DNA of 64,000 nucleotides from an uncultured Selenomonadales bacterium (GTDB taxonomy: Bacteria > Bacillota > Negativicutes > Selenomonadales > Selenomonadaceae). Numbering within the stretch: position 1 is the stretch's first letter; each line of letters begins with the position of its first letter. Positions 1 to 64,000 of this stretch are shown here, one piece after another. The stretch covers positions 62,001 through 126,000 of the forward strand of contig OMYB01000004.1 in NCBI GenBank assembly GCA_900315155.1, written 5' to 3'. The position numbers and the translations under genes are program-made. Below the pieces are notes generated by a model. That model was not told the DNA's origin. It worked only from the letters and a program-made list of their open reading frames with translations, and made no database searches.

Positions 1-19
1 AGACGGTGTAACCCTGTAA

Positions 20-73
20 AATAAAAGGGCTGTTGCATAAGTGATAACTCACTCGTGCACAGCCCTTATTTTA
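20..73. terminator. Long hairpin terminator
   Basis: An imperfect long stem-loop in which AAGGGCTGT pairs with ACAGCCCTT and the arms continue through GCA/TGC and AGTGA/TCACT around a short loop. It has A-runs on one flank and T-runs on the other, so it could stop transcription in both directions. It lies just beyond the stop codon of the minus-strand ATPase gene and most likely ends that transcript. Confidence 0.7.
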
Positions 74-101
74 TGGCGAACTATGGCTAATGCATGTGAT
101 C

Positions 102-1436
102 TCATTTGCGTTGCTGCAAATAGCGGCGCAAAAGGAACGTGCAGTAATAAGGAAATGTGTAAATGTTGTCCACCTGACCAATATTTGCGGCACAGAGTTT
201 GATGCCGTAGTGTATATCCGGGTAATGCGTACTGCGCACAAGGGTGGCGAGGGATTTGGCTTTGTTGTTCGTGGCCTTGACCTCGACGGGAACGAGCGAA
301 TGTTGGTCGCGCACGAAGAAATCCTCCTCCAGGGTGGAGTTCTCTCGCTTGTAGTAGAAGAGGTCATAGCCGCACTTTTTGAGCGCCTCACCGACGAGAT
401 TTTCGTAGAGCGCACCTTTATAGACGCCGAGATTGCCATTGGCGCGCAGCTCCGTCTGTGTCTCATCATCGAGCGAGGCCACGAGGAGCCCCGTGTCGGC
501 ATAGTAAAGTTTGTACTTTGCCGCATCGTAATTCCCGCGCAGCGGCAGCTCTGGCGTCAGCAGGGCATGGCAGACATTGACGATGCCCGCGTCGGCCAGC
601 CACTCGATGCAGCCGAAATAATCCTTGAAGCGCGCCCCACGTGCGACCTTGGAAATCTGGAACTTCTTGTTTTCGCGCGCCAGCTGCACCGGTATCTGAC
701 GAAAGACCCGCAGGATACGTCCCTGATCGAGACCCACGGCGTATTTGCGGATATCTTCCTCGTAGTCGAGCAGCAGCTGACGCTGCATGGCCAGCGTTCC
801 TTCGAACGTCCCACGATCGATATACGTGCGTACGACGGCCGGCATGCCGCCGAGGATGCAGTAGTCGAGGAACAGGCGATGCAGCAGCCGGTGCTCCAGT
901 TCACGGAACGGCCTCTCCTCTACCATGTGAGAGAGCATGTCGGTCACGAAATCGTCGTCATAGCCCTTTGCCCAGAGAAACTCCTCGAAATCCAGGGAAT
1001 GCAACGTCACATCCGTCTTGTAGCCGACGCTGTTGCTCTCGATGGCGTGGTAGTTCAGCCCCAGCAGAGAGCCGCTGCAGATGACGTCGAAGCGTCCATC
1101 CAGTTTGAAGAATTTCAGCGTCGTCGCCATATCCGGGAACGCCTGCATTTCATCGAAAACGAGCAGGGTACCAGGTGCAAAGACAAACTCCGGATTGATG
1201 CGCGAGATATTCCGGATGACCTCCGCCGTCCCATAGCCATCGGCCAAAATCTGCCGATAGGCCGGCTGCTCGACAAAATTGATATAGACAACATGTTCAT
1301 AGTTCTGCCGTGCGAACTCCAGAATCGAGGCTGTCTTGCCCACCTGCCGTGCTCCGCGCACGATGAGTGGATAGCGCTCCTCCGCTGCCCGCCAGTTCCG
1401 CAGGTAGTCATCCAGTTTCCGTCGTAGATATGCCAT
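102..1436 (-). CDS. AAA ATPase with C-terminal DUF4143 domain
   Basis: A 444-aa stand-alone ATPase. The Walker A motif GARQVGKT lies near residue 30 and the Walker B-like segment LLVFDEMQAF near residue 95. The C-terminal half has the DUF4143 pattern (the FLDYCILGGMPAVV region and a late VEVKATNNKAKS segment of the kind seen in PD-(D/E)XK nuclease folds). The start ATG is preceded by GGAGG about 10 nt upstream. Members of this family are common, often multicopy, and lack an agreed cellular function. A proposed role in mobile-element or toxin-like biology would be inference. Its upstream region carries a striking 33-bp-spaced repeat array. A second DUF4143 ATPase lies near 40-41 kb. Confidence 0.88.
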   Translation of the reverse strand: MAYLRRKLDDYLRNWRAAEERYPLIVRGARQVGKTASILEFARQNYEHVVYINFVEQPAYRQILADGYGTAEVIRNISRINPEFVFAPGTLLVFDEMQAFPDMATTLKFFKLDGRFDVICSGSLLGLNYHAIESNSVGYKTDVTLHSLDFEEFLWAKGYDDDFVTDMLSHMVEERPFRELEHRLLHRLFLDYCILGGMPAVVRTYIDRGTFEGTLAMQRQLLLDYEEDIRKYAVGLDQGRILRVFRQIPVQLARENKKFQISKVARGARFKDYFGCIEWLADAGIVNVCHALLTPELPLRGNYDAAKYKLYYADTGLLVASLDDETQTELRANGNLGVYKGALYENLVGEALKKCGYDLFYYKRENSTLEEDFFVRDQHSLVPVEVKATNNKAKSLATLVRSTHYPDIHYGIKLCAANIGQVDNIYTFPYYCTFLLRRYLQQRK

Positions 1437-1458
1437 ACCTTCACTGCCTCCTTTTCAC

Positions 1459-1570
1459 TTTTTATGAGCGAATATAACATTATTTCTCACTATTTTATGA
1501 GCGATTTACAGCTATAATTTTACACTTTTATGAGCGAATATACCAGCAGTCAACACGATTTTATGAAAAA
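1459..1570. repeat. Four-unit 33-bp phased repeat array upstream of ATPase
   Basis: The 12-mer TTTTATGAGCGA occurs at 1460-1471, 1493-1504 and 1526-1537, exactly 33 bp apart. A fourth degenerate unit, TTTTATGA followed by A-rich sequence, begins at 1559, again 33 bp on. Units 1 and 3 extend to TTTTATGAGCGAATATA. The intervening 21 bp are not conserved. On the minus strand the first unit overlaps an extended -10 (TG-T-TATATT, plus coordinates 1471-1476) for the downstream ATPase, so the array looks like a helically phased operator. Confidence 0.75.
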
Positions 1571-1577
1571 TCCTCAA

Positions 1578-1610
1578 TAAAAAATCCGCCAGTCCGAAGA
1601 CTGGCGGATG
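1578..1610 (-). terminator. Rho-independent terminator of YbjN-like gene
   Basis: A perfect 11-bp stem (ATCCGCCAGTC/GACTGGCGGAT) with a TTCG tetraloop on the minus strand, followed by a run of six T on that strand. It lies directly downstream of the minus-strand gene ending at 1640. Confidence 0.88.
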
Positions 1611-1639
1611 AAATTGCGTAACATTACTGCAGCAGGCCG

Positions 1640-2101
1640 TTACGCTTTCTCGCCCCAGACTTCTGCCATGATTTTCGGGTAGGCTGCCTCGAGGTGCTGG
1701 ACGAGCACAGAGAGGATGAGCTGGATCATCTTGCAGTCGAAGGTCTCGTCGACGAAAGGCAGGCAGACGTCGAGGTAGATCGTGCCGTTTTCGTGGAGAT
1801 AGTATTTGAAGATCTTATACTCGCCGTTGAGCTTGTTGAGGAATTCCTTGACTTCGAGCCATTTTGCCTTCGCAACGCCCGTGACGATCTGCGTGCGGAT
1901 GAGCGTGAAGATGCTCGTGTCGATGAGGATGGCCATCGGGAGGATCTGCCCGTGGGTCTCGACGCGCGAGCGGAAGATGACCGTGTTGTAGTCGTCGTCG
2001 ATGGTCTCCGTGCTGAACACGTTGATGTTGCTCTCCATGAGGAATTCCTGGAATTGCAGCGCTTTCGTATTCTCCTCGACGCCGCTCTTTTTCTCTGCCA
2101 T
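1640..2101 (-). CDS. YbjN-like small cytoplasmic protein
   Basis: A 153-aa protein starting MAEKKSGVEE. I chose the ATG at 2101 rather than an upstream in-frame ATG at 2185 because a strong AGGAGG lies directly before it, and because the extended -10 promoter (TG-T-TATAAT, plus coordinates 2136-2144) would start the transcript downstream of the longer start. The fold pattern (FQEFLMESNINVFS, then alternating strands and a long C-terminal helix) resembles the YbjN / type III chaperone-like family, whose members are mostly unassigned. No catalytic motif, signal peptide or membrane segment is visible. It is transcribed divergently from the ATPase starting at 2298. Confidence 0.75.
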   Translation of the reverse strand: MAEKKSGVEENTKALQFQEFLMESNINVFSTETIDDDYNTVIFRSRVETHGQILPMAILIDTSIFTLIRTQIVTGVAKAKWLEVKEFLNKLNGEYKIFKYYLHENGTIYLDVCLPFVDETFDCKMIQLILSVLVQHLEAAYPKIMAEVWGEKA

Positions 2102-2135
2102 AGTTTTGCCTCCTGCGTTTGTGCCGTTTTCTACC

Positions 2136-2144
2136 ATTATAACA
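2136..2144 (-). promoter_or_regulatory. Extended -10 promoter of YbjN-like gene
   Basis: On the minus strand the sequence reads TGTTATAAT, an extended -10 element (TG-N-TATAAT). The predicted start of transcription is near 2129, about 28 nt before the chosen ATG. No good -35 is seen, as is usual for extended -10 promoters. Confidence 0.6.
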
Positions 2145-2207
2145 TGAAAAAGCCGCAAAGAATTCCCTGTTACGGAAAAATCCACACATACGTCATTGTG
2201 TTACGGC

Positions 2208-2269
2208 TTGGCTTTTGCATCGGTATGCACTATAATTAACTTGAAAGTAATTTACTTGAAAGTTAATTA
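2208..2269 (+). promoter_or_regulatory. Promoter plus palindromic operator of DUF234 ATPase
   Basis: TTGGCT at 2208-2213, a 17-bp spacer and TATAAT at 2231-2236 form a good sigma-A promoter. From 2233 to 2269 runs a 37-bp near-perfect palindrome whose outer arms are TAATTAACTT and AAGTTAATTA and whose centre is AAGTAATTTACTT. It can also be read as two direct copies of ACTTGAAAGT. It covers the -10 and the expected start of transcription, so it is a likely repressor site. Confidence 0.7.
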
Positions 2270-2297
2270 TCTGCAAAAGCTGTGAGGAGGGTATGTT

Positions 2298-3686
2298 ATG
2301 TTTTTAGGCAGGGAGCGGGAGATGGCGGAGCTCGAGCGCCTGTATGGGCAGGGACGGTTCCAGTGTTTTGTGCTTTACGGGCGTCGGCGTGTGGGGAAGA
2401 CGACGCTGCTGAAGGAATTCTGCCAGGGGAAGGACTCCATTTTCTTTTCGGCCGAGGTCAGCAACGATAAGCGGAACCTCGACAAGTTTTCCCAGATTGT
2501 CTTCTCGCACTATGGAGCGGGGGAGCACACGGCTTTTTCGTCGTGGGCGAATGCGTGGGAGTATATCCTTCTGCAGCAGCGGGATGAGCCTCTCGTTCTT
2601 GTCCTCGATGAGTTCCCGTATCTCGCGGAGAAAAATCCGGAAATCTTGTCGAATTTGCAGCATGCCATCGATCATGAACTGCTTTCCAGCCGGATTTTTC
2701 TCGTGCTTTGCGGCAGCTATGTCGGCTTTATGGAGCGCGAGGTGCTCGGGCATAAAAGCCCGCTGTTCGGGCGCCGTACCGGGCAGCTGCACCTCAAGCC
2801 GCTGGATTATCGGCGGGGCTGTCAGTTCCTGGATGGGTTCTCGCGGGAGGAGCAGCTATTGCTTTACGGTGCCCTGGGCGGGACACCGCTGTATTTGAGC
2901 CGCGTCGATGATGGAAAGAGCCTCTATGAGAACATCGTCGATATCTTTTTGCGGCCGGTCAGTTATTTTTACGATGAGCCGTTATTCCTCCTGCGCGAGG
3001 AGCTGCAGGAGCCGGCGACGTACAATGCGATCCTCGAGGCCATCGCGTCCGGCGCCTCGAAGGCGAACGAGATCGCGACGCGCATTGGGGAGCCCCCCGC
3101 CAAGTGCCTGAAATACATCAAGACGCTGCGGGAACTCGATATCGTCTACAAGGAAACGCCACTGGGCGAAAAGGAATCCTCCCGGCGCACGCTGTACGGG
3201 TTGTCGGATAATTTGTTCCGGTTCTGGTACCGCTATATTTTTGGCAATAAGACGCTGCTGGAGACGGATGCGTGGGCTGTCGTCTGGCAAAAGCTGATCC
3301 TCCCCGACCTGCCGACGTACATGGGCGGAATCTTTGAGCAGGTCTGCCGTCAGTATCTGCTGACGGCAAACGCACGGGGCGAGCTGCCCTTCCTCTTTAC
3401 GCAGATCGGGCGCTGGTGGGGGACGAACCCGCACAGCCGCCGACAGGAGGAGATAGACCTCGTAGCGACGGACGGGCGGCAATACATCTTTGGCGAATGC
3501 AAATGGCGTAACGAGCCCATGCCGCTCTCCGTGCTCGAGACGCTGCAGGAGCGCGCAGACATCTGCCGGTCCAAACGCGGCGAGACCTGGTTCGCACTGT
3601 TCAGCAAGAGCGGCTTCACCGATGCCCTGCAGGAGGCAGCGCGGGAGGAGCACGTCCTGCTCGTTGACCTGCCCGCGCTTCTGTAA
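2298..3686 (+). CDS. AAA ATPase with C-terminal DUF234 domain
   Basis: A 462-aa protein of the ATPase_2/DUF234 family. The N-terminus FLGREREMAEL is typical of the family, followed by Walker A GRRRVGKTTLL near residue 30 and a Walker B-like VLVLDEFPYLAE near residue 100. A winged-helix region lies around residues 250-300, and a C-terminal DUF234 segment contains EEIDLVATDGRQYIFGECKW, which fits a PD-(D/E)XK-like core. The ATG follows GAGGAGGG by about 7 nt. These proteins occur in archaea and anaerobic bacteria as single genes without established substrates. The promoter carries a large palindrome, suggesting tight control. Confidence 0.87.
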   Translation: MFLGREREMAELERLYGQGRFQCFVLYGRRRVGKTTLLKEFCQGKDSIFFSAEVSNDKRNLDKFSQIVFSHYGAGEHTAFSSWANAWEYILLQQRDEPLVLVLDEFPYLAEKNPEILSNLQHAIDHELLSSRIFLVLCGSYVGFMEREVLGHKSPLFGRRTGQLHLKPLDYRRGCQFLDGFSREEQLLLYGALGGTPLYLSRVDDGKSLYENIVDIFLRPVSYFYDEPLFLLREELQEPATYNAILEAIASGASKANEIATRIGEPPAKCLKYIKTLRELDIVYKETPLGEKESSRRTLYGLSDNLFRFWYRYIFGNKTLLETDAWAVVWQKLILPDLPTYMGGIFEQVCRQYLLTANARGELPFLFTQIGRWWGTNPHSRRQEEIDLVATDGRQYIFGECKWRNEPMPLSVLETLQERADICRSKRGETWFALFSKSGFTDALQEAAREEHVLLVDLPALL

Positions 3687-3764
3687 CTCTGGACCCTGGA
3701 CAGTAACGGTGTTCTCAGTCTGCTTCAGAGCGGATATCTGGATCGAAAAATAATTGCTAAGTAC

Positions 3765-3794
3765 TTGATAATTTTACCAGCAAGCGTGTATAAT
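3765..3794 (+). promoter_or_regulatory. Promoter of putative antitoxin sRNA
   Basis: TTGATA at 3765-3770, 18-bp spacer, TATAAT at 3789-3794. No convincing ORF with a ribosome-binding site follows before the hairpin terminator about 65 nt downstream, so it appears to drive a short non-coding RNA. Confidence 0.72.
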
Positions 3795-3800
3795 AGACCC

Positions 3801-3894
3801 TAGAAAGAGTTGCTTGAGCAGGCACCCTTTCAGGCTAAGAAGGTAGAAACCCAAAGGGACACGAAAAGGCACGGTCTGCGAACCGTGCCTTTTC
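3801..3894 (+). ncRNA. Putative antisense-type antitoxin sRNA
   Basis: A predicted RNA of roughly 90 nt, starting just after the -10 at 3789-3794 and ending in a strong hairpin at 3863-3894. It carries two blocks repeated in the convergently transcribed toxin gene: TGAGCAG (3815-3821, repeated at 3977-3983) and CTAAGAAGGTAGA (3835-3847, repeated at 4005-4017). Because the toxin mRNA is read from the other strand, these blocks let the sRNA base-pair with the start of the toxin ORF and with a site in its middle. The arrangement matches RNA II of the enterococcal par (Fst) locus. No homologue is claimed; transcription is inferred from sequence. Confidence 0.62.
3863..3894. terminator. Shared bidirectional terminator of toxin/antitoxin pair
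   Basis: A perfect 13-bp stem (GAAAAGGCACGGT pairing with ACCGTGCCTTTTC) with a 6-nt loop. A-runs on one arm give T-runs on the other, so it works for the plus-strand sRNA and for the minus-strand toxin mRNA. Confidence 0.82.
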
Positions 3895-3936
3895 TGTACC
3901 CATTTGTCTATTGCAGGCTGGGTTTAAGGCCTAGGC

Positions 3937-4029
3937 TTACCGTTTTTGCCATCTGTCAAGCCATTTGCAAATGCAGTGAGCAGCTACACTTGCCGCGACA
4001 GAGACTAAGAAGGTAGATAATAACCCCAT
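3937..4029 (-). CDS. 30-aa hydrophobic putative type I toxin peptide
   Basis: A 30-codon ORF, too short for normal gene calling. It starts MGLLSTFLVSVAASVAA and ends with a charged tail CKWLDRWQKR. It is therefore one predicted membrane helix followed by a basic C-terminus, the usual architecture of type I toxins such as Fst. A good Shine-Dalgarno (AAAGGGGG) sits 8 nt before the ATG. The SD can pair with the mRNA 5' end: ACCCCT at 4057-4062 against AGGGGGT at 4037-4043, plus coordinates of the complementary bases. This is as expected for a toxin with delayed translation. From memory, short peptides ending in an ICKWLD-like motif are widespread but unannotated in Firmicutes; I cannot verify that here. 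Confidence 0.68.
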   Translation of the reverse strand: MGLLSTFLVSVAASVAAHCICKWLDRWQKR

Positions 4030-4074
4030 TGGGAACACCCCCTTTCATAGATGTCCAGGGGTAACGGCCTCTAT

Positions 4075-4083
4075 AGTATAGCA
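4075..4083 (-). promoter_or_regulatory. Extended -10 promoter of toxin mRNA
   Basis: The minus strand reads TGCTATACT, an extended -10 (TG-N-TATACT). The predicted transcript starts near 4068, giving a leader of about 38 nt that can fold to hide the toxin ribosome-binding site. Confidence 0.58.
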
Positions 4084-4187
4084 TATAAAGGCAAGAGATA
4101 GCAGCTATCCCTGCTGTTTTATCGCTACTTAGATCTTTGATTACTGACAGCAAAGAACGTTACGAAAAGAAAGTTGCCGTCGCGATT

Positions 4188-4214
4188 TAAGTGACGGTAA
4201 TTTTTTTCCGATAG
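4188..4214 (+). promoter_or_regulatory. Candidate sigma-28 (FliA/SigD) flagellin promoter
   Basis: TAAG at 4188-4191, 16 bp, then CCGATAG at 4208-4214. This resembles the sigma-D/sigma-28 consensus (TAAA, 15-16 bp, GCCGATAT). It lies about 105 bp upstream of the flagellin start, and flagellin genes are typical members of this regulon. No strong sigma-A promoter is seen closer to the gene. Confidence 0.5.
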
Positions 4215-4320
4215 ATTCAGTAGAGAATCTCTGTCATCGTGCAGGTTGGCGGTTGAAATCTGCATGCATTGACGGTAAAATAGTAGTAGAACACAGCGCA
4301 ACGATAGGGAGGGCTCTGCC

Positions 4321-5673
4321 ATGGCAATGGTGGTCAAGAATAATATACCGGCAAAGAATACACTGAATCTGCTGAATCGCAACGATAAGGCTCTGGCGAA
4401 GGACCTCGAAAAGGTCTCCTCCGGCATGCGCATCAACAGCGCAGCCGACGATGCATCGGGGTATGCCATCTCCGACAAGATGGACGTGCAGATCAAATCG
4501 CTCGATCAGGATAAGGACAACACGCAGAACGGGCAGAGTATCCTGAAGACGGCATCCGGCGCCCTTCAGTCGACCGTGGATATCCTGCGCACGCTGAAAG
4601 AGCGCGCCATCAACGCGGCCAATGACTCGAATACGGACGTGGACCGCGCCACCCTCCAGAAAGAACTCGATCAGGCCATCGACCAGATCGACGAGAACGC
4701 GAACGTGGAGTTCAACGGCATGACCATGCTCGACGGTTCGAGAAACCATTATGTACAGCCGGGCGGCACGGCTAATGTCGTGTCCAATACGAACTTTTCC
4801 ATCTTTCAGGGATTTGATATCAATACACCGTTGGATCAATTGAAGGATAAGAGCGGAATGACGCTGTCGATCCAACCTACGGATCAAATCGAGGTTTCCT
4901 ACTTCAAAGATGGTAAGTTCATCGATCAGACTTTCTCTGCTTATAATCCGAGTTATGGTGGATCCATTGTTTCACTTAATGATACCCTTGCCAGGGATCC
5001 GATGAACAAGGATTTTTCTCTTATATTCCGGCCTAGCGATCCCACCTATGTAGGCGAGGATAGTTATGGTCAGCCCGTGCATATCGAGGGCGTGGAAATG
5101 GCAGTCAGCATTCAGGCTATAGATCCGGGCCTTGAAAATCAGGTTAGTGGGTTCAACTACTGCATCAAAGATGCGAAAGGTAATCCACGTACGGATCTCA
5201 ATAAGATTTTTAACGATTTTAATGAAAGTGTTCCGGCAGAGAATCAGTCTTCGGACAATGTTTTCCATTTTCAGATTGGTACGAAATCCAATCAGACGAT
5301 CAACATTGGGTTTGCGGATATGCGTGCGCAGGCTCTCGGCCTGAAAACGGGCTCTCCGGCACAGAACATCAGCGTCGCTACGCGGGAACAGGCCAATGCC
5401 GCCATTCAGGCACTGGATACGGCTCTCCAAAAGGTGCTGGATCAGCAGACGACCCTTGGAGCGGTGACCAGCCGCCTGGACTTCACAGCGGACAACATCA
5501 CGACGGGCTCGGAGAATACGCAGTCGGCGATGTCCGTCATCCGCGATGCCGATATGGCCAAGGAAATGACAGCCTACACGAAGGACAATATCCTCGCACA
5601 GGCTTCGCAGGCGATGCTCGCACAGGCCAACCAGAACAGCAGCAGCGTTCTGAGCCTGCTGCAGGGACAGTAA
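4321..5673 (+). CDS. fliC: Flagellin
   Basis: A 450-aa flagellin, the filament subunit exported by the flagellar type III system. The conserved N-terminal D0/D1 part (residues about 5-140, with the LEKVSSGMRINSAADDASG signature) and the C-terminal part (residues about 365-450, ending in SSSVLSLLQGQ) are both intact. The roughly 220-residue centre is variable and more AT-rich. There is no signal peptide, as expected. The ATG is preceded by AGGGAGG. No other flagellar gene is in the window, so this is an isolated filament gene, either the main flagellin located away from the flagellar cluster or an additional copy. The symbol is by family only. Confidence 0.93.
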   Translation: MAMVVKNNIPAKNTLNLLNRNDKALAKDLEKVSSGMRINSAADDASGYAISDKMDVQIKSLDQDKDNTQNGQSILKTASGALQSTVDILRTLKERAINAANDSNTDVDRATLQKELDQAIDQIDENANVEFNGMTMLDGSRNHYVQPGGTANVVSNTNFSIFQGFDINTPLDQLKDKSGMTLSIQPTDQIEVSYFKDGKFIDQTFSAYNPSYGGSIVSLNDTLARDPMNKDFSLIFRPSDPTYVGEDSYGQPVHIEGVEMAVSIQAIDPGLENQVSGFNYCIKDAKGNPRTDLNKIFNDFNESVPAENQSSDNVFHFQIGTKSNQTINIGFADMRAQALGLKTGSPAQNISVATREQANAAIQALDTALQKVLDQQTTLGAVTSRLDFTADNITTGSENTQSAMSVIRDADMAKEMTAYTKDNILAQASQAMLAQANQNSSSVLSLLQGQ

Positions 5674-5699
5674 GAGCGGACCGAACACAGAGACAGATG

Positions 5700-5730
5700 A
5701 AAAGCCTTCAATGCGGAGGCTTTTCTTTTG
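5700..5730 (+). terminator. Terminator of flagellin gene
   Basis: The stem AAAAGCCT/AGGCTTTT, 9-nt loop, is followed by CTTTT. It lies between the flagellin stop and the TpsA gene, separating the two transcription units. Confidence 0.8.
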
Positions 5731-5761
5731 ATATAGTGCCCAAAAGGAATGGAGAAAGATC

Positions 5762-8700
5762 ATGGATAAGGTATCACGCAAAGAAAAACTGACCCTGCAG
5801 GTCGGTGTGACGCTGGCTGCAGGGATGCTCAGCATCGTGCCGGTCACTTATGGTGCGCCGGTACTGGACCATGTGGTGACACCGCAGACGAAGGTGGAGG
5901 TCAGCCAGCAGGGCAAGCTGACGGATGTGACCAGCTCGGTCAAAAACAACGTCATCGACTGGAAGGATTTTTCGGTCCAGAAGGGCGAGACGGTCCGGTT
6001 CGATAAAGGGGCGAAGACGAACAACTACCTGAACATCGTCTCGGGCGGCACGCAGTCGCAGATCAACGGGACGATCCAGGGCGGCAAGGACGTCTATATC
6101 GTGAATCCGAAAGGCGTCGTCATGGGCAAGGACGCGCAGGTCGATGTAGGGAATCTCTATGTCTCGACGACGAAGCAGCAACTGGATGTCACGCAATACC
6201 TGGAATCCGGCGCGTCCCCTCTCGTCAATACGTCTGGCTCAGCAGCTGCTGACGTGGTCAATATGGGCAAAATCTCGGCGGATACCGTCCATGTCGAGGG
6301 CGGCACGATTCAGTTCCTGGATGTGGCCGACATCAGTGCGAAAGGCAAGAATGTCGTTTTGCAGGCCAACGATGCCATAGAGCTTGGCCATGCGATGACA
6401 TCGTCAGCATCGACGACCAAAGGCATCCGCCGGGCGCGTTCCTCGTCTGATTCAGCCTATGTTACGAGCATCAAGCCCGAGAATTATACCAATGTGAGCA
6501 ACGAGTCGGAGTTAAACGCGGTAAAGAACGACTTGACGAAAAATTATTGGCTTACCGACAATATTGATTTGAACGGAGCGGAATTTACGCCGATTGGCGG
6601 GGATACGGCTTACTCGGGAACTTTTGATGGCAACTTCTTTGAGATTAGCAACTATAAAGTTTCCAGTGGAACCTATGGTGGACTCTTTGGCAATGTATCC
6701 GGTACCATTCAGCACTTGGGGGTAACTGGAGCCGATATCAGTGGTGTGAACTTTGCCGGCGGTATTGCTGGTAAGTTGACCAGCAAAGGGAAAATTTCGC
6801 AATCCTATGTTAAGGTCTCATCGATTCAGTCGAAGAACGGGAAACCAAATCCTAGTTTAGGTGCTGGTGGAATTGTAGGTGTTATGGATAACGGAACGGT
6901 CAGTGAATCCTATGTCACGGGCCTTTCCTCTGCCAATACTACAGCTGGTGGTATTGCAGGATATCTTACAAATTCAAGCACAATCGAGAATGTGTATACT
7001 ACAGCCTTTTCCCAAGATTTGAAGGGTATTTATAATTTCTTGGGCGATGATCAGTCGAGTGCAAAGTATGCGTATACCTCTGCAAGTAAAATTGCTGATA
7101 GTACGAATTTGAACAAAACTTATCTAAAAACGACGTCAGAGGCGACACAGTATGCAGAGGATTACGAGCAGTGGAAAGAAGATGGGAAAAGTCTGGTCAG
7201 TAGCGAAGGTGGCGAAGATACGAAATGGCGTATCTATGAAGGGCGTTCCCTGCCATTGCTTCGCTGCTTCCTCAAGGCTAATGGCACGGTAAATGCTACG
7301 TATGATTATACGAATGGAGAGACGTCCGGCCATGCTGACGGAACGACGAATCCTGAAATTACGTATAACCATGAGAAGGTTCAGATTACCAATATCCATC
7401 TGAGTGGTAAAACAGAAGCAGGCACGATTATTTCCCAAGATTTGGATGATGCGGAACTTGATGCAAATGTCGACTGGAATTCTACCACAAAGACAGCACG
7501 GGCGAGGTCTGTCCTTACGCAGACGCAGGATGGCTATGATGTCATCGGTACGAATATCACGATCGTACCGCGTACGGTATCCATTTCGACCGAGGCGGGT
7601 ACGGATGGCTACCTGAATAAAGCTGCACTGGAAAAGACTTATGATGGTACGACGAATGTAGACAAGGATAAACTGCTCAGCGTCCTTACGGGCAATACGA
7701 CGACGGAGGGCATCATTTCTGGCGATGATACCGTCACCATCGATAATAATGGCCTGAATGGTACGTACTCGCAGGCGGACGTCGGAGACAGCGAGCATGG
7801 TGTCTATGTCACGCTGAGCGGCGGACCGGTCATTAAGAATGCGGTCAAGGATTCAGAGAAAAATACCTATTATCATAACTATGCGATTGATGATGATGCA
7901 AAAGGCCTGACGGCGGATTTCGATGGTCTGAAACTCCGCGGCGTCATCAATCAGGCGGCGCGGAAGGTCAGTGTGGCGAGCGGCAGTGTCATTACACGCG
8001 AGTATCAGGGACACTCTGTCTATGACGTTGCGGATGACGATAAACTGACGGCAGATAAACTGGGCAAGGATAATGAGAATCCGTACCTTAAGCTGACGGG
8101 TATCGTTATGAAAACGACGCAGACTGGTGATACCCAGACAGAAACGAAGGACGACGTATATCTCACGGTCCTTTCCCCGACGGGGCAGTATGTCGATCGG
8201 GATGGGGATACCGATACGCCGACGGGCGCGGTCGGCGATCATAAGGTGAAATACGAAGGCCTGGTCCTGGGGGGTACCAAGGCCGGCAACTATAAGCTCG
8301 TTGATGCGAATGACACGGATACGGTCATCTATCAGGTTCAGACGAACGGCGTCGGCGAGGATATTGGCAAGGATACCGGCGGCAGCTTCTATGCCGATGG
8401 CCATATCAATCCGAAGAATATCGCGATGGACAGTTTTGCGCTGCCCACAGGGACGGCCACGAAGGAATACGATAATACCCCCTATCTTACGAAAGTTGGC
8501 GACACGGATATTGCCGGCCAGAGCCTGAGTTCCACCGATGTTATCACGGGGGATCGTCTGGCCTTTACGGTCACGAATACGACAGACGATAAAGGAAATA
8601 CCTACGCCGCCTATTTCTCGAAGGATAACTCCAAGGTCAAGGATAAGGGCGATAACTACGACATCACGTATCATGTGACCATTTCCGGTGAGGACGCCTC

Positions 8701-11700
8701 GAATTATACGCTGGGCGGCCAGGCAATCCAGAACAATGGCACGGCGGATGTCACGGGCCAGTCCGGCAGTGGTTCCATTACGCCGCGTATCCTTACGCTG
8801 GAAAAGGTTGCGGGTGCGGGCAGCGTCGATAAAGAGTACGATGGCACGAAGAATGTGTATGTGGGCAGCGACAAGCACGAGGCCATCACCCTGGCTGACG
8901 GCCTGGTCCAGTACGCCGAGGGCTCCCATCAGCTCCTGGATGACGGCACGAGCCTGACGATTACGGGAAAATATGACGATCCGAATGTGCTGGTCGACAC
9001 GGCTACGCAAAAACCGGCAGCCCGGACGATTACCTATACGGTTCAGGTAAAGGGCGACACGAAGGGCAACTATGCCTTCGTTACCGCTGACCAGACGCAG
9101 CAGAATATCTCGGTGGAAAAGGCCGGCATTATTCAGCCGAAGAAGCTGACTGTCACCATCAACAAGGAACTGCATAAGACCTATGATGGCAGTGCTGTCG
9201 CAGGAAAACAGCAGACGGATACCCTGACGGCAGATGACATCACGCTGAATGGACTGGTTGTTGATGCGGATAAGACGGGCTCTAATGGTGTATTGACGGA
9301 TGACATCCTTGCGTCCATCAATGAAAATGGCCACTATGGTTATTTGTCCGGGACGGATTTCCAGGAAGATGGCCATGTCCATAACCCGGACGGAACGAAG
9401 ACAAAAGTCGTACGTTACACCGGCCTGACGTCAGGCAGTACGAACTATACCTTTCAGTCGGATACGGCGGATGCCAGCGGATATATCGATCCGCTGACGG
9501 TAACGTCGGTCAACGTCGTCCTGTCGAAAAATATCGGTAAAGTCTACGATGGCCAAAGCGATCTTGCCACAAAGGCGGACGGACAGAATGCAGCCGGAAC
9601 AGCAACGGACTATATCGAAAAAGTCACGACAGAAACGGCCAGCGGAACGCAGCTCGACCTGGATCTGACGGATGCCATAGGCCATTATGTCGATGCAGGC
9701 GGTAGCAATACGGCGAATGTCAAAAACGTCTCGAATGCCAAATTTTCCTTGAAACTCGATGAAAGCGGCGATTATCAGATTGCGGACAGCCTCAAGACAA
9801 ATGGCTGGGTCGAGCATACGCTTACCGATGCCGAGCGCGGGGATAAGACCATCTCCATTACGCCGCGTACGGTGTATGCGCATGTGACCAATCCGGAAAC
9901 ACTGGAAAAGACCTACGATGGCAAGACGGCTATCGGTGTCACCGGCGATGCTGCTGTCACCATCGATGGCTTGCTTTCGGATCTGGATCATTCTACGAAT
10001 ACCAGCTCGGGCAAGTTCCATGACAAGAATGTCGCTTATAAAGACAACATCGTCGATTTGGCTCACGTTACGACGAAGGATATCGACTATGCGATCAGCC
10101 TGAATGACGGCGATAAAGTCATGCAGGGAAACTATAATGTTTACAAGCAGGGGACAAAAGACCTGCTTAGTTATGGTACGCCAACTTCCACCGATAAGAC
10201 GAAATATCTGTTTGGTGTCGGCAAGATCAACCCACTCCAGACGGATGTGTCTTTCGTGAAGATCCAGAAGACGTTCGATAATAACACGTCTCTCGACAAC
10301 GTGAAGGCAAGAACAGCGGGCGAAACGGCGCTTACCGGCACCGTCGAAAACATCCAGAAGCATGAGATAACTGGCGGCGGTATGGAAGCGGATGACGTGA
10401 CGGTTACACCGGTGGTCGCTAGTTCTGCTTTTACGGATTCGGCTGTGGGTACGACGACCATCAACTATACCTTTACGCTCGGCGGCAGCGACAGGAACAA
10501 CTATTTCCTCAAAAATGCGAAAAAGACGGATACGGCGGATACCTATACGGCTCAGCAGGATGGCAATGCTATCCTTACGCTGAAGCTGACGGACGCAGAT
10601 ATCGAGCGTCTGTTCAACCTGGCGGATAACGAGGCCATCACGAAGGTCTACGATGGCAAGCGGGATGTGGCCTATACCCATGCCGATACGGACGAGCACA
10701 AAGACGAGCACTGGGGTGCACAGGCTGGCTCGGCTACGGCAGAGCAGTATTTCAAGTCGCTGACGATCGGCGGCGTCACGCTGGAACTGGGCAAAGATTA
10801 TACAATCAGCAAGGCGGAGTATAACTCTGCAAATGTGGCGGATGCGACGAAGGCGGAATATACTTTTGCTTTGCAGGGTGATACCGTCACGAACTTCGAT
10901 TTCAGCGGTCTTTCGTCGGATATCTACAAGGGCAGCAAAGACGGCGTGAATGGTCAGGTGTTTGCCTCCCATAAAGGCAAGATCACGCAGAAAAACATCA
11001 CGGCAGATCTGACGAATACGCCGCTCGACTCTACTATCTGGAAGCAGTACGATGGTACGGCAGCGGTCCGCCTGAATGATACGACGGATGTCGATGCCGA
11101 TTTCTTCAAGAACAAGATTGCGCTCACCGGCCTCATCACCGGTGAGAATGCCGTCACGACAGGCAGCAGCACGGCTGTGTATGCCGATGCGAATGGAAAT
11201 GTCCAGTACGGTGAAGATGGCACGACGCCAATCGCGCAGGCCATCACCTACACGGTCAAGCTGGACGGCGATCATGCGGGCAACTATAACGTCCTCAGCG
11301 ATACGCTCACGGGCGAAGGCACGATCAAGCCGCGCAAGCTGACGCTCGAAGTCACCGGCGAGCCGTTCACGCGTACCTATAATGGCAAGGATACCATCAA
11401 ACAGGATGCTATCAATGGTACGAATATCCAGATTCAGACTCAGAATAACGAGACGCTGAATCTGGATTTCGGAAGTATCAAGGGCTATTACGGTACGGAA
11501 AATAGTACGGCTGAGAACTTCGTGAGAAACGGAGATGTGCAGGGCCAGAAAGGAAAAACAGAAGAATACAAGAATATCCAGCTCACGGGCCTCACGACGG
11601 CTTTGAAAAAAGCAACGGGCAGCGCCAACGTCAAGAACTACACCATCGATGATACCGCCTTCTTTGCTGCATCTTCTGGCAAAGGCAAGATCACGCGTCT

Positions 11701-14700
11701 CGATCTGACGCAGGATGATTTCAAGACGCCGCATTTCGATGCAATCACCAAAGAATACGACGGGAATGAGTATATTTACAAGCAGGGGGATTCCGCTGAG
11801 AAGCTGAAAAATGCCAAGTCGAAATTCCATTTGGCCATCGATCATACGAAGGTTGGGACCGATGAAGATGTCGATATCGCTTACGAGCTGAAGTCTGCGG
11901 TCTATAACGACGGACAGAAGGATGTCACAAAGAGCAATGTCGGTGTTACCTATAAACTGGGGGGCATCGAGGAAAAAGAATTCAATAACTACAACATGTC
12001 GGAGGATCTGCTGAGTCAGTTCGTCGGCAAGACCTATAATTCGCTGGATAGTGACGAAAAGAGCAATAGCTATGGCGGAGCTGTCGGCAGCATCACCCCG
12101 CGCAAGCTTTATATCTCGCTGGATTCTCTCAAAGATAAGCCGGTCACGAAGGATTATGATGGCAAGACGGTCATTACGGATGTACGCGACTGGAAGAGCC
12201 TGATTCATGGTGCTGATTTCACGTATGGCGATGGGGCCGTCCTGGATGTCGATGCCCTGTATAACAGCCCCGATGTCGCCCGCGACAAGGATGGGAAGGT
12301 GGCCCACACGGCCATCAAGTACGTCCTTGGCGTCGGCGGAACGGGGAAGGCAGAGAACTATGCGTTCTATGATGCAGCCACGAAGGGAAAAGACACAGAG
12401 GAGCTCCTCAAGGACAACACCATCCTCGATGCAGAGGGCGGTCTCATCAAGCCGCTGCTGGTCTCGTTCCAGGTCAAGGGAAATGCCCTGACGCGCGCGT
12501 ATGACGGCACGGCCGATATTACGGCGGCGATGATCAATGATGCCATCGACGATGGCACGATTTCGCTCTCCGGGCTGAATAAGGGCGAAGACCTGACGCT
12601 GGGCAAGGGCTATATCACAGGACAATATGGTACGAATGACAGCACGAAGATGGAGTTCAAGGCCAACGGCGACGTCAATGGCGATGAAGCCGCGAAGGCC
12701 ATCCAGCTGACGGGGATCCAGCAGGCGCTGAACCATGCCACGAGTACGAAGGATACGAAGGGCTCGAACTATGAGTTCACGATCGGCGATACGGCAACGT
12801 ATACGGTCGGCGACAACAAGGGCAGCATCACGCGCATGAAGCTGGCGTCTGCCGAGGATATCAAGACGGTGTTCGATACGATCACCAAGGTCTATGATGG
12901 TACCCGCGATGTCACCTATACCCATCGGGATAAAGAGGGGGAGTACTGGGCCGGCAGCCAGACGGGCAGCGCGAAAGCAGAGGATTATCTGAAATCGCTG
13001 ACCATCGGCGGCATCGAGCTGCATGCTTTCGATACCGATGGCAAGACGCCGAAGGACTTCACGGTATCCGCAGCGTACAACAGCGAAAACGTCGCGGATG
13101 CCAAGCAGGCAGACTATACGCTTACGCTGGCTGACAACATCGCGAATAACTTTGATTTCAGCAAAGCGGTGACGGAAGCCGATGACACGGTGCGCTACGA
13201 TGCAGGAAGCCATGCGGTCCTCGCGCATCCGGATGCGACGATCACGGCAAAATTTGTCCAGGCATCGCTCACAGATACTCCGGCGGATCCCATCACGAAA
13301 CAGTACGATGGCACGACAAAGCTCGTCGATGATGACGGCCATGCGATCGACCTCACGAACAAGGTCGCTCTCAAGGGCCTCATCCAGGGCGATACCGTTG
13401 CGCTCGATATGGATAAGCTCAATGCGCATTATGCCGATGCGAACGTTGCCTATGATGATGAAGGCAAGGTGAAAGCGCAGGATGTGTTCTATACGGCGCA
13501 TCTGAAGGATACGGCCGCAGCGAAGCATGCGGCAAACTATATCATCAATCCGGACAAGGATGGCAAGGCAGACGAGACGCTGAAAGGAACGGGCATCATC
13601 AACCGCCGTCAGCTGAACGTCGTCTTTGGCGACCAAACGAAGACCTATGATGGCAATAATCTGCTGTACAAGGACTCGACGTCGGACTGGATCAACCGGA
13701 CCGGCACGGAAGCTATCACGCATAATCCGCTGAAAGGCTATGGTACGGATGATGTCAGCCTCACAGAGGATGCCATCAGCGGTACGTTTGACAGCGCCGG
13801 CACGGATGCGACGACGGTGAACTATACGGGCATTGCCTTCAAGAATGGGGATATGACGAAGAACTACGAGCTCGTCGACCGCGACGGCAAGACCATCGTC
13901 GATGGCAAGGCCGCAGGCAATGGCACGATTACGCCGTATGCGATTCAGGATGATCAGTATGTCTTCGCTTTCGACAAAGTGACGAAAGACTACGATGGCA
14001 CGGATAAGGTCATCGATGCAGACTCCTTCATCCGGAAGACGGACGCAGAAAAAGGTACTCAGTCTCCGTTCATCGACCTCAATGGCAATGGCCTCTATGA
14101 TGCGGACGATGGCGAGACGCTCGTCGATTACACGATCCAGGATACGGGCACGCATTTTGCCGATGCAAACAGCCATTATGGTGCGACGCAGGACGTGACG
14201 TATGCATTCACGGTCAAAAACGAGGCAGCGGGATTCATGAATCTCACGAGCCTGGCGCGCACGACGGATGGCGTCATCAACCCGCGCAAGACGACCTATA
14301 CGATCGTCAACCCGAGTATCAAAAAGACCTATGATGGAACGAAGAATGTCGTCGCCACCGATGCGGATGGCAGGACGACGGTCCTCACGGGTGAGCAGCT
14401 CGTCCACTACAACAATATCGTCGCTGGCGAAGACGCCAATACGATCAATACGGCAACGGCCGAGTATGGCGACAAGAATGCCGGTGATTGGACCGTTACC
14501 TATCATCTCACGAGCCAGGGCGGCAACTATCAGGTCGTCGATGCCGATGGTAATTCCATCTTTGAGGATACCTCGACCACGGGTACGATCGACAAGCGTC
14601 AGCTGGACCTCTATGTGGATGCCACGGATAAGACCTATGATGGCGATGCCGTGGTCAAGAAAATCAACGGGGCTGTATTCGGAACCGTCGATGGGCGGGC

Positions 14701-17359
14701 GGATACCGGCCTTGTCGATGGGGAAATCCTGACGCCATACACGGATGGCAGCGCGCACAGTATCGCCGGCACCTATGGTGTGATCGATGCCGATGGCAGC
14801 TTCCGGGCGGATGCGAATGTCAACCGCCTCGCGGATAACTCCGTCGGGCAGAAGGCCCTGGCCTATACGAACCTGCAGGATGCTTTGGCCAACAGCCAGA
14901 GCACCGGCACGAAGGAAGCCCTCGCCAGCAACTATACGATTGCGGATACGGCTTACTTCAAGGAAGGAGCAGAGAAAGGCAGGATCCTGCCGCTGGCAAT
15001 CACGGCAGATGCCGTAAAGGCGAAGTGGGGGACGATTTCGAAAGAGTATGACGGCACGGATGATGTCGTGGCTTTGGTCAAGAAAGGCGATACCACAATC
15101 AACGATCCGTCCAGCAAGCTGACGCTTTACTACCAGAGCGATGTCGGCGATAAGAAATTGATTGAAATCGGCTATACGCTGAACCAGGATGGCGCAAACT
15201 ACACGCAGTCCGATCAGGGTAAGGATATCACGGTCAACTATACGCTGCAGTCCGTCGATAAGCCATCGTTCACGAACGACAGCGGTTTCGGCAACTACAC
15301 GATGGATGACGATACCGTGAAAGCCGTCCAGAGCAAGACCTGGCAGACCACGGGCACGATCACGCCGAAGACGCTCACCGTCACGGTGCTGAAAGCCGAT
15401 GGCCAGGATAAGATCTATGATGGCACGAGAAATGCCGATGCCGGTAATATCTCGGTTACGGGCTTTGTCGATAAAGATATCCAGACGGTGAAGCCGACGG
15501 TCGTGGCCTACTACGAAGGCAGCGATGCCAAGGATAACGGCAAGAATGCCGGTGTGGACAAGACCGTCAAATACGAGATCAGCCTCGATGGCAATACCAA
15601 GGGCAACTATGTCTTTGCCAAAGATGATGATGCCGTGGATGACTATACGGAGCGCGAAGCGACGGGTACGATCGCGAAACGCAAGGTGTATGTCCAGTTC
15701 AAGGGCGATGCGGTCAGCGGAATCAACAAGACCTATGACGGCACGAAAGATATCGATGGCAGCTATGGCGACTACATCATGACCACCAAGGCGGACGATA
15801 CGACCGGCCTTGTCGGCGGTGATGATGCGGCCTTTGATGGCAGCACCGTTCAGGCACATTATGCCAGCGAGAATGTCGCCCATGATGCCGATGGCAATGT
15901 CACGACGCAGGATGTCTATTTCACGAACTTCAATCTGACGGGCACGGATGCCGATAACTATGAACTTATGACGCCGAGCCTCACGGGCAGCGGTACGATT
16001 ACGCCGCGCGCCCTGCAGGTCAGCCTGAAGGAAAGCCCGCACAAGATCTACGATGGCACGACGGAGGTCAAAGGAACGTCTGCCGATGGCATCGATTACG
16101 CTTCGATGCAGAATGTCAACGTCGATACGACGAACCTCGTCACGAATGATACGCTCAACAAACTGGATGAAGTGAATGTCACCCTGGATGGCACGCCGAC
16201 GTATGATTCGCAGCATGCCAACACGGATCCGGATGCGCGCATCGGCGTGACGTATAAGCTCAAATGGGATAATGCGAACTATACGCTGGAGCGCCAGCCA
16301 CTGGAAAGCCAGACGACGGTGACGTCGGATGACAGCACGCAGACAGCTGTACTCCATGATGCTGCAAAGGGCACCATCGAAGGCCGCGTGCTGACGATTG
16401 ACGTGATTTCGCCGGCAGAGAAGACGTATGATGGGACAAAGGCGGTAGCGGATGCGGCATCGCATCTTTCCATCGGAAACCTTGCCAAGGGCGATACGAT
16501 CGATATGCTCGGTTTTACGGCTAAGGGTACGTACAGTAGTGCGAACGCGGCCGACAGTGAGTCTGCCGACACGACGGATCGTACGGTCACGTACGATCTT
16601 GCCGCACTCAATACGGACTACATCATCGAAGATCCGGAAATCACGGGTACCGGTGTGATACGCCGCAAAGGACTGACGGTCACGGCGGAGCCGGTGTCCC
16701 GTCTGCAGTATGACCTGCGCGGCCTGCCGACGTCCTATAACGGCTCGGTCACGGGCTGGGTCAGCGGCGAGGAAGGCCAGAGCACGGCGTTCACGTTCCA
16801 TACGGACCCGGCGGATAACGTCACGACGGAGATCCCGGGCAACTACGGTATCTACGGCTGGTACAATGGGGCACAGAGCGGTAATTTTGGCCTGAACTAT
16901 ACGTTCGATCAGGATGCAGCGAATGCGACGGCCTTTGAGGTCGTCAACCTCAAGGAGTACCATGACCGCATCACGCCGGCCCATCAGGCAACGACGACGA
17001 CGACGGGCTATCATGAAGCCTCGCCGACGGATTTCGGTGCTTTCTACCGCAAGCCGGCGGAGACGGTGGCCTATAGCGGCGGTACGTCTGCCGGTGCCAT
17101 CAACAAGGCCGCGGATCAGGCGGCAGCTGGCACGTCGGAGAGCATCTCCGGCACGCAGGCCTATACGCCGGCCGATACGGGCAGCCAGGTCATCGGCCAG
17201 ATCGGTATCGAGAACACGAATGTCGTGAATATCGATGCGGCGGAGGCCGTCAATCTGCAGTCGGATGAGATCGTCGTCGAAAACACGGACAACGGTGCTG
17301 GCATCGCCATTTACGCCGAGAATCCGGAGGGCGAGATCGCCATCCGCAATGAGGCATAA
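5762..17359 (+). CDS. Giant TpsA-type filamentous haemagglutinin adhesin with YDG repeats
   Basis: A 3865-aa secreted exoprotein. Residues 1-32 form a Sec signal peptide ending near TYGA. Residues about 40-140 are the TPS secretion domain (NNVIDWKDFSVQKGETVRF, then NPKGVVMG, the NPNGI-like motif). Residues about 270-430 contain three GLUG-like repeats (for example AGGIAGYLTNSSTIENVYT). From Tyr627 to Tyr3556 come about 25 YDG repeats of roughly 122 aa, recognised by K-x-YDG-T plus a closing I-T-P-R/K motif. These are beta-sandwich stalk modules. The tail has no toxin, CDI or protease domain, arguing for an adhesin. I noticed a single Cys (near residue 502). It is followed 41 nt later by its TpsB partner. 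Confidence 0.93.
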   Translation: MDKVSRKEKLTLQVGVTLAAGMLSIVPVTYGAPVLDHVVTPQTKVEVSQQGKLTDVTSSVKNNVIDWKDFSVQKGETVRFDKGAKTNNYLNIVSGGTQSQINGTIQGGKDVYIVNPKGVVMGKDAQVDVGNLYVSTTKQQLDVTQYLESGASPLVNTSGSAAADVVNMGKISADTVHVEGGTIQFLDVADISAKGKNVVLQANDAIELGHAMTSSASTTKGIRRARSSSDSAYVTSIKPENYTNVSNESELNAVKNDLTKNYWLTDNIDLNGAEFTPIGGDTAYSGTFDGNFFEISNYKVSSGTYGGLFGNVSGTIQHLGVTGADISGVNFAGGIAGKLTSKGKISQSYVKVSSIQSKNGKPNPSLGAGGIVGVMDNGTVSESYVTGLSSANTTAGGIAGYLTNSSTIENVYTTAFSQDLKGIYNFLGDDQSSAKYAYTSASKIADSTNLNKTYLKTTSEATQYAEDYEQWKEDGKSLVSSEGGEDTKWRIYEGRSLPLLRCFLKANGTVNATYDYTNGETSGHADGTTNPEITYNHEKVQITNIHLSGKTEAGTIISQDLDDAELDANVDWNSTTKTARARSVLTQTQDGYDVIGTNITIVPRTVSISTEAGTDGYLNKAALEKTYDGTTNVDKDKLLSVLTGNTTTEGIISGDDTVTIDNNGLNGTYSQADVGDSEHGVYVTLSGGPVIKNAVKDSEKNTYYHNYAIDDDAKGLTADFDGLKLRGVINQAARKVSVASGSVITREYQGHSVYDVADDDKLTADKLGKDNENPYLKLTGIVMKTTQTGDTQTETKDDVYLTVLSPTGQYVDRDGDTDTPTGAVGDHKVKYEGLVLGGTKAGNYKLVDANDTDTVIYQVQTNGVGEDIGKDTGGSFYADGHINPKNIAMDSFALPTGTATKEYDNTPYLTKVGDTDIAGQSLSSTDVITGDRLAFTVTNTTDDKGNTYAAYFSKDNSKVKDKGDNYDITYHVTISGEDASNYTLGGQAIQNNGTADVTGQSGSGSITPRILTLEKVAGAGSVDKEYDGTKNVYVGSDKHEAITLADGLVQYAEGSHQLLDDGTSLTITGKYDDPNVLVDTATQKPAARTITYTVQVKGDTKGNYAFVTADQTQQNISVEKAGIIQPKKLTVTINKELHKTYDGSAVAGKQQTDTLTADDITLNGLVVDADKTGSNGVLTDDILASINENGHYGYLSGTDFQEDGHVHNPDGTKTKVVRYTGLTSGSTNYTFQSDTADASGYIDPLTVTSVNVVLSKNIGKVYDGQSDLATKADGQNAAGTATDYIEKVTTETASGTQLDLDLTDAIGHYVDAGGSNTANVKNVSNAKFSLKLDESGDYQIADSLKTNGWVEHTLTDAERGDKTISITPRTVYAHVTNPETLEKTYDGKTAIGVTGDAAVTIDGLLSDLDHSTNTSSGKFHDKNVAYKDNIVDLAHVTTKDIDYAISLNDGDKVMQGNYNVYKQGTKDLLSYGTPTSTDKTKYLFGVGKINPLQTDVSFVKIQKTFDNNTSLDNVKARTAGETALTGTVENIQKHEITGGGMEADDVTVTPVVASSAFTDSAVGTTTINYTFTLGGSDRNNYFLKNAKKTDTADTYTAQQDGNAILTLKLTDADIERLFNLADNEAITKVYDGKRDVAYTHADTDEHKDEHWGAQAGSATAEQYFKSLTIGGVTLELGKDYTISKAEYNSANVADATKAEYTFALQGDTVTNFDFSGLSSDIYKGSKDGVNGQVFASHKGKITQKNITADLTNTPLDSTIWKQYDGTAAVRLNDTTDVDADFFKNKIALTGLITGENAVTTGSSTAVYADANGNVQYGEDGTTPIAQAITYTVKLDGDHAGNYNVLSDTLTGEGTIKPRKLTLEVTGEPFTRTYNGKDTIKQDAINGTNIQIQTQNNETLNLDFGSIKGYYGTENSTAENFVRNGDVQGQKGKTEEYKNIQLTGLTTALKKATGSANVKNYTIDDTAFFAASSGKGKITRLDLTQDDFKTPHFDAITKEYDGNEYIYKQGDSAEKLKNAKSKFHLAIDHTKVGTDEDVDIAYELKSAVYNDGQKDVTKSNVGVTYKLGGIEEKEFNNYNMSEDLLSQFVGKTYNSLDSDEKSNSYGGAVGSITPRKLYISLDSLKDKPVTKDYDGKTVITDVRDWKSLIHGADFTYGDGAVLDVDALYNSPDVARDKDGKVAHTAIKYVLGVGGTGKAENYAFYDAATKGKDTEELLKDNTILDAEGGLIKPLLVSFQVKGNALTRAYDGTADITAAMINDAIDDGTISLSGLNKGEDLTLGKGYITGQYGTNDSTKMEFKANGDVNGDEAAKAIQLTGIQQALNHATSTKDTKGSNYEFTIGDTATYTVGDNKGSITRMKLASAEDIKTVFDTITKVYDGTRDVTYTHRDKEGEYWAGSQTGSAKAEDYLKSLTIGGIELHAFDTDGKTPKDFTVSAAYNSENVADAKQADYTLTLADNIANNFDFSKAVTEADDTVRYDAGSHAVLAHPDATITAKFVQASLTDTPADPITKQYDGTTKLVDDDGHAIDLTNKVALKGLIQGDTVALDMDKLNAHYADANVAYDDEGKVKAQDVFYTAHLKDTAAAKHAANYIINPDKDGKADETLKGTGIINRRQLNVVFGDQTKTYDGNNLLYKDSTSDWINRTGTEAITHNPLKGYGTDDVSLTEDAISGTFDSAGTDATTVNYTGIAFKNGDMTKNYELVDRDGKTIVDGKAAGNGTITPYAIQDDQYVFAFDKVTKDYDGTDKVIDADSFIRKTDAEKGTQSPFIDLNGNGLYDADDGETLVDYTIQDTGTHFADANSHYGATQDVTYAFTVKNEAAGFMNLTSLARTTDGVINPRKTTYTIVNPSIKKTYDGTKNVVATDADGRTTVLTGEQLVHYNNIVAGEDANTINTATAEYGDKNAGDWTVTYHLTSQGGNYQVVDADGNSIFEDTSTTGTIDKRQLDLYVDATDKTYDGDAVVKKINGAVFGTVDGRADTGLVDGEILTPYTDGSAHSIAGTYGVIDADGSFRADANVNRLADNSVGQKALAYTNLQDALANSQSTGTKEALASNYTIADTAYFKEGAEKGRILPLAITADAVKAKWGTISKEYDGTDDVVALVKKGDTTINDPSSKLTLYYQSDVGDKKLIEIGYTLNQDGANYTQSDQGKDITVNYTLQSVDKPSFTNDSGFGNYTMDDDTVKAVQSKTWQTTGTITPKTLTVTVLKADGQDKIYDGTRNADAGNISVTGFVDKDIQTVKPTVVAYYEGSDAKDNGKNAGVDKTVKYEISLDGNTKGNYVFAKDDDAVDDYTEREATGTIAKRKVYVQFKGDAVSGINKTYDGTKDIDGSYGDYIMTTKADDTTGLVGGDDAAFDGSTVQAHYASENVAHDADGNVTTQDVYFTNFNLTGTDADNYELMTPSLTGSGTITPRALQVSLKESPHKIYDGTTEVKGTSADGIDYASMQNVNVDTTNLVTNDTLNKLDEVNVTLDGTPTYDSQHANTDPDARIGVTYKLKWDNANYTLERQPLESQTTVTSDDSTQTAVLHDAAKGTIEGRVLTIDVISPAEKTYDGTKAVADAASHLSIGNLAKGDTIDMLGFTAKGTYSSANAADSESADTTDRTVTYDLAALNTDYIIEDPEITGTGVIRRKGLTVTAEPVSRLQYDLRGLPTSYNGSVTGWVSGEEGQSTAFTFHTDPADNVTTEIPGNYGIYGWYNGAQSGNFGLNYTFDQDAANATAFEVVNLKEYHDRITPAHQATTTTTGYHEASPTDFGAFYRKPAETVAYSGGTSAGAINKAADQAAAGTSESISGTQAYTPADTGSQVIGQIGIENTNVVNIDAAEAVNLQSDEIVVENTDNGAGIAIYAENPEGEIAIRNEA

Positions 17360-17400
17360 AAGAGAAACAACAGGGAAACCAATAGATTAGGGGTATGTGC

Positions 17401-19140
17401 ATGAATCGGCTTAACAAGAAAATCGGTCTGGCCCTCGCGGCTGTGATGGCGGCAGGTGTGCTGCCGGGCGTGGCAATGGCCGCGCCTGCGGCATCAACCG
17501 TGCAAGTGCCGCCAGAACTGCAGCATCAGAGGGATAGCGTCGTTGGTAAGATGCAGCAGCAGGCCCAGAAGCAGGCGCAGGGCGCAATGCCTACGCCACA
17601 GCAGCCGGCGCAGGCAGAGATCGAGAACGGGCAGACGCCGGCGGAAACGACGCAGGATGAGGTCCATTTCACGATCCGGAATTTCCGCCTCGAGGCGCTG
17701 GAGCTCTATCTCAATGAGGATGACCTTTCGGCCATTCTCGAGAAGTCGATGGGGCACGACCTGACACTGACGGATCTGAACCGTACGGTCAACGAGGTCA
17801 CGCGCTATGCGCGCATGCACGGCTATCCGGCTGCGGCGGCCTATGTGCCGGCACAGGAGTCCAAGGACGGCGTCGTGCTCATCAAGATGATTCCGGGCCG
17901 GTTCGGCGCCGTGCATCTGGATAACCGGAGCAAGCTGAAGAACAGCGTGGCCGAAGGATTCCTGCACGGCGTCAAGGCTGGCGATATCATTCAGAGCAAG
18001 GACCTCGAGACGCTGCTGTACTCCATCTCGGATGTCAGCGGCACGAAGGCCGTCGGTGTCCTGAGCCCCGGCAAGGAGTTCGGCACGAGCGACCTCACGG
18101 TGCGCATTGAGAACGGCAAGGGGACGAATACGGTCCTCTATACCGAGAATTACGGTGCAAAAACCTCGGGCCGCTACCGCCTCGGCGTGCAGCACAGCAT
18201 CTATGATGTGAATGGCACGGGCGCAAAGGTCAATGTCGGTGGGCTGATCTCGAACAAGAATCTGCACAACTACTATGTGAACTACGAGACGCTCGTAGGC
18301 CATGGCGGCACGACGCTCGGTTTTGGTGTGAGCCGCATGGACTATGACCTCGGTGCGAGCCTGAACCGCCTGAATGCGACCGGTATTGCGACGACGTACA
18401 GTATTTTCGGCAGTCGTCCGCTTTATCATCTCACGAGCCGCCAGATGCAGTTCAACTATGGTTATAACTACCGGAACCTGCACGATGACCTCAATTTCGA
18501 GGGTGCGGAACTCGACAGCGCAAAACACTCCAACAGCGTTTACGCCGGCCTTTCCGGTTATTGGAAGCGCAACAACTTCCTCACGAATTATGACTTCAAG
18601 GTGACGACGGGCAAAATGACGCCGAATTCGGACTATGCCCGCGCCATCGATGAGGGGCATAACCACGATGCAGGACACTATACGAAGGCTGAGATCAACC
18701 TTTCCTCCGTCGTGGGGACGGGCCATCGCAGCGACCTGCTCATCAAGCTCGCTGCCCAGACGGCCAACCACAATCTCGATGGATCGGAGGAGCTTTCCCT
18801 CGGCGGCGCGAACGGTGTCCGTGCGTATCCGCAGGGCGAGGGATCCGGTGACATCGGCTGGATGGGTACGGCGGAGTGGCGCATGTATACGGATGTGCCG
18901 GGCCTCGTGCCGAGCATCTATTTCGATGCCGGTCATGTGAAGTATAGCAAGGACGGCGTCCTGCAGGGCACTGAGAGCGGCATCACGCTGAAGGGCTGGG
19001 GCATCGGCCTCGCCTATTCGCAGCCGAGTGACTGGTTCGCCCGTCTCGACTACGCACGCCGCGTCGGCGGGGACCCGAACCTCTCCTCGGAGGCAAAGGC
19101 CAAGAACCGCTGCTGGTTCCTCATGGGCAAGATCTGGTAA
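17401..19140 (+). CDS. TpsB outer-membrane transporter (ShlB/FhaC/HecB family)
   Basis: A 579-aa Omp85-superfamily protein that would export the preceding giant adhesin across the outer membrane. A signal peptide (NKKIGLALAAVMAAG..., cleavage near AMA-AP) is followed by a Gln/Pro-rich linker. Next comes a POTRA_2 domain (about residues 85-170, VHFTIRNFRLEALEL), then a 16-strand-type beta-barrel ending in an aromatic residue (...FLMGKIW), the usual C-terminal signal for BAM insertion. I start at the second ATG (17401), which lies 7 nt after AGGGG; the ATG at 17395 is too close. The gene order tpsA-tpsB on one strand fits an operon. Its presence requires a diderm envelope. Confidence 0.92.
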   Translation: MNRLNKKIGLALAAVMAAGVLPGVAMAAPAASTVQVPPELQHQRDSVVGKMQQQAQKQAQGAMPTPQQPAQAEIENGQTPAETTQDEVHFTIRNFRLEALELYLNEDDLSAILEKSMGHDLTLTDLNRTVNEVTRYARMHGYPAAAAYVPAQESKDGVVLIKMIPGRFGAVHLDNRSKLKNSVAEGFLHGVKAGDIIQSKDLETLLYSISDVSGTKAVGVLSPGKEFGTSDLTVRIENGKGTNTVLYTENYGAKTSGRYRLGVQHSIYDVNGTGAKVNVGGLISNKNLHNYYVNYETLVGHGGTTLGFGVSRMDYDLGASLNRLNATGIATTYSIFGSRPLYHLTSRQMQFNYGYNYRNLHDDLNFEGAELDSAKHSNSVYAGLSGYWKRNNFLTNYDFKVTTGKMTPNSDYARAIDEGHNHDAGHYTKAEINLSSVVGTGHRSDLLIKLAAQTANHNLDGSEELSLGGANGVRAYPQGEGSGDIGWMGTAEWRMYTDVPGLVPSIYFDAGHVKYSKDGVLQGTESGITLKGWGIGLAYSQPSDWFARLDYARRVGGDPNLSSEAKAKNRCWFLMGKIW

Positions 19141-19167
19141 GGCACAGGGACTTCATAGGTACTACAA

Positions 19168-20043
19168 ATGAAAAACATTCGAATCGGAATCCTGGCGGGC
19201 TGCCTGATCCTCTCGCAGCTCGCGACGGCAGCGGCCGCTGTGGTGGTATCCCCATCCTGGCGGCTCGATGCTCAGGGGAGGGCACTCGACCTCCCGACGC
19301 ATTTCCGCGTCGATGCAGAAAATCGGCTGTCCGGCTCCGGGCAGCCGACTTTTATGGGGCTTTCGCGGCTGTACAGCAGGCTGCGGGAGGAGACGCGGGG
19401 GGACATCTACCTCATCGACCTGCGGCAGGAGTCGCATGGCTATGCCGCGGGCACGAGCGGCCCGGATACGGTGGAGGCAGCGATCTCGTGGCATACGGCG
19501 CGCAACGCGGGCAACCGCGGTATGGCGGCAGCGGCCGTCGAGCAGGATGAGGCAGCGCGCCTCGCGGCGGAGCAGGGCAGCGTCCTGCGCGCCGTGCCGA
19601 TGGGGCGTGCCGACCTCGCTGCAGAGTGGACGCCCATCGAGATGTACGTCCAGGAGGGACTCACGGAGCGGCGGCTTGCCACGCAGGCGGGCTTTCGCTA
19701 TGCCCGCATCGCGGCGACGGATATGACGTGGCCGGAGCCGCAGGCCGTCGATGCGTTTGTCGCGCTCGTCCGCAGTCTGCCGCCGGATACGTGGCTGCAT
19801 CTGCACTGCCAGGCGGGGCAGGGGCGCACGACGACGTTCCTCGCCATGGCGGAGATCCTGCGCGCGCCGGACCAGACGCTCGCGGAGATCCTCGCGCACC
19901 AGCACGAGATCGGAGGCATCGACCTCACGGCGCGCCCGGACTACGCGCAGGGGATCCGCCTGTTCTACGACTACGTGGAGGCGCACCGCGCAGATAGCTT
20001 CATGGCGCCGTGGAGCGTCTGGCTGGAAAATGAGAAAAAATAA
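19168..20043 (+). CDS. Secreted PTP-like phytase / inositol polyphosphate phosphatase
   Basis: A 291-aa protein with a signal peptide (LAGCLILSQLATAAAA). It has the cysteine-phosphatase P-loop HCQAGQGRTT, with Cys214 as nucleophile and Arg220, and the upstream general-acid motif ATDMTWP (Asp185). The segments IDLRQESHGY and RYARIAATD closely match the PhyA cysteine phytase of Selenomonas ruminantium as I remember it, whose P-loop is HCEAGVGRTT. It is shorter than PhyA (about 346 aa), mainly at the N-terminal side. The likely activity is stepwise removal of phosphate from inositol phosphates outside the cytoplasmic membrane. It lies 27 nt after tpsB and may be co-transcribed. Substrate is inferred. 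Confidence 0.85.
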   Translation: MKNIRIGILAGCLILSQLATAAAAVVVSPSWRLDAQGRALDLPTHFRVDAENRLSGSGQPTFMGLSRLYSRLREETRGDIYLIDLRQESHGYAAGTSGPDTVEAAISWHTARNAGNRGMAAAAVEQDEAARLAAEQGSVLRAVPMGRADLAAEWTPIEMYVQEGLTERRLATQAGFRYARIAATDMTWPEPQAVDAFVALVRSLPPDTWLHLHCQAGQGRTTTFLAMAEILRAPDQTLAEILAHQHEIGGIDLTARPDYAQGIRLFYDYVEAHRADSFMAPWSVWLENEKK

Positions 20044-20052
20044 AAATAGGGG

Positions 20053-20081
20053 TTGACATGCCCCCGTGAAATGCTTATAAT
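20053..20081 (+). promoter_or_regulatory. Consensus promoter of tRNA cluster
   Basis: TTGACA at 20053-20058, 17-bp spacer, TATAAT at 20076-20081: a full sigma-A consensus, as expected for stable RNA genes. It starts about 60 nt before the first tRNA-Gly. Confidence 0.88.
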
Positions 20082-20146
20082 ATATTTTGTCAGTCAGCGA
20101 GAGCATCCTGCGATGATTTTTCGGAGCCTCGCTGGAGGGCAAAAAT

Positions 20147-20221
20147 GCGGAAATAGCTCAGTGGTAGAGCACCACCTTGCCAAGGTGGGGGTCGCGAGTT
20201 CGAATCTCGTTTTCCGCTCCA
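20147..20221 (+). tRNA. tRNA-Gly(GCC), copy 1
   Basis: A full cloverleaf: acceptor GCGGAAA/TTTCCGC, anticodon loop TTGCCAA (anticodon GCC at 20179-20181), T-loop TTCGAAT, encoded CCA. It is first in a five-tRNA cluster and almost identical to the next gene. Confidence 0.96.
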
Positions 20222-20225
20222 TGAT

Positions 20226-20300
20226 GCGGAAATAGCTCAGTGGTAGAGCACCACCTTGCCAAGGTGGGGGTCGCGAGTCCGAATCTCGTTTTCCGCTCCA
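20226..20300 (+). tRNA. tRNA-Gly(GCC), copy 2 with variant T-loop
   Basis: A tandem copy of the preceding tRNA, 4 nt downstream. The only difference I see is at 20279, where the T-loop reads TCCGAAT instead of TTCGAAT. This replaces the near-universal U55 (pseudouridine site) by C. All stems are intact and CCA is encoded. It may be a mildly defective copy. Confidence 0.9.
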
Positions 20301-20311
20301 TTTTTTTTGCA

Positions 20312-20332
20312 ATAAAACCAGTTTGGTTTTAT
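20312..20332 (+). other. Hairpin between tRNA-Gly and tRNA(CAT)
   Basis: ATAAAACCA pairs with TGGTTTTAT around a 3-nt loop, directly after a T-run. It could be a processing or partial termination signal inside the tRNA transcript. It has no clear T-tract downstream, so I do not call it a terminator. Confidence 0.4.
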
Positions 20333-20338
20333 ATACAT

Positions 20339-20415
20339 GGGCCTATAGCTCAGTTGGTTAGAGCAACCGGCTCATAACCGGTCGGTCCTTGGTTCGAGTC
20401 CAAGTGGGCCCACCA
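20339..20415 (+). tRNA. tRNA with CAT anticodon (Met elongator or Ile2)
   Basis: 77 nt; acceptor GGGCCTA/TGGGCCC, anticodon loop CTCATAA inside an ACCGG/CCGGT stem, T-loop TTCGAGT, encoded CCA. The anticodon CAT fits elongator Met or, after lysidine modification, Ile2. The GGCTCATAACC anticodon arm resembles Ile2 tRNAs of Firmicutes, but sequence inspection alone does not settle it. It is not an initiator: the first acceptor pair is a normal G-C. Confidence 0.92.
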
Positions 20416-20447
20416 ATTATAATTGCATATTCCATACTACTTGATAT

Positions 20448-20525
20448 GGCCCAGTAGCTCAGTTGGATTAGAGTATTTGACTACGAATCAAAGGGTCGAG
20501 GGTTCGAGTCCCCCCTGGGTCACCA
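20448..20525 (+). tRNA. tRNA-Arg(ACG), copy 1
   Basis: 78 nt; acceptor GGCCCAG/CTGGGTC, anticodon loop CTACGAA (anticodon ACG), T-loop TTCGAGT, encoded CCA. An identical gene lies at 22925-23002. The A34 is expected to be edited to inosine. Confidence 0.95.
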
Positions 20526-20530
20526 TATAT

Positions 20531-20616
20531 GGGTAGGTGCCCGAGTGGTTAAAGGGAACAGACTGTAAATCTGTCATCTTCGGATTACGATGGTTCGAAT
20601 CCATCCCTGCCCACCA
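20531..20616 (+). tRNA. tRNA-Tyr(GTA)
   Basis: 86 nt with the long variable arm of class II tRNAs; acceptor GGGTAGG/CCTGCCC, anticodon loop CTGTAAA (GTA), T-loop TTCGAAT, encoded CCA. It is last in the cluster, followed by a terminator. Confidence 0.95.
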
Positions 20617-20628
20617 CCTTGGAATATG

Positions 20629-20654
20629 AAGCTCCGCACATGCGGGGCTTTTTT
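20629..20654 (+). terminator. Terminator of tRNA cluster
   Basis: The stem AGCTCCGC/GCGGGGCT with a 4-nt loop region is followed by TTTTTT. Confidence 0.85.
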
Positions 20655-20659
20655 CGTAC

Positions 20660-20685
20660 AAAAAAAGCCTCCCCTTTGGGGGAGG
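20660..20685 (-). terminator. Terminator of 131-aa gene
   Basis: On the minus strand CCTCCCC pairs with GGGGAGG around a short loop and is followed by CTTTTTTT. It lies just downstream of the minus-strand gene ending at 20716. Confidence 0.82.
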
Positions 20686-20715
20686 TGCCGAGCGTCAGCG
20701 AGGCGGAGAGGGTCG

Positions 20716-21111
20716 TCACTCCTGTTCTGCCGGGCAGCTGAACGTTCCGTGTGCGTCACGGCTGACGTGGTGCTCGCCCTCGAACAGGGCCTGGCTCACG
20801 CGGCGCATGAGCTCGTCCTGCTCCTGCTGGTCGCTGTAGACGAGCTGCTTGTCCTCTGGCAGGACCTCGCCGTCCAGCTCCGTGATGGCGAGCTGCAGGC
20901 GGTGCTCCTTGTCCTTGCGGAACGAGTATTTCTTCCGCGTCTCGAGCCATTCCGTGATCATCGCGATATTCTGGAACGAGGCATTCTTATTGTAGTCCTT
21001 GTAAACGTCCGCAGCGATTGCTGCGGCTTTCTTTTTGTCCTCTGTGGCGCCGATAAGGGAAAATTCTACAGATTTTTTTTCGGTAACGAGTTTCGTGATA
21101 ATGTACAACAT
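20716..21111 (-). CDS. Uncharacterised 131-aa protein
   Basis: I do not recognise this protein. It is soluble and charged, with an N-terminal beta-strand start (MLYIITKLVTEKKSVEFSLIG), a Lys/Ala-rich helix around residues 25-40 and an acidic C-terminal half rich in Glu and Gln. There are no Cys pairs, signal peptide or membrane helix; the single Cys is near the C-terminus. Translation is well supported: a GGAAAGGAAG ribosome-binding site precedes the ATG, and a TTGACT-16 bp-TAGAAT promoter and a strong terminator flank it. It sits between the tRNA cluster and the peptide transporter as its own transcription unit. Confidence 0.72.
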   Translation of the reverse strand: MLYIITKLVTEKKSVEFSLIGATEDKKKAAAIAADVYKDYNKNASFQNIAMITEWLETRKKYSFRKDKEHRLQLAITELDGEVLPEDKQLVYSDQQEQDELMRRVSQALFEGEHHVSRDAHGTFSCPAEQE

Positions 21112-21142
21112 AGCTTTTTCTTCCTTTCCACGTTCTATCTTT

Positions 21143-21170
21143 ATTCTATCAGACAGGACGCGAAAGTCAA
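21143..21170 (-). promoter_or_regulatory. Promoter of 131-aa gene
   Basis: On the minus strand TTGACT (21165-21170), 16-bp spacer and TAGAAT (21143-21148), about 25 nt before the expected transcript leader and the ribosome-binding site. Confidence 0.72.
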
Positions 21171-21235
21171 TTTTTACCGAATTTTACGCTTTAATTTACT
21201 AAAAGTTGATAACCCCGTCCACCGTCCGTACGATA

Positions 21236-21264
21236 TAGACAGTTTTGACAAAATATGATAGAAT
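21236..21264 (+). promoter_or_regulatory. Promoter of peptide transporter gene
   Basis: TAGACA at 21236-21241, 17 bp, TAGAAT at 21259-21264. A leader of about 70 nt follows before AGGAG and the ATG. Confidence 0.6.
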
Positions 21265-21339
21265 GTCTCCTGCAAGTAAGCACAGGGAGGTATACCTTGT
21301 GTAACATGTGTAAACTTTACAGATAGGAGTTTTTGTATT

Positions 21340-22821
21340 ATGGTTTCTCAACCCATCAACCGGAAGAAAGCCTTCAACATGCTGTTCTTCCTGGAATTCT
21401 GGGAGCGTTTTGGCTACTACGGCCTGCAGGCGGTATTGGCCTCGTTCTTTGTCCGCAGCCTCGGCATGGCCGATGCAGAGTCTTTTGTCGTATTCGGTGC
21501 GTTCAGTGCCATGGTCTACGGCTATGTCTCGATCGGCGGCTACCTCGGCGATAAGGTGCTTGGCATCCAGCGCACAATCACGCTCGGCGCGGTCGTCCTG
21601 ATGCTCGGCTACGGCCTCATGGCTCTCGCGGGCTCCGATAAGATGCTCGTTTTCATCGCACTCGGTGCCATCGCCTGCGGCAATGGTATTTTCAAGGCGA
21701 ACCCGTCCTCGCTGCTGTCCCGTATCTACGAGGGCGACGAGGCACACCTTGACAGCGCATTCACGATGTACTACATGGCCGTCAACATCGGCTCGTTCAT
21801 CTCCATGCTGCTCGTGCCGATCATCGGCGGTAAATTCGGCCTGTCCCTCGGCTTCATGATCTGCGCCATGGGCCTCGTCATCGCCGTCGGTTCCTTTGTC
21901 TCGTTCCGCTATCTCGTGCGCGGCGTGGACTCCCCGATCGGAAAGCAGCCGCTGAACAAGGGCAAGCTGCTCCTCACGATCGCCGGTGTCGTCGTCATGA
22001 CACTGTTCTCCGCGTGGATGCTGGAGAACCTGACGGTCGCGCACGTGCTGCTCGCCGCCATCGGCATTTTCGTTTTCGGTGTTTTCTTCAAGATGATTTT
22101 CCAGTCCCACGGTGCGGAGAAGCGCAAGATGATTGCGGCCATGATTCTCATCGTCGAGGCCATCGTGTTCTTTACGCTGTACCAGCAGATGCCGACGTCG
22201 CTGAACTTCTTCGCGATCAAGAACGTCGAGCACTCCATCCTCGGCATCACCATCAGCGACGCTGAGGTGTTCCAGACGCTGAACCCGTTCTGGATCATGA
22301 TCGCCAGCCCGATTCTCGCCTGGATGTATGCGCATTTCGGCGACCGTGGAACGGATCTCTCCATGCCGGCGAAGTTCTCGCTGGGCATGCTGCTCTGCGC
22401 AGGCTCGTTCCTGCTCGTCGGTTTCTCTGCAAACTTTGCGAATGAGGCTGGCATCGTCTCCGCCTGGTGGCTGGTCGGCTCGTACTTCCTGTCCGCCATC
22501 GGCGAGCTCCTCATCAGTGGCCTCGGCCTCTCGATGATCTCGAAACTCGTGCCGCAGCGCCTGCTCGGCTTCCTCATGGGTGCCTGGTTCCTCACGAGCG
22601 CCATCTCCGCCGTGCTCGGCGGCTGGGTGGCAACGCTCACGACGGTCTCGAAGGACATCGTCGATCCGCTGCAGACGCTCCCGGTCTACAGCCACGTCTT
22701 CACGCAGATCGGTCTCGTGACCCTCGGCGTGACGGTCGTCATGGCCCTCGCCGTGCCGCTCCTCAACCATCTCATCAACAAAGAGGATGAGGACGAGGCA
22801 GAGGCAGTCGTCAACAACTGA
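21340..22821 (+). CDS. POT-family proton-dependent oligopeptide transporter
   Basis: A 493-aa integral membrane protein of the POT/PTR family (DtpA/DtpT relatives), importing di- and tripeptides with protons. The PTR2 signature is clear near the N-terminus: FLEFWERFGYYGLQAVL (residues about 17-33) contains the ExxER-type proton-coupling motif. A second family segment, GNGIFKANPSSLLSRIY, lies near residue 110. About 14 hydrophobic helices follow, with a charged acidic tail (NKEDEDEAEAVVNN). AGGAG precedes the ATG by about 12 nt. It forms a single-gene unit between two identical tRNA-Arg genes, and no peptidase is adjacent. Confidence 0.92.
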   Translation: MVSQPINRKKAFNMLFFLEFWERFGYYGLQAVLASFFVRSLGMADAESFVVFGAFSAMVYGYVSIGGYLGDKVLGIQRTITLGAVVLMLGYGLMALAGSDKMLVFIALGAIACGNGIFKANPSSLLSRIYEGDEAHLDSAFTMYYMAVNIGSFISMLLVPIIGGKFGLSLGFMICAMGLVIAVGSFVSFRYLVRGVDSPIGKQPLNKGKLLLTIAGVVVMTLFSAWMLENLTVAHVLLAAIGIFVFGVFFKMIFQSHGAEKRKMIAAMILIVEAIVFFTLYQQMPTSLNFFAIKNVEHSILGITISDAEVFQTLNPFWIMIASPILAWMYAHFGDRGTDLSMPAKFSLGMLLCAGSFLLVGFSANFANEAGIVSAWWLVGSYFLSAIGELLISGLGLSMISKLVPQRLLGFLMGAWFLTSAISAVLGGWVATLTTVSKDIVDPLQTLPVYSHVFTQIGLVTLGVTVVMALAVPLLNHLINKEDEDEAEAVVNN

Positions 22822-22861
22822 TCGCGGCGCGAAAAAATCCAAAAAATCTTCGAAAAAAGCA

Positions 22862-22893
22862 TTGACAGGCTCTCCAGTCCGTGATAATATAAT
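22862..22893 (+). promoter_or_regulatory. Promoter of second tRNA-Arg
   Basis: TTGACA at 22862-22867, then a run of overlapping -10 candidates (TAATAT at 22885-22890 with 17-bp spacing; TATAAT at 22888-22893). It lies about 35 nt before the tRNA. Confidence 0.75.
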
Positions 22894-22924
22894 ATCTGTT
22901 GATTGCGAAAGCAGTTAGCCAAGT

Positions 22925-23002
22925 GGCCCAGTAGCTCAGTTGGATTAGAGTATTTGACTACGAATCAAAGGGTCGAGGGTTCGAGTCCCCCCTGGGTCAC
23001 CA
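22925..23002 (+). tRNA. tRNA-Arg(ACG), copy 2
   Basis: Identical over all 78 nt to the tRNA at 20448-20525, including CCA. It has its own promoter and terminator and is a single-gene unit. Confidence 0.95.
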
Positions 23003-23014
23003 CTTTGAAAGGAT

Positions 23015-23044
23015 ACGGTCCGCACGATGTGCGGGCCGTTTTTT
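23015..23044 (+). terminator. Terminator of tRNA-Arg copy 2
   Basis: ACGGTCCGCAC pairs with GTGCGGGCCGT around a GAT loop and is followed by TTTTTT. Confidence 0.88.
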
Positions 23045-23096
23045 GTTGTCTGTTATTCGGGAAAAGAAAAAGTAGCGGAAATAAGCAGGAATATGG

Positions 23097-23128
23097 TATA
23101 CTGATAAAGAATTATGAACTAGGTTCAT
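23097..23128 (+). promoter_or_regulatory. Promoter -10 and palindromic operator of tetR-nirJ operon
   Basis: TATACT at 23097-23102 is followed by the perfect 15-bp palindrome ATGAACTAGGTTCAT at 23114-23128, which covers the region just after the expected start of transcription. The site lies 23 nt before the TetR start, as expected for an autoregulated TetR operator. No clear -35 is visible. Confidence 0.65.
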
Positions 23129-23151
23129 GTTTGACGAAAGAGGTGCTGGGG

Positions 23152-23751
23152 ATGGCCAAGGAGAAGATGGGACGCAGGGAGCGCAAGAAGCAGCAGTCCC
23201 GGCAGGAAATCCTGAAGGCCGCCGTGAAGAATTTTTCGGAGAAGGGGTTCAGCAAGACCTCGGTGGCCGATATCATGGAGACGGCGGATCTGGGGACGGG
23301 GACGTTCTATAATTATTTCGATTCGAAAGAGCAGATCCTCATGTGTCTGCTCGAACGCCTCGTCAGGCGTGTGCATGATGCGCTTGAGGAGAATCGGGCG
23401 GCGGGTAAGTCGCAGATCGAACTGCTCGATATCGCCTGCGCCATCACGGCGGAGTTTCTCGACGAGAACCGTTTCGTGCTGCCGTTGTTCCTTTCTGCCT
23501 CCGAGCTCACGGAGCGCAAGGAAAAGGGGCAGGTCATGCCGACACCGGGTTTCAAGCCCGTGTACAAGAGCATCATCGAGCACGGGCAGGAGCTCGGCGA
23601 GATTCGCACGGATGTGCCGGCCGACCTCATCGCGGAGATGTTCCATTCGATTTTCCAGGCTGCGGCGTTCAGCAAATTGGGATTCACGTTTCAGGAGAAT
23701 GTCGCGATGAAGACGAAGCTGCTGCTCGATGGCATCCGCATGCAGAAGTAA
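23152..23751 (+). CDS. TetR/AcrR family transcriptional regulator
   Basis: A 199-aa regulator. The N-terminal helix-turn-helix (residues about 15-60: RQEILKAAVKNFSEKGFSKTSVADIMETADLGTGTFYNYF, broken here by position only) is a canonical TetR DNA-binding domain. The C-terminal part (about 70-195) is a helical ligand/dimer domain with no obvious ligand signature. The longer reading frame that runs back through the tRNA is not used; the chosen ATG follows GAGGTGCTGGGG. It is 28 nt upstream of nirJ1, with a palindrome between promoter and gene, so it probably controls itself and the two radical SAM genes. The inducer could be a tetrapyrrole, but that is inference. Confidence 0.9.
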   Translation: MAKEKMGRRERKKQQSRQEILKAAVKNFSEKGFSKTSVADIMETADLGTGTFYNYFDSKEQILMCLLERLVRRVHDALEENRAAGKSQIELLDIACAITAEFLDENRFVLPLFLSASELTERKEKGQVMPTPGFKPVYKSIIEHGQELGEIRTDVPADLIAEMFHSIFQAAAFSKLGFTFQENVAMKTKLLLDGIRMQK

Positions 23752-23779
23752 GGATTGTGTATTAGGAGAGAAAAGTTTT

Positions 23780-24967
23780 ATGATCAGTGTAACCAAGCTG
23801 TTATTTGCAAGAGAGTACTTTGGTGACAAGCTGCGCTATACGAAGAATGCGCACAGCATGCGCAACGGCGCGGCTGAGGGCATGGGGCCGGTCGTCGTCT
23901 GGAACTCGACGAAGACGTGCAACCTCAAGTGCATGCATTGCTATATGAAGTCCGATGCGCAGAAGTATAAAAACGAGCTCACGACGGACGAGGCGAAGAA
24001 GTTCATCGATGACCTCGCCGCGTTCCATGTGCCGGTCCTGCTGTTCTCGGGCGGTGAGCCGCTCATTCGTCCGGACTTCTTTGAGCTCGCAGAGTACGCA
24101 CAGAAAGCGGGCGTGCGCCCGACGCTCTCGACGAACGGCACGCTGATCACGCGCGAGGTCGCGCAGCGCATCAAGGATATCGGCGTCGGCTATGTCGGCA
24201 TCTCGCTCGACGGCCTCAAAGACGTCAACGATAAGTTCCGCGGCGTCGAGGGCTCGTACGAGAAGGCCATGAAGGGCATCGAGAATTGCGTCGCCGTCGG
24301 CCAGCGCGTCGGCCTGCGTTTCACGATCAACCAGCATAACGCGCGCGAGCTCGACAAGATCTTCGACTTCATCGAGGCCGAGAACATCAACCGCGTCTGC
24401 TTCTATCATCTCGTCTACAGCGGCCGCGGCGAGGGCATGGTCGCGGACGACCTCACGCATGAGGAGTCGCGCAAGGCCATGGACACGATCATCCGCCGCA
24501 CGAAGGACTACGAGGAGCGCGACCTTAAGAAAGAAATCCTGACCGTCGACAACCACTGCGACGGCATCTATATGTACCTCAAGGCCAAGGAGGCCGGCGA
24601 CGAGTCGACGGCGGAGCAGATCCTCAAATATCTCTCCATGAACGGCGGCAACCGCTCGGGCATCGCGTTTGCCGAGGTCGATCCGCTCGGCTACGTTCAT
24701 CCGGATCAGTTCACGCAGCATCATACGTTCGGCAACGTGCGCGAGCGTGCATTCGGCGATATCTGGCAGGATACGACGAACCCGATCATGGCCGGCCTCA
24801 AGGACCGCAAGCCGCTGCTGAAGGGCCGCTGCGCGAAGTGCAAATGGCAGTACTGCTGCAACGGCAACTTCCGCACGCGCGCCGAGGCGGTCACGGGCGA
24901 CTTCTGGGAATCCGACCCGGCCTGCTATCTGACGGATGAGGAAATCGGCCTGACGGAGGAGAAATAA
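23780..24967 (+). CDS. nirJ1: NirJ1-like radical SAM/SPASM protein of tetrapyrrole metabolism
   Basis: A 395-aa radical SAM enzyme. The SAM-binding cluster motif is CNLKCMHC (Cys47, Cys51, Cys54), followed by the LLFSGGEPLIRPDFFEL segment. The C-terminal SPASM-type cysteines lie in RCAKCKWQYCCNGNFR. The N-terminal extension (SVTKLLFAREYFGDKLRY) is characteristic of the NirJ1 branch. Relatives AhbC, AhbD and NirJ act on decarboxylated siroheme side chains in the alternative haem route or heme d1 synthesis; the exact reaction of NirJ1 is not settled. The ATG at 23780 follows AGGAGAG. It is 3 nt upstream of nirJ2 and under the same operator as tetR. Confidence 0.85.
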   Translation: MISVTKLLFAREYFGDKLRYTKNAHSMRNGAAEGMGPVVVWNSTKTCNLKCMHCYMKSDAQKYKNELTTDEAKKFIDDLAAFHVPVLLFSGGEPLIRPDFFELAEYAQKAGVRPTLSTNGTLITREVAQRIKDIGVGYVGISLDGLKDVNDKFRGVEGSYEKAMKGIENCVAVGQRVGLRFTINQHNARELDKIFDFIEAENINRVCFYHLVYSGRGEGMVADDLTHEESRKAMDTIIRRTKDYEERDLKKEILTVDNHCDGIYMYLKAKEAGDESTAEQILKYLSMNGGNRSGIAFAEVDPLGYVHPDQFTQHHTFGNVRERAFGDIWQDTTNPIMAGLKDRKPLLKGRCAKCKWQYCCNGNFRTRAEAVTGDFWESDPACYLTDEEIGLTEEK

Positions 24968-24970
24968 GCG

Positions 24971-25969
24971 ATGAAGATCATTTCCTGGAATACGACGAAC
25001 GGCTGCAACATGTACTGTGCGCACTGCTACCGCGACGCGGGCTGCAAGGCCGACGAGGAGCTTTCGACGGACGAAGCGAAGAAGATGCTGCGTGAAATCG
25101 CGAAGGCCGGCTTCAAGATCATGATTTTCTCGGGCGGCGAACCGATGACGCGCCCGGACATCGTGGAACTCGTGCAGTATGCGACGGACCTCCACATGTT
25201 CCCCGTGTTCGGCACGAACGGCACGCTCATCACGCCGGAGCTCGCAAAGAAGCTCAAGGCAGCGGGCACGCGCGGCGTCGGCATCTCGCTCGACTCGCTC
25301 GACAAGGCGAAGCACGATAAGTTCCGCTCGTTCCCGGGCGGCTGGGATGGTGCTGTGCGCGGCATGATGAACTGCAAGGACGCCGGTATCCCGTTCCAGA
25401 TCCACATGACGGTCATGGACTGGAACCAGCACGAGATCGAGGACATGGTCGACTACGCCCAGAAAATCGGCGCCCACGCCGTGCATTTCTTCTTCCTCGT
25501 GCCGACGGGCCGGGCCGCGACCATCGAGGAGGAAAGCCTGCGCGCCGAGCAGTATGAGGACGTGCTCACGCGCATCATGAAGAAGCAGGAGCAGGTCGAC
25601 ATCGAGCTCAAGCCGACGTGTGCGCCGCAGTTCCTGCGCATCGCCGACCAGCTCGGTATCCAGACGCGCTTCCACCGCGGCTGCCTCGCCGGCCTCAGCT
25701 ACTGCATCATCAGCCCGAAAGGCAAGGTGCAGCCGTGCGCCTACCTCAAGATGGAAATCGGCGACGTCCGCGAGACGCCGTTCGACGAAATCTGGGAGAA
25801 CAGCCCCGTGCTCAAAAAGCTCCGCACCTGCGACTACAGCGGCGGCTGCGGCGCCTGCCGGTACAAAGGCATGTGCGGCGGCTGCCGCGCCCGTGCCGCC
25901 TGCTACCACGACGGCGACTACATGAGTGAAGAACCCTGGTGCCTCTACCACGGCCGCAAAGGCGAATAA
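24971..25969 (+). CDS. nirJ2: NirJ2-like radical SAM/SPASM protein
   Basis: A 332-aa radical SAM protein. The cluster motif begins almost at the N-terminus, NGCNMYCAHC (Cys12, Cys16, Cys19), with FSGGEPMTRPD near residue 55. The C-terminal SPASM region is rich in Cys (CGACRYKGMCGGCRARAACYH). It pairs with nirJ1 as in other Firmicutes that carry a siroheme-dependent haem pathway. Only 3 nt separate the two genes, so translation is probably coupled. The two proteins may act successively on haem precursors, or one may serve a different tetrapyrrole or peptide modification; sequence does not decide. Confidence 0.85.
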   Translation: MKIISWNTTNGCNMYCAHCYRDAGCKADEELSTDEAKKMLREIAKAGFKIMIFSGGEPMTRPDIVELVQYATDLHMFPVFGTNGTLITPELAKKLKAAGTRGVGISLDSLDKAKHDKFRSFPGGWDGAVRGMMNCKDAGIPFQIHMTVMDWNQHEIEDMVDYAQKIGAHAVHFFFLVPTGRAATIEEESLRAEQYEDVLTRIMKKQEQVDIELKPTCAPQFLRIADQLGIQTRFHRGCLAGLSYCIISPKGKVQPCAYLKMEIGDVRETPFDEIWENSPVLKKLRTCDYSGGCGACRYKGMCGGCRARAACYHDGDYMSEEPWCLYHGRKGE

Positions 25970-25982
25970 CGAATCAGGCCGG

Positions 25983-26009
25983 CCCCGCTTTACGCAAGCG
26001 GGGTTTTTT
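25983..26009 (+). terminator. Terminator of tetR-nirJ1-nirJ2 operon
   Basis: The stem CCCCGCTT/AAGCGGGG with a 5-nt loop is followed by TTTTTTG. Confidence 0.9.
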
Positions 26010-26055
26010 GTTATAATGAGCGCGAGATTTGAGCTTTTCGGAAAGGGGCTATACG

Positions 26056-26862
26056 ATGATCAAGGTCATTTTTTCGGATATGGATGGCACGCTGCTGGAT
26101 GATCATAACCAGCTGCCGGAGGAGCTGCCGGAGACGATAGCGATGCTGAAGGAGCGGGGCGTGCTGTTCGGGCTGGCGTCGGGGCGGCAGTATTATTCGC
26201 TGCTCGACACGTTCCAGGGCTACGAGAATGACTTCCTTTTCCTCGCGGAGAACGGGACGCTCGTGAAATACCGTGGGCAGGAGCTGTTTTCCGATACGAT
26301 GGATACGGAGACCGCAAAGGCCATCCTGAAGGCGGCAGAGGATGTCCCGCATATCTTTGAGGTGTTCTGCGGCAAGAAGGATGCCTACGTGCGCACGGAG
26401 CAGCATACGCCGGCGTTTCGCGCGGAGCTCGGGAAGTATTACTCCCATTCGGAACCGATTGCGGATTTTCACGATGTGCCGGATGAGGCCGTAAAGGTCT
26501 CGCTGTGGGATGAGACCGGCCATGCTGAGGACACGATCTATCCGCTCATCCGGGAGCAGTTCGGCGATCGGATGCAGGTGCTGCTCTCGAGCGCCTGGTG
26601 GGTCGATGTCATGAACCCAGGCGTTGGCAAGGGCACGGCCATCCACGAGATCCAGAAACGCCTGGGATTCACGCCGGATGAGTGCGCGGCATTTGGCGAC
26701 TACCTGAACGACGAGACGATGATGCAGGCTGTCACCTACAGTTTTGCCATGGAAAACGCCGTGCCGGAGATCAAGAAACTCGCGCGCTACGAGACCGCGA
26801 GCAACAACGACCACGGCGTCATCAAAGGCATTCAGCGGCTCGTAGAGATGGGACTCATCTGA
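26056..26862 (+). CDS. Cof-type HAD-IIB family phosphatase
   Basis: A 268-aa cytoplasmic phosphatase. HAD motif I is FSDMDGTLLD near the N-terminus, motif II is in GLASGRQY (Ser), and motif IV is AAFGDYLNDETMM near residue 215, with a C2-type cap between. These are the hallmarks of the Cof/YidA group, which hydrolyses sugar phosphates, FMN or similar metabolites; specificity cannot be read from sequence. I use the ATG at 26056, which has AAAGGGG upstream, rather than an earlier in-frame ATG at 26029. A PHP-domain phosphatase gene follows 21 nt later. Confidence 0.88.
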   Translation: MIKVIFSDMDGTLLDDHNQLPEELPETIAMLKERGVLFGLASGRQYYSLLDTFQGYENDFLFLAENGTLVKYRGQELFSDTMDTETAKAILKAAEDVPHIFEVFCGKKDAYVRTEQHTPAFRAELGKYYSHSEPIADFHDVPDEAVKVSLWDETGHAEDTIYPLIREQFGDRMQVLLSSAWWVDVMNPGVGKGTAIHEIQKRLGFTPDECAAFGDYLNDETMMQAVTYSFAMENAVPEIKKLARYETASNNDHGVIKGIQRLVEMGLI

Positions 26863-26883
26863 TTATTGGAGGGAGAGACGACG

Positions 26884-27735
26884 ATGCGTATCGATTATCA
26901 CATGCACTTTGAAAAGGGCTCCTACGATAAGGATTGGGCCGAGGGATTTTTCCGGGCGGCAGCGGACCGTCACCTCGATGAGATCGGCATCTCGGAGCAT
27001 TCACACACGTTTCCCGAGTTTAAGGATCTCTACTATCACGACCTCATCCTCGACGATTCCTTCGTCGGCACGTTCCAGCAGAAGTGGCTGCAGACGAACA
27101 AGTTCAAGTACACGCTCGACGACTATTTCCGCTTCATGGAGGTCCTGCGCAAGGATCACCCGGATGTGAAGACGGGCATCGAGGTGTGCAATTTCCAGGA
27201 TCAGTCCGCCGTGCGTGACATCCTGCGGGACTACGACTGGGACTATGTCATCGGCTCCGTGCATTTCCTGCGCGGCTGGGCTTATGATTCGTCGGAGATC
27301 CGGGCGGAGTGGGAGAACCATCCGCTCGAGGATATCTACGAATGGTACACGGAGGAGGTCGAAAAACTCGCAGACGCAGGTCTCTACGACGTGCTCGGCC
27401 ATCCGTTCAACATCCGCCTGTTCCGGGATTTCCCGGCGTTTGATGTGACGCCGTACCTCGAGCGTGTGGCAAAGGCTCTCGCCAAGGCCAAGATGGGCAT
27501 CGACGTGAACACGGGCACGTACTACCGCTATCCGGTCAAGGAGATCTCGCCGTATCCGGACTTCATGCGCCAGGCGGCGAAATACGAGCTGCCGATCATC
27601 ACGACCTCCGACGCGCACAAGCCGGAGGACTGCGGCGCCTACCACGATGAGGCCGTGGCTTATGCACGCAGCTTCGGCTACGATAAGGTCCTGCATTTCT
27701 CGCACCGGCGGCGCGAACTCCTACCATTGGATTGA
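26884..27735 (+). CDS. PHP-domain histidinol-phosphatase-like phosphoesterase
   Basis: A 283-aa PHP-fold metallo-phosphoesterase. Metal ligands are seen in DYHMHFE near the N-terminus (HxH), ISEHSHTF (near residue 40), SVHFLRGW (near 125), LGHPF (near 178) and TTSDAHKPEDCG (near 240). The layout matches HisK-type histidinol-phosphate phosphatases. With no his genes nearby, the substrate may instead be another phosphate ester. The ATG at 26884 follows GGAGGGAG; the track to 26866 would place the ribosome-binding site inside the gene. It probably forms a two-gene unit with the HAD phosphatase. Confidence 0.85.
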   Translation: MRIDYHMHFEKGSYDKDWAEGFFRAAADRHLDEIGISEHSHTFPEFKDLYYHDLILDDSFVGTFQQKWLQTNKFKYTLDDYFRFMEVLRKDHPDVKTGIEVCNFQDQSAVRDILRDYDWDYVIGSVHFLRGWAYDSSEIRAEWENHPLEDIYEWYTEEVEKLADAGLYDVLGHPFNIRLFRDFPAFDVTPYLERVAKALAKAKMGIDVNTGTYYRYPVKEISPYPDFMRQAAKYELPIITTSDAHKPEDCGAYHDEAVAYARSFGYDKVLHFSHRRRELLPLD

Positions 27736-27856
27736 GGAAAAACGGGATTTCTCGGGTTGTGGACATCGTTGCCCGGCTTAAATAAATTTCGACAGGTTTC
27801 GTTGCCTTGCACCATAAGTCCTATTTATGATTCGTAAAAATTTTCTGAAAAAGCTA

Positions 27857-27885
27857 TTGACAAATATACAAGCTTCGGTTAAAAT
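27857..27885 (+). promoter_or_regulatory. Promoter of structured leader / 76-aa gene
   Basis: TTGACA at 27857-27862, 17-bp spacer, TAAAAT at 27880-27885, predicted start near 27892. It is unusually strong for a transcript whose first recognisable start codon is about 240 nt away. Confidence 0.75.
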
Positions 27886-27891
27886 AGAAGC

Positions 27892-28134
27892 AGATAAGGG
27901 AAATGGATCAAAAGATCCGATGGTTACACAGTTACTTAGGGAAACACATTATCCGCTTCATTGTGGCGATACTTCATCGTTACACGTCAGTTTCATGGAA
28001 TCTCCGTGGATCTGCTTAGCATCAATGTGTGGTAACTCTCGACCAGCATGGGGATGCGATAGGATCAGCAGGCATGCGCTGTGGATGGCTCATAAACATC
28101 GCTGATTTAACGCAGAAACAAGGAGTGATTCACC
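27892..28134 (+). ncRNA. Candidate structured 5' leader RNA
   Basis: About 243 nt between a strong promoter and the 76-aa ORF, with nested complementarities. GGATC-AAAA-GATCC (27905-27918) forms a hairpin. GTTAC (27923-27927) pairs with GTAAC (28032-28036) and encloses ACACATT/AATGTGT (27944-27950 with 28024-28030). Inside that are hairpins CGAT/ATCG (about 27967-27979) and CATGG/CCGTG (about 27994-28008). Downstream, GCAT-GGGG-ATGC (28046-28057) and GCGAT/ATCGC (28056-28060 with 28098-28102) follow. I do not recognise a known riboswitch or 6S consensus. It could be a cis-regulator or an independent RNA. Confidence 0.5.
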
Positions 28135-28365
28135 ATGAAGATGAAAATTGATTCTCAATGGATGGAGAATGTATATATTCCCGTCCGCGTAGGACAGCTT
28201 ACGAAGGCTGCGAAACTCGCTGGCAAGAAGAATTTTGCTAGTTACGCCGACGACACGGTCGACCTCCGCACGCCGACCCGCAAGGTAGACGAGCGACAGG
28301 CAGTAGCCGATTGGCTCGATAGCCGTGAAAAACGTGAAGTGGCTGTCAAAACTGAGATCGCCTGA
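28135..28365 (+). CDS. Small 76-aa hypothetical protein
   Basis: Not recognised. It is a soluble, mixed-charge protein (MKMKIDSQWMENVYIPVRVG start), with a helical KAAKLAGKK segment and an RTPTRKVDERQ stretch, ending in a Lys/Glu-rich tail. No Cys, signal peptide or membrane segment. The ATG follows AAGGAGTG at good spacing, and the gene is bracketed by a strong promoter with a long structured leader and a strong terminator, so it is very likely a real expressed gene. The leader suggests post-transcriptional control. Confidence 0.68.
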   Translation: MKMKIDSQWMENVYIPVRVGQLTKAAKLAGKKNFASYADDTVDLRTPTRKVDERQAVADWLDSREKREVAVKTEIA

Positions 28366-28462
28366 CACGTGTTTAATGATGAAATTATTGCATAAAGGGC
28401 ATTGCGCCGAGCCTGGAGAAAGGTTTGGATCATAAAAGCAATTCATAAGCAATGTCCCATAC

Positions 28463-28497
28463 AAAAAGGGCCCTTGCATCCACAAGGGGCCTTTTTT
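28463..28497 (+). terminator. Terminator after 76-aa gene
   Basis: AAAAAGGGCCCTTG pairs with CAAGGGGCCTTTTTT around a short loop. A-runs and T-runs on both flanks mean it may also serve the convergent gene ending at 28552. Confidence 0.85.
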
Positions 28498-28551
28498 GGT
28501 GCGCTTTTTTGCGTGCGCGCGCGTGTATCTTTTTCCGTTCGCGCTTTTGCC

Positions 28552-29136
28552 TTAGTGCTTTTTGGCCGCCGGCATGCCCGGCAGCGGCGTGATTTCGAGC
28601 GGGACGGTCTGTACGGCTATGGCGTTTTTCCGCATGAGGGTGTCGTTCGGATATTTCGCATAGATGCCCTGCAGGCGGCGCATGTACGCGGCGGGCTCCA
28701 ACGGGTCAGCCTGGCGGGCGGCAACATGGCGGCGGATCGCCTCGATGAACGGCGCATCGAGGACGATATCGCGCTGCGCACAGAGCAGCTGCAGCGTGCT
28801 GTCGACGAGGTAGAGGTGGAGACAGGGGTCGGCGAGGCTTTTTTCCGTCGGGCGGTGTTCCGGCTTCAGCGTATGCAGGGCGAGCGGTGCATCCCCCCAG
28901 CCCTCCTTGAAGATGCCATCAATCTGGTAGAGCAGGAAGAGCAGGCCGTCCTCCTCACAGAGCGCGAACTCCATCTTTCCCGTGCGGAACGCCTCCGTGG
29001 CGATGACATCGAGCCTGGCGAGCTGCAGGATGAAGAGCAGGCCATTGGCGTCTGCCTGAAACAGGCCGCCCTGGCCCTGTGCCTGGATCGGCAGAGGGAA
29101 TTTCTCCCCGACGACGAAATTGAGATAATCGGACAT
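28552..29136 (-). CDS. Uncharacterised 194-aa cytoplasmic protein
   Basis: Not recognised. It starts MSDYLNFVVGEKFPLP after AAAGGAG on the minus strand; the much longer reading frame beyond 29136 overlaps hydF antisense and is rejected. The sequence has alternating hydrophobic strands and helices, no signal peptide or membrane span, and a Lys-rich end (PAAKKH). It is divergent from hydF, with under 105 bp between the two starts, and an extended -10 (TGCTAGAAT) lies upstream. The conserved neighbourhood with hydF might hint at a link to hydrogenase maturation, but nothing in the protein shows it. Confidence 0.7.
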   Translation of the reverse strand: MSDYLNFVVGEKFPLPIQAQGQGGLFQADANGLLFILQLARLDVIATEAFRTGKMEFALCEEDGLLFLLYQIDGIFKEGWGDAPLALHTLKPEHRPTEKSLADPCLHLYLVDSTLQLLCAQRDIVLDAPFIEAIRRHVAARQADPLEPAAYMRRLQGIYAKYPNDTLMRKNAIAVQTVPLEITPLPGMPAAKKH

Positions 29137-29238
29137 AGCGGTATGACTCCTTTGCTGCTGGTTTATGCGGTCGTATGTCCTTATTCTAGCATATTTCGGG
29201 TCGATTGTGTTATACTGGTAGGCAGGAGAGTGATCAAG

Positions 29239-30444
29239 ATGAGTCTTAATGATACACCGCGGGCGACGCGCCTGCACATCGGCCTCTATGGACGCCGGAA
29301 CAGCGGCAAGTCCAGCCTGCTGAATGCGCTCACGGGCCAGTCCGTCGCCACGGTCTCGGAGGTCGCCGGCACGACGACGGATCCCGTCTACAAAGCGATG
29401 GAGCTGCACGGCATCGGGCCTGTGGTCTTTATCGATACGGCTGGTTTCGATGACGTCGGCCAGCTCGGGACCCTGCGCGTCGGCAAGACGCAGGAGGCCG
29501 CGAAGGCGACGGATATCGCGCTGATCCTGTTCCACGATGAGGATATGGAGGAGGAGCTCGCGTGGCTCGCGCGTTTCCGTGAGACGGATACGCCGGTCGT
29601 CGCCGTCGTGAGCCAGATCGATACGCTCGCCGATAAGGGTGCCGCGCTCGTGCAGCAGGTGGAGGAAAAGACAGGGCTCCGGCCGGTCGTCGTCAGTGCC
29701 GTGGATGGCACGGGCGTCGAGGCGCTGCGCGCCGAGATCATCCGCCAGCTGCCGGAGGGCTATGCGAGCGGCTCGATTACGGGTGATCTCTGCGCGGCGG
29801 GCGACCTCGTGCTGCTCGTCATGCCGCAGGACATCCAGGCGCCGCAGGGCCGCCTGATCCTGCCGCAGGTGCAGACGCTCCGCGAGCTCCTCGACAAGAA
29901 ATGCCTCGTCATGAGCTGCACGACGGACTGCCTGGAGACAACGCTCGCGAAGCTCACGGAACCGCCGAAGCTCATCATCACGGATTCGCAGGCGTTCCGC
30001 ACGGTGCATGCCCAAAAACCGGAAAAGAGCCTGCTCACGTCGTTCTCGGTACTCTTTGCAGGGTATAAGGGCGATATCGATTACTTTGCCGCCTCGGCGC
30101 GCAAGATTGCCGATCTGCCGAAGGACGCGCATATCCTCATCGCCGAGGCCTGCACGCATAAGCCGCTCAAAGAGGACATCGGCCGTGTGAAGATCCCACG
30201 CCTGCTCCGAAAGAAGCTCGGCGGGGACCTGCGCATCGATGTCGTGGCGGGGCGCGATTTCCCGGCGGATCTCTCGGGCGTCGACCTCGTGATCCACTGC
30301 GGCGGCTGCATGTTCAACCGCAAATACGTCCTGAGCCGCGTGGCCGAGTGCCGCGAGCAGGGCGTGCCAATGACGAACTACGGTATCACGATCGCCTATC
30401 TTCTCGGCATCCTCGACGATGTGACGCTGCCATCCGGCAACTGA
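29239..30444 (+). CDS. hydF: [FeFe]-hydrogenase H-cluster maturation GTPase HydF
   Basis: A 401-aa scaffold/GTPase on which the 2Fe subcluster of [FeFe]-hydrogenase is assembled before transfer to HydA. The N-terminal GTPase has the P-loop GRRNSGKSS (residues 18-26), switch region SEVAGTTTDPV and DTAGFDD. The C-terminal domain keeps the Fe-S ligand pattern: CTH (ACTHKPLKED) and HCGGCMFNR. Length is normal for the family. The ATG follows AGGAGAG; the in-frame extension upstream has no ribosome-binding site. hydE lies 2.7 kb downstream; hydG and the hydrogenase itself are not in the window. Confidence 0.93.
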   Translation: MSLNDTPRATRLHIGLYGRRNSGKSSLLNALTGQSVATVSEVAGTTTDPVYKAMELHGIGPVVFIDTAGFDDVGQLGTLRVGKTQEAAKATDIALILFHDEDMEEELAWLARFRETDTPVVAVVSQIDTLADKGAALVQQVEEKTGLRPVVVSAVDGTGVEALRAEIIRQLPEGYASGSITGDLCAAGDLVLLVMPQDIQAPQGRLILPQVQTLRELLDKKCLVMSCTTDCLETTLAKLTEPPKLIITDSQAFRTVHAQKPEKSLLTSFSVLFAGYKGDIDYFAASARKIADLPKDAHILIAEACTHKPLKEDIGRVKIPRLLRKKLGGDLRIDVVAGRDFPADLSGVDLVIHCGGCMFNRKYVLSRVAECREQGVPMTNYGITIAYLLGILDDVTLPSGN

Positions 30445-30518
30445 TTTTTATGAAAGCCCATGCGTTCCGTCGGTTTGCCTGTTTTCTCGTTTTCTACAAC
30501 TACTGGAGGTGCTGTTTG

Positions 30519-31403
30519 ATGAAAAGAACCCTTTTGAGCCTTTTCAGCTCTGTATTCCTGCTCGTGGCGCTCTGCCTCGTGCAGATGCCGGCCGCCCATG
30601 CGGACAACTGGTATTGGCTGAGCTCCGATAGCAAGTATAGCAAGTTTTTCGATCCGGCTTCCGTCGTGAAGCAGATGGAGGTCGAGACGTCGCGCGGCAA
30701 GGTGCCGACGCTGCTCGCGGCCTGGACGCGCACGACCTACAGCTACGGCGGCGCACAGGAGACGCTCGCGGCCTACGGCCTCAGCAAGCAGATCCCGAAC
30801 CCCGCGCAGCTGAGCTACAGCTATGCGCTCGTGCATATCGACCCGCAGCAGCGGACGCTCCAGTATCAGGAGGAGGCCTTCTATGATGCGAAGGGCAACC
30901 GCATCTGGCATTCGGACACGCCGGGCAGCAGCAAGGAGATCAACAGCCAGAGCTTTGACGAGGTGTTCTATGATGCCATCGTCGATCAGGCCTTTGCGAC
31001 GGAGGCGGAGCGCGAGCACGCCAAGGCCAAAGACCGCTGGCTGTCCCTGTGGGAGGAGCCCACGGTCGATGGGCAGCGCACCTCGATGATGGTCGATACA
31101 TCCACGCTCCGCATGAAGGGCAACAACCTCATTGGCTGGTACTGGCAGGAGACGAAGGACAGCAACGGCAACGTCATCGAGATCAAGTTCCTCAAGCAGG
31201 CCGTCAACCTGCAGCAGGGTTCGGAAAAGGTGATCAGCGGCCAATACTGGAGCCAGCAGACGGGCTGGGAGGTGCTGAAGGATATCGACGGCATCTACCG
31301 CAGCATCCGCCGGGGCACCGTCCGCTATGACGGCCTGGAGTCCCTGCGTTCCTACGTCCAGGGCCATGAGTGGTGGGTCAACCGCTACCGCATCGACAAC
31401 TGA
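30519..31403 (+). CDS. Secreted 294-aa protein of unknown function
   Basis: The signal peptide (LLSLFSSVFLLVALCLVQMPAAHA) is followed by a mature part rich in Trp and Tyr with repeated beta-strand-like segments (DNWYWLSSDSKYSKFFD, YEEAFYDAKGNRIWHSD-type pattern). The mature part looks like a domain found in secreted proteins of Selenomonadales; I cannot name the family with certainty. No catalytic motif is visible and I noticed no Cys in the mature region. GGAGG precedes the ATG. It is on the same strand as hydF and metA, and may be envelope or periplasmic. Confidence 0.7.
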   Translation: MKRTLLSLFSSVFLLVALCLVQMPAAHADNWYWLSSDSKYSKFFDPASVVKQMEVETSRGKVPTLLAAWTRTTYSYGGAQETLAAYGLSKQIPNPAQLSYSYALVHIDPQQRTLQYQEEAFYDAKGNRIWHSDTPGSSKEINSQSFDEVFYDAIVDQAFATEAEREHAKAKDRWLSLWEEPTVDGQRTSMMVDTSTLRMKGNNLIGWYWQETKDSNGNVIEIKFLKQAVNLQQGSEKVISGQYWSQQTGWEVLKDIDGIYRSIRRGTVRYDGLESLRSYVQGHEWWVNRYRIDN

Positions 31404-31472
31404 CGGCCCAGCTGCATTTTTCCACACTCATCGCGAATAACCCGTATGTCACATATTTAAGGAAGTGCTATT

Positions 31473-32405
31473 ATGCCGATTAAGCTCCCCAATAACCTGC
31501 CGGCTACCCATATCCTCGAAAGCGAGAACGTCTTTGTCATGGATGCAGACCGGGCCTACAGCCAGAATATCCGCCCGCTGCGCATCCTCATCCTGAACCT
31601 CATGCCGATCAAATACGTCACGGAGACGCAGCTCCTGCGCCTGATCGGCAACACGCCGCTGCAGGTCGAGGTCGATTTCATCTACACGAAATCGTACGTG
31701 CCGACACACACGCCGCAGGAGTACCTCTCCGAGTTTTACGGGACGTTTGACGACATCAAGGACCGGAAATACGATGGCATGATCATCACGGGCGCACCGG
31801 TCGAGGAAATGCCTTTTGAGGAGGTCGCCTACTGGGACGAGGTCGCGGAGATCATGGAGTGGAGCAAGACGCACGTGTTCTCCACGTTCCATATCTGCTG
31901 GGGCGCACAGGCCGGCCTCTACTATCACTACGGCGTGCCCAAGTACACCGTGCCGGAGAAAATTTTCGGTGTGTACAAGCACCACCTCTGTGTCGAGCAC
32001 GAGAAGCTGTTCCGCGGATTCGATGACGAGTTCTACGTGCCGCACTCCCGCCATACGACGGAGAAAAAAGAAGACATCCTGAAGGTCCCGGCGCTCACGC
32101 TGCTCGCCGAGGCGGAGGGCGATGCGGGCGTCTATGCCGTTGCGAACCTCAAGAAACGACAGTTCTTTATCACGGGCCATGCGGAGTATGACCCGATCAC
32201 GCTGAAGCAGGAGTACGACCGCGACGAAAAGGCCGGCCTGCATCCGCGCATCCCGCAGAACTACTACCCGGACGACGACCCGACGAAGCAGCCCGTTGTC
32301 CGTTGGCGCAGCGTCGCCCACCTGCTTTTCGCGAACTGGCTGAACTACTACGTCTATCAGGAGACGCCGTACGAGATCGAGAACTACGAGGGCGAGAACG
32401 ATTGA
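31473..32405 (+). CDS. metA: Homoserine O-acetyltransferase (MetA type)
   Basis: A 310-aa enzyme that acylates L-homoserine in the first committed step of methionine synthesis. The catalytic Cys142 sits in [11 protein letters not shown], and the His/Glu pair in ITGHAEYDP. Position 111 is Glu ([13 protein letters not shown]), the residue that in this family goes with acetyl-CoA use, whereas Gly there goes with succinyl-CoA; the name MetA (succinyl) in databases would therefore mislead. AAGGAAG precedes the ATG. No S-box or other methionine riboswitch is evident in the 70 nt upstream. No other met gene is adjacent. Confidence 0.93.
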
Positions 32406-32522
32406 TTTTCTTGAATTGTTTCATTTGCCTTTCATCTTTTTATGTTATCCTTTAACATAGTTTTGCGAATCGGAGGATTGGCAAACCAAAAGAGTACATT
32501 CACTCACCATAGGGGGTACAAT

Positions 32523-33122
32523 ATGAAAGGAATGCGATGGGGGCTGGGACTCCTGGCCGCCGCAGCACTGTTTTTGCAAGCTCCGGCCATGCCGGCCGCG
32601 GAGGCTGCCACGGTAAATGTGCCAGAGAACATCTTTCAATGGGTTCAGTCGACACCTCGGCAGAACTATTTTTTCAATAAACAGCAGATCAAGTATGCGA
32701 TCGATGCAAAGGGGAACGTAGATCTCAATACGCTCATCGTGCCGACACTGCGCACGTATGACGATATCATGGTGCGCGATGTCGTCTCGAAACGTCGCTG
32801 GAAACAGCTCCCCGTTGACAAATACGGCGATCTCGCCGGTGCCGCGGAGTATCTGCGGATCAACCTGAAGGCGCAGACCGTGCAGGTCGTCGAGCACGAT
32901 GACCTCGACAGCACGTTTACGGTCATCAACCGGGATATGGACGCTGAGACGCCCGTCAACTACGCGACGCTCTCCGAAAAGGACGTTGATGGCTGCTTCT
33001 ACCGCACGATCGTACAGTACGCCGAAAAGCACCAGGATGAGCTCATCGAGCGCACGGGCGCTCCGCTCTCGAAAGCAGACAAGAAGGCACTGGAACATAA
33101 GAAAAAGGCTGCCCCAAAATAA
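32523..33122 (+). CDS. Secreted 199-aa protein of unknown function
   Basis: The signal peptide (GLGLLAAAALFLQAPAMPAAEA) is followed by a roughly 175-residue mature domain (VNVPENIFQWVQSTPRQNYFFNKQQ...) and a Lys-rich end (EHKKKAAPK). There is one Cys in the mature part (DGCFYRT). I do not recognise the family. AGGGGGT precedes the ATG. The upstream region holds a small inverted repeat, TATGTTA/TAACATA (32441-32459), which may be a weak terminator of metA or an operator. A stand-alone periplasmic or surface protein is the plainest reading. Confidence 0.7.
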   Translation: MKGMRWGLGLLAAAALFLQAPAMPAAEAATVNVPENIFQWVQSTPRQNYFFNKQQIKYAIDAKGNVDLNTLIVPTLRTYDDIMVRDVVSKRRWKQLPVDKYGDLAGAAEYLRINLKAQTVQVVEHDDLDSTFTVINRDMDAETPVNYATLSEKDVDGCFYRTIVQYAEKHQDELIERTGAPLSKADKKALEHKKKAAPK

Positions 33123-33166
33123 CGTAGGACAGCCCTGACAGGAAAGTGGAAAGCAAGGAATCGACC

Positions 33167-34237
33167 ATGGCAGACCAGCAGGAAAGCGGGCAGGAGGTCA
33201 AAAGCCTCATCGAAAAGGCGGAACGGACGCACCAGCTCACAGAGCGGGAGCTCGTCCGTCTGCTCGGCGATGCCGCGTGCACGGAACGGCTGGCTGAGGC
33301 CGCAGACCGCGTGCGAAAGGCGTACGTCGGTGACGGCGTGCATTTGCGCGGGCTCATCGAGTTTTCGAATATCTGCCGGCAGGACTGCATGTACTGTGGC
33401 CTGCGCCGCGACAATCCGAAAACGGAGCGCTACCGCCTCGATGCCGATACGATCGTCGACCTCGCGCGGAAGGCGAAGGGCTACGGCTATCACACGGTCG
33501 TGCTGCAGTCGGGCGAGGATCTGTATTTCACGACGGAGCGCCTCTGTGCGATCCTGCGCGAAATCAAGAAGCTCGACCTCGCGATCACGCTCTCCATCGG
33601 GGAGCGCACGCGCGAGGAGTACGCGGCGTTCCGCGAGGCAGGGGCGGATCGCTATCTGCTGCGCATCGAGACGACGGACCGCGCCCTCTACGAAAAACTC
33701 GATCCGGGCATGAGCTGGGCGAACCGCGACCGATGCCTGCATGACCTGCGGGATCTCGGTTACGAGGTCGGCACTGGCACGCTCGTCGGCCTGCCGGGCC
33801 AGACGCTCGGGATGCTCGCGCGCGACATCCTCTACTATCAGGAGCTTGACGCCGACATGCTCGGTATCGGTCCTCTGATCCCGAACGGGGACACGCCGCT
33901 CGGAAAGGCGGAACCCGGGGACTTTAACCTTACACGGCGCATGGTCTCGCTGCTGCGGCTGCTGCTCCCCGAAGCCAATATCCCCGCGACGACCGCCATG
34001 GAGACCATGGTACCGCGCGGCCGCGAGATCATTCTCGCCTCCGGCGCGAACGTCGTCATGCCGAACGTCACGGAGGGCGACTACCGCCGCAAATACGCCC
34101 TCTACCCCGGCAAAATCTGCGTCGCCGACACCCCGGCTGACTGCCGCGCCTGCATGGGCGGCCGCATCAAGGCCATGGGCAGATACGTCGCCCAGGACAA
34201 GGGCTTCCGCCGGCACCGCGCATCGCAGGCCATATAA
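33167..34237 (+). CDS. hydE: [FeFe]-hydrogenase H-cluster radical SAM maturase HydE
   Basis: A 356-aa BioB-like radical SAM enzyme that builds part of the 2Fe subcluster. The SAM cluster motif is NICRQDCMYC (Cys70, Cys74, Cys77), followed by the TVVLQSGED and ETTDRALYEKLDP segments typical of HydE. The late TAMETMVPRGREIILASGANVVMPN stretch (described by position, residues about 277-301) is also family-typical. I start at the ATG at 33167 behind AAGGAA; an in-frame GTG at 33146 is possible. It lies apart from hydF with metA and two secreted proteins in between, and HydG is absent from the window. Confidence 0.92.
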   Translation: MADQQESGQEVKSLIEKAERTHQLTERELVRLLGDAACTERLAEAADRVRKAYVGDGVHLRGLIEFSNICRQDCMYCGLRRDNPKTERYRLDADTIVDLARKAKGYGYHTVVLQSGEDLYFTTERLCAILREIKKLDLAITLSIGERTREEYAAFREAGADRYLLRIETTDRALYEKLDPGMSWANRDRCLHDLRDLGYEVGTGTLVGLPGQTLGMLARDILYYQELDADMLGIGPLIPNGDTPLGKAEPGDFNLTRRMVSLLRLLLPEANIPATTAMETMVPRGREIILASGANVVMPNVTEGDYRRKYALYPGKICVADTPADCRACMGGRIKAMGRYVAQDKGFRRHRASQAI

Positions 34238-34279
34238 TTATCTTTACAGAGAGAAATAACGATTGGAGCTCATCCTATC

Positions 34280-35461
34280 ATGAAAGCTATCATCAATGCC
34301 CGTGCTATCCTCCCGGATGCATCGGGCTCTTTTTTTGCCGAAGAAGATACAGCCGTCTTTTATGACGAGCACATCGAAAAAATCCTGCCGATGCAGGAAT
34401 TTGCGCATATCCCCTTCACGGGAGACGTACTGGATGCCGGGGGACGCTGGCTTGCGCCGGGGTTCCTGAACATCCACATACACGGCTGTGCGGGATACGA
34501 TACGATGGATGATGACCCGGAGGCGCTACCGCAGATGGCGGCCATGCAGGCTCGTCATGGCGTTACGGGATTCCTGCCTACGACGATGACGTATGATTTT
34601 GATTCCATCGGGCGGGCGCTCACACGCGTGCGTGGAGCCCTGCAGGCAGCGGACTGGCAGGGTGCCCGCGTACTCGGTGCGAACATGGAGGGGCCGTTCG
34701 TGAGTCCGGCGTACAAAGGCGCTCAGAAGGAGTCGAATATCCAGAAAGCCGATTTCGAGAAGATCCGTCCCTATGCCGATACCGTGCGCATCATCACGAT
34801 CGCGCCCGAGGAACTGCACGGCGATTACTCTTTTATCGACCAGTGCAGTGAGGCTGGTATCATCGTTTCGATGGGGCACACGGCGGCAACGTATGAGCAG
34901 GCCATGGACGCCATGGCACATGGCGTCACGCACGTCACACACCTCTACAATGCCCAGACGAAGTTCCATCACCGGAATCCCGGCGTTGTGGGGGCGGCGT
35001 TCGACAGCGATGCGATGTGCGAGCTCATCACGGATAACGTGCACGTCCATCCGGCCGCTCAGCGCCTCGCCTGGCATGCCAAGGGTGGGAGGAACCTCGT
35101 ACTCATCACCGACTCTCTGCGCGCCTGCGGGCTTGGCGACGGCGAGTCGGAGCTCGGCGGGCAGAAGGTTTTCGTCAAGGGCAATCTCGCGACGCTCGCC
35201 GATGGTACGATTGCGGCCTCGGTGCTCTCGCTCAACGACGGCGTGCGTATCTTCCGCGACAACGTGGGCATCACGACGCCGCAGGCCGTGGAGCTCGTCA
35301 CGAAGGTGCCGGCTGGAGAACTCGGTATCCTCGATGCGTGCGGCTCGATTGAGGAAGGCAAGCGCGCGGACTTCGCGATTTTCGACGACGAGCTCCGGCA
35401 CATCACGACCGTGATCGGCGGTAATGTCTTTGCAGCAGGGGAGGAAAAAGAACATGCATAA
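34280..35461 (+). CDS. nagA: N-acetylglucosamine-6-phosphate deacetylase
   Basis: A 393-aa amidohydrolase-fold enzyme converting GlcNAc-6-P to GlcN-6-P. Metal and active-site motifs: GFLNIHIHGCAGYD (HxH near residue 64), NMEGPFVSPAYKGAQ (Glu near 138), SMGHTAATYEQA (His near 200), HLYNAQTKFHHRNPG (His near 222) and LITDSLRACG (catalytic Asp near 278). It is the first gene of a two-gene unit: the next gene, a ROK kinase, starts inside its last codons. Together they point to recycling or catabolism of N-acetylated amino sugars. Confidence 0.94.
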   Translation: MKAIINARAILPDASGSFFAEEDTAVFYDEHIEKILPMQEFAHIPFTGDVLDAGGRWLAPGFLNIHIHGCAGYDTMDDDPEALPQMAAMQARHGVTGFLPTTMTYDFDSIGRALTRVRGALQAADWQGARVLGANMEGPFVSPAYKGAQKESNIQKADFEKIRPYADTVRIITIAPEELHGDYSFIDQCSEAGIIVSMGHTAATYEQAMDAMAHGVTHVTHLYNAQTKFHHRNPGVVGAAFDSDAMCELITDNVHVHPAAQRLAWHAKGGRNLVLITDSLRACGLGDGESELGGQKVFVKGNLATLADGTIAASVLSLNDGVRIFRDNVGITTPQAVELVTKVPAGELGILDACGSIEEGKRADFAIFDDELRHITTVIGGNVFAAGEEKEHA

Positions 35462-36377
35462 TATCGCAGTCATCGATATCGGCGGCACGGCTATCAAATA
35501 CGGCCTCATGACGCCAGAGGGAACGCTGAAGCAGCAGGGGAGCATGCCGACGAAGGCACGGGAAGACGGTGCTGATGGCATCGTAGAGAAAGTCATCGGC
35601 ATCGTGAAGGAGTATCAGCAGCACTTCTACGTCGACGCTGTCGGCATCGACACGGCAGGCATTGTGAAGCCGGGCCAGGACGGCGAAATCGTTTTCGCTG
35701 GTGGGGAGAGTTTCCCCGGCTACAGCGGAACGAGGCTTGGTAAGCTCGTGCGCGAGGCGACGGGGCTGCCCTGTGTCGTCGAGAACGACGTCAATGCGGC
35801 GGCTATCGGCGAGTACACGCAGGGCGCCGCACGCGGCGCGAAATCGGCCTTTGTCATGACCGTAGGCACAGGCATCGGCGGCTGCCTCATCCTCGACGGC
35901 AAGATCTGGCACGGCGCGAGCTACAGCGCCGGTGAGGCCGGCTTTATGCGCGTGCACGGCGACCAGCGCATCTTCGAGGAAATCGCCTCGACGCGCGCCA
36001 TGCTGCAGGAGGCCGCCTACACGCACAACGTGAGCCCGGCTGAGCTCACAGGCGAGCAGGTCTTTGCCTGGGCACGCCGCGGCGACGCCGATGCGCAGGC
36101 CGCCATCGTGCATTTCACGCAAAACCTCTCAGAGGGCATCGCGAATATCTGCTGTCTCCTCAACCCGGAAATCATCGTCCTCGGCGGCGGCATCATGGCT
36201 CAACGCCAGATGCTCGCTCCGCTCATCACCCGCGAAGTCGAACGCCTCGTTCCCGAGGCCATGCGGAAAAACACCAGGATCGACTACGCCCTGCTCGGCA
36301 ATACCGCAGGCATGATCGGCGTGGGACAGTTGGCACGGCAGTTGCAAATTTTAGCTGATGGAAATGTTACGAAGTGA
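35454..36377 (+). CDS. ROK-family sugar kinase
   Basis: A 307-aa ROK kinase. The ATP site DIGGTAIKYG lies at the N-terminus, the catalytic region is VVENDVNAAAIGEY (catalytic Asp), and GTGIGGCLILDG follows. The usual zinc-binding CxCGxxGCxE motif of bacterial ROK proteins is absent: after GEAGFMRV comes HGDQRIFEE with no Cys cluster. There is no N-terminal HTH, so it is an enzyme rather than a repressor. The start ATG overlaps the nagA stop by 8 nt, with GGGGAGG inside nagA. In this context GlcNAc or ManNAc kinase, or glucokinase, are the options. Confidence 0.88.
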   Translation: MHNIAVIDIGGTAIKYGLMTPEGTLKQQGSMPTKAREDGADGIVEKVIGIVKEYQQHFYVDAVGIDTAGIVKPGQDGEIVFAGGESFPGYSGTRLGKLVREATGLPCVVENDVNAAAIGEYTQGAARGAKSAFVMTVGTGIGGCLILDGKIWHGASYSAGEAGFMRVHGDQRIFEEIASTRAMLQEAAYTHNVSPAELTGEQVFAWARRGDADAQAAIVHFTQNLSEGIANICCLLNPEIIVLGGGIMAQRQMLAPLITREVERLVPEAMRKNTRIDYALLGNTAGMIGVGQLARQLQILADGNVTK

Positions 36378-36402
36378 AATAGCATCCATCAATGATGGAC
36401 TC

Positions 36403-36431
36403 TTGACATAAAAAATTGTGCCTATTATACT
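36403..36431 (+). promoter_or_regulatory. Promoter of restriction-modification methyltransferase genes
   Basis: TTGACA at 36403-36408, 17 bp, TATACT at 36426-36431, predicted start near 36438. A leader of about 46 nt follows. Confidence 0.82.
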
Positions 36432-36450
36432 GGAACTATGATATTTCACT

Positions 36451-36483
36451 AGAGAGGGGCATGGTGTTCACAACACCATTTTT
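36451..36483 (+). promoter_or_regulatory. Hairpin between ribosome-binding site and methyltransferase start
   Basis: The only Shine-Dalgarno-like sequence (GAGAGGGG, 36452-36459) is 24 nt from the ATG at 36484. Between them lies a perfect hairpin, ATGGTGTT-CAC-AACACCAT (36461-36479), followed by TTTT. Folding would bring SD and ATG to about 5 nt apart. The same hairpin plus T-run could act as a transcription attenuator. A mini-ORF of 8 codons starting at 36461 ends with TGA overlapping the methyltransferase ATG. Confidence 0.55.
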
Positions 36484-37308
36484 ATGAATACCACATTAAC
36501 TCCGTTCGTAAAATGGGCTGGCGGTAAACGCCAGCTTTTAGATTCTATTGCAGCCAGAATGCCCAAATCGTACAATCGATATATTGAACCTTTTGTAGGT
36601 GGGGGAGCGGTCTGTTTTGCATTGGCTCAAGCAGGAAGTTATATCAATGACAGCAATACGGCGTTGATTAACACTTATCGTGTAATAAAACGATATCCCC
36701 AAAAGCTTATCGATGAAATTCGCATTTTGGATCAGAAAATAATTTCTGGGAAAAAGGAATTTTATTATGATAAGCGAACTCGCTTTAATGAGCTATTGAA
36801 AGCAAGAAAATATACCACAGAAACTGCAGCTCTGTTCATCTTTTTAAATAAGCATTGTTTTAACGGACTTTATCGCGTCAATAGTCATGGAGAATTCAAT
36901 GTTCCATATAATCAAAGTATTCGTCCATCTATTAATGAAGAGAATATAAGGGCTATTTCTGTTTTTTTACAAGATATAGAAATTTATCAAGGAGATTTTG
37001 CTAAGGTAGCGAGAATGGCTCAAAAAGGAGATTTCGTTTTTTTTGACAGTCCGTATGCCCCTGTTAATCCATTATCTTTTGATTCTTATACTAAGGAAGG
37101 TTTTCCAAAGAAGGATCATGAAAGGTTGGCTCGATTGTATCGTGATTTAACGGACAAGGGCTGCTTTTGTATGCTGACAAATCATAATACGGAATTTATT
37201 CGTGAGTTATATAAAGACTTTAGAATAGAAACAGTTTCCGTTCATAGATTTATCAATGCAGATCCCAGTAAGCGAACAGGTAAAGAAATTATTATTTGCA
37301 ATTATTGA
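36484..37308 (+). CDS. Dam/DpnM-type DNA N6-adenine methyltransferase
   Basis: A 274-aa alpha-class adenine methyltransferase, like M1 of DpnII-type systems recognising GATC. The SAM-binding motif is FVKWAGGKRQLL near the N-terminus, with IEPFVGGGAV (motif I region) and NKHCFNGLYRVNSHGEFNVP, conserved in Dam proteins. The catalytic motif is FFDSPYAPV, i.e. D188-S-P-Y rather than the usual DPPY. Base composition is clearly more AT-rich than the flanks, suggesting horizontal acquisition. The second methyltransferase follows 31 nt later. GATC specificity is inferred from family and gene order. Confidence 0.88.
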   Translation: MNTTLTPFVKWAGGKRQLLDSIAARMPKSYNRYIEPFVGGGAVCFALAQAGSYINDSNTALINTYRVIKRYPQKLIDEIRILDQKIISGKKEFYYDKRTRFNELLKARKYTTETAALFIFLNKHCFNGLYRVNSHGEFNVPYNQSIRPSINEENIRAISVFLQDIEIYQGDFAKVARMAQKGDFVFFDSPYAPVNPLSFDSYTKEGFPKKDHERLARLYRDLTDKGCFCMLTNHNTEFIRELYKDFRIETVSVHRFINADPSKRTGKEIIICNY

Positions 37309-37339
37309 TAAGAAAAGACTATGACTCCAAGGTGCTATT

Positions 37340-38224
37340 GTGGATAAACTGAAATCATTTTATAAGTCTCCAGAGAAAGATTTTACGTTATTACTAGGAG
37401 ATACATTTAAACTTTTACGGAAGTTTGATTTTAAGTTTAATATGATTTTCGCGGATCCTCCATATTTTCTGTCTAATGGTGGAATTTCTGTCCAGAGCGG
37501 AAAAGTGGTTAGCGTTAATAAGGGGAAATGGGATCGTTCACATGGATTTGAGGCAGATAATGCTTTTCATAAGCAATGGATCGAACTCTGTCGCGATAAA
37601 CTGACAGATGATGGAACTATTTGGATTAGCGGAACATATCATAATATTTTTTCTGTTGCTCAGGCATTAACCGAATTAGATTTTAAAATACTAAATGTTA
37701 TTACATGGGCTAAAACAAATCCACCGCCTAATTTATCCTGCAGATATTTTACTCACTCTACCGAATTTGTTATATGGGCGAGAAAATATAAAAAAGTTCC
37801 ACACTATTACAACTACGCACTGATGAAGCAAATTAATGGTGGGAAGCAAATGCGAGATATATGGGTGATGCCGGCTATCGCCCGATGGGAAAAATCTTGT
37901 GGTAAGCATCCTACCCAAAAGCCATTAGCTTTGCTGACGCGTATTCTCCTAGCATCCACACGTTCGGGGGATTGGGTGTTGGACCCATTCACTGGGGCTA
38001 GCACAACAGGGATTGCCGCGAGTTTGACTAATCGATATTTCTTAGGAATAGAGCAAGAGAAGGATTTTCTTGAACTCTCCGTGCGCCGCAGAAAAGAGAT
38101 TGAAGATCGCAAGATTCGTGATAGATATATCAAGAGATTGCATGATCTCTCTTATGTTCATCCTTCTAATCCTTGTGTTTTTGAGCAACGATCGGAATAT
38201 GTCACAGACATACCTTGGGATTGA
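37340..38224 (+). CDS. DpnA-like second DNA adenine methyltransferase
   Basis: A 294-aa beta-class methyltransferase. The catalytic motif IFADPPYFLS (D39-P-P-Y) precedes the SAM-binding motif DPFTGASTTG near residue 215, which is the order expected for this class. KHPTQKPLALLTRIL is the family segment just before it. The start is GTG, with AAGGTG 5 nt upstream. In DpnII systems the second methyltransferase methylates GATC on single-stranded DNA and protects incoming DNA during uptake; that role here is inference. AT-rich like its neighbours. Confidence 0.88.
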   Translation: MDKLKSFYKSPEKDFTLLLGDTFKLLRKFDFKFNMIFADPPYFLSNGGISVQSGKVVSVNKGKWDRSHGFEADNAFHKQWIELCRDKLTDDGTIWISGTYHNIFSVAQALTELDFKILNVITWAKTNPPPNLSCRYFTHSTEFVIWARKYKKVPHYYNYALMKQINGGKQMRDIWVMPAIARWEKSCGKHPTQKPLALLTRILLASTRSGDWVLDPFTGASTTGIAASLTNRYFLGIEQEKDFLELSVRRRKEIEDRKIRDRYIKRLHDLSYVHPSNPCVFEQRSEYVTDIPWD

Positions 38225-38248
38225 ATTCATATAAAAAACTCAAACTTC

Positions 38249-38272
38249 GCACATGGTAAACAGCCCATGTGC
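38249..38272. terminator. Hairpin between convergent methyltransferase and nuclease genes
   Basis: GCACATGG pairs with CCATGTGC around 8 nt. No close T-run follows on either strand, so termination is uncertain, but it sits exactly between two convergent genes. A second small inverted repeat (TTGGAA/TTCCAA) follows. Confidence 0.4.
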
Positions 38273-38331
38273 CTTGGAAAATCAACATTCCAAAGCGAGA
38301 TGATGCTGCCCTCTTTATTTTGAAAGCTCTC

Positions 38332-39675
38332 TTACTCGATAATTTCCAAATCCGTACAGTTGCTGAAAAGCCAAATCATCCAACTTCGAATCGTTTGGCC
38401 TCTTCTCTGGTACATTTTTTCGGATCCTAGGGAGATGCCTGTTCTGTGCATAGCCTCGATAAAGGCGCTTAGAGGAGGGATGCGCATGAGAGCATGTCCC
38501 TCAGGAGACGCAATTGACTGTATTGCATGCTGCGCTACTACATGCAATGCAGCATGTTTCATTAACTGGCAAGCAATTAGGAGATGCTTTTGAGATGTAC
38601 TGGCCGAAGCAATCCGACGGCCGATTTCTGTAACAGCAAATTGATTATTAGGGGTACTGTCTACAAGCCCAAGATATTTGCAGGCAGATGCATAGTAGTT
38701 GCCCTGACGAACTCTGAAACCATACTCATCAGCTAACTCGACACTGTTCATAGGTTCGTCACATAGCTTTTCAGTCATATCCAGAATCCGCCACATCTTA
38801 TCAGCTTGAGGGAAGGGAATATTTTTAGGTTCTTCTTCTGGAACGGTATTTTGTATAATAGAAATAACATCGTTAATCTGTATATTGGTGTCATCTAAGG
38901 TGAAGTGCCTACAGTTTACTAGTCGTATATCGGAGTATATCTTTGGATTTGGAAATTCATACTCCATTAAATGATATATACCGCTGGAATACATAAAGAA
39001 TACTGTTCGCACAGGTTTTTTTATTCGCATACGCCATGTCCGCATAGGGTAATAGAGCTGACGAATAAGAAAGTCATCATAAAGATGCTTTTTAGCCTCT
39101 ATGAGTGTTAAAGACCGCATGGACTCATATCCAGCATCGATTTCAATTTGGGAATTTTCTACCGGAATTGTTTGCAGTATGTTTTGATTATCGTTTATAC
39201 CGATCTGGAAGTCGAAGCACCCAGAGCCCATGCGGCCGGCAGTTGTGGCATAGAGTTTATCTTCACCGAGAAACTCGGATAAAATACCAGAAATTTCAGC
39301 AATATTTACCGCGATGGTTTCGGATGGTACATTATGAATATTTAAACTTTCAAGAAGTGAATTCCAGTGCATGGATTCTATTTTCCAGTTCTCTTCGTTG
39401 CTCATTTCATTTTCAATTGTGTGGTGCGTGAGATAATGTCCAATTGTATAGGATCCGCGAGTGAGAGGAAGGATGGATAAGAGATTCTCTTGAAAAATTT
39501 TGGGGAGTTGATAGTAATGGTCGAATTTTGTAACTAGTCTTGGTTCGGTTCCCAGATAATTTTTGATTTGTTCCGCAGATATTTCAGCAAATCCTTTTTC
39601 TTGAATCTGTTTTAGTATCGGATACATATTGAAGAGTTCTTCCCATACAATATCAACTTTTCTTGCCTTGGCCAT
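38332..39675 (-). CDS. Putative type II restriction endonuclease (PD-(D/E)XK)
   Basis: A 447-aa AT-rich gene convergent with the two methyltransferases. Roughly at residues 175-200 the sequence reads IEIDAGYES...TLIEAKKH, compatible with a PD-(D/E)XK nuclease core, followed by DDFLIRQLYYPMRTW, which I associate from memory with a group of annotated type II restriction enzymes. It is not similar to DpnII endonuclease itself. A C-terminal part (about 290-440) looks helical and may be a DNA-binding region. RBS AAAGGTGA. Position and composition make it the nuclease partner of this system, but the family call is from memory and activity is inferred. Confidence 0.66.
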   Translation of the reverse strand: MAKARKVDIVWEELFNMYPILKQIQEKGFAEISAEQIKNYLGTEPRLVTKFDHYYQLPKIFQENLLSILPLTRGSYTIGHYLTHHTIENEMSNEENWKIESMHWNSLLESLNIHNVPSETIAVNIAEISGILSEFLGEDKLYATTAGRMGSGCFDFQIGINDNQNILQTIPVENSQIEIDAGYESMRSLTLIEAKKHLYDDFLIRQLYYPMRTWRMRIKKPVRTVFFMYSSGIYHLMEYEFPNPKIYSDIRLVNCRHFTLDDTNIQINDVISIIQNTVPEEEPKNIPFPQADKMWRILDMTEKLCDEPMNSVELADEYGFRVRQGNYYASACKYLGLVDSTPNNQFAVTEIGRRIASASTSQKHLLIACQLMKHAALHVVAQHAIQSIASPEGHALMRIPPLSAFIEAMHRTGISLGSEKMYQRRGQTIRSWMIWLFSNCTDLEIIE

Positions 39676-39716
39676 TTCAAGTCACCTTTCCTATGAATAA
39701 TGTGCATCCCATTATT

Positions 39717-39745
39717 ATTTTAGATCGATTTGTATTGACTGTAAA
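39717..39745 (-). promoter_or_regulatory. Promoter of putative endonuclease gene
   Basis: On the minus strand TTTACA (39740-39745), 17 bp, TAAAAT (39717-39722). A GATC site (39723-39726) directly abuts the -10 inside the spacer. Confidence 0.68.
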
Positions 39746-39877
39746 GACTTCTAAATCTTACTTGCTTAAAGGTAAGCGGGGCTGCTCTGACGTTGCTACA
39801 AGTATGTTCTTTGAGACTTTTTCTCTAAATGATGTGATTTTTACCGTAATATTTACACCAAACCGTACGTATTTTCC

Positions 39878-39906
39878 TTGAAGATATCACTTTTCTATGG
39901 TATGCT
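39878..39906 (+). promoter_or_regulatory. Promoter of second DUF4143 ATPase
   Basis: TTGAAG at 39878-39883, 17 bp, TATGCT at 39901-39906, predicted start near 39913. The first in-frame ATG of the ATPase frame (39897) lies inside the spacer and so could not be translated from this transcript. Confidence 0.6.
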
Positions 39907-39944
39907 TTAGACGCAACATAGTTTTCAAGAAAGAGGGGATAATC

Positions 39945-41246
39945 ACGAAGCGGAAAGTAGAGGAGAGACTGCTGGCGTGGAAGAAGGATCCTTTCCATAA
40001 GCCATTGCTGCTCCAGGGGGCGCGCCAGGTAGGGAAGACGTATTCCGTGCTGGCTTTTGGGCGCGAGCATTATGAGAACGTGGCGTATTTCAATTTTGAG
40101 CAGCGCGCTGCGCTTCGGGAGACGTTTGATGAAGATCTGTCTCCGTCGTATCTGCTGCCTATCCTGGCTCATATTTCCGGGCAGACGATCATTCCGGGGA
40201 AAACGCTGATTGTGTTTGATGAAATTCAGCGATGCGATAAGGCACTGACCGCGCTCAAGTATTTTTGTGAGGAGGCTCCGGAGCAGCATGTGATCGCGAT
40301 GGGGAGCCTGCTCGGCGTTGCGGTGAATCGGGAGCAGTTCGCTTTCCCCGTCGGAAAAGTCAATCTCATGACCATGCGGCCGATGGATTTCGAGGAGTTT
40401 CTCTGGGGCGTGGGTGAGGAGGAGCTGGCAGCAGCGATACGCGATGCTTTTGAGGCGTCCCGTCCTTTGCCGGCTGTGCTGCATCAGACGGCCATGGAAC
40501 GGTACCGTCAGTATCTCGTCGTCGGCGGTATGCCGGAGTGTGTCTCGAAGTTTGCCGCGACAGGGGATTATCTGCTGGTGCGGAGTGCGCAGGACGATAT
40601 CCTGATCGGTTATCTCGATGATATGAGCAAGTATAATACAAAGACGGAGATACGCAGGACAAGGCTCACCTACGATAATATCACGGTCCAGTTGTCCCGC
40701 ACGAATACCAGGTTTCAGTATAAACTGCTGAAAAAAGGCGGCCGTGCCGCGGAATTTGAACATGCCATCGAATGGCTGGTGCTCTCCGGTATCGTGTCGC
40801 AGGTCTACCGGGCGGAGCAGGTGAAGAAGCCCTTGGATAATTATCGGGATATCGATGCGTTCAAAATTTACGTTTCGGATCCGGGCCTGCTCACGGCGAA
40901 AAAGGATCTCCATGCAGATGATATCCTGTATGGGATGGATCTCGGTGAACTCGATGATTTCAAGGGCGGCATGGTCGAGAATTATGTCAATACGCAGCTC
41001 GTCGCCAATGGGTATCGCACGTATTACTGGGAGTCCGAGGAAAAGGCAGAGATCGACTTCCTGATCCAGCGGGGCGGTGACATCATCCCCATTGAGGTAA
41101 AGGCGGCGGATCATACCCGTTCGAAGAGTCTTGCGGTCTACCGGAAGAGGTTCAACCCGGCTTATGCGGTGCGGCTTTCGCAAAAGAATTTCGGCTTTGA
41201 GGAGGGTTTGATGACGATCCCCCTCTATGCCGCGTTCTGTTTATGA
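39945..41246 (+). CDS. AAA ATPase with DUF4143 domain, apparent ACG start
   Basis: A 433-aa ATPase (433 codons from the chosen start). Walker A GARQVGKTYS is near residue 29, Walker B LIVFDEIQRC near 90, the DUF4143-type segment YRQYLVVGGMPECVSKF near 190, and a nuclease-like end KAEIDFLIQRGGDIIPIEVKAADH near 370. Family members usually begin MKRKV-like; here the matching codons are ACG-AAG-CGG-AAA-GTA, placed 6 nt after a strong GAGGGG. The only upstream in-frame ATG (39897) has no ribosome-binding site and lies within the promoter. So either ACG is the start, or the gene lost its ATG by one T-to-C change. Paralogue of the gene at 102-1436. Confidence 0.82.
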   Translation, partial: TKRKVEERLLAWKKDPFHKPLLLQGARQVGKTYSVLAFGREHYENVAYFNFEQRAALRETFDEDLSPSYLLPILAHISGQTIIPGKTLIVFDEIQRCDKALTALKYFCEEAPEQHVIAMGSLLGVAVNREQFAFPVGKVNLMTMRPMDFEEFLWGVGEEELAAAIRDAFEASRPLPAVLHQTAMERYRQYLVVGGMPECVSKFAATGDYLLVRSAQDDILIGYLDDMSKYNTKTEIRRTRLTYDNITVQLSRTNTRFQYKLLKKGGRAAEFEHAIEWLVLSGIVSQVYRAEQVKKPLDNYRDIDAFKIYVSDPGLLTAKKDLHADDILYGMDLGELDDFKGGMVENYVNTQLVANGYRTYYWESEEKAEIDFLIQRGGDIIPIEVKAADHTRSKSLAVYRKRFNPAYAVRLSQKNFGFEEGLMTIPLYAAFCL

Positions 41247-41289
41247 GCGGAAAATGGCATAAGTCGTTCTCGTTGGGTATTATAGAACC

Positions 41290-41333
41290 CAAAAAGAGGC
41301 TGTGATGAGTGATTGCTCATTCACAGCCTCTTG
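41290..41333 (-). terminator. Terminator of gltX-tRNA-Glu transcript
   Basis: AAGAGGCTGTGA pairs with TCACAGCCTCTT, with a further TGAG/CTCA stem inside. On the minus strand the hairpin is followed by TTTTT. It may also stop the convergent ATPase transcript. Confidence 0.83.
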
Positions 41334-41343
41334 TCATTTCTAA

Positions 41344-41418
41344 TGGTGACACCTATGGGATTCGAACCCATGAACCCGGCGTGAGAGGCCGGTGTCTTAA
41401 CCGCTTGACGAAGGTGCC
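41344..41418 (-). tRNA. tRNA-Glu(CTC), distal copy
   Basis: On the minus strand: acceptor GGCACCT/AGGTGTC, anticodon loop CTCTCAC (CTC), T-loop TTCGAAT, encoded CCA. Identical to the next copy and separated from it by one base. Confidence 0.94.
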
Positions 41419-41419
41419 G

Positions 41420-41494
41420 TGGTGACACCTATGGGATTCGAACCCATGAACCCGGCGTGAGAGGCCGGTGTCTTAACCGCTTGACGAAGGTGCC
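41420..41494 (-). tRNA. tRNA-Glu(CTC), proximal copy
   Basis: Identical 75-nt tandem partner of the previous tRNA. It lies 50 nt downstream of gltX on the same strand with no terminator between, so it is probably processed from the gltX transcript. A CTC anticodon reads GAG codons. Confidence 0.94.
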
Positions 41495-41544
41495 ATCATT
41501 TTTATTCTTTTGTGTCCCGTATCTCAGGGACGAATAATATTATA

Positions 41545-43005
41545 TTACATGTCTGCAAGATTTGCAAGACTTTTTTTCAATCTTTCCAAAGAATTTTTCT
41601 TGCCCAGCAGTGCGAGGATCTCGGTAGCCCCGCCCGGCGTGACTTTCTGGCCTGCGGCGGCGATGCGGACGACCCACATGACGAGGCCTTTCTTGAGGCC
41701 CGTGGCCTCGATGTGCTCCTGGAGTTTCGCGTAGAGCGTGTCGTTGTTCCAGTCGGCCTCGCCGATGCCCTCGAGGAGCTCGATGACGGCTGGTAGCAGC
41801 TCGCGGGATTTCTCCGGCGTGACTTTGTTGCGCTTGTTCTCGTAGAGGCTGGCGTCGAACGCCGGGTACTCGATGAGGAAGCGAATCTGATCCGGGATCT
41901 CGCCGAAGCGCTCGATGCGCGTGCGCAGGAGTGCGGCAACCTGGTCCCATTTCTCCTCGAGGTAGTCCGGCAGATCACCGGCGAACGGGCGGGCCTGCTC
42001 CGCAAATGCTTCGTCGCTCATGGCCTTGAAATACTCGCCATTGACCCAGCCGAGCTTGGCATAGTCAAAGACAGCCGGGGACTTCGAGAGACCATCGAGG
42101 CTGAAATGGCTGATGAGCTCGTCCATGGAGAAGATCTCCTGGTTCGTGTCTTTCGGGCTCCAGCCGAGCAGGGCGACGTAGTTGACGATGGCCTGCGGCA
42201 GATAGCCCATCTTGACGAGATCGTCAAAGGACGTGGCGCCGTGGCGCTTCGAGAGCTTCGAGGTCGAGCCGTCGGCGTTCTTGCCCATGACCGGGGCGAG
42301 GTGGATGAAGGTCGGGATCTCCCAGCCGTAGGACTGGTAGAGCAGCACGTGCTTCGGCGTGGAGGTGATGAATTCCGCGCCACGGATGATGTGCGTGACA
42401 TCCATGAGATGGTCATCGATGACGTTGGCGAAGTTGTAGGTCGGCATGCCATCGCGCTTCAGCAGGACCTGGTCCTCAAGCTCTTCGTTCGGGATGCTGA
42501 TGTTGCCGTGCAGTACGTCGAAATAGGTCGTCTCACCGTCGAGCGGCATCTTCTGACGGATGACGTACGGATCGCCGTTTTTCAGGTGCTCGTCGATGAC
42601 TTCCTGCGGCAGGTCGCGGCAGGTGCGGTCATAGCCGCCGAATTTGCCCGTGGAGTGGTCTTCGTCCGGGTCGCAGAAGCAATAGTAAGCCTTGCCGAGC
42701 TTCACGAGTTCCTCGGCGTACTTCTTGTAGATGTCCATGCGTTCGCTCTGGACGTACGGTGCGTACGGTCCGCCGAGTGCCGGGCTCTCGTCCGGGATGA
42801 TCTGGGCGAGCTTCAGCGTGCGATTGATGAACTCCACGGCGTCAGCGACGTAGCGGGCGCGGTCCGTGTCCTCGATGCGCAGGATGAACGTGCCGTGCTC
42901 CGCCTTTGCGTAGAGATAGGCGTAGAGCGCCGTGCGCAGGTTGCCGATGTGCATATAGCCCGTTGGGCTCGGGGCGAAACGGGTGCGTACTTTCTTGTCA
43001 GTCAA
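41545..43005 (-). CDS. gltX: Glutamyl-tRNA synthetase
   Basis: A 486-aa class I synthetase charging tRNA-Glu, which feeds translation and, through HemA, tetrapyrrole synthesis. The HIGH-type motif is YMHIGNLRTA (near residue 19), the KMSKS-type motif is KLSKRHG (near 252), and FAPSPTG at the N-terminus is typical. A CFCDPDE segment in the acceptor-binding region is present. The start codon is TTG, behind AGGAGG at 9 nt. It is downstream of dhaL on the same strand and is followed by two tRNA-Glu(CTC) genes. A TATACT -10 on the minus strand (near 43045) may give it its own promoter. Confidence 0.95.
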   Translation of the reverse strand: MTDKKVRTRFAPSPTGYMHIGNLRTALYAYLYAKAEHGTFILRIEDTDRARYVADAVEFINRTLKLAQIIPDESPALGGPYAPYVQSERMDIYKKYAEELVKLGKAYYCFCDPDEDHSTGKFGGYDRTCRDLPQEVIDEHLKNGDPYVIRQKMPLDGETTYFDVLHGNISIPNEELEDQVLLKRDGMPTYNFANVIDDHLMDVTHIIRGAEFITSTPKHVLLYQSYGWEIPTFIHLAPVMGKNADGSTSKLSKRHGATSFDDLVKMGYLPQAIVNYVALLGWSPKDTNQEIFSMDELISHFSLDGLSKSPAVFDYAKLGWVNGEYFKAMSDEAFAEQARPFAGDLPDYLEEKWDQVAALLRTRIERFGEIPDQIRFLIEYPAFDASLYENKRNKVTPEKSRELLPAVIELLEGIGEADWNNDTLYAKLQEHIEATGLKKGLVMWVVRIAAAGQKVTPGGATEILALLGKKNSLERLKKSLANLADM

Positions 43006-43060
43006 GATTTTTTCCTCCTGATACAGTTCGTTTAGCGTTCCTACTTAGTATACTACAAGT

Positions 43061-43684
43061 TTAGCGGCGGAGGAAGAGGTAGAGGGCGCGGTACATGATG
43101 AAGGCGCTCATGGCTCCCGGATCTTCGACGCCGATGCTGCGCTCGCCGACGAGGCTGGCACGGCCTTTCTTTGCTGGAATCTTTTTCGTGTAGTCGACGC
43201 CGGCTTTTGCCGCCTCGGCACCGCGTGCGAGCACGGTGAGCAGCGGGCGGTCGCCGGCGTTTTCGGGGAGAAAGCATTCATGCAGCGGGATGAGCGTGTC
43301 GAGCATCGTCTTGTCGCCGCGGTCGGCGCGGCCGCGCGCCTTGATGCCCTCGATGGCGGCGCCGAGCAGTTTTTCGATGCTCGTGACGTTGAGCGTCGTG
43401 CTGTCGTCGCAGGCTTCGGCTGCGCGCAGGAATCCCGTGCCGTACAGCGGGCCGGCCGCGCCACCGACGTTCTGGATGAGTGCCTTGCCGATGGCGTGGA
43501 GCACAGGGCCGGGCTTCGTCGTATCGTCCATTTCGTCGACCGCCTCCAGGGCTGCGTGAAACCCGCGTGCCATGTTCAGGCCGTGGTCACCGTCGCCGAT
43601 CTTCGCATCGAGCGAGGTGAGGTAATCTTTCTGCGCGATAACCGCTGCCGAGACAGCATCGAGCGCATCTTTGATTCTCGTCAT
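43061..43684 (-). CDS. dhaL: DhaL-type dihydroxyacetone kinase subunit (stand-alone)
   Basis: A 207-aa ADP-binding subunit family member. The Mg/ADP motif KIGDGDHGLNMARG (residues about 29-42), GGAAGPLYGTGF near 75 (usually GGASGPLYG) and GRASLVGERSIGVEDPGA near 180 match DhaL; the last usually reads GH-x-DPGA. In PTS-linked systems DhaL works with DhaK and DhaM; neither gene is adjacent, so it may act with distant partners or on another substrate. AAAGGAG precedes the ATG. It is divergent from a LysR regulator across about 270 bp. Confidence 0.88.
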   Translation of the reverse strand: MTRIKDALDAVSAAVIAQKDYLTSLDAKIGDGDHGLNMARGFHAALEAVDEMDDTTKPGPVLHAIGKALIQNVGGAAGPLYGTGFLRAAEACDDSTTLNVTSIEKLLGAAIEGIKARGRADRGDKTMLDTLIPLHECFLPENAGDRPLLTVLARGAEAAKAGVDYTKKIPAKKGRASLVGERSIGVEDPGAMSAFIMYRALYLFLRR

Positions 43685-43841
43685 ATGTAAAACTCCTTTT
43701 GCAGTTCCTTCTATAATTAAAAGCTTTTTTTCAATGCTATACTATAACATAGTGCGCGTGTTTGAGGCAAGTGCGAATGTACAGAATTGTTCCGGAAAAT
43801 GGAAAAATAATCGTTTTTTCTATAAAAAGGCGGCAAAATTA

Positions 43842-43870
43842 TTGCCTCTTTTGCACGAAAAAAGTATAAT
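43842..43870 (+). promoter_or_regulatory. Promoter of LysR gene
   Basis: TTGCCT at 43842-43847, 17 bp, TATAAT at 43865-43870. Downstream, the direct repeat ACAGAAGT-ACAGAAGT (about 43904-43920) lies in the leader and could be part of a regulator site. Confidence 0.68.
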
Positions 43871-43952
43871 AAATGTTAGTAGATATGTAAATTTTGTTAT
43901 AGTACAGAAGTACAGAAGTGCGGGGCATACGGTGAAGAAAGAGGATAAACCT

Positions 43953-44846
43953 ATGGAAATCAAGGATATGCGGGCATTTTATGCCATCGTTGAGGAGGGG
44001 AACATCAGCCATGCGGCGCAGCGGCTGGATCTTGCCCAGCCGGCGCTCTCGCGTCAGATGAAGCGGCTCGAGTCGGGACTCGGCGTGCAGCTTTTTGAGC
44101 GCGGCAGCCGCCGCATCCGCCTGACGGATGCAGGGCGTGTGCTCTACTCGCGCGTGGAGCATATCCTCGGCATGGTCGACGGTACTGTGCGCGAAATCAC
44201 GGAAATCGGTTCGGGTGTCGCCGGATCCATCCGACTCGGCACGATCACGACGTCCGGTGCCATGCTGCTGCCGGAGCTCATCACGGAGTTCCACCGCCGC
44301 TATCCGAACGTGACCTACCAGCTCTGGGAGGGCGAGGGTACACGTATCCTCGAGCTTCTCGATAACCGCGTGATCGAGATCGGCATCACGCGCACGCAGG
44401 TGGACAGCCGGGTCTACGAGTCGATCGTGCTGCCGAATGAGCCGCTCGTGCTCATCATGAACAAGGACCAGGAAATCGGTGAGAAGCCGGATATGGTTTC
44501 GCTGAAGGAACTCGAGGGGCAGGATATCATCATCCCGCTGCGCTGGCAGTCCGTCTTTACGACGAACTGCCGGAAGGCAGGGTTTGAGCCGCATATCCTC
44601 TGCACAAGCGACAGTATCGTGCAGGATCTGCTGCTCGCGAAGATGGGCATGGGCAAGGCGCTCATGCCGGTTTCGTCGAAGACGCTGCTCACGGATGGGA
44701 ACCTGCTCTATAAGAAGCTCGTCGAGCCGGAGATGAATACGCACACCGTCGTGGCCTGGCTGAAGAACCGCACGCTTTCCTCGGCGAGCAAGCATCTCAT
44801 CCAGCTTTTCCGCGAGATGTACCTGGGCGAAATCGAGGAAGAATGA
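43953..44846 (+). CDS. LysR-family transcriptional regulator
   Basis: A 297-aa regulator. The N-terminal winged HTH (MEIKDMRAFYAIVEEGNIS..., residues 1-60, with AAQRLDLAQPALSRQMKRLE) is followed by a periplasmic-binding-like effector domain (about 90-290). The sequence LGTITTSGAMLLPEL at the start of the effector domain is typical of the CynR/CbbR-like group. The ATG follows AAAGAGGA. It is divergent from dhaL, so dhaL is a natural target, although LysR proteins also act elsewhere. Effector unknown. Confidence 0.9.
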   Translation: MEIKDMRAFYAIVEEGNISHAAQRLDLAQPALSRQMKRLESGLGVQLFERGSRRIRLTDAGRVLYSRVEHILGMVDGTVREITEIGSGVAGSIRLGTITTSGAMLLPELITEFHRRYPNVTYQLWEGEGTRILELLDNRVIEIGITRTQVDSRVYESIVLPNEPLVLIMNKDQEIGEKPDMVSLKELEGQDIIIPLRWQSVFTTNCRKAGFEPHILCTSDSIVQDLLLAKMGMGKALMPVSSKTLLTDGNLLYKKLVEPEMNTHTVVAWLKNRTLSSASKHLIQLFREMYLGEIEEE

Positions 44847-44972
44847 TACAGGGGAGAGCGGTTCCACGAATCTAATGGGAATCTTCATCAGATTTTATGG
44901 ATACCCGCTTTCCTTTTCCTGTTTCCTGATATATAGTAAACAGTAGCAAGGAAAAATTTTGGAGGGATTATG

Positions 44973-45662
44973 ATGGCTGACCCGACCCGTATTTTTATCG
45001 TGGAGGATGACAAGCGGATTGCGCGCTTCCTTCAGATTGAGTTGGAACATGAAGGATATGAGACCGAGACGGAGGATAACGGCACGCGCGCCCTGGAGCG
45101 CATCGTGCAGGGCGATTTTTCACTGATCCTGCTCGATGTCATGCTGCCCGGCATGGACGGCATGGAGATCTGCCGCCGCGTGCGTGAGGTCTCGAATGTG
45201 CCGATCATCATGCTGACGGCACGCGATGAGGTCGAGGACAAGGTCACGGGACTGGATCTTGGTGCGGATGACTATATGACGAAGCCGTTTGCTATCCAGG
45301 AACTGCTCGCGCGCGTGCGCAATGCCCTGCGCAAGCGCCGCGGATCGGAGGATACGCCGGCAGGCGAGAAGCTTACGGTCAAGGATCTCGTCATGTACCC
45401 GAGCCGCTATGAGGTTACGGTAAAGGGCGAGGATGTGCAGCTCACGAAGAAGGAATACTCCCTGCTCGAATACATGCTGCGCAACAAGCGCACCGTCCTC
45501 ACGCGCGACCAGATCCTGCAGGAGGTCTGGGGCTACGATTATACGGGCGACACGAATGTTGTCGACGTCTATATCCGCTACCTGCGCGCCAAGATCGATG
45601 ACCATTTCAATCAGAAGTATATCTACACAATCCGTGGTGTAGGCTATGTGGTCAAGGATTAA
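44973..45662 (+). CDS. OmpR/PhoB-family response regulator
   Basis: A 229-aa regulator: receiver domain with phospho-acceptor Asp55 (SLILLDVMLPG), the conserved Thr in IIMLTAR and Lys in YMTKPF, and a C-terminal winged helix ending IYTIRGVGYVVKD. I prefer the second of two adjacent ATGs (44973), which stands 6 nt from GGAGGG. The sensor kinase gene overlaps its end by 17 nt, so the two are co-translated. The closest well-known architecture is ArlR-type. Confidence 0.93.
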   Translation: MADPTRIFIVEDDKRIARFLQIELEHEGYETETEDNGTRALERIVQGDFSLILLDVMLPGMDGMEICRRVREVSNVPIIMLTARDEVEDKVTGLDLGADDYMTKPFAIQELLARVRNALRKRRGSEDTPAGEKLTVKDLVMYPSRYEVTVKGEDVQLTKKEYSLLEYMLRNKRTVLTRDQILQEVWGYDYTGDTNVVDVYIRYLRAKIDDHFNQKYIYTIRGVGYVVKD

Positions 45663-47094
45663 GTCCTGGCTCCAGCAAAACCGGACAATTTTGGATGGCA
45701 GAACGGCGAAGCTCCGCATCTCGACGAAGATCGCCTGCCTTTACGGCGCCATCCTTTTTGTTATGTTATGCCTGATGAGTTTTGTCACGGGGCTGGGAAT
45801 CTATTTTTCGTATTATAATCAGGCAGAGAAAGAGCTGGAAATCACCATGCATAACGTCGAGCGCCATATCGATGACGAGACGGCGTTCACGCGGAATTTC
45901 TGGCGCGATGACCCGATCATGCCGGGTGTCATCCTGCGCGTGACGGATGTGAGCGGGCAGCTCATGATCGATACCGACTCGCGCTATCCGTCTATCGATG
46001 AGATCGACGACGGCGTCGTACGGAAAAAGCCGTTGTGGGCGAACCGCGAGATGCAGGTATCGAAGGTCCATAACATGATCATCTACCATTCCCGCCTCAC
46101 GACGGTCTACCGCGGCGAGCTCCTGCAGCTGCATTTCTACCGCACGATCACGGCGGATGAGAGCTTCCTGCGGACGCTGCAGTACAGTGTCCTCGCCTTG
46201 ACGGTGGTGAGCTTCCTGCTCGCCCTGTTTGTGGGTTATTTCATGAGCAACCGCATCCTGCAGCCGATCCGTACGATGACGAAGCTCGTGCGGAAAATCG
46301 AGATCGAGCGCATGGACCGGCGTGTGCCGGTGCCGGCCTCGCACGATGAGCTTTCGGAGCTGGCGGATACGTTCAATCATATGCTGGACCGCCTCGAGAC
46401 GGGGCTCAAGAAGCAGCAGCGATTTGTTTCGGATGCCTCGCATGAGCTCCGCACGCCGGTCACGGTGATCCTCGGATACTCGGACCTGCTTTCGCGCTGG
46501 GGCCGCTCGGATAAGGACGTGCTCGATGAAGGCATCGCTTCCATCCATTCCGAGGCTGTGGATATGCAGCAGCTCATCGAGAAGCTGCTGTTCCTGGCAC
46601 GCGCGGATCAGAAGCGCCAGGTGCTCCATAAGGAGAATCTGGAACTTTCGGAGCTCGTCGAGGATGTCATGAAGAAGATGAAGCTCGTTGAGAAAGACCA
46701 CACGGTCGAGCTCAGGCGCAACGATGAGGGCGAAATCTACGCCGATCCGGTGACGATGCGCCAGATGATCCGCGTGTTCCTGCAGAACAGCTCGAAATAT
46801 ACGCCGAAGGGCGGCCATATCTGGGCGGATTCGCATCGCTCGGAGGACGGGAAGTCCATGATCCTCGAGCTGGCCGATGATGGTATCGGCATCGCGAAGG
46901 AGAACCAGGAAAAGATCTTCGAGCGTTTTTACCGCGTCGATAGCTCCCGTACGAAAGACGGCGGCGTTGGCGGTACCGGACTCGGCCTGTCTATCGCACG
47001 GTGGATTGCCGAGCAGCATGATATTGACATCGCGATCGAGAGCGACCTCGGGAAAGGGACGAAATTTATCCTGACGATTCCGCTGGTATCCTAA
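45646..47094 (+). CDS. Membrane sensor histidine kinase
   Basis: A 482-aa kinase. Transmembrane helix 1 lies near residues 33-57, an extracytoplasmic sensor loop of about 120 residues follows, TM2 lies near 182-204, then HAMP (SNRILQPIRTMTKLV...), dimerisation/phosphoacceptor box SDASHELRTPVTVI (His266), N box FLQNSSKYTP, and G boxes DDGIGI and GGTGLGLSIA. This fits ArlS/CssS-like kinases. The sensor loop is acidic and has no recognisable ligand domain. The pair with the overlapping response regulator is complete. Confidence 0.93.
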   Translation: MWSRIKSWLQQNRTILDGRTAKLRISTKIACLYGAILFVMLCLMSFVTGLGIYFSYYNQAEKELEITMHNVERHIDDETAFTRNFWRDDPIMPGVILRVTDVSGQLMIDTDSRYPSIDEIDDGVVRKKPLWANREMQVSKVHNMIIYHSRLTTVYRGELLQLHFYRTITADESFLRTLQYSVLALTVVSFLLALFVGYFMSNRILQPIRTMTKLVRKIEIERMDRRVPVPASHDELSELADTFNHMLDRLETGLKKQQRFVSDASHELRTPVTVILGYSDLLSRWGRSDKDVLDEGIASIHSEAVDMQQLIEKLLFLARADQKRQVLHKENLELSELVEDVMKKMKLVEKDHTVELRRNDEGEIYADPVTMRQMIRVFLQNSSKYTPKGGHIWADSHRSEDGKSMILELADDGIGIAKENQEKIFERFYRVDSSRTKDGGVGGTGLGLSIARWIAEQHDIDIAIESDLGKGTKFILTIPLVS

Positions 47095-47096
47095 GT

Positions 47097-47123
47097 GTTG
47101 AGAGTTGAGAGTTGAGAGTGGGG
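47097..47123 (+). repeat. Tandem GTTGAGA heptamer repeat
   Basis: Three perfect copies of GTTGAGA (47097-47117) followed by a diverged fourth (GTGGGGA). It lies between the kinase stop and the rfbD ribosome-binding site. Slipped-strand variation could alter spacing between the genes. Confidence 0.7.
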
Positions 47124-47135
47124 AGTGGACTGGGC

Positions 47136-47987
47136 ATGAAAGTTTTGGTTACGGGTGTTACGGGACAACTTGGGCATGACTGTGTGGCGGAGTTCGCGAA
47201 ACGCGGCGTCAAGGTCAAAGGCGTCAGCAGCAAGGATTTTTCGCTGACGGACTACGCGAAGGCGCGCGAGGTCATCACAGCCTATTCGCCGGATGTCGTC
47301 GTGCACTGTGCGGCATGGACGGCCGTCGACCGCGCCGAGGATGAAAAGGATGCCTGTGAGGCCGTGAACGCGGGCGGCACGCGGAATATCGCGGAAATCT
47401 GCCGCGATCTGGATGCCAAGCTGATCTATATCAGCACGGACTACGTGTTCCCGGGTACCGGGACAGAGCCGTGGATGCCGAATGGAGAAAAAGCGCCCTG
47501 CAATGCCTATGGGGCTTCGAAGCTCCACGGTGAAGAGGCGGTGCAGGAACTCCTCACGAAATACTTTATCGTACGCATCTCGTGGGTCTTCGGCATCAAC
47601 GGCAAGAATTTCATCCGCACGATGCTGAAGCTCAGCGAGAACCACGACCGGCTCACGGTCGTGGATGACCAGGTCGGTTCGCCGACCTATACGAAAGATC
47701 TCGCGGTCCTGCTCGCGGATATGGCTGCGAGCACGAAGTACGGCGTCTACCATGCAACGAACGAGGGATACTGCTCGTGGGCGGAGCTCGCGGCAGAGAC
47801 GTTCCGCCAGGCTGGCAAAGCCACGGTTGTCGAGCCCGTTCCTTCGTCCGCCTACCCGACGAAGGCGGTGCGCCCGAAGAACTCCCGCATGAGCAAGGCC
47901 TGCCTCGATGCAGCCGGGTTCCACCGCCTGCCAGCCTGGCAGGATGCCGTGGACCGTTATCTGCAGGAGCTCGCGGGTACAAAGTGA
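47136..47987 (+). CDS. rfbD: dTDP-4-dehydrorhamnose reductase
   Basis: A 283-aa short-chain-type reductase that makes dTDP-L-rhamnose for surface polysaccharides. The NAD(P)-binding motif VTGVTGQLGHD is at the N-terminus, CAAWTAVDRAEDE near residue 60, the catalytic pair in YISTDYVFPG and YGASKLHGE (Tyr-x3-Lys near 128), and VDDQVGSPTYTKDLA near 180. Length and motifs are full. GGGGAG precedes the ATG. The other rml genes are not adjacent. A strong terminator follows. Confidence 0.92.
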   Translation: MKVLVTGVTGQLGHDCVAEFAKRGVKVKGVSSKDFSLTDYAKAREVITAYSPDVVVHCAAWTAVDRAEDEKDACEAVNAGGTRNIAEICRDLDAKLIYISTDYVFPGTGTEPWMPNGEKAPCNAYGASKLHGEEAVQELLTKYFIVRISWVFGINGKNFIRTMLKLSENHDRLTVVDDQVGSPTYTKDLAVLLADMAASTKYGVYHATNEGYCSWAELAAETFRQAGKATVVEPVPSSAYPTKAVRPKNSRMSKACLDAAGFHRLPAWQDAVDRYLQELAGTK

Positions 47988-48000
47988 TACAGATGTAAAC

Positions 48001-48047
48001 AAAAGCAGGTGCTGTCCAGTGAGTACGGACAATGCCTGCTTTTTTTC
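48001..48047 (+). terminator. Terminator of rfbD
   Basis: AAGCAGG(T) pairs with (T)GCCTGCTT, with an inner GTCC/GGAC stem, followed by TTTTTTT. Confidence 0.88.
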
Positions 48048-48109
48048 TTCGGAATTTTTCCGCGGATGGATAAAGTACACGATGTATACACAAAATTACG
48101 CGAAAAAGC

Positions 48110-48138
48110 TTGCAAAGTATTCACTCGTAGTGTATACT
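48110..48138 (+). promoter_or_regulatory. Promoter of sstT
   Basis: TTGCAA at 48110-48115, 17 bp, TATACT at 48133-48138. A leader of about 80 nt precedes the ATG. Confidence 0.75.
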
Positions 48139-48226
48139 CGTAACTGTTAAGTCATTATCTGTAAATCATACACGCATGTCCGACGGAAAAGGATGGAGGC
48201 ATGCGCATCTCAAAGGAGGATTCCTT

Positions 48227-49504
48227 ATGCTGAAACAGCTGGGAAAGAAGTATCAGGAGACGGCGCTGATCAAGCTGATCATCGTCGGCCTCATCATCGG
48301 TATCATCATCGCCCTCGCGGCACCGGCAGCCGTTCCGGCGGTCTCCGTGCTCGGCGATCTCTTCGTCAAGGCGTTGAAAGGCGTTGCGCCGATCCTCGTG
48401 TTCGTGCTCGTCATGAATGCGATGGCGCAGAAAAATGCCGATGCGAGCGCGTCTATGAAGCCGATCGTCCGGCTCTATGTCGTCGCGACGTTCCTCGCCT
48501 CGCTCGTCGCCGTGGCGTATTCCTTTGCGTTCCCGACGTCGCTGCAGCTGCAGGTCGCGGATGCGAAGGTCGCTCCGCCGTCCGGTATCGTCGAGGTCGT
48601 GCACAATTTGATCCTGTCCGTGGTCGATAACCCGATCCATGCGCTGGCCTCGGCGAACTACATCGGCATCCTCGGCTGGGCGGTGCTCGCCGGTATCGCG
48701 CTCCATGCGGCCAGCGACGGCACGAAAGTGTTCATCGCCGACCTCGCGAAGGCCGTCACGAAAATCGTGCAGTGGGTCATCCGCTTTGCCCCTTTCGGTA
48801 TCATGGGCCTCGTCGCGAACGCCATCGGCACGAACGGCCTCGGCGCGCTCATCGGCTATGCGCAGATCATCAGTGTGCTGCTCGCGGCGTTCTTCTCCGT
48901 GGCACTCATCATGAACCCGATCATCGTCTACCTGCATATCCACCGCAATCCGTACCCGCTGATCTGGGCTACGCTGAAGGAAAGCGGCCTCTATGCGTTC
49001 TTTACGCGCAGCTCGGCCGCAAACATCCCGGTCAACCTTTCGCTGTGCAAGCGCCTGCATCTCAATGAGGATACGTACTCCATCTCCATCCCGCTCGGCG
49101 CTACGATCAACATGAGCGGCGCGGCCATCACGATTGCCGTGCTCTCCCTTGCCGCCGCGCATACGCTCGGCATCACGGTCGACCTGCCGACGGCGCTGCT
49201 GCTCTGCCTCGTTTCCACCATCGGTGCCTGCGGTGCATCCGGTGTAGCGGGCGGCTCCCTGCTGCTCATCCCGGTTGCCTGCGCTTCCTTCGGTATCGGC
49301 AACGACATCGCCATGCAGGTCGTCGGCGTCGGTTTCATCATCGGCGTCATCCAGGACTCCTGCGAGACGGCGCTGAACAGTTCCACGGATGTCCTGTTTA
49401 CGGCCACGTCGGAGTTTGCCCAGCGCGCGAAAGAGGGTACGCTGAAAGCCAGTGACCTCATTCCGGAGCCGGAGGAGGACGCTGAGGCGGCCGCGAGCCA
49501 TTAA
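48227..49504 (+). CDS. sstT: Sodium:serine/threonine symporter SstT
   Basis: A 425-aa DAACS-family transporter importing L-serine and L-threonine with Na+. Eight or so hydrophobic helices plus re-entrant segments are visible. Family motifs: [19 protein letters not shown] (serine-rich hairpin, near residue 265), [17 protein letters not shown] (near 290) and [19 protein letters not shown] near the C-terminus. The ATG at 48227 follows AAAGGAGG; an upstream ATG-less extension of the frame has no ribosome-binding site. Single-gene unit with its own promoter and terminator. Confidence 0.94.
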
Positions 49505-49521
49505 CCTTTTTTTCCGATAAT

Positions 49522-49561
49522 AAAAAGACTGCAGCAGGTTTTGCCTGCCGCAGTCTTTTTT
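49522..49561. terminator. Bidirectional terminator between sstT and cupin
   Basis: AAAAAGACTGC-GCAGG pairs with CCTGC-GCAGTCTTTTTT. A-run and T-run flanks serve both convergent genes. Confidence 0.9.
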
Positions 49562-49573
49562 GTATGCCCGGGC

Positions 49574-49918
49574 TTACTTGTTGATGATGAGTGCCATGAA
49601 CACGAGGTCCTCGGTCTTCGAGGCGTTCTCGATGCCGTGCTTTTCGCCATCCGGGCAGAACGTCGTAGCACCAGCGTGCAGCGTTACTTTGTTGCCGTTG
49701 TCGTTGTAGAGCGCCGTGCCGGAGAGGATGTGGTACGTCTCCGTGTTGCCGTGGTGCTCGTGCTCACCGATGGAGCAGAGAGGCGGGATGATGACTTTGG
49801 CGTACATGCTGCACTTGCCATCGAGCTCCTTGTCCGTGAGGAGCTTGACGATCGTGATCGTGCCTTTGCCGTCGGCTTTGTTCGTGGCCTGGGTCGGATT
49901 CGGTTCAATGAATGCCAT
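49574..49918 (-). CDS. Small cupin-domain protein
   Basis: A 114-aa single cupin barrel. Motif 1 is GEHEHHGNTETYHILSG (metal-binding His residues and Glu) and motif 2 is FCPDGEKHGIENAS (His). No other domain. Such proteins bind a metal and often a small sugar or acid; function cannot be set from sequence. The ATG has GGAGAG upstream on the minus strand. It is convergent with sstT and divergent from the DUF218 gene. Confidence 0.87.
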   Translation of the reverse strand: MAFIEPNPTQATNKADGKGTITIVKLLTDKELDGKCSMYAKVIIPPLCSIGEHEHHGNTETYHILSGTALYNDNGNKVTLHAGATTFCPDGEKHGIENASKTEDLVFMALIINK

Positions 49919-49950
49919 AATGAAACTCTCCTTTATTTTTTCCGCAGTAT

Positions 49951-49979
49951 TTGATAGAATAGCCTACGTAACTTATTAT
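49951..49979 (+). promoter_or_regulatory. Promoter of DUF218-MATE unit
   Basis: TTGATA at 49951-49956, 17 bp, TATTAT at 49974-49979. It points toward the gene starting at 50095. Confidence 0.6.
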
Positions 49980-50094
49980 AGCACGGAACGGCGCAGATGG
50001 AAGCGCTGACACGGGTAAAATGGCATGCGGAGATTCCCCGAGGGGAGTTTGCGCTTTCTTTTATTGGAGATCAGGGGACGCTCGGGAGGATATC

Positions 50095-50856
50095 GTGGTT
50101 TATTTCTTGAAATTCGGGGCAAGCTGGGTGCTGCCGCCAGGCATCTTCATCCTGGCTTTTTTCGCGCTGGCCATCTGGCTGTGGCGGAAAAAGGGAGAGA
50201 AACGGATTGCGGCGGTTATCGCCGGTCTGACGTTTGCGTTCTACCTGCTCTGCACGCAGCTCGTCTCGGAGCATTTCATGAGCGAGCTGGAGCAGTGCTA
50301 TGAGCCGCCGGCACATCCTGAGGGTGATGTCATCGTCATGCTGGGCGGCGGCGCGATGCCGGACAGCCCGGGCGTCGACGGGGAGGGCGAGCTCTGTGCG
50401 CGCCCGGCAAACCGCCTGCTCACGGCCTTGCGCCTGCAGCGCGAGCTCCATGTGCCCATCCTGCTGTCGGGCGGGCGCGTCTACTCGGATACGGGGGATG
50501 AGGCGCGCATTGCGGCGCGGATCCTCGTGTCGCTCGGTGTGCCGGAGGATCAGATCTTTGCGGAGACGAGGAGCATCAACACGACGCAGAATGCGAAGTT
50601 CTCGGCGGATATCCTGCGGGAGCAGGGCTTTACGCATCCGATTGTCGTGACGTCGGCGTTCCACATGAACCGCGCGATGCTGAATTTCGAGAAGCAGGGC
50701 ATCGATGCGACCGCGTATCCGGCCGACTACTCGGTGACGCATCATCCGGTCTTCAACTATACGAAACTGCGCCCGACGGCGGACGCCCTGCTCGACAACG
50801 TGACGGTCATGCAGGAGACGCTGCGCACGTTCGTGACGCGCTATATCGAGAAATAA
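50095..50856 (+). CDS. YdcF/SanA-like DUF218 membrane protein
   Basis: A 253-aa protein with two N-terminal membrane helices (residues about 5-28 and 38-58) followed by a DUF218 domain: DVIVMLGGGAMPD near residue 80, ILLSGGRVYSD near 122, ETRSINTTQNAKFSAD near 162 and IVVTSAFHMNRAM near 185. Relatives ElyC/SanA/YdcF act in envelope and peptidoglycan-lipid homeostasis; the exact reaction is not known. The start is GTG, 4 nt after GGGAGGA. The MATE transporter follows at 17 nt, so the two genes probably form an operon. Confidence 0.88.
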   Translation: MVYFLKFGASWVLPPGIFILAFFALAIWLWRKKGEKRIAAVIAGLTFAFYLLCTQLVSEHFMSELEQCYEPPAHPEGDVIVMLGGGAMPDSPGVDGEGELCARPANRLLTALRLQRELHVPILLSGGRVYSDTGDEARIAARILVSLGVPEDQIFAETRSINTTQNAKFSADILREQGFTHPIVVTSAFHMNRAMLNFEKQGIDATAYPADYSVTHHPVFNYTKLRPTADALLDNVTVMQETLRTFVTRYIEK

Positions 50857-50873
50857 AGGGGGATTCGGGTTTT

Positions 50874-52223
50874 ATGACAAAAGATATGACGGAGGGGAGC
50901 CCGGCCAGGCTCATCCTCTTCTTTACGCTGCCCCTCATCGCGGGCAATATTTTCCAGCAGCTCTACGGCTTCGTCGATACGCTTATCGTCGGGCGTATCC
51001 TGGGCGTCGAGGCGCTCGCGGCCGTAGGGTGCACGGGCCCGCTGCTGTTCCTCATCATGGGGGTTGTCATGGGGGCGACGTCCGGTTTCGCCATCTATAC
51101 GGGCCAGCGTTTCGGCGCAAAGGACGAAAAAGGCGTGCGGCAGAGTGCGGCGGCCTGCGTCGTCATCAGCGTGCTCACGGCCGTCGTGCTCATGCTGTTC
51201 AGCAATGCCATCGTCTGGCAGCTGCTCATCTGGATGCAGACGCCACCGGAGATTCTGCAGGGGGCCTATGACTTCATCAGCATCTGCTTCTGGGGCCTGC
51301 CCGTGACGTTTGCGCTCATGATGACGACGAATATCGTGCGCACGCTGGGCAACAGTACGGCACCGACCATCGTGCTCGCGTTTTCGCTGAGCACGAATAT
51401 CGTGCTGGAGCCGCTTTTCATCATGGGATTTGGCTGGGGCATCCCGGGCGCGGCATGGGCCATCGTCGTGGCGCAGGGGCTCGGCGTGCTGGCCTGTCTC
51501 TGGTATATCTGGCGCAAGGTTCCCGTGCTGCACATCCATCGCGAGGACTGGCATCTGTCGAAAGCAACGCTCTGGGAGCATCTGCGCATCGGCCTGCCGA
51601 TGGGATTCCAGGCCTCGATCATCGCCATCGGCGCTGTCATCCTGCAGGCTGCGCTCAACGACCTCGGTCCGGTGGCCGTCGCCTCGTATGCGGCGTCGCA
51701 GAAGGTCGATGCCATCGCGAACATGCCGATGATGTCCTTCGGTATCGCCATGGCAGCCTATACGGCGCAGAACTACGGCGCGCGCCGGTTCCAGCGCATC
51801 ACCGTGGGCGTGCGGCAGTGCATCTACATGTCCGTCGGCTTTTCCATCGTCGCCGGCCTCATCAACGCGTTTCTCGGGCCCCATCTCATCTGGCTGTTCG
51901 TCGGTGATGGCGAGGAGCAGGTCGTCGAGTACGGTCATATGTACCTCATCATCCAGGGCGCCAGCTACTGGATCCTCTCGCTGCTGTTCATCTTCCGCTA
52001 TACGCTGCAGGGCCTGGGTCACAGTACCGTGCCGACGTTCGCGGGCATCATGGAGCTCGTCATGCGCGCGGCGGCAGCCATCTTCCTCGTCGCGTGGTTC
52101 GGCTATCTCGGCGCCTGCTTCGCGAGCCCTATGGCCTGGCTCGGCTCGTGCGTGCCGCTGGCAATCTCATACTGGTTTACGAGGAAAAAGCTCCTCGCCA
52201 GGAAAGACGGCATCATCGCTTAA
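50874..52223 (+). CDS. MATE family multidrug/Na+ efflux transporter
   Basis: A 449-aa, about 12-helix transporter in two homologous halves, each with the MATE pattern (SPARLILFFTLPLIAGNIFQQLY at the N-terminus, described as residues about 9-31; LRIGLPMGFQASIIAIG starting the second half near residue 240). It exports cationic drugs or metabolites in exchange for Na+ or H+. RBS AAAGGGGG-like upstream. It shares a transcript with the DUF218 gene and is followed by a terminator. Confidence 0.92.
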   Translation: MTKDMTEGSPARLILFFTLPLIAGNIFQQLYGFVDTLIVGRILGVEALAAVGCTGPLLFLIMGVVMGATSGFAIYTGQRFGAKDEKGVRQSAAACVVISVLTAVVLMLFSNAIVWQLLIWMQTPPEILQGAYDFISICFWGLPVTFALMMTTNIVRTLGNSTAPTIVLAFSLSTNIVLEPLFIMGFGWGIPGAAWAIVVAQGLGVLACLWYIWRKVPVLHIHREDWHLSKATLWEHLRIGLPMGFQASIIAIGAVILQAALNDLGPVAVASYAASQKVDAIANMPMMSFGIAMAAYTAQNYGARRFQRITVGVRQCIYMSVGFSIVAGLINAFLGPHLIWLFVGDGEEQVVEYGHMYLIIQGASYWILSLLFIFRYTLQGLGHSTVPTFAGIMELVMRAAAAIFLVAWFGYLGACFASPMAWLGSCVPLAISYWFTRKKLLARKDGIIA

Positions 52224-52242
52224 CCTTGAGACTTTTTACATA

Positions 52243-52271
52243 AATCCTGTCGAAGAGACAGGATTTTTTTT
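52243..52271 (+). terminator. Terminator of MATE operon
   Basis: AATCCTGTC pairs with GACAGGATT around 5 nt, followed by TTTTTT. Confidence 0.9.
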
Positions 52272-52338
52272 GTGCGCGCCGAAATAAGAAAGAAGGTAAG
52301 TGAACCGTTTAGGGTTTTGCATAGAAAGGGTGGATCAT

Positions 52339-54021
52339 ATGTATCAGGACGAGTACAAACGCTGGGCTGTAGCGGATCTGCAGGATTTCGATCTCAACAA
52401 GGAACTCCACGACATCGAGGGCGACGACGAGGCGATCAAGGACCGCTTCGCTGTGGCCCTGGAGTTCGGCACGGCCGGCCTGCGCGGCACGCTCGGCGCC
52501 GGCACGAACCGCATGAATATCTGGGTCGTGCGCCAGGCTACGCAGGGCGTCGCGGACTGGGTCAAGACGCAGGGCGGCACGCAGACGGTTGCGATCAGCT
52601 ACGACAGCCGCCTGAAAGGCTGGAACTTCGCACGCGCTGCGGCAGGTGTCCTCGCGGCAAACGGCATCCATGTCCGCATCTACGATGAGCTCATGCCGGT
52701 GCCGGCACTGTCGTTCGCGACGCGCTACTACAAGTGCAACGCGGGCATCATGGTCACGGCCTCCCATAACCCGGCGAAGTACAACGGCTATAAGGCCTAT
52801 GGCCCGGATGGCTGCCAGCTCACCGATGATGCCGTCGCCGTCGTCTACGATGTCATCCAGAAGACGGACGTGCTTACGGGTGCGAAATACGTCAGCTTCG
52901 CCGAGGGCGTCGAGAAGGGCCTCATCCAGTTCGTCGGCGATGACTGCAAAGATGCGTTCTACGAGGCCATCGAGGCTCGTCAGGTGCGTCCGGGCCTCGC
53001 GAAGACGGCCGGCCTGAAGCTCGTCTACTCCCCGCTGAACGGCACGGGTCTCGTTCCGGTGACGCGCGTGCTGAAAGACATCGGCATCACGGATATCACG
53101 ATCGTACCGGAGCAGGAGTATCCGAACGGCTACTTCACGACCTGCACGTACCCGAACCCGGAGATTTTCGATGCGCTGAAGATGGGCCTCGAGCTCGCGA
53201 AGAAAGAGGGCGCAGACCTCATGCTCGCTACGGACCCGGATGCGGACCGTGTCGGCATCGCCATGAAGTGCCCGGATGGCTCCTACGAGCTCGTCACGGG
53301 CAACGAGATGGGCGTGCTGCTGCTCGACTACATCTGCCAGGGCCGCATCGAGAAGGGCACGATGCCAAAGAACCCGGTAGCCGTCATGTCCATCGTCTCC
53401 ACGCCGCTCGCAGACAAGGTCGCTGAGCATTACGGCGTTGAGCTCCGCCACGTGCTGACGGGCTTCAAGTGGATCGGCGATCAGATTGCCCAGCTCGAGG
53501 CCGCCGGTGAGACGGACCGCTTCATTTTCGGTTTCGAGGAGAGCTATGGCTACCTCGCAGGCCCGTATGTCCGCGATAAGGATGCCGTCATTTCCTCCAT
53601 GCTCATCTGCGAGATGGCTGCCTACTACCGCTCTATCGGTTCCTCCATCAAGCAGCGCCTCGAGGAGATTTACCAGCAGTACGGCCGCTATTACAACAAG
53701 GTCGATGCGTTCGAGTTCCCGGGCCTCTCCGGTATGGATAAGATGAAGGGCATCATGACGCATCTGCGCGAGAACCCGCCGACGGAGTTCGCAGGCAAGA
53801 AAGTCGCGAAGGTCACGGATTATTCCGAGCCGGAGAAGACAGGCCTGCCGAAGGCGAACGTGCTCACGTACTCGCTCGATGACGGTTCTACGATTGTCGT
53901 CCGTCCGTCCGGTACCGAGCCGAAGATCAAGACGTACTTCACGACGCTTGGCAAAGATCTCGCCGAGGCACAGGCGGAGAAGGATAAGCTCGCAGAGGCA
54001 GTCAAACCGATTCTGGCCTGA
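52339..54021 (+). CDS. pgm: Phosphoglucomutase / phosphomannomutase
   Basis: A 560-aa alpha-D-phosphohexomutase interconverting glucose-1-P and glucose-6-P. Catalytic phosphoserine loop VTASHNPAKYNGYK (Ser142), metal loop ATDPDADRVG (near residue 300), sugar-binding GFEESYGYL (near 398) and phosphate-binding RPSGTEPKIK (near 525) are all present. Length fits the long PGM group of Firmicutes (PgcA-like). The ATG at 52339 follows AAAGGGTGG. pgi lies downstream with its own promoter; together they link glycolysis with nucleotide-sugar synthesis, for example for rfbD. Confidence 0.93.
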   Translation: MYQDEYKRWAVADLQDFDLNKELHDIEGDDEAIKDRFAVALEFGTAGLRGTLGAGTNRMNIWVVRQATQGVADWVKTQGGTQTVAISYDSRLKGWNFARAAAGVLAANGIHVRIYDELMPVPALSFATRYYKCNAGIMVTASHNPAKYNGYKAYGPDGCQLTDDAVAVVYDVIQKTDVLTGAKYVSFAEGVEKGLIQFVGDDCKDAFYEAIEARQVRPGLAKTAGLKLVYSPLNGTGLVPVTRVLKDIGITDITIVPEQEYPNGYFTTCTYPNPEIFDALKMGLELAKKEGADLMLATDPDADRVGIAMKCPDGSYELVTGNEMGVLLLDYICQGRIEKGTMPKNPVAVMSIVSTPLADKVAEHYGVELRHVLTGFKWIGDQIAQLEAAGETDRFIFGFEESYGYLAGPYVRDKDAVISSMLICEMAAYYRSIGSSIKQRLEEIYQQYGRYYNKVDAFEFPGLSGMDKMKGIMTHLRENPPTEFAGKKVAKVTDYSEPEKTGLPKANVLTYSLDDGSTIVVRPSGTEPKIKTYFTTLGKDLAEAQAEKDKLAEAVKPILA

Positions 54022-54066
54022 TAAAGTTCCAGAACGCGTAATCCTGTTTCAATCCCAGTCAAAACG

Positions 54067-54095
54067 TTTACGAACCAAACCTATCATGGTATAAT
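54067..54095 (+). promoter_or_regulatory. Promoter of pgi
   Basis: TTTACG at 54067-54072, 17 bp, TATAAT at 54090-54095. The leader is about 55 nt. Confidence 0.65.
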
Positions 54096-54156
54096 GTTTG
54101 CGTATCGAAAGATAACATGTACATATGATGGGAAACAAAGAGGAGTGTTGGCAACA

Positions 54157-55632
54157 ATGAGTTTGAAACTGAAATCCGGTTTTGAGTTCGACTACGACAA
54201 TCTTTACGGCGAGGGTAAAGTCACCGACGAAGATCTGAAGTTTTACGAGGAAGACCTGAAGAAAGCCCATGAGGCCCTGAAGGTCATGCGCGAGAAAGGC
54301 TATATCCGCGCGCATCTCTCGAAGGATGGCGAACCGGAGAAGGTCCTGTTCTCCCAGCTGCCGTATATCGAGGAGGGCCATCTGAACAGCCCGTCCTCCA
54401 TGAAGCATCTGCAGGAGCTCACGGATCATGTCAAGGATAATGTGGATGTCGTCGTATCCCTCGGCATCGGCGGTTCCTATCTTGGCGATAAAGTCATTTT
54501 TGATACCTACTGCGGCGATTTCTGGAATGAGCTGCCGAAAGAGGAGCGCAACGGCTTCCCAAAGATCTACTTCAGCGGCAACAACATCGATGCCCGCCGC
54601 ACGACGGACCTCATCCATGCGCTGAAGAACCAGGGCAAGCTCGCGAAAGTACACGGCCAGAAGAAGCTCAAGGTCCTGCTGCTCGTCATCTCGAAATCGG
54701 GCGGCACGCTCGACACGATGAGCAACTTCATGGTCGAGTATGACCAGCTCTCGCAGGACGAGAACATCGACCTCGAGGTCGTTGCGGTCACGGATCCGAA
54801 CATGGAGAACCAGACGATCCTCAAGAAGCTCGCCATCGAGAAGGGCTGGCCGCAGTACGCGGTCCCGGATGGCGTCGGCGGACGCTTCTCCATCTTCAGC
54901 GAGGTCGGCCTCACGCTGGCTGCCTGCGTCGGCTACGATATCCAGTCTTTCCTGCAGGGCGCGAAGGACATGGACAAGATCTGCCAGAGCGATGATATCT
55001 GGCAGAACCCGGCTATGCTCAACGCGGCCCTGAAATATGCTGCCAGCCAGAAGCACGGCCGCGATATCGAGGTGCTCATGCCGTATTGCGATTACCTCCG
55101 CTCCACGTCCGAGTGGTACATCCAGCTCCTCGCGGAGTCCCTCGGCAAGCAGTTCAACAAAGAGGGCAAGGAAGTCTGCTATGGCCGTACGCCGGTCGTC
55201 GCTGTCGGTACGACGGATATGCACTCCATGACGCAGCAGCATCAGCAGGGCCGCCTGAACAAGGTTGTCCAGTTCATCAAGGTTGCGAACTGGCCGCAGG
55301 ACGTCGAGATTCCGGATGTATTCCCGGAGGCAACGAAGCTCGCAAGCGTCGCCGGTGTCACGATGAGCGAGGCCCTCGAGGCTGCGCTGGAGTCCAATGC
55401 GGACGCTATGGCATCGAACAAGCGCTACAACGCCACGTACATCCTGCCGGAGCTTACGCCGTATCATCTCGGCGAGCTCCTCTACATGCTCTGCCTTTCC
55501 ATCGCCTATGAAGGCGAGCTCGCTGACGTCGATGCGTTCGATCAGCCGGGCGTTGAGGGCTATAAGAAGATCATGTGGCCGCGCCTCCAGGCTCTGAAGA
55601 AAGAGAAGGATGCTGCGAAAGCCGCAAAATAA
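54157..55632 (+). CDS. pgi: Glucose-6-phosphate isomerase
   Basis: A 491-aa isomerase of glucose-6-P and fructose-6-P. SIS-fold signatures: VVVSLGIGGSYLGDKV (near residue 98), SKSGGTLDT (near 179), VPDGVGGRFSIFSEVG (near 236) and the catalytic Glu/His region YGRTPVVAVGTTDMHSMTQQHQQG (near 345-368). It is complete. GAGGAG precedes the ATG at 54157 by about 10 nt. Terminator immediately after. Confidence 0.94.
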   Translation: MSLKLKSGFEFDYDNLYGEGKVTDEDLKFYEEDLKKAHEALKVMREKGYIRAHLSKDGEPEKVLFSQLPYIEEGHLNSPSSMKHLQELTDHVKDNVDVVVSLGIGGSYLGDKVIFDTYCGDFWNELPKEERNGFPKIYFSGNNIDARRTTDLIHALKNQGKLAKVHGQKKLKVLLLVISKSGGTLDTMSNFMVEYDQLSQDENIDLEVVAVTDPNMENQTILKKLAIEKGWPQYAVPDGVGGRFSIFSEVGLTLAACVGYDIQSFLQGAKDMDKICQSDDIWQNPAMLNAALKYAASQKHGRDIEVLMPYCDYLRSTSEWYIQLLAESLGKQFNKEGKEVCYGRTPVVAVGTTDMHSMTQQHQQGRLNKVVQFIKVANWPQDVEIPDVFPEATKLASVAGVTMSEALEAALESNADAMASNKRYNATYILPELTPYHLGELLYMLCLSIAYEGELADVDAFDQPGVEGYKKIMWPRLQALKKEKDAAKAAK

Positions 55633-55659
55633 TTCGGGTTCATTGGCACGAAAGTGCCT

Positions 55660-55692
55660 TCAGGCTCTGCCGTTTCCGGCAGGGCCTTTCTT
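55660..55692 (+). terminator. Terminator of pgi
   Basis: AGGC-CTGCCG pairs with CGGCAG-GCCT around TTTC, followed by TTCTT. Confidence 0.82.
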
Positions 55693-55707
55693 GCGGAGTT
55701 TTTACCT

Positions 55708-56397
55708 ATGAAAGCACATATGAGTTTACAGAAAAGACAAATTCTCGCCGGAATCGCTTGTGTCCTGTCCATCGGATTCGCACTTTGGTCGTGTTTATCC
55801 CTCAGCAGCACGTCGGCAGAGGACGCGGGCACGCCATCCGTGGAGGCGCAGGGAAATCCTCCGGGGCCAAAAGCGGGCGGCGCGAAGGCAAAGGATAAGG
55901 CGAAAAAGAAACCGGGAGTCCGGAAAGATGTGGCGGGAGCCGCTCAGGCCGATGCAGCAAAAGGATTGCGCGATCCCTTTACCGCAGTGCATGAAGGAGA
56001 AGGCGAGACGGCGGCCGTATTGGCGGCTGCCGATGCTGCGGCCAATACGGCGGCCAATGGGAGCCCGGCAGCAGGGACAGATGCGAATGGGATGATGCCG
56101 GATTACGCAGCCATGCCGGTGATGCCTGTCCCTGGCGGAAATGGAGGAGGTGCAGGCAATCCGCCGGGAAATACCGTACCCGCCTGGGAAGCGCCTGCGC
56201 CCATCCAGCAGCCCGTGCTCAAAGGCATCGTGACCGGCAGGCATGGCAATATGGCCCTGCTCAGCGATGGCGTGACGACGGCGGCGGTGGCGCCGGGCGA
56301 GATATTCGATGGGTGGACACTGGTGGCTGTCAGCGAGGCGGGCGCAGAACTCGCAAACGATCGTGGCGGCCTGCATCTCGATTTGGCGGGATTCTGA
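55708..56397 (+). CDS. PilP/GspC-like periplasmic protein (putative)
   Basis: A 229-aa protein with one N-terminal membrane anchor (residues about 12-30, ILAGIACVLSIGFALWS), a Lys/Ala/Gly-rich linker, a GLRDPFTAV motif near residue 87, a Pro/Gly-rich stretch, and a C-terminal compact domain (PVLKGIVTGRHGNMALLSDG...). The DPF motif followed by a small beta domain (LKGI...ALL...) is the layout of PilP and GspC, which link the inner membrane to the secretin. The secretin gene follows 62 nt later, supporting that role. No other pilus genes are near. Medium certainty. Confidence 0.62.
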   Translation: MKAHMSLQKRQILAGIACVLSIGFALWSCLSLSSTSAEDAGTPSVEAQGNPPGPKAGGAKAKDKAKKKPGVRKDVAGAAQADAAKGLRDPFTAVHEGEGETAAVLAAADAAANTAANGSPAAGTDANGMMPDYAAMPVMPVPGGNGGGAGNPPGNTVPAWEAPAPIQQPVLKGIVTGRHGNMALLSDGVTTAAVAPGEIFDGWTLVAVSEAGAELANDRGGLHLDLAGF

Positions 56398-56459
56398 CTG
56401 CCGGGGATGTTTCATGGAGCGCGGATAGGATGTTTGGACTATGGGGAGGATTGCGTGGA

Positions 56460-57731
56460 ATGTGGAAGAAAATCGGATTGTGGATGGCTTTGCTGGCCGG
56501 ATGGCTCGGCATGGTGTGCGGGACAGCATCGGCGGCGCCGGTTACGATGCAGGTGGCCGATGGGGATGTGCGCTCAGCGCTGCTCTCGGCGGCGCGCGTG
56601 GGCGGTATCAACCTCGTACTCGATGGCAGTGTGGACGGAACCGTGACGCTTTCGCTCACGGCAGAACCGGAGGAGATTCTGCGGCACATCGCAGCGGTGC
56701 GCGGCCTATCGCTGATTCCCGAGGGGGACCATACCTATCTCGTAACAGCGGCAAAGGGAGATGGCCTGCGCGAGGCGCATATCTGGCCCGTGCAGTACGC
56801 CGACCCGCATGAACTCGCACAGGCGGTGAATTTATCGCTGGGAAAGGAGGAAAATAGCTTTGCGGTGACGAATAATAATAAGATAGGCAACAGTAAAAAC
56901 GACGAAGAGCGTGCGGGGAAGACCGTGGAGTCCGGGACAATCGGCCGGGTTCTCGTGGATGAGGCCACGTCTTCCCTGGTCTACTACGGAACCGCTGCGG
57001 AGGCGGCGCGCGTGGAGCGCATCGCCCGGCAGCTCGATGTGCCTGCCAGGCAGGTATCGCTGGAGGCGCGCGTCGTGGCACTGACGCGGGATGGCTCGAA
57101 ATCCATCGGCACGGAGCTCGGCGGTGAGGGAACGGATGAGACCATTATCTTTCGCCATGACCCTGCGGGCGGGCCGTTGCGCGGCACGTTTGATGTGAAG
57201 CTCCACGAGCTGATCCAGAACGGGCAGGCGAAGATCCTCGCCCGTCCGAACATCACGACGATCCAGGGGCACGAGGCACGCATCAATATCGGCGGTGAGG
57301 TACCCGTGCCGCGGAGCCGCTCGACCTATCGTGAGACAACGACGGAGTACGACTACAAGCAGGCCGGCATTATCCTCCGCTGCACGCCCCGCGTCAACGC
57401 GGATGGGGGCATCCTCGCCGAGGTACATACGGAGGTCAGCACGCCGGAATACGTCGCGGATATGAAAGCCTATCGTTTCCAGAAGCGCAGCGCCGACACG
57501 CGCGTACGCCTTCAGGATGGAAAATCCATGGTCATCGGCGGCCTCATCGGACGGGAGGAGTCGCGGAATCTTTCCCGCATCCCGTTCCTGAGCAGCCTGC
57601 CGATCCTGGGCAGTTTTTTCCAATACGTTCACCACACGCATCAGGAATCAGAAATTATGATCTTCCTGACCGCCCATGTCCTGCCTGTACAGGGAGAGGG
57701 GGCATGCGGCAGTGAAAAAAGGAGTCGATAA
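56460..57731 (+). CDS. Secretin (PilQ/GspD family) outer-membrane channel
   Basis: A 423-aa secretin. The signal peptide (IGLWMALLAGWLGMVCGTASA) precedes an STN/N0-like domain (MQVADGDVRSALLSAARVGG, residues about 30-95). An N1-like region follows (VLVDEATSSLVYYGTAAEA near 155), then the secretin core (VSLEARVVAL near 195, AKILARPNITTIQGHEARINIGGEVPV near 260, described by position, and ADTRVRLQDGKSMVIGGLI near 345). The ATG at 56460 has GGGGAGGA 9 nt upstream. It is short for a secretin. It pairs with the PilP-like gene; the cognate machine (T4P, T2SS or competence) is elsewhere. Confidence 0.86.
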   Translation: MWKKIGLWMALLAGWLGMVCGTASAAPVTMQVADGDVRSALLSAARVGGINLVLDGSVDGTVTLSLTAEPEEILRHIAAVRGLSLIPEGDHTYLVTAAKGDGLREAHIWPVQYADPHELAQAVNLSLGKEENSFAVTNNNKIGNSKNDEERAGKTVESGTIGRVLVDEATSSLVYYGTAAEAARVERIARQLDVPARQVSLEARVVALTRDGSKSIGTELGGEGTDETIIFRHDPAGGPLRGTFDVKLHELIQNGQAKILARPNITTIQGHEARINIGGEVPVPRSRSTYRETTTEYDYKQAGIILRCTPRVNADGGILAEVHTEVSTPEYVADMKAYRFQKRSADTRVRLQDGKSMVIGGLIGREESRNLSRIPFLSSLPILGSFFQYVHHTHQESEIMIFLTAHVLPVQGEGACGSEKRSR

Positions 57732-57732
57732 C

Positions 57733-58404
57733 ATGTCTATCAAGATCGTGATTGCAGATGATCACGCATTGCTTCGCCAGGGTATCAAGCGCGTCCTCAA
57801 TTTCGAGGAAGACCTCGAGGTCATCGGCGAGGCCGAGGACGGGCAGGAGGCGCTGGCGCGCACGAAGATGCTGCAGCCGGATATCCTTCTTCTCGACCTC
57901 AACATGCCGGGAATGTCCGGTCTTGAGGTAGCCCGTCAACTGAAGGCGGCACAATGCCCGACGAAGATTATTGCGCTGACCATTCACGATGGGGATAATT
58001 ATGTTCTCGAGCTCCTGAAAAACGGTGCGCTCGGGTATCTGCTGAAGGATGTCGAGCCCGCAACGCTCGTGCGTGCCATTCATATCGTCAACGAAGGCAA
58101 GCCATTCATCTATCCGTCGATTGCGGAGCGCGTCTTTGGCAGCGTCCATCCGGAGGGAGACCTGGCGCAGAAGGCGCGGGAAATGCTGAAGGACAGCCAC
58201 AGCGAGCGGCTCACGGCACGTGAGATGGATGTGCTCGGCTGCGTTGCCAAAGGCTACAGCAATGTCGATATCGGAAAGTCGCTGGGCGTCAGTGAGAAGA
58301 CGGTCAAGAATCACCTGACGAGCATTTATCACAAGCTCCATGTCAACGACCGTACGCAGGCGCTCGTCTATGTGCTGAAGAACAACATCATCCATCTGGA
58401 CTGA
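57733..58404 (+). CDS. NarL/FixJ-family response regulator (orphan)
   Basis: A 223-aa regulator: receiver domain with Asp55 (ILLLDLNMPG), Thr and Lys in IIALTIHD and LLKDVE, and a C-terminal LuxR HTH (LTAREMDVLGCVAKGYSNVDIGKSLGVSEKTVKNHL, residues about 158-193). AAAGGAG precedes the ATG. It starts 1 nt after the secretin stop, so it is co-transcribed with the PilP/secretin genes. No histidine kinase is adjacent. It could control the pilus or secretion genes. Confidence 0.9.
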   Translation: MSIKIVIADDHALLRQGIKRVLNFEEDLEVIGEAEDGQEALARTKMLQPDILLLDLNMPGMSGLEVARQLKAAQCPTKIIALTIHDGDNYVLELLKNGALGYLLKDVEPATLVRAIHIVNEGKPFIYPSIAERVFGSVHPEGDLAQKAREMLKDSHSERLTAREMDVLGCVAKGYSNVDIGKSLGVSEKTVKNHLTSIYHKLHVNDRTQALVYVLKNNIIHLD

Positions 58405-58570
58405 GTCCATGCTGCAGGGAAAAGAATTGATAAGAGTGTTGCCCGTTTTTGGATAGCACTCTTTTGTTTTGTGCCAAAAGTTGGTATAATTAAGAATGGA
58501 AATAAATGAATCCAATTCGTAAATGATAGGGATTCATAAAATAGAAACGGGTGCAAAGAAGGTGCATGCA

Positions 58571-59212
58571 ATGGGTTATCCGGTCGTGCTGAACCTCACA
58601 GGGAGGCGCTGCATCATCGTGGGCGGTGGCCGCGTGGCCGAGCGCAAGGCGAAACGGCTCATCGAGAGCGGCGCGGCGGTTACGGTCATCGCGCCAGAGG
58701 CGACGGAGAATCTGCAGGTATGGGCATCCGAAAAAAAGCTCCTTTGGCGGCAGCAGCCCTATACGAAAGGATGCCTCAAAGGGGCTTTTCTCGTGTTTGT
58801 GGCCGCAGCCAGCCGGGAGGTATGCGCGGAGGCAGCGCAGGAGGCGCGCACGGAGGGGGCACTCCTCAATGATGCGGTCGAGCCAGCGCGGTCGGATTTT
58901 GCCGTGCCTGCGAGCGTGCGCCGCGGCGATCTGCTGCTCACGGTCTCGACGGGCGGCGGCAGCCCCGAGCTTTCGCGGTGCATCCGGCAGGAGCTCGAGG
59001 CGTTTTATCCCGAGAGTTTCGGGGCGTGGCTCGAGCGCGTCGCATCGGTGCGCCAGGAGATGAAAGACCGCCTTTGCGGGAGCAGCGCGAGGCAGGCGTT
59101 CTGGCGCCACGCGATGGATGCACGGCTTTTGGAGTGTGTAAGGAATGGTCAGCTGGACCATGCGGAGGATGAGCTAAGAAATGCAGTTATTGGTTTTGGG
59201 ACTGAATCATAA
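58571..59212 (+). CDS. Precorrin-2 dehydrogenase / sirohydrochlorin ferrochelatase-type (CysG-B/Met8 family)
   Basis: A 213-aa protein converting precorrin-2 to sirohydrochlorin with NAD+, toward siroheme. The Rossmann motif CIIVGGGRVAERKAKRLI lies at residues about 14-31, with LLNDAVEPARSDFAVPASVRRGDLLLTVSTGGGSPELS (residues about 98-135) conserved in the SirC/CysG-B family. Whether it also inserts iron cannot be decided. The ATG at 58571 follows AAGAAGGTG; a longer frame from 58523 lacks a good site. Its 3' end overlaps hemA by 32 nt, tying it to the haem operon and to a siroheme-based route. Confidence 0.88.
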   Translation: MGYPVVLNLTGRRCIIVGGGRVAERKAKRLIESGAAVTVIAPEATENLQVWASEKKLLWRQQPYTKGCLKGAFLVFVAAASREVCAEAAQEARTEGALLNDAVEPARSDFAVPASVRRGDLLLTVSTGGGSPELSRCIRQELEAFYPESFGAWLERVASVRQEMKDRLCGSSARQAFWRHAMDARLLECVRNGQLDHAEDELRNAVIGFGTES

Positions 59213-60521
59213 GACAGCCCCGGTAGAAGTGCGCGAGCGGTTCTCGATACCGAAGCAGTCCGTACGCCAGGGGCTCGCGAACCTCAACGACTACGAGGGT
59301 ATCAACGAGGCCGTCGTTCTCTCGACATGCAACCGCAGTGAGATGTACGCGGTCGTCGATGATGCGAAAGAGGACCTGCCGACGCTGAAGCAGTTCCTTT
59401 TCGATCTCACGGGCAACGATGAGGACATCGACGAATATCTCTATACCTTCGTGGATGAGGAGTGTATCCGCCACCTGTTCAACGTCGCCTCGAGCCTCGA
59501 CTCGCTCGTGCTCGGCGAAGGGCAGATTCTCTCGCAGGTCAAGGAGGCCTATGCCATGGCACGCGAGGCCGGCACGACGAGCACGGTGCTCAACACGCTG
59601 TTTCACCGCGCGATCGCGACGGGCAAGCGCGTGCGCACGGAGACGCGCATCCAGTACAACTCCGTCTCCGTCAGCTACGCGGCCGTCGAGCTCGCGAAAA
59701 AGGAGCTCCATGGACTCGAAGGGAAGAATGCCCTGATTTTCGGTGCAGGCAAGATGGCGGAGCTCACGACGCAGCATCTCAAGAGCCACGGCGTCGACAA
59801 GATCTATGTCGCGAACCGTCACATCGAGCACGCACAAGAGCTGGCGGCGCGTTTCGATGGCGAGGCCATCCCCTGGGAGGGGGCGCTGCAGACGGCCGTG
59901 GATGTCGATGTCGTCGTGACGTCGACGGGCGCGCCACACTATGTCGTGAAGCCGTGGGAAACCCAGCGCCTCATGACGAAGCGCAATGGCCGGCCGCTTT
60001 TCTTCATCGATATCGCCGTACCGCGCGATGTTGACCCGGATGTCGGCGATATCAAGGGCGTCACGCTCTACAACATCGACGCCTTGGAAGAAGTCGTCGA
60101 TGAGCATGTGCAGGAGCGGCAGGAAGAGGCCAAGGGCGCCGTCGGCATCGTCGAGGAGGAAGTCCGGAATATCAAGGATAAGTTCCAGTACCTCGCGTTC
60201 CGCCCACTCATGGCGCGCCTGTCGGATCGCTGCGAGCGCATCCGCGAACGCGAGATCAAACGGGCGAGCAGCAAACTGCCGGACCTCACGAAACAGGAAC
60301 GCCGCCAGATCGATCACATGACGCGCATGATCGTGCGGAAAATCCTCCGCATGCCGATGATGAAGCTCAATTCCTCGGCAGGCACGCCGCTGGAACCATT
60401 CTACGTCGATGCGATGCGTGCCCTGTTCAAGCTCGATACGCTGGGCACGGATATGGGAGAAACCATAGGAGAGAAGGAAGACCGTGAAACAAAAGATAAC
60501 GATCGGTACGCGCAGCAGTAA
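59181..60521 (+). CDS. hemA: Glutamyl-tRNA reductase
   Basis: A 446-aa enzyme reducing Glu-tRNA to glutamate-1-semialdehyde, the first step of C5 tetrapyrrole synthesis. The catalytic Cys50 sits in VVLSTCNRSEMY; NHKTAPVEVRE near the N-terminus, SSLDSLVLGEGQILSQVKEAY near 107 and the NADPH domain IFGAGKMAELTTQHL near 187 are all present. The last part is the dimerisation helix. It overlaps the previous gene by 32 nt and hemC by 38 nt, so translation is tightly coupled. Its substrate is made by the gltX/tRNA-Glu locus at 41-43 kb. Confidence 0.95.
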   Translation: MQLLVLGLNHKTAPVEVRERFSIPKQSVRQGLANLNDYEGINEAVVLSTCNRSEMYAVVDDAKEDLPTLKQFLFDLTGNDEDIDEYLYTFVDEECIRHLFNVASSLDSLVLGEGQILSQVKEAYAMAREAGTTSTVLNTLFHRAIATGKRVRTETRIQYNSVSVSYAAVELAKKELHGLEGKNALIFGAGKMAELTTQHLKSHGVDKIYVANRHIEHAQELAARFDGEAIPWEGALQTAVDVDVVVTSTGAPHYVVKPWETQRLMTKRNGRPLFFIDIAVPRDVDPDVGDIKGVTLYNIDALEEVVDEHVQERQEEAKGAVGIVEEEVRNIKDKFQYLAFRPLMARLSDRCERIREREIKRASSKLPDLTKQERRQIDHMTRMIVRKILRMPMMKLNSSAGTPLEPFYVDAMRALFKLDTLGTDMGETIGEKEDRETKDNDRYAQQ

Positions 60522-61428
60522 GCTCGCGCTCTGGCAGGCCGACTACGTCGCTGACTGCCTGCGGAAACAGTACCCGGACCTCGTCGTCGAGAAAAAGCTC
60601 ATGACGACAAAGGGCGATAAGATCCTCGATGCCCCGCTGGCAAAAATCGGCGGCAAGGGGCTTTTTACCAAGGAACTCGAGCAGGCCATGCTCGATGGGG
60701 AAATCGACCTCGCTGTGCACAGCCTCAAGGATATGCCGACGGAGGTGCCGGAGGGACTTATCCTTGCGGCGATCACGGAACGGTATGATCCTGGTGATGC
60801 TTTCGTCAGCAATACATACCAGAGCTTTGCGGAGCTGTCGCAGGGCGCAAAGGTGGGCACGTCGAGCCTGCGCCGCAAGGCGCAGCTCCTCCACGTGCGC
60901 CCGGACCTCCAGATCGAGAGCCTGCGCGGCAACGTCAACACGCGCCTCCAAAAGCTCGATGAAGGCCAGTTCGATGCAGCCATTCTCGCCGTGGCCGGGC
61001 TCAAGCGCCTCGGCTTCGCCGGACGCATCACCGAGGTTCTGCCGCAGTCCGTCATCCTCCCCGCTGTCGGGCAGGGGGCGCTCGCCATCGAGACGCGTGA
61101 GGATGACAAAGAAGTGCGCGAGCTCATCGCGTTCCTCAACGACGAGGCCACGGCACACTGCGCCCAGGCGGAGCGCGCCTTCCTCGCAAGAGTCGAGGGC
61201 GGCTGCCAGGTCCCGGTCGGCGTCTATGCTGTGCCGCTCGAGGCAGGGAAAGGGCTCCACATCGAAGCCGTCATCGCCTCCCTCGATGGCCAGCGCCTCT
61301 ACCGCGACACCATCGAAGGCCCGGTATCCGACGCCGAAAACCTTGGAACAAAACTTGCTGATCAATTGTTACAGGCAGGCGGCCTTGCTATCATGCATGA
61401 ATTGGGCTTACTGCTGGATCGTAAATAA
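60484..61428 (+). CDS. hemC: Hydroxymethylbilane synthase (porphobilinogen deaminase)
   Basis: A 314-aa enzyme polymerising four porphobilinogens. The dipyrromethane cofactor Cys is Cys241 in VEGGCQVPVG. Family segments GTRSSKLALWQA (residues 8-19), HSLKDMPTEVPEGL near 80 and LRRKAQLLHVRPDL near 130 are seen. The start is GTG, with AGGAGAGAAGG upstream inside hemA. Complete. Confidence 0.95.
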   Translation: MKQKITIGTRSSKLALWQADYVADCLRKQYPDLVVEKKLMTTKGDKILDAPLAKIGGKGLFTKELEQAMLDGEIDLAVHSLKDMPTEVPEGLILAAITERYDPGDAFVSNTYQSFAELSQGAKVGTSSLRRKAQLLHVRPDLQIESLRGNVNTRLQKLDEGQFDAAILAVAGLKRLGFAGRITEVLPQSVILPAVGQGALAIETREDDKEVRELIAFLNDEATAHCAQAERAFLARVEGGCQVPVGVYAVPLEAGKGLHIEAVIASLDGQRLYRDTIEGPVSDAENLGTKLADQLLQAGGLAIMHELGLLLDRK

Positions 61429-61439
61429 GGAGTATCGAT

Positions 61440-62957
61440 ATGACAGGAATGGTATACCTCGTGGGTGCAGGCCCCGGAGACTATCGCCTCGTGACGCTGA
61501 AGGCCGTGGAATGCCTGCAGCAGGCAGACGTCGTCGTCTACGACCACCTCGCCGACCCGCGCATCCTCCAATGGGCACCGGAGGACGCCGAGCGGATATA
61601 CGTCGGTAAGGTCTCGAGCCACCACACGATGAAGCAGCCGGACATCAGCCAACTCCTCGTCGACAAGGCGAAGGAGGGCAAGACTGTCGTGCGTCTCAAG
61701 GGCGGCGACCCCTACGTCTTTGGCCGCGGCGGTGAGGAGGGCATCCTGCTCGATGAAAATGACGTGCCGTTCGAGGTCGTCCCAGGCATCACGTCGGCTA
61801 TCTCTGTGCCGAACTATGCCGGCATCCCCGTGACGCACCGCGGCATCGCGACGTCGTTTTCCGTCATCACGGGCCATGAGGATCCGACAAAGGGCCAGTC
61901 GGGCATCCGCTGGGACAAGCTTGCGACGGGCACGGATACGCTGATTTTCCTCATGGGCATCGCGAACCTGCCGAATATCACGGCGAAGCTCATCGAGAAC
62001 GGCCGCCCGGCCGATACGCCGGCCGCCGTCATCCGCTGGGGCACGAAACCGGAGCAGCGCGTGCTTGAGACGACGGTAGGCACGGCTGCCGATGACGTTG
62101 TCCGCACGGGTATGAAACCGCCGGCCATCTTCATCGTCGGCGACGTCTGCCGGCTACGGCATCAGCTCCAGTGGTTCGACCGCCCGAGTCAAAAGCCGCT
62201 TTTCGGCAAGAATGTCATCGTCACGCGCGCGCGTCCGCAGGCATCGCGCCTCACGAAGGAGCTCGAAAAGCTGGGCGCCGCTGTGCAGGAAATCCCGGCC
62301 ATTACGTTCACGGCTCCTTCGGATCACTACGCTGCGATCGATAAGGCCATCGCGGACCTCAACCGTTACAACTGGATCGTCTTCACGAGCATGAATGGCG
62401 TGAGCCAGTTCTTTGACCGCCTGCATCAGGCCGGAAAAGACACGCGCGCGCTCGGCTATGCGCGCATCGCGACGATCGGTACGGCCACGGCTGAGGCACT
62501 CAAAACGTATGGTGTCCACGCTGACCTCATTCCGGGGGAATATTGCGCGGAAGGCATGCTCGAGTCCTTCAAGGGTCAGCTGCCGCCACATGCGAAAGTC
62601 CTCATCCCGCGCGCCGAGGTGGCCCGCGAGGTCCTGCCGGATGGCCTGCGCGAAATGGGCGCCGAGGTCGATGTCGTACCAGCCTACCAGACGGTAACGG
62701 CCGATACGGATGGCGGGGAGCTCGCGAAGAAACTCGAGAGCGGTGAGATTGACCTCATCACGTTCACGAGCAGCAGCACGGTCAAGAATCTCGTCAAGAT
62801 CCTCGGCAGCGCGGAACCGCTTGCCAAGGTCAAAACGGCCTGCATCGGCCCCGTTACGGCGGATACCGCAAAATCTCTCGGTGTCCATGTGGACATCGTA
62901 GCAGAAACCTATACGATCGATGGCCTCGTCGAGGCAATCCGTTCCTCTGTTCACTGA
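61440..62957 (+). CDS. cobA-hemD: Fused uroporphyrinogen-III C-methyltransferase / uroporphyrinogen-III synthase
   Basis: A 505-aa bifunctional protein. Residues 1 to about 245 are the SAM-dependent CobA/SUMT part (VYLVGAGPGDYRLVTLKA at the start, RLKGGDPYVFGRGGEEG near 81, PGITSAISVPNYAGIPVTHRG near 114-134). Residues about 255-505 are HemD (NVIVTRARPQASRLTKEL, VPAYQTVTAD, LITFTSSSTVKNL). The fusion carries hydroxymethylbilane through uroporphyrinogen III to precorrin-2 and is known from Selenomonas. AAGGAG precedes the ATG. It supplies siroheme and, where present, cobalamin synthesis. Confidence 0.94.
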   Translation: MTGMVYLVGAGPGDYRLVTLKAVECLQQADVVVYDHLADPRILQWAPEDAERIYVGKVSSHHTMKQPDISQLLVDKAKEGKTVVRLKGGDPYVFGRGGEEGILLDENDVPFEVVPGITSAISVPNYAGIPVTHRGIATSFSVITGHEDPTKGQSGIRWDKLATGTDTLIFLMGIANLPNITAKLIENGRPADTPAAVIRWGTKPEQRVLETTVGTAADDVVRTGMKPPAIFIVGDVCRLRHQLQWFDRPSQKPLFGKNVIVTRARPQASRLTKELEKLGAAVQEIPAITFTAPSDHYAAIDKAIADLNRYNWIVFTSMNGVSQFFDRLHQAGKDTRALGYARIATIGTATAEALKTYGVHADLIPGEYCAEGMLESFKGQLPPHAKVLIPRAEVAREVLPDGLREMGAEVDVVPAYQTVTADTDGGELAKKLESGEIDLITFTSSSTVKNLVKILGSAEPLAKVKTACIGPVTADTAKSLGVHVDIVAETYTIDGLVEAIRSSVH

Positions 62958-62975
62958 TTTTAGGAGATGTCGATT

Positions 62976-63962
62976 ATGTACAACAAGAGTCTTCGTCCGC
63001 GCCGCATGCGCATTTCCCCGGCTATCCGCGACATGGTTCGCGAGAACACGCTGTCCCCGAAAGATTTCATCCTGCCGATTTTCGTCGTTCCTGGCGAGAA
63101 CGTGAAGGAAGAAATCCCGAGCATGCCGGGTGTATACCACCTTTCCGTGGACAATGCCCTGAAGTTCGCACGCGAGGCATGGGAGCTCGGCATCCCGGCA
63201 CTCGAGATTTTTGGCCTGCCGGAGTACAAGGATGCGGACGGATCCTCGGCATGGGATATGACGAGCCCGGTGCAGCGCGCGATGTCCGCCATCAAGAAGG
63301 CGATTCCGGACATGACGATCATCGGCGATGTCTGCCTTTGCCAGTACACGTCGCACGGTCACTGCGGCCATCTCGAAGGGCACTACGTCGATAACGATAA
63401 GACGCTGAAGCTCTTGCAGAAAGTCGCTGTCTCGCAGGCCGAGGCCGGTGTCGATATCGTCGCGCCGTCCGACATGATGGACGGTCGCGTCGCTGCCATC
63501 CGCGAGGCTCTCGATGCAAACGGCTTCATCAACACGTCGATCCTGAGCTATGCCGTGAAATATGCATCCGGCTACTATGGCCCGTTCCGCGATGCCGCGG
63601 ACAGCGCGCCGCAGTTCGGCGACCGCAAGCAGTACCAGATGGATCCGGCCAACAGCCGCGAGGCCATGAAGGAGCTCGACCTCGATATCGCCGAGGGCGC
63701 CGACATGATCATCGTGAAGCCGGCCCTCGCTTACCTCGATATCGTCAAGCAGGCGCGCGAGCACATGGACCTGCCGCTCGTCACGTACAACGTCAGCGGT
63801 GAGTACGCGATGATCAAGGCCGCCGCACGGAACGGCTGGATCGATGAGAAACGCATCGTCATGGAGTCCCTGCTCTGCATGAAGCGCGCGGGTGCCGATG
63901 CCATCATCACATATTTTGCTATGGATGCCTGCCGTTACCTGCAGGAGGGCGGCTGCTACTGA
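62976..63962 (+). CDS. hemB: Delta-aminolevulinic acid dehydratase (porphobilinogen synthase)
   Basis: A 328-aa enzyme condensing two aminolevulinates. Schiff-base lysines are Lys195 ([18 protein letters not shown]) and Lys248 ([11 protein letters not shown]). The Cys-rich zinc site [11 protein letters not shown] (Cys120, Cys122, Cys130) marks the zinc-dependent class. I start at the ATG at 62976, 9 nt after AGGAG; an ATG at 62967 directly abuts the ribosome-binding site. It is the last complete gene of the haem operon; another gene begins 30 nt later. Confidence 0.95.
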
Positions 63963-63992
63963 GCCGTTCCTTTGAGAGGAGAAAACGATACA

Positions 63993-64000
63993 ATGCTGAA
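63993..64000 (+). CDS. Start of a further gene, cut by the window end
   Basis: An ATG at 63993 lies behind GAGAGGAG, 30 nt after the hemB stop. Only MLK and a partial codon are visible. By position it should be the next tetrapyrrole gene (hemL or a siroheme decarboxylase gene are the obvious candidates), but the visible bases do not say. Confidence 0.5.

Follow-up and report, generated by a model that had tools for sequence, protein, structure and literature searches.

Leaders that are recognized by CsrA-type proteins are the closest described systems for the element reported here. Passages of PMC7652899 give the SELEX consensus of CsrA as RUACARGGAUGU, which is mostly presented in hexaloops, report that RsmE contacts an ANGGAN loop, and name the hag, glgC, psl, and ymdA leaders as cases in which CsrA-type sites mediate repression as well as activation. 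According to parts of the same source, RsmA stabilizes a mask of the Shine-Dalgarno (SD) sequence in psl, while CsrA opens such a mask in ymdA. For the flaA leader of Campylobacter jejuni, two GGA hexaloops are described in a part of PMC4894983, and this leader also titrates CsrA.

The leader that is compared with these systems here is located in a stretch of 64,000 nucleotides (the window) of a 2.49 Mb Selenomonadaceae genome. A sigma-70/A-type promoter on the plus strand, TTGACA-N17-TAAAAT (27857–27885), matches 11 of the 12 consensus bases, and the transcript start predicted from the promoter spacing opens a 5′ leader of about 242 nt (27893–28134, plus strand). The leader includes the SD sequence AGGAG (28121–28125) within AACAAGGAG (28117–28125) and is followed on the same strand by an open reading frame for a 76-aa protein (28135–28365). 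An intrinsic-terminator-like hairpin with a T run (28471–28497, plus strand) lies after the gene, and the predicted transcript is probably monocistronic, about 0.6 kb long, and ends at this hairpin. By eye and in single folds of three sequences (the window and its two same-genus homologues L018 and L019), the 3′-UTR (28366–28470) contains a genus-conserved stretch, GATGAAATYATTGCATAAA, and then a GCATTGC...GCAATGC hairpin. The gene left of the leader presumably resembles histidinol-phosphatase-type genes, and the right-hand neighbor of the 76-aa gene is convergent (28552–29137, minus strand); by eye, the end of the latter is similar to convergent neighbors of the homologue in a number of loci of genus g16. 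A cluster of five tRNA genes is located about 7.5 kb upstream of the 76-aa gene (20147–20613), and a five-tRNA cluster was also seen downstream of the homologue in L049 (1493–1960).

Of 189 Selenomonadaceae genomes, 48 encode homologues of the 76-aa protein, at 53 places and in 10 of the 30 genera. A class-wide search yielded 49 positive genomes among 380, all of them Selenomonadaceae except G114, whose match (E 5e-4, internal stops) is probably spurious. Comparison with the two same-genus homologues revealed 9/9/23 and 9/11/34 differences at the three codon positions. The open reading frame is therefore real, because homologues exist in the family and because the differences are piled up at codon position 3. 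A Pfam search with the window's protein gave no match even at E 10, and an NCBIfam search gave none at E 1. The alignment of 34 members, which has 13 invariant columns, had only scattered matches in family databases, none of them significant; weak PHROG matches (best E 0.0019) and a PDB match (E 0.02) were likewise judged not significant. A significant match to RNA-binding families was not detected, and no relatives were found in a scan of viral contigs. AlphaFold models were of low confidence (mean pLDDT 55 alone and 61 with one homologue), and the isoelectric points of the homologues range from 4.8 to 10.4, i.e., they are not consistently basic. The 76-aa protein is outside every known protein family. 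Genera g4, g27, and g2 also have shorter paralogues of the gene (L063 and L066–L070), and their leaders are short.

Usable leaders were available for 51 of the 53 places, five from short-leader paralogues and 46 from long-leader copies. All 46 long-leader copies have a sigma-70-type promoter, with 11 (31 cases) or 12 (15 cases) of 12 consensus bases, compared with 16 hits in 1840 shuffled upstream regions. The distance from the promoter to the start codon, and thus the leader length, is 190–291 nt. Because the promoter is present in every long-leader copy, promoter and long leader form a conserved arrangement. An earlier note on this DNA had proposed a strong promoter, a leader of about 240 nt, and an orphan open reading frame for 76 amino acids, and all three proposals were borne out.

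The stems that the same note had listed fared differently. The distal ones among them lie in the 5′ half of the leader (27893–28010), which is genus-specific and poorly conserved. The fold of the whole window leader is of unexceptional stability (z -1.43; 17 of 200 shuffles were equally good). In a comparison of the three same-genus leaders, the GTTAC/GTAAC stem was broken in both relatives, with two of five pairs left in each. The ACACATT/AATGTGT stem had six of seven pairs and one compensatory change in L018, and three of seven pairs in L019. Neither the 5′ hairpin nor CATGGA/TCCGTG was conserved in the two same-genus leaders. Of the proposed nested set, the ACACATT/AATGTGT pairing was thus mostly kept in L018, while the enclosing stem and the two distal hairpins were not conserved. 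The listed stems mostly failed when leaders were checked for covariation, whereas downstream elements (about 28011–28125) co-vary: the conserved structure consists of the last 110–145 nt or so before the start codon and not of the distal stems.

A MAFFT alignment of the leaders across genera was unreliable in the stems, and therefore fixed-register tests, swap tests, and a covariance model were used. The comparisons show a leader fold of three elements that is conserved in Selenomonadaceae and predicted from the sequences. The closing helix P1, UCUGC (28011–28015)/GCAGA (28112–28116), is located directly upstream of the ribosome-binding site, which its 3′ strand overlaps or abuts. All five pairs are intact in the three same-genus leaders, with compensatory change at two of them. 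P2 is the first hairpin, GCAUGGGGAUGC (28046–28057), and has a purine loop. P3 comprises an outer helix, AUCAGC (28064–28069)/GCUGAU (28101–28106), and an apical hairpin, GC-U[GUGGAU]G-GC (28078–28089), with a GNGGAN hexaloop at 28081–28086; the inner stem of the window's P3 has just two pairs and a U-G closing pair. Across the genera P3 lies 43–78 nt before the start codon, and its GNGGAN motif is present in 47 of 51 leaders. It is absent from the three g11 leaders and from the paralogue L063; four of the five short-leader paralogues analyzed (L066, L067, L068, L070) kept the motif. By eye, an alternative hairpin, GAUGG/CCAUC, overlaps P3 in several genera, though not in all. The idea that the -10 sequence pairs with the region of the start codon was dropped, because start contexts of the GATTATCATG type also precede unrelated genes.

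GGA hexaloop hairpins occur 43 times in the 51 leaders, compared with 3.3 in shuffles. In fixed register, the P3 flanks of 39 distinct sequences were paired in 118 of 156 cells, versus 56–81 when slid by 1–3 bases, and the pairs at positions -1, -2, and -3 outperformed shuffles (6, 0, and 0 of 2000 as good) with several pair types. When the outer P3 flanks were swapped across genera, the energy changed from -16.1 (own flanks) to -10.7 kcal/mol (45 sequences); 19 of the 45 sequences ranked in the best 5%, and g27 gave no support. For P1 the values were -13.0 (own) and -8.7 kcal/mol (swapped) for 41 sequences. Support for P1 came from g16 (n=18, median fraction 0.022), g17 (n=2, 0.013), and g2 (n=1, 0.000), and was weaker in g28 (n=1, 0.062) and g25 (n=6, 0.107). 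Energy support for P1 was absent in g1, g3, g4, and g27, with medians of 0.53, 0.64, and 0.50 for g1, g3, and g27; despite this, all three g27 leaders have a complement of seven bases for P1.

Structures of single genera had 93–98% of their cells paired, versus 21–48% when slid; double changes were few, because the sequences within genera are close. A first covariance model was built from nine g16 leaders. It recovered the remaining eleven leaders of g16, and a further nine, from g17, g27, g3, g25, g1, g4, and g28, were correctly located at E <= 0.6. The resulting model-fitted alignment of 29 leaders was paired in 92.6% of the cells (79.5% shuffled, 35–45% slid) and contained 78 double-change cells (16.1 shuffled, 10–24 slid) affecting 21 of 28 pairs; these figures lean toward structure, because the alignment is structure-fitted and 20 of its 29 rows come from one genus. 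Of the 17 main leaders on which a second, wider model had not been trained, this model found 15 at E <= 0.05 and missed L058 and L065. It scored the window leader at E 0.0018 and 24.1 bits, a score that derives in part from the common ribosome-binding-site context. Matches of about 19–32 bits, the window's included, overlap the range of false matches (up to 29 bits), and the main grounds for the membership of the window leader are therefore the P3 motif and the alignment within its genus rather than this score.

The earlier note had left open whether the leader is a new cis-regulatory RNA or a free RNA with the small open reading frame at its 3′ end, and had assigned it to no recognized regulatory RNA class. 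In agreement with the latter, no Rfam family matched the leader above its gathering score. Searched over the 189 genomes, the first model produced 19 matches at E <= 1e-3, all single copies that end at the start of the 76-aa gene, and the 31 matches of the second model at E <= 2e-4 end there as well. Nine weaker matches of the second model are not leader copies, and none of them has the 76-aa gene. In seven of them the match ends with an AAGGAG-type ribosome-binding site that precedes a different gene, and no clear open reading frame follows the other two (L132, L138). A copy of the leader away from the gene was confirmed neither among the strong matches nor among these nine, and the leader is thus a cis-acting mRNA leader and not a free RNA. 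The free-RNA alternative is also disfavored by the lack of a terminator-like site on the plus strand between promoter and open reading frame. Taken together, a co-varying structure at the start of one gene family, without a match in Rfam, supports the first alternative: the leader is a real conserved cis-regulatory element that is absent from Rfam and probably sets the level of the 76-aa protein. It is not described in the open-access literature on Selenomonas and Negativicutes, as judged from titles and abstract openings.

A second promoter signal was found inside many of the leaders. The sigma-28 motif TTAAG-N15-18-CGATA is present in 31 of the 46 long leaders, 109–163 nt before the start codon, compared with 73 of 4600 shuffles. 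The motif occurs in g16 (19/20), g3 (6/6), g27 (3/3), g28 (1/1), g4 (1/1), and g2 (1/1), and was not found in g1 (0/3), g17 (0/2), g25 (0/6), or g11 (0/3); the window's own genus is among those without it (0/3). Per-leader scores alone were mostly non-significant against shuffles; significance was reached with the motif pattern when its spacing was constrained. A scan of five genomes with the pattern gave 16 matches (four for the reversed control), of which three are at flagellin genes (two being tandem sites of one gene) and one is at the 76-aa gene. The same sigma-28-type element is present upstream of flagellin genes of Selenomonadaceae. The window contains a flagellin gene (4321–5673) with a sigma-28-type promoter (4187–4213), which is the only match to the pattern on either strand of the window; a GGA hexaloop hairpin was not found in the 150 nt upstream of this gene. 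The internal motif would link the small gene to the flagellar program in six of the ten genera. The distance from the CGATA element to the 5′ strand of P1 is about 1–9 bases in g16, g27, g28, and parts of g25. Sigma-28 transcripts usually start about 7 bases after the -10 element, and by these two distances most of the 5′ strand of P1 would be missing from an RNA that starts there.

It is proposed that the leader acts in cis as a translational control element via a GGA-recognizing protein, most likely CsrA, and the chances that this is correct, like those of CsrA as the mechanism, are about even. The protein would bind the P3 loop, and also P2 where its loop has a GGA, and would bridge to or stabilize the masked ribosome-binding region, so that translation would be held down, with the hag, flaA, glgC, and psl leaders as precedents. 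In six genera the sigma-28 promoter inside the leader might produce a shorter RNA whose 5′ end falls at the masking strand of P1 or shortly behind it, and motility-phase transcripts should therefore lack the mask. The window's genus would combine the strong housekeeping promoter with the RNA switch, without a sigma-28 promoter.

Several findings fit CsrA. A csrA gene is present in 167 of the 189 genomes, and the genome of the window (G000) has FliA, FliW, and flagellins as well as two matches to csrA. Two csrA matches per genome were seen throughout G000–G002 and in most g16 genomes, while most of the family has one. The P3 motif of 47 of the 51 leaders places a GGA in the loop of a hairpin that precedes the SD sequence, as in CsrA leaders. 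Genus g11, the only long-leader group without this motif, lacks csrA and FliW (0/3 each) and has only weak FliA matches in genomes that are 99–100% complete; the joint loss of csrA, fliW, and the motif may be one evolutionary event, as it concerns one genus. The first loop position differs from the ANGGAN form: 41 of the 43 hexaloop hairpins begin with G, including GUGGAU in the window. GGA hexaloops were found in 10 of 13 flagellin-type genes of Selenomonadaceae, and all ten begin with A. In five flagellin genes they lie 53–58 nt before the ATG, and most P3 hairpins are at similar distances. Strong ANGGAN hexaloop hairpins of 7–8 bp were seen at this distance in the flagellin leaders L112, L113, L116, L120, and L099/L103 and are likely canonical CsrA sites. 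A candidate for a second site overlapping the SD sequence is AACAAGGAG, but the AAGGAGNGAT context also precedes unrelated genes. The likeness of the SD region to the CsrA consensus was dropped as evidence, because unrelated genes, too, are preceded by the context AAGGAGNGATTATCATG. The P3 motif is retained in two g2 genomes that gave no csrA or FliW match, at a completeness of only 76–79%. Because of the G at the first loop position and the g2 loop without a csrA match, the leader is described as possibly working like a CsrA leader and is not classed as a proven one.

The main rival to control by CsrA is self-regulation, in which the 76-aa protein would bind to its own mRNA at the GNGGAN hexaloop and repress its own translation. 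Self-repression of translation is common among small RNA-binding proteins. The tie of the element to one gene family, its retention by four of the five short-leader paralogues, and the departure of the loop from the canonical CsrA loop speak for this possibility. However, g11 retained the protein and lost the loop motif together with csrA, the proteins are not consistently basic, and they match no RNA-binding family significantly, so that self-regulation is regarded as unlikely. A combined reading is doubtful, if worth keeping in mind: the choice of sigma factor would set translatability, and the GNGGAN loop would be read by a protein other than a canonical CsrA, possibly the orphan protein itself. 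With the masking strand in the sigma-28 initiation region, the flagellar transcript would be born without the mask, and the long housekeeping transcript would be masked. If this were true, the orphan protein as loop reader would define a novel family of RNA-binding proteins that is linked to the flagellar program.

It is also conceivable, at rather low probability, that the strongly transcribed leader has a second function in trans and titrates CsrA, for which the part of PMC4894983 on the flaA leader offers a precedent. The near-consensus promoter is present everywhere and many leaders have several GGA sites, but gene-free copies were not confirmed in the model searches, a terminator-like site before the open reading frame was not found, and a loop that departs from the canonical form may titrate CsrA poorly. 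Titration would be compatible with control by CsrA, which remains the best explanation, and the two do not exclude each other. A metabolite or ion riboswitch might be suspected from a closing helix and two hairpins in a 5′-UTR beside the ribosome-binding site; it is very improbable, as no Rfam family matches and, by eye, unpaired positions other than the hexaloop, the ribosome-binding site, and the promoter are little conserved between genera. That the conservation reflects only two promoters and a ribosome-binding site, with the RNA folds as a by-product, would suit a conserved block that is partly sigma-28 promoter and generic ribosome-binding site, but is already disfavored and hardly credible given the compensatory changes in P3, P2, and P1 and the persistence of P3 in genera without the sigma-28 motif (g1, g17, g25).

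The element adds to the known RNAs a structured leader with clear covariation that is missing from Rfam. Should the promoter indeed lie inside the mask, a single gene would illustrate how a switch of sigma factors could switch translation without a separate regulator; a paper on such two-promoter masking was not found in the open-access literature, and among open-access titles and abstract openings neither CsrA targets nor flagellin promoters of Selenomonadaceae appeared as a subject of study.

Like hag of Bacillus subtilis, flaA of C. jejuni, and glgC of Escherichia coli, the leader has a hairpin that precedes the ribosome-binding site and contains GGA in its loop, and as in those systems CsrA, FliW, and FliA are present in the species. 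It differs from them in its GNGGAN instead of ANGGAN loop, in its gene, which encodes an orphan small protein and not a flagellin, and in an extra predicted long-range helix that reaches the ribosome-binding site. With psl of Pseudomonas aeruginosa and ymdA of E. coli, as they appear in passages of PMC7652899, it shares the combination of an SD-masking pairing with CsrA/RsmA-type sites, which are putative in the present leader; unlike these, it has the masking strand beside a sigma-28 promoter in six genera. The covariance model of the leader had no significant match at 18 flagellin or sigma-28 search loci. The flagellin genes of Selenomonadaceae resemble the small gene in the upstream sigma-28 motif CTTAAG-N-CGATA and, in five cases, in a GGA hexaloop. 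The flagellin loops begin with A and those of these leaders with G, and this difference between GNGGAN and ANGGAN within one family makes loop recognition a sharply defined question that can be tested.
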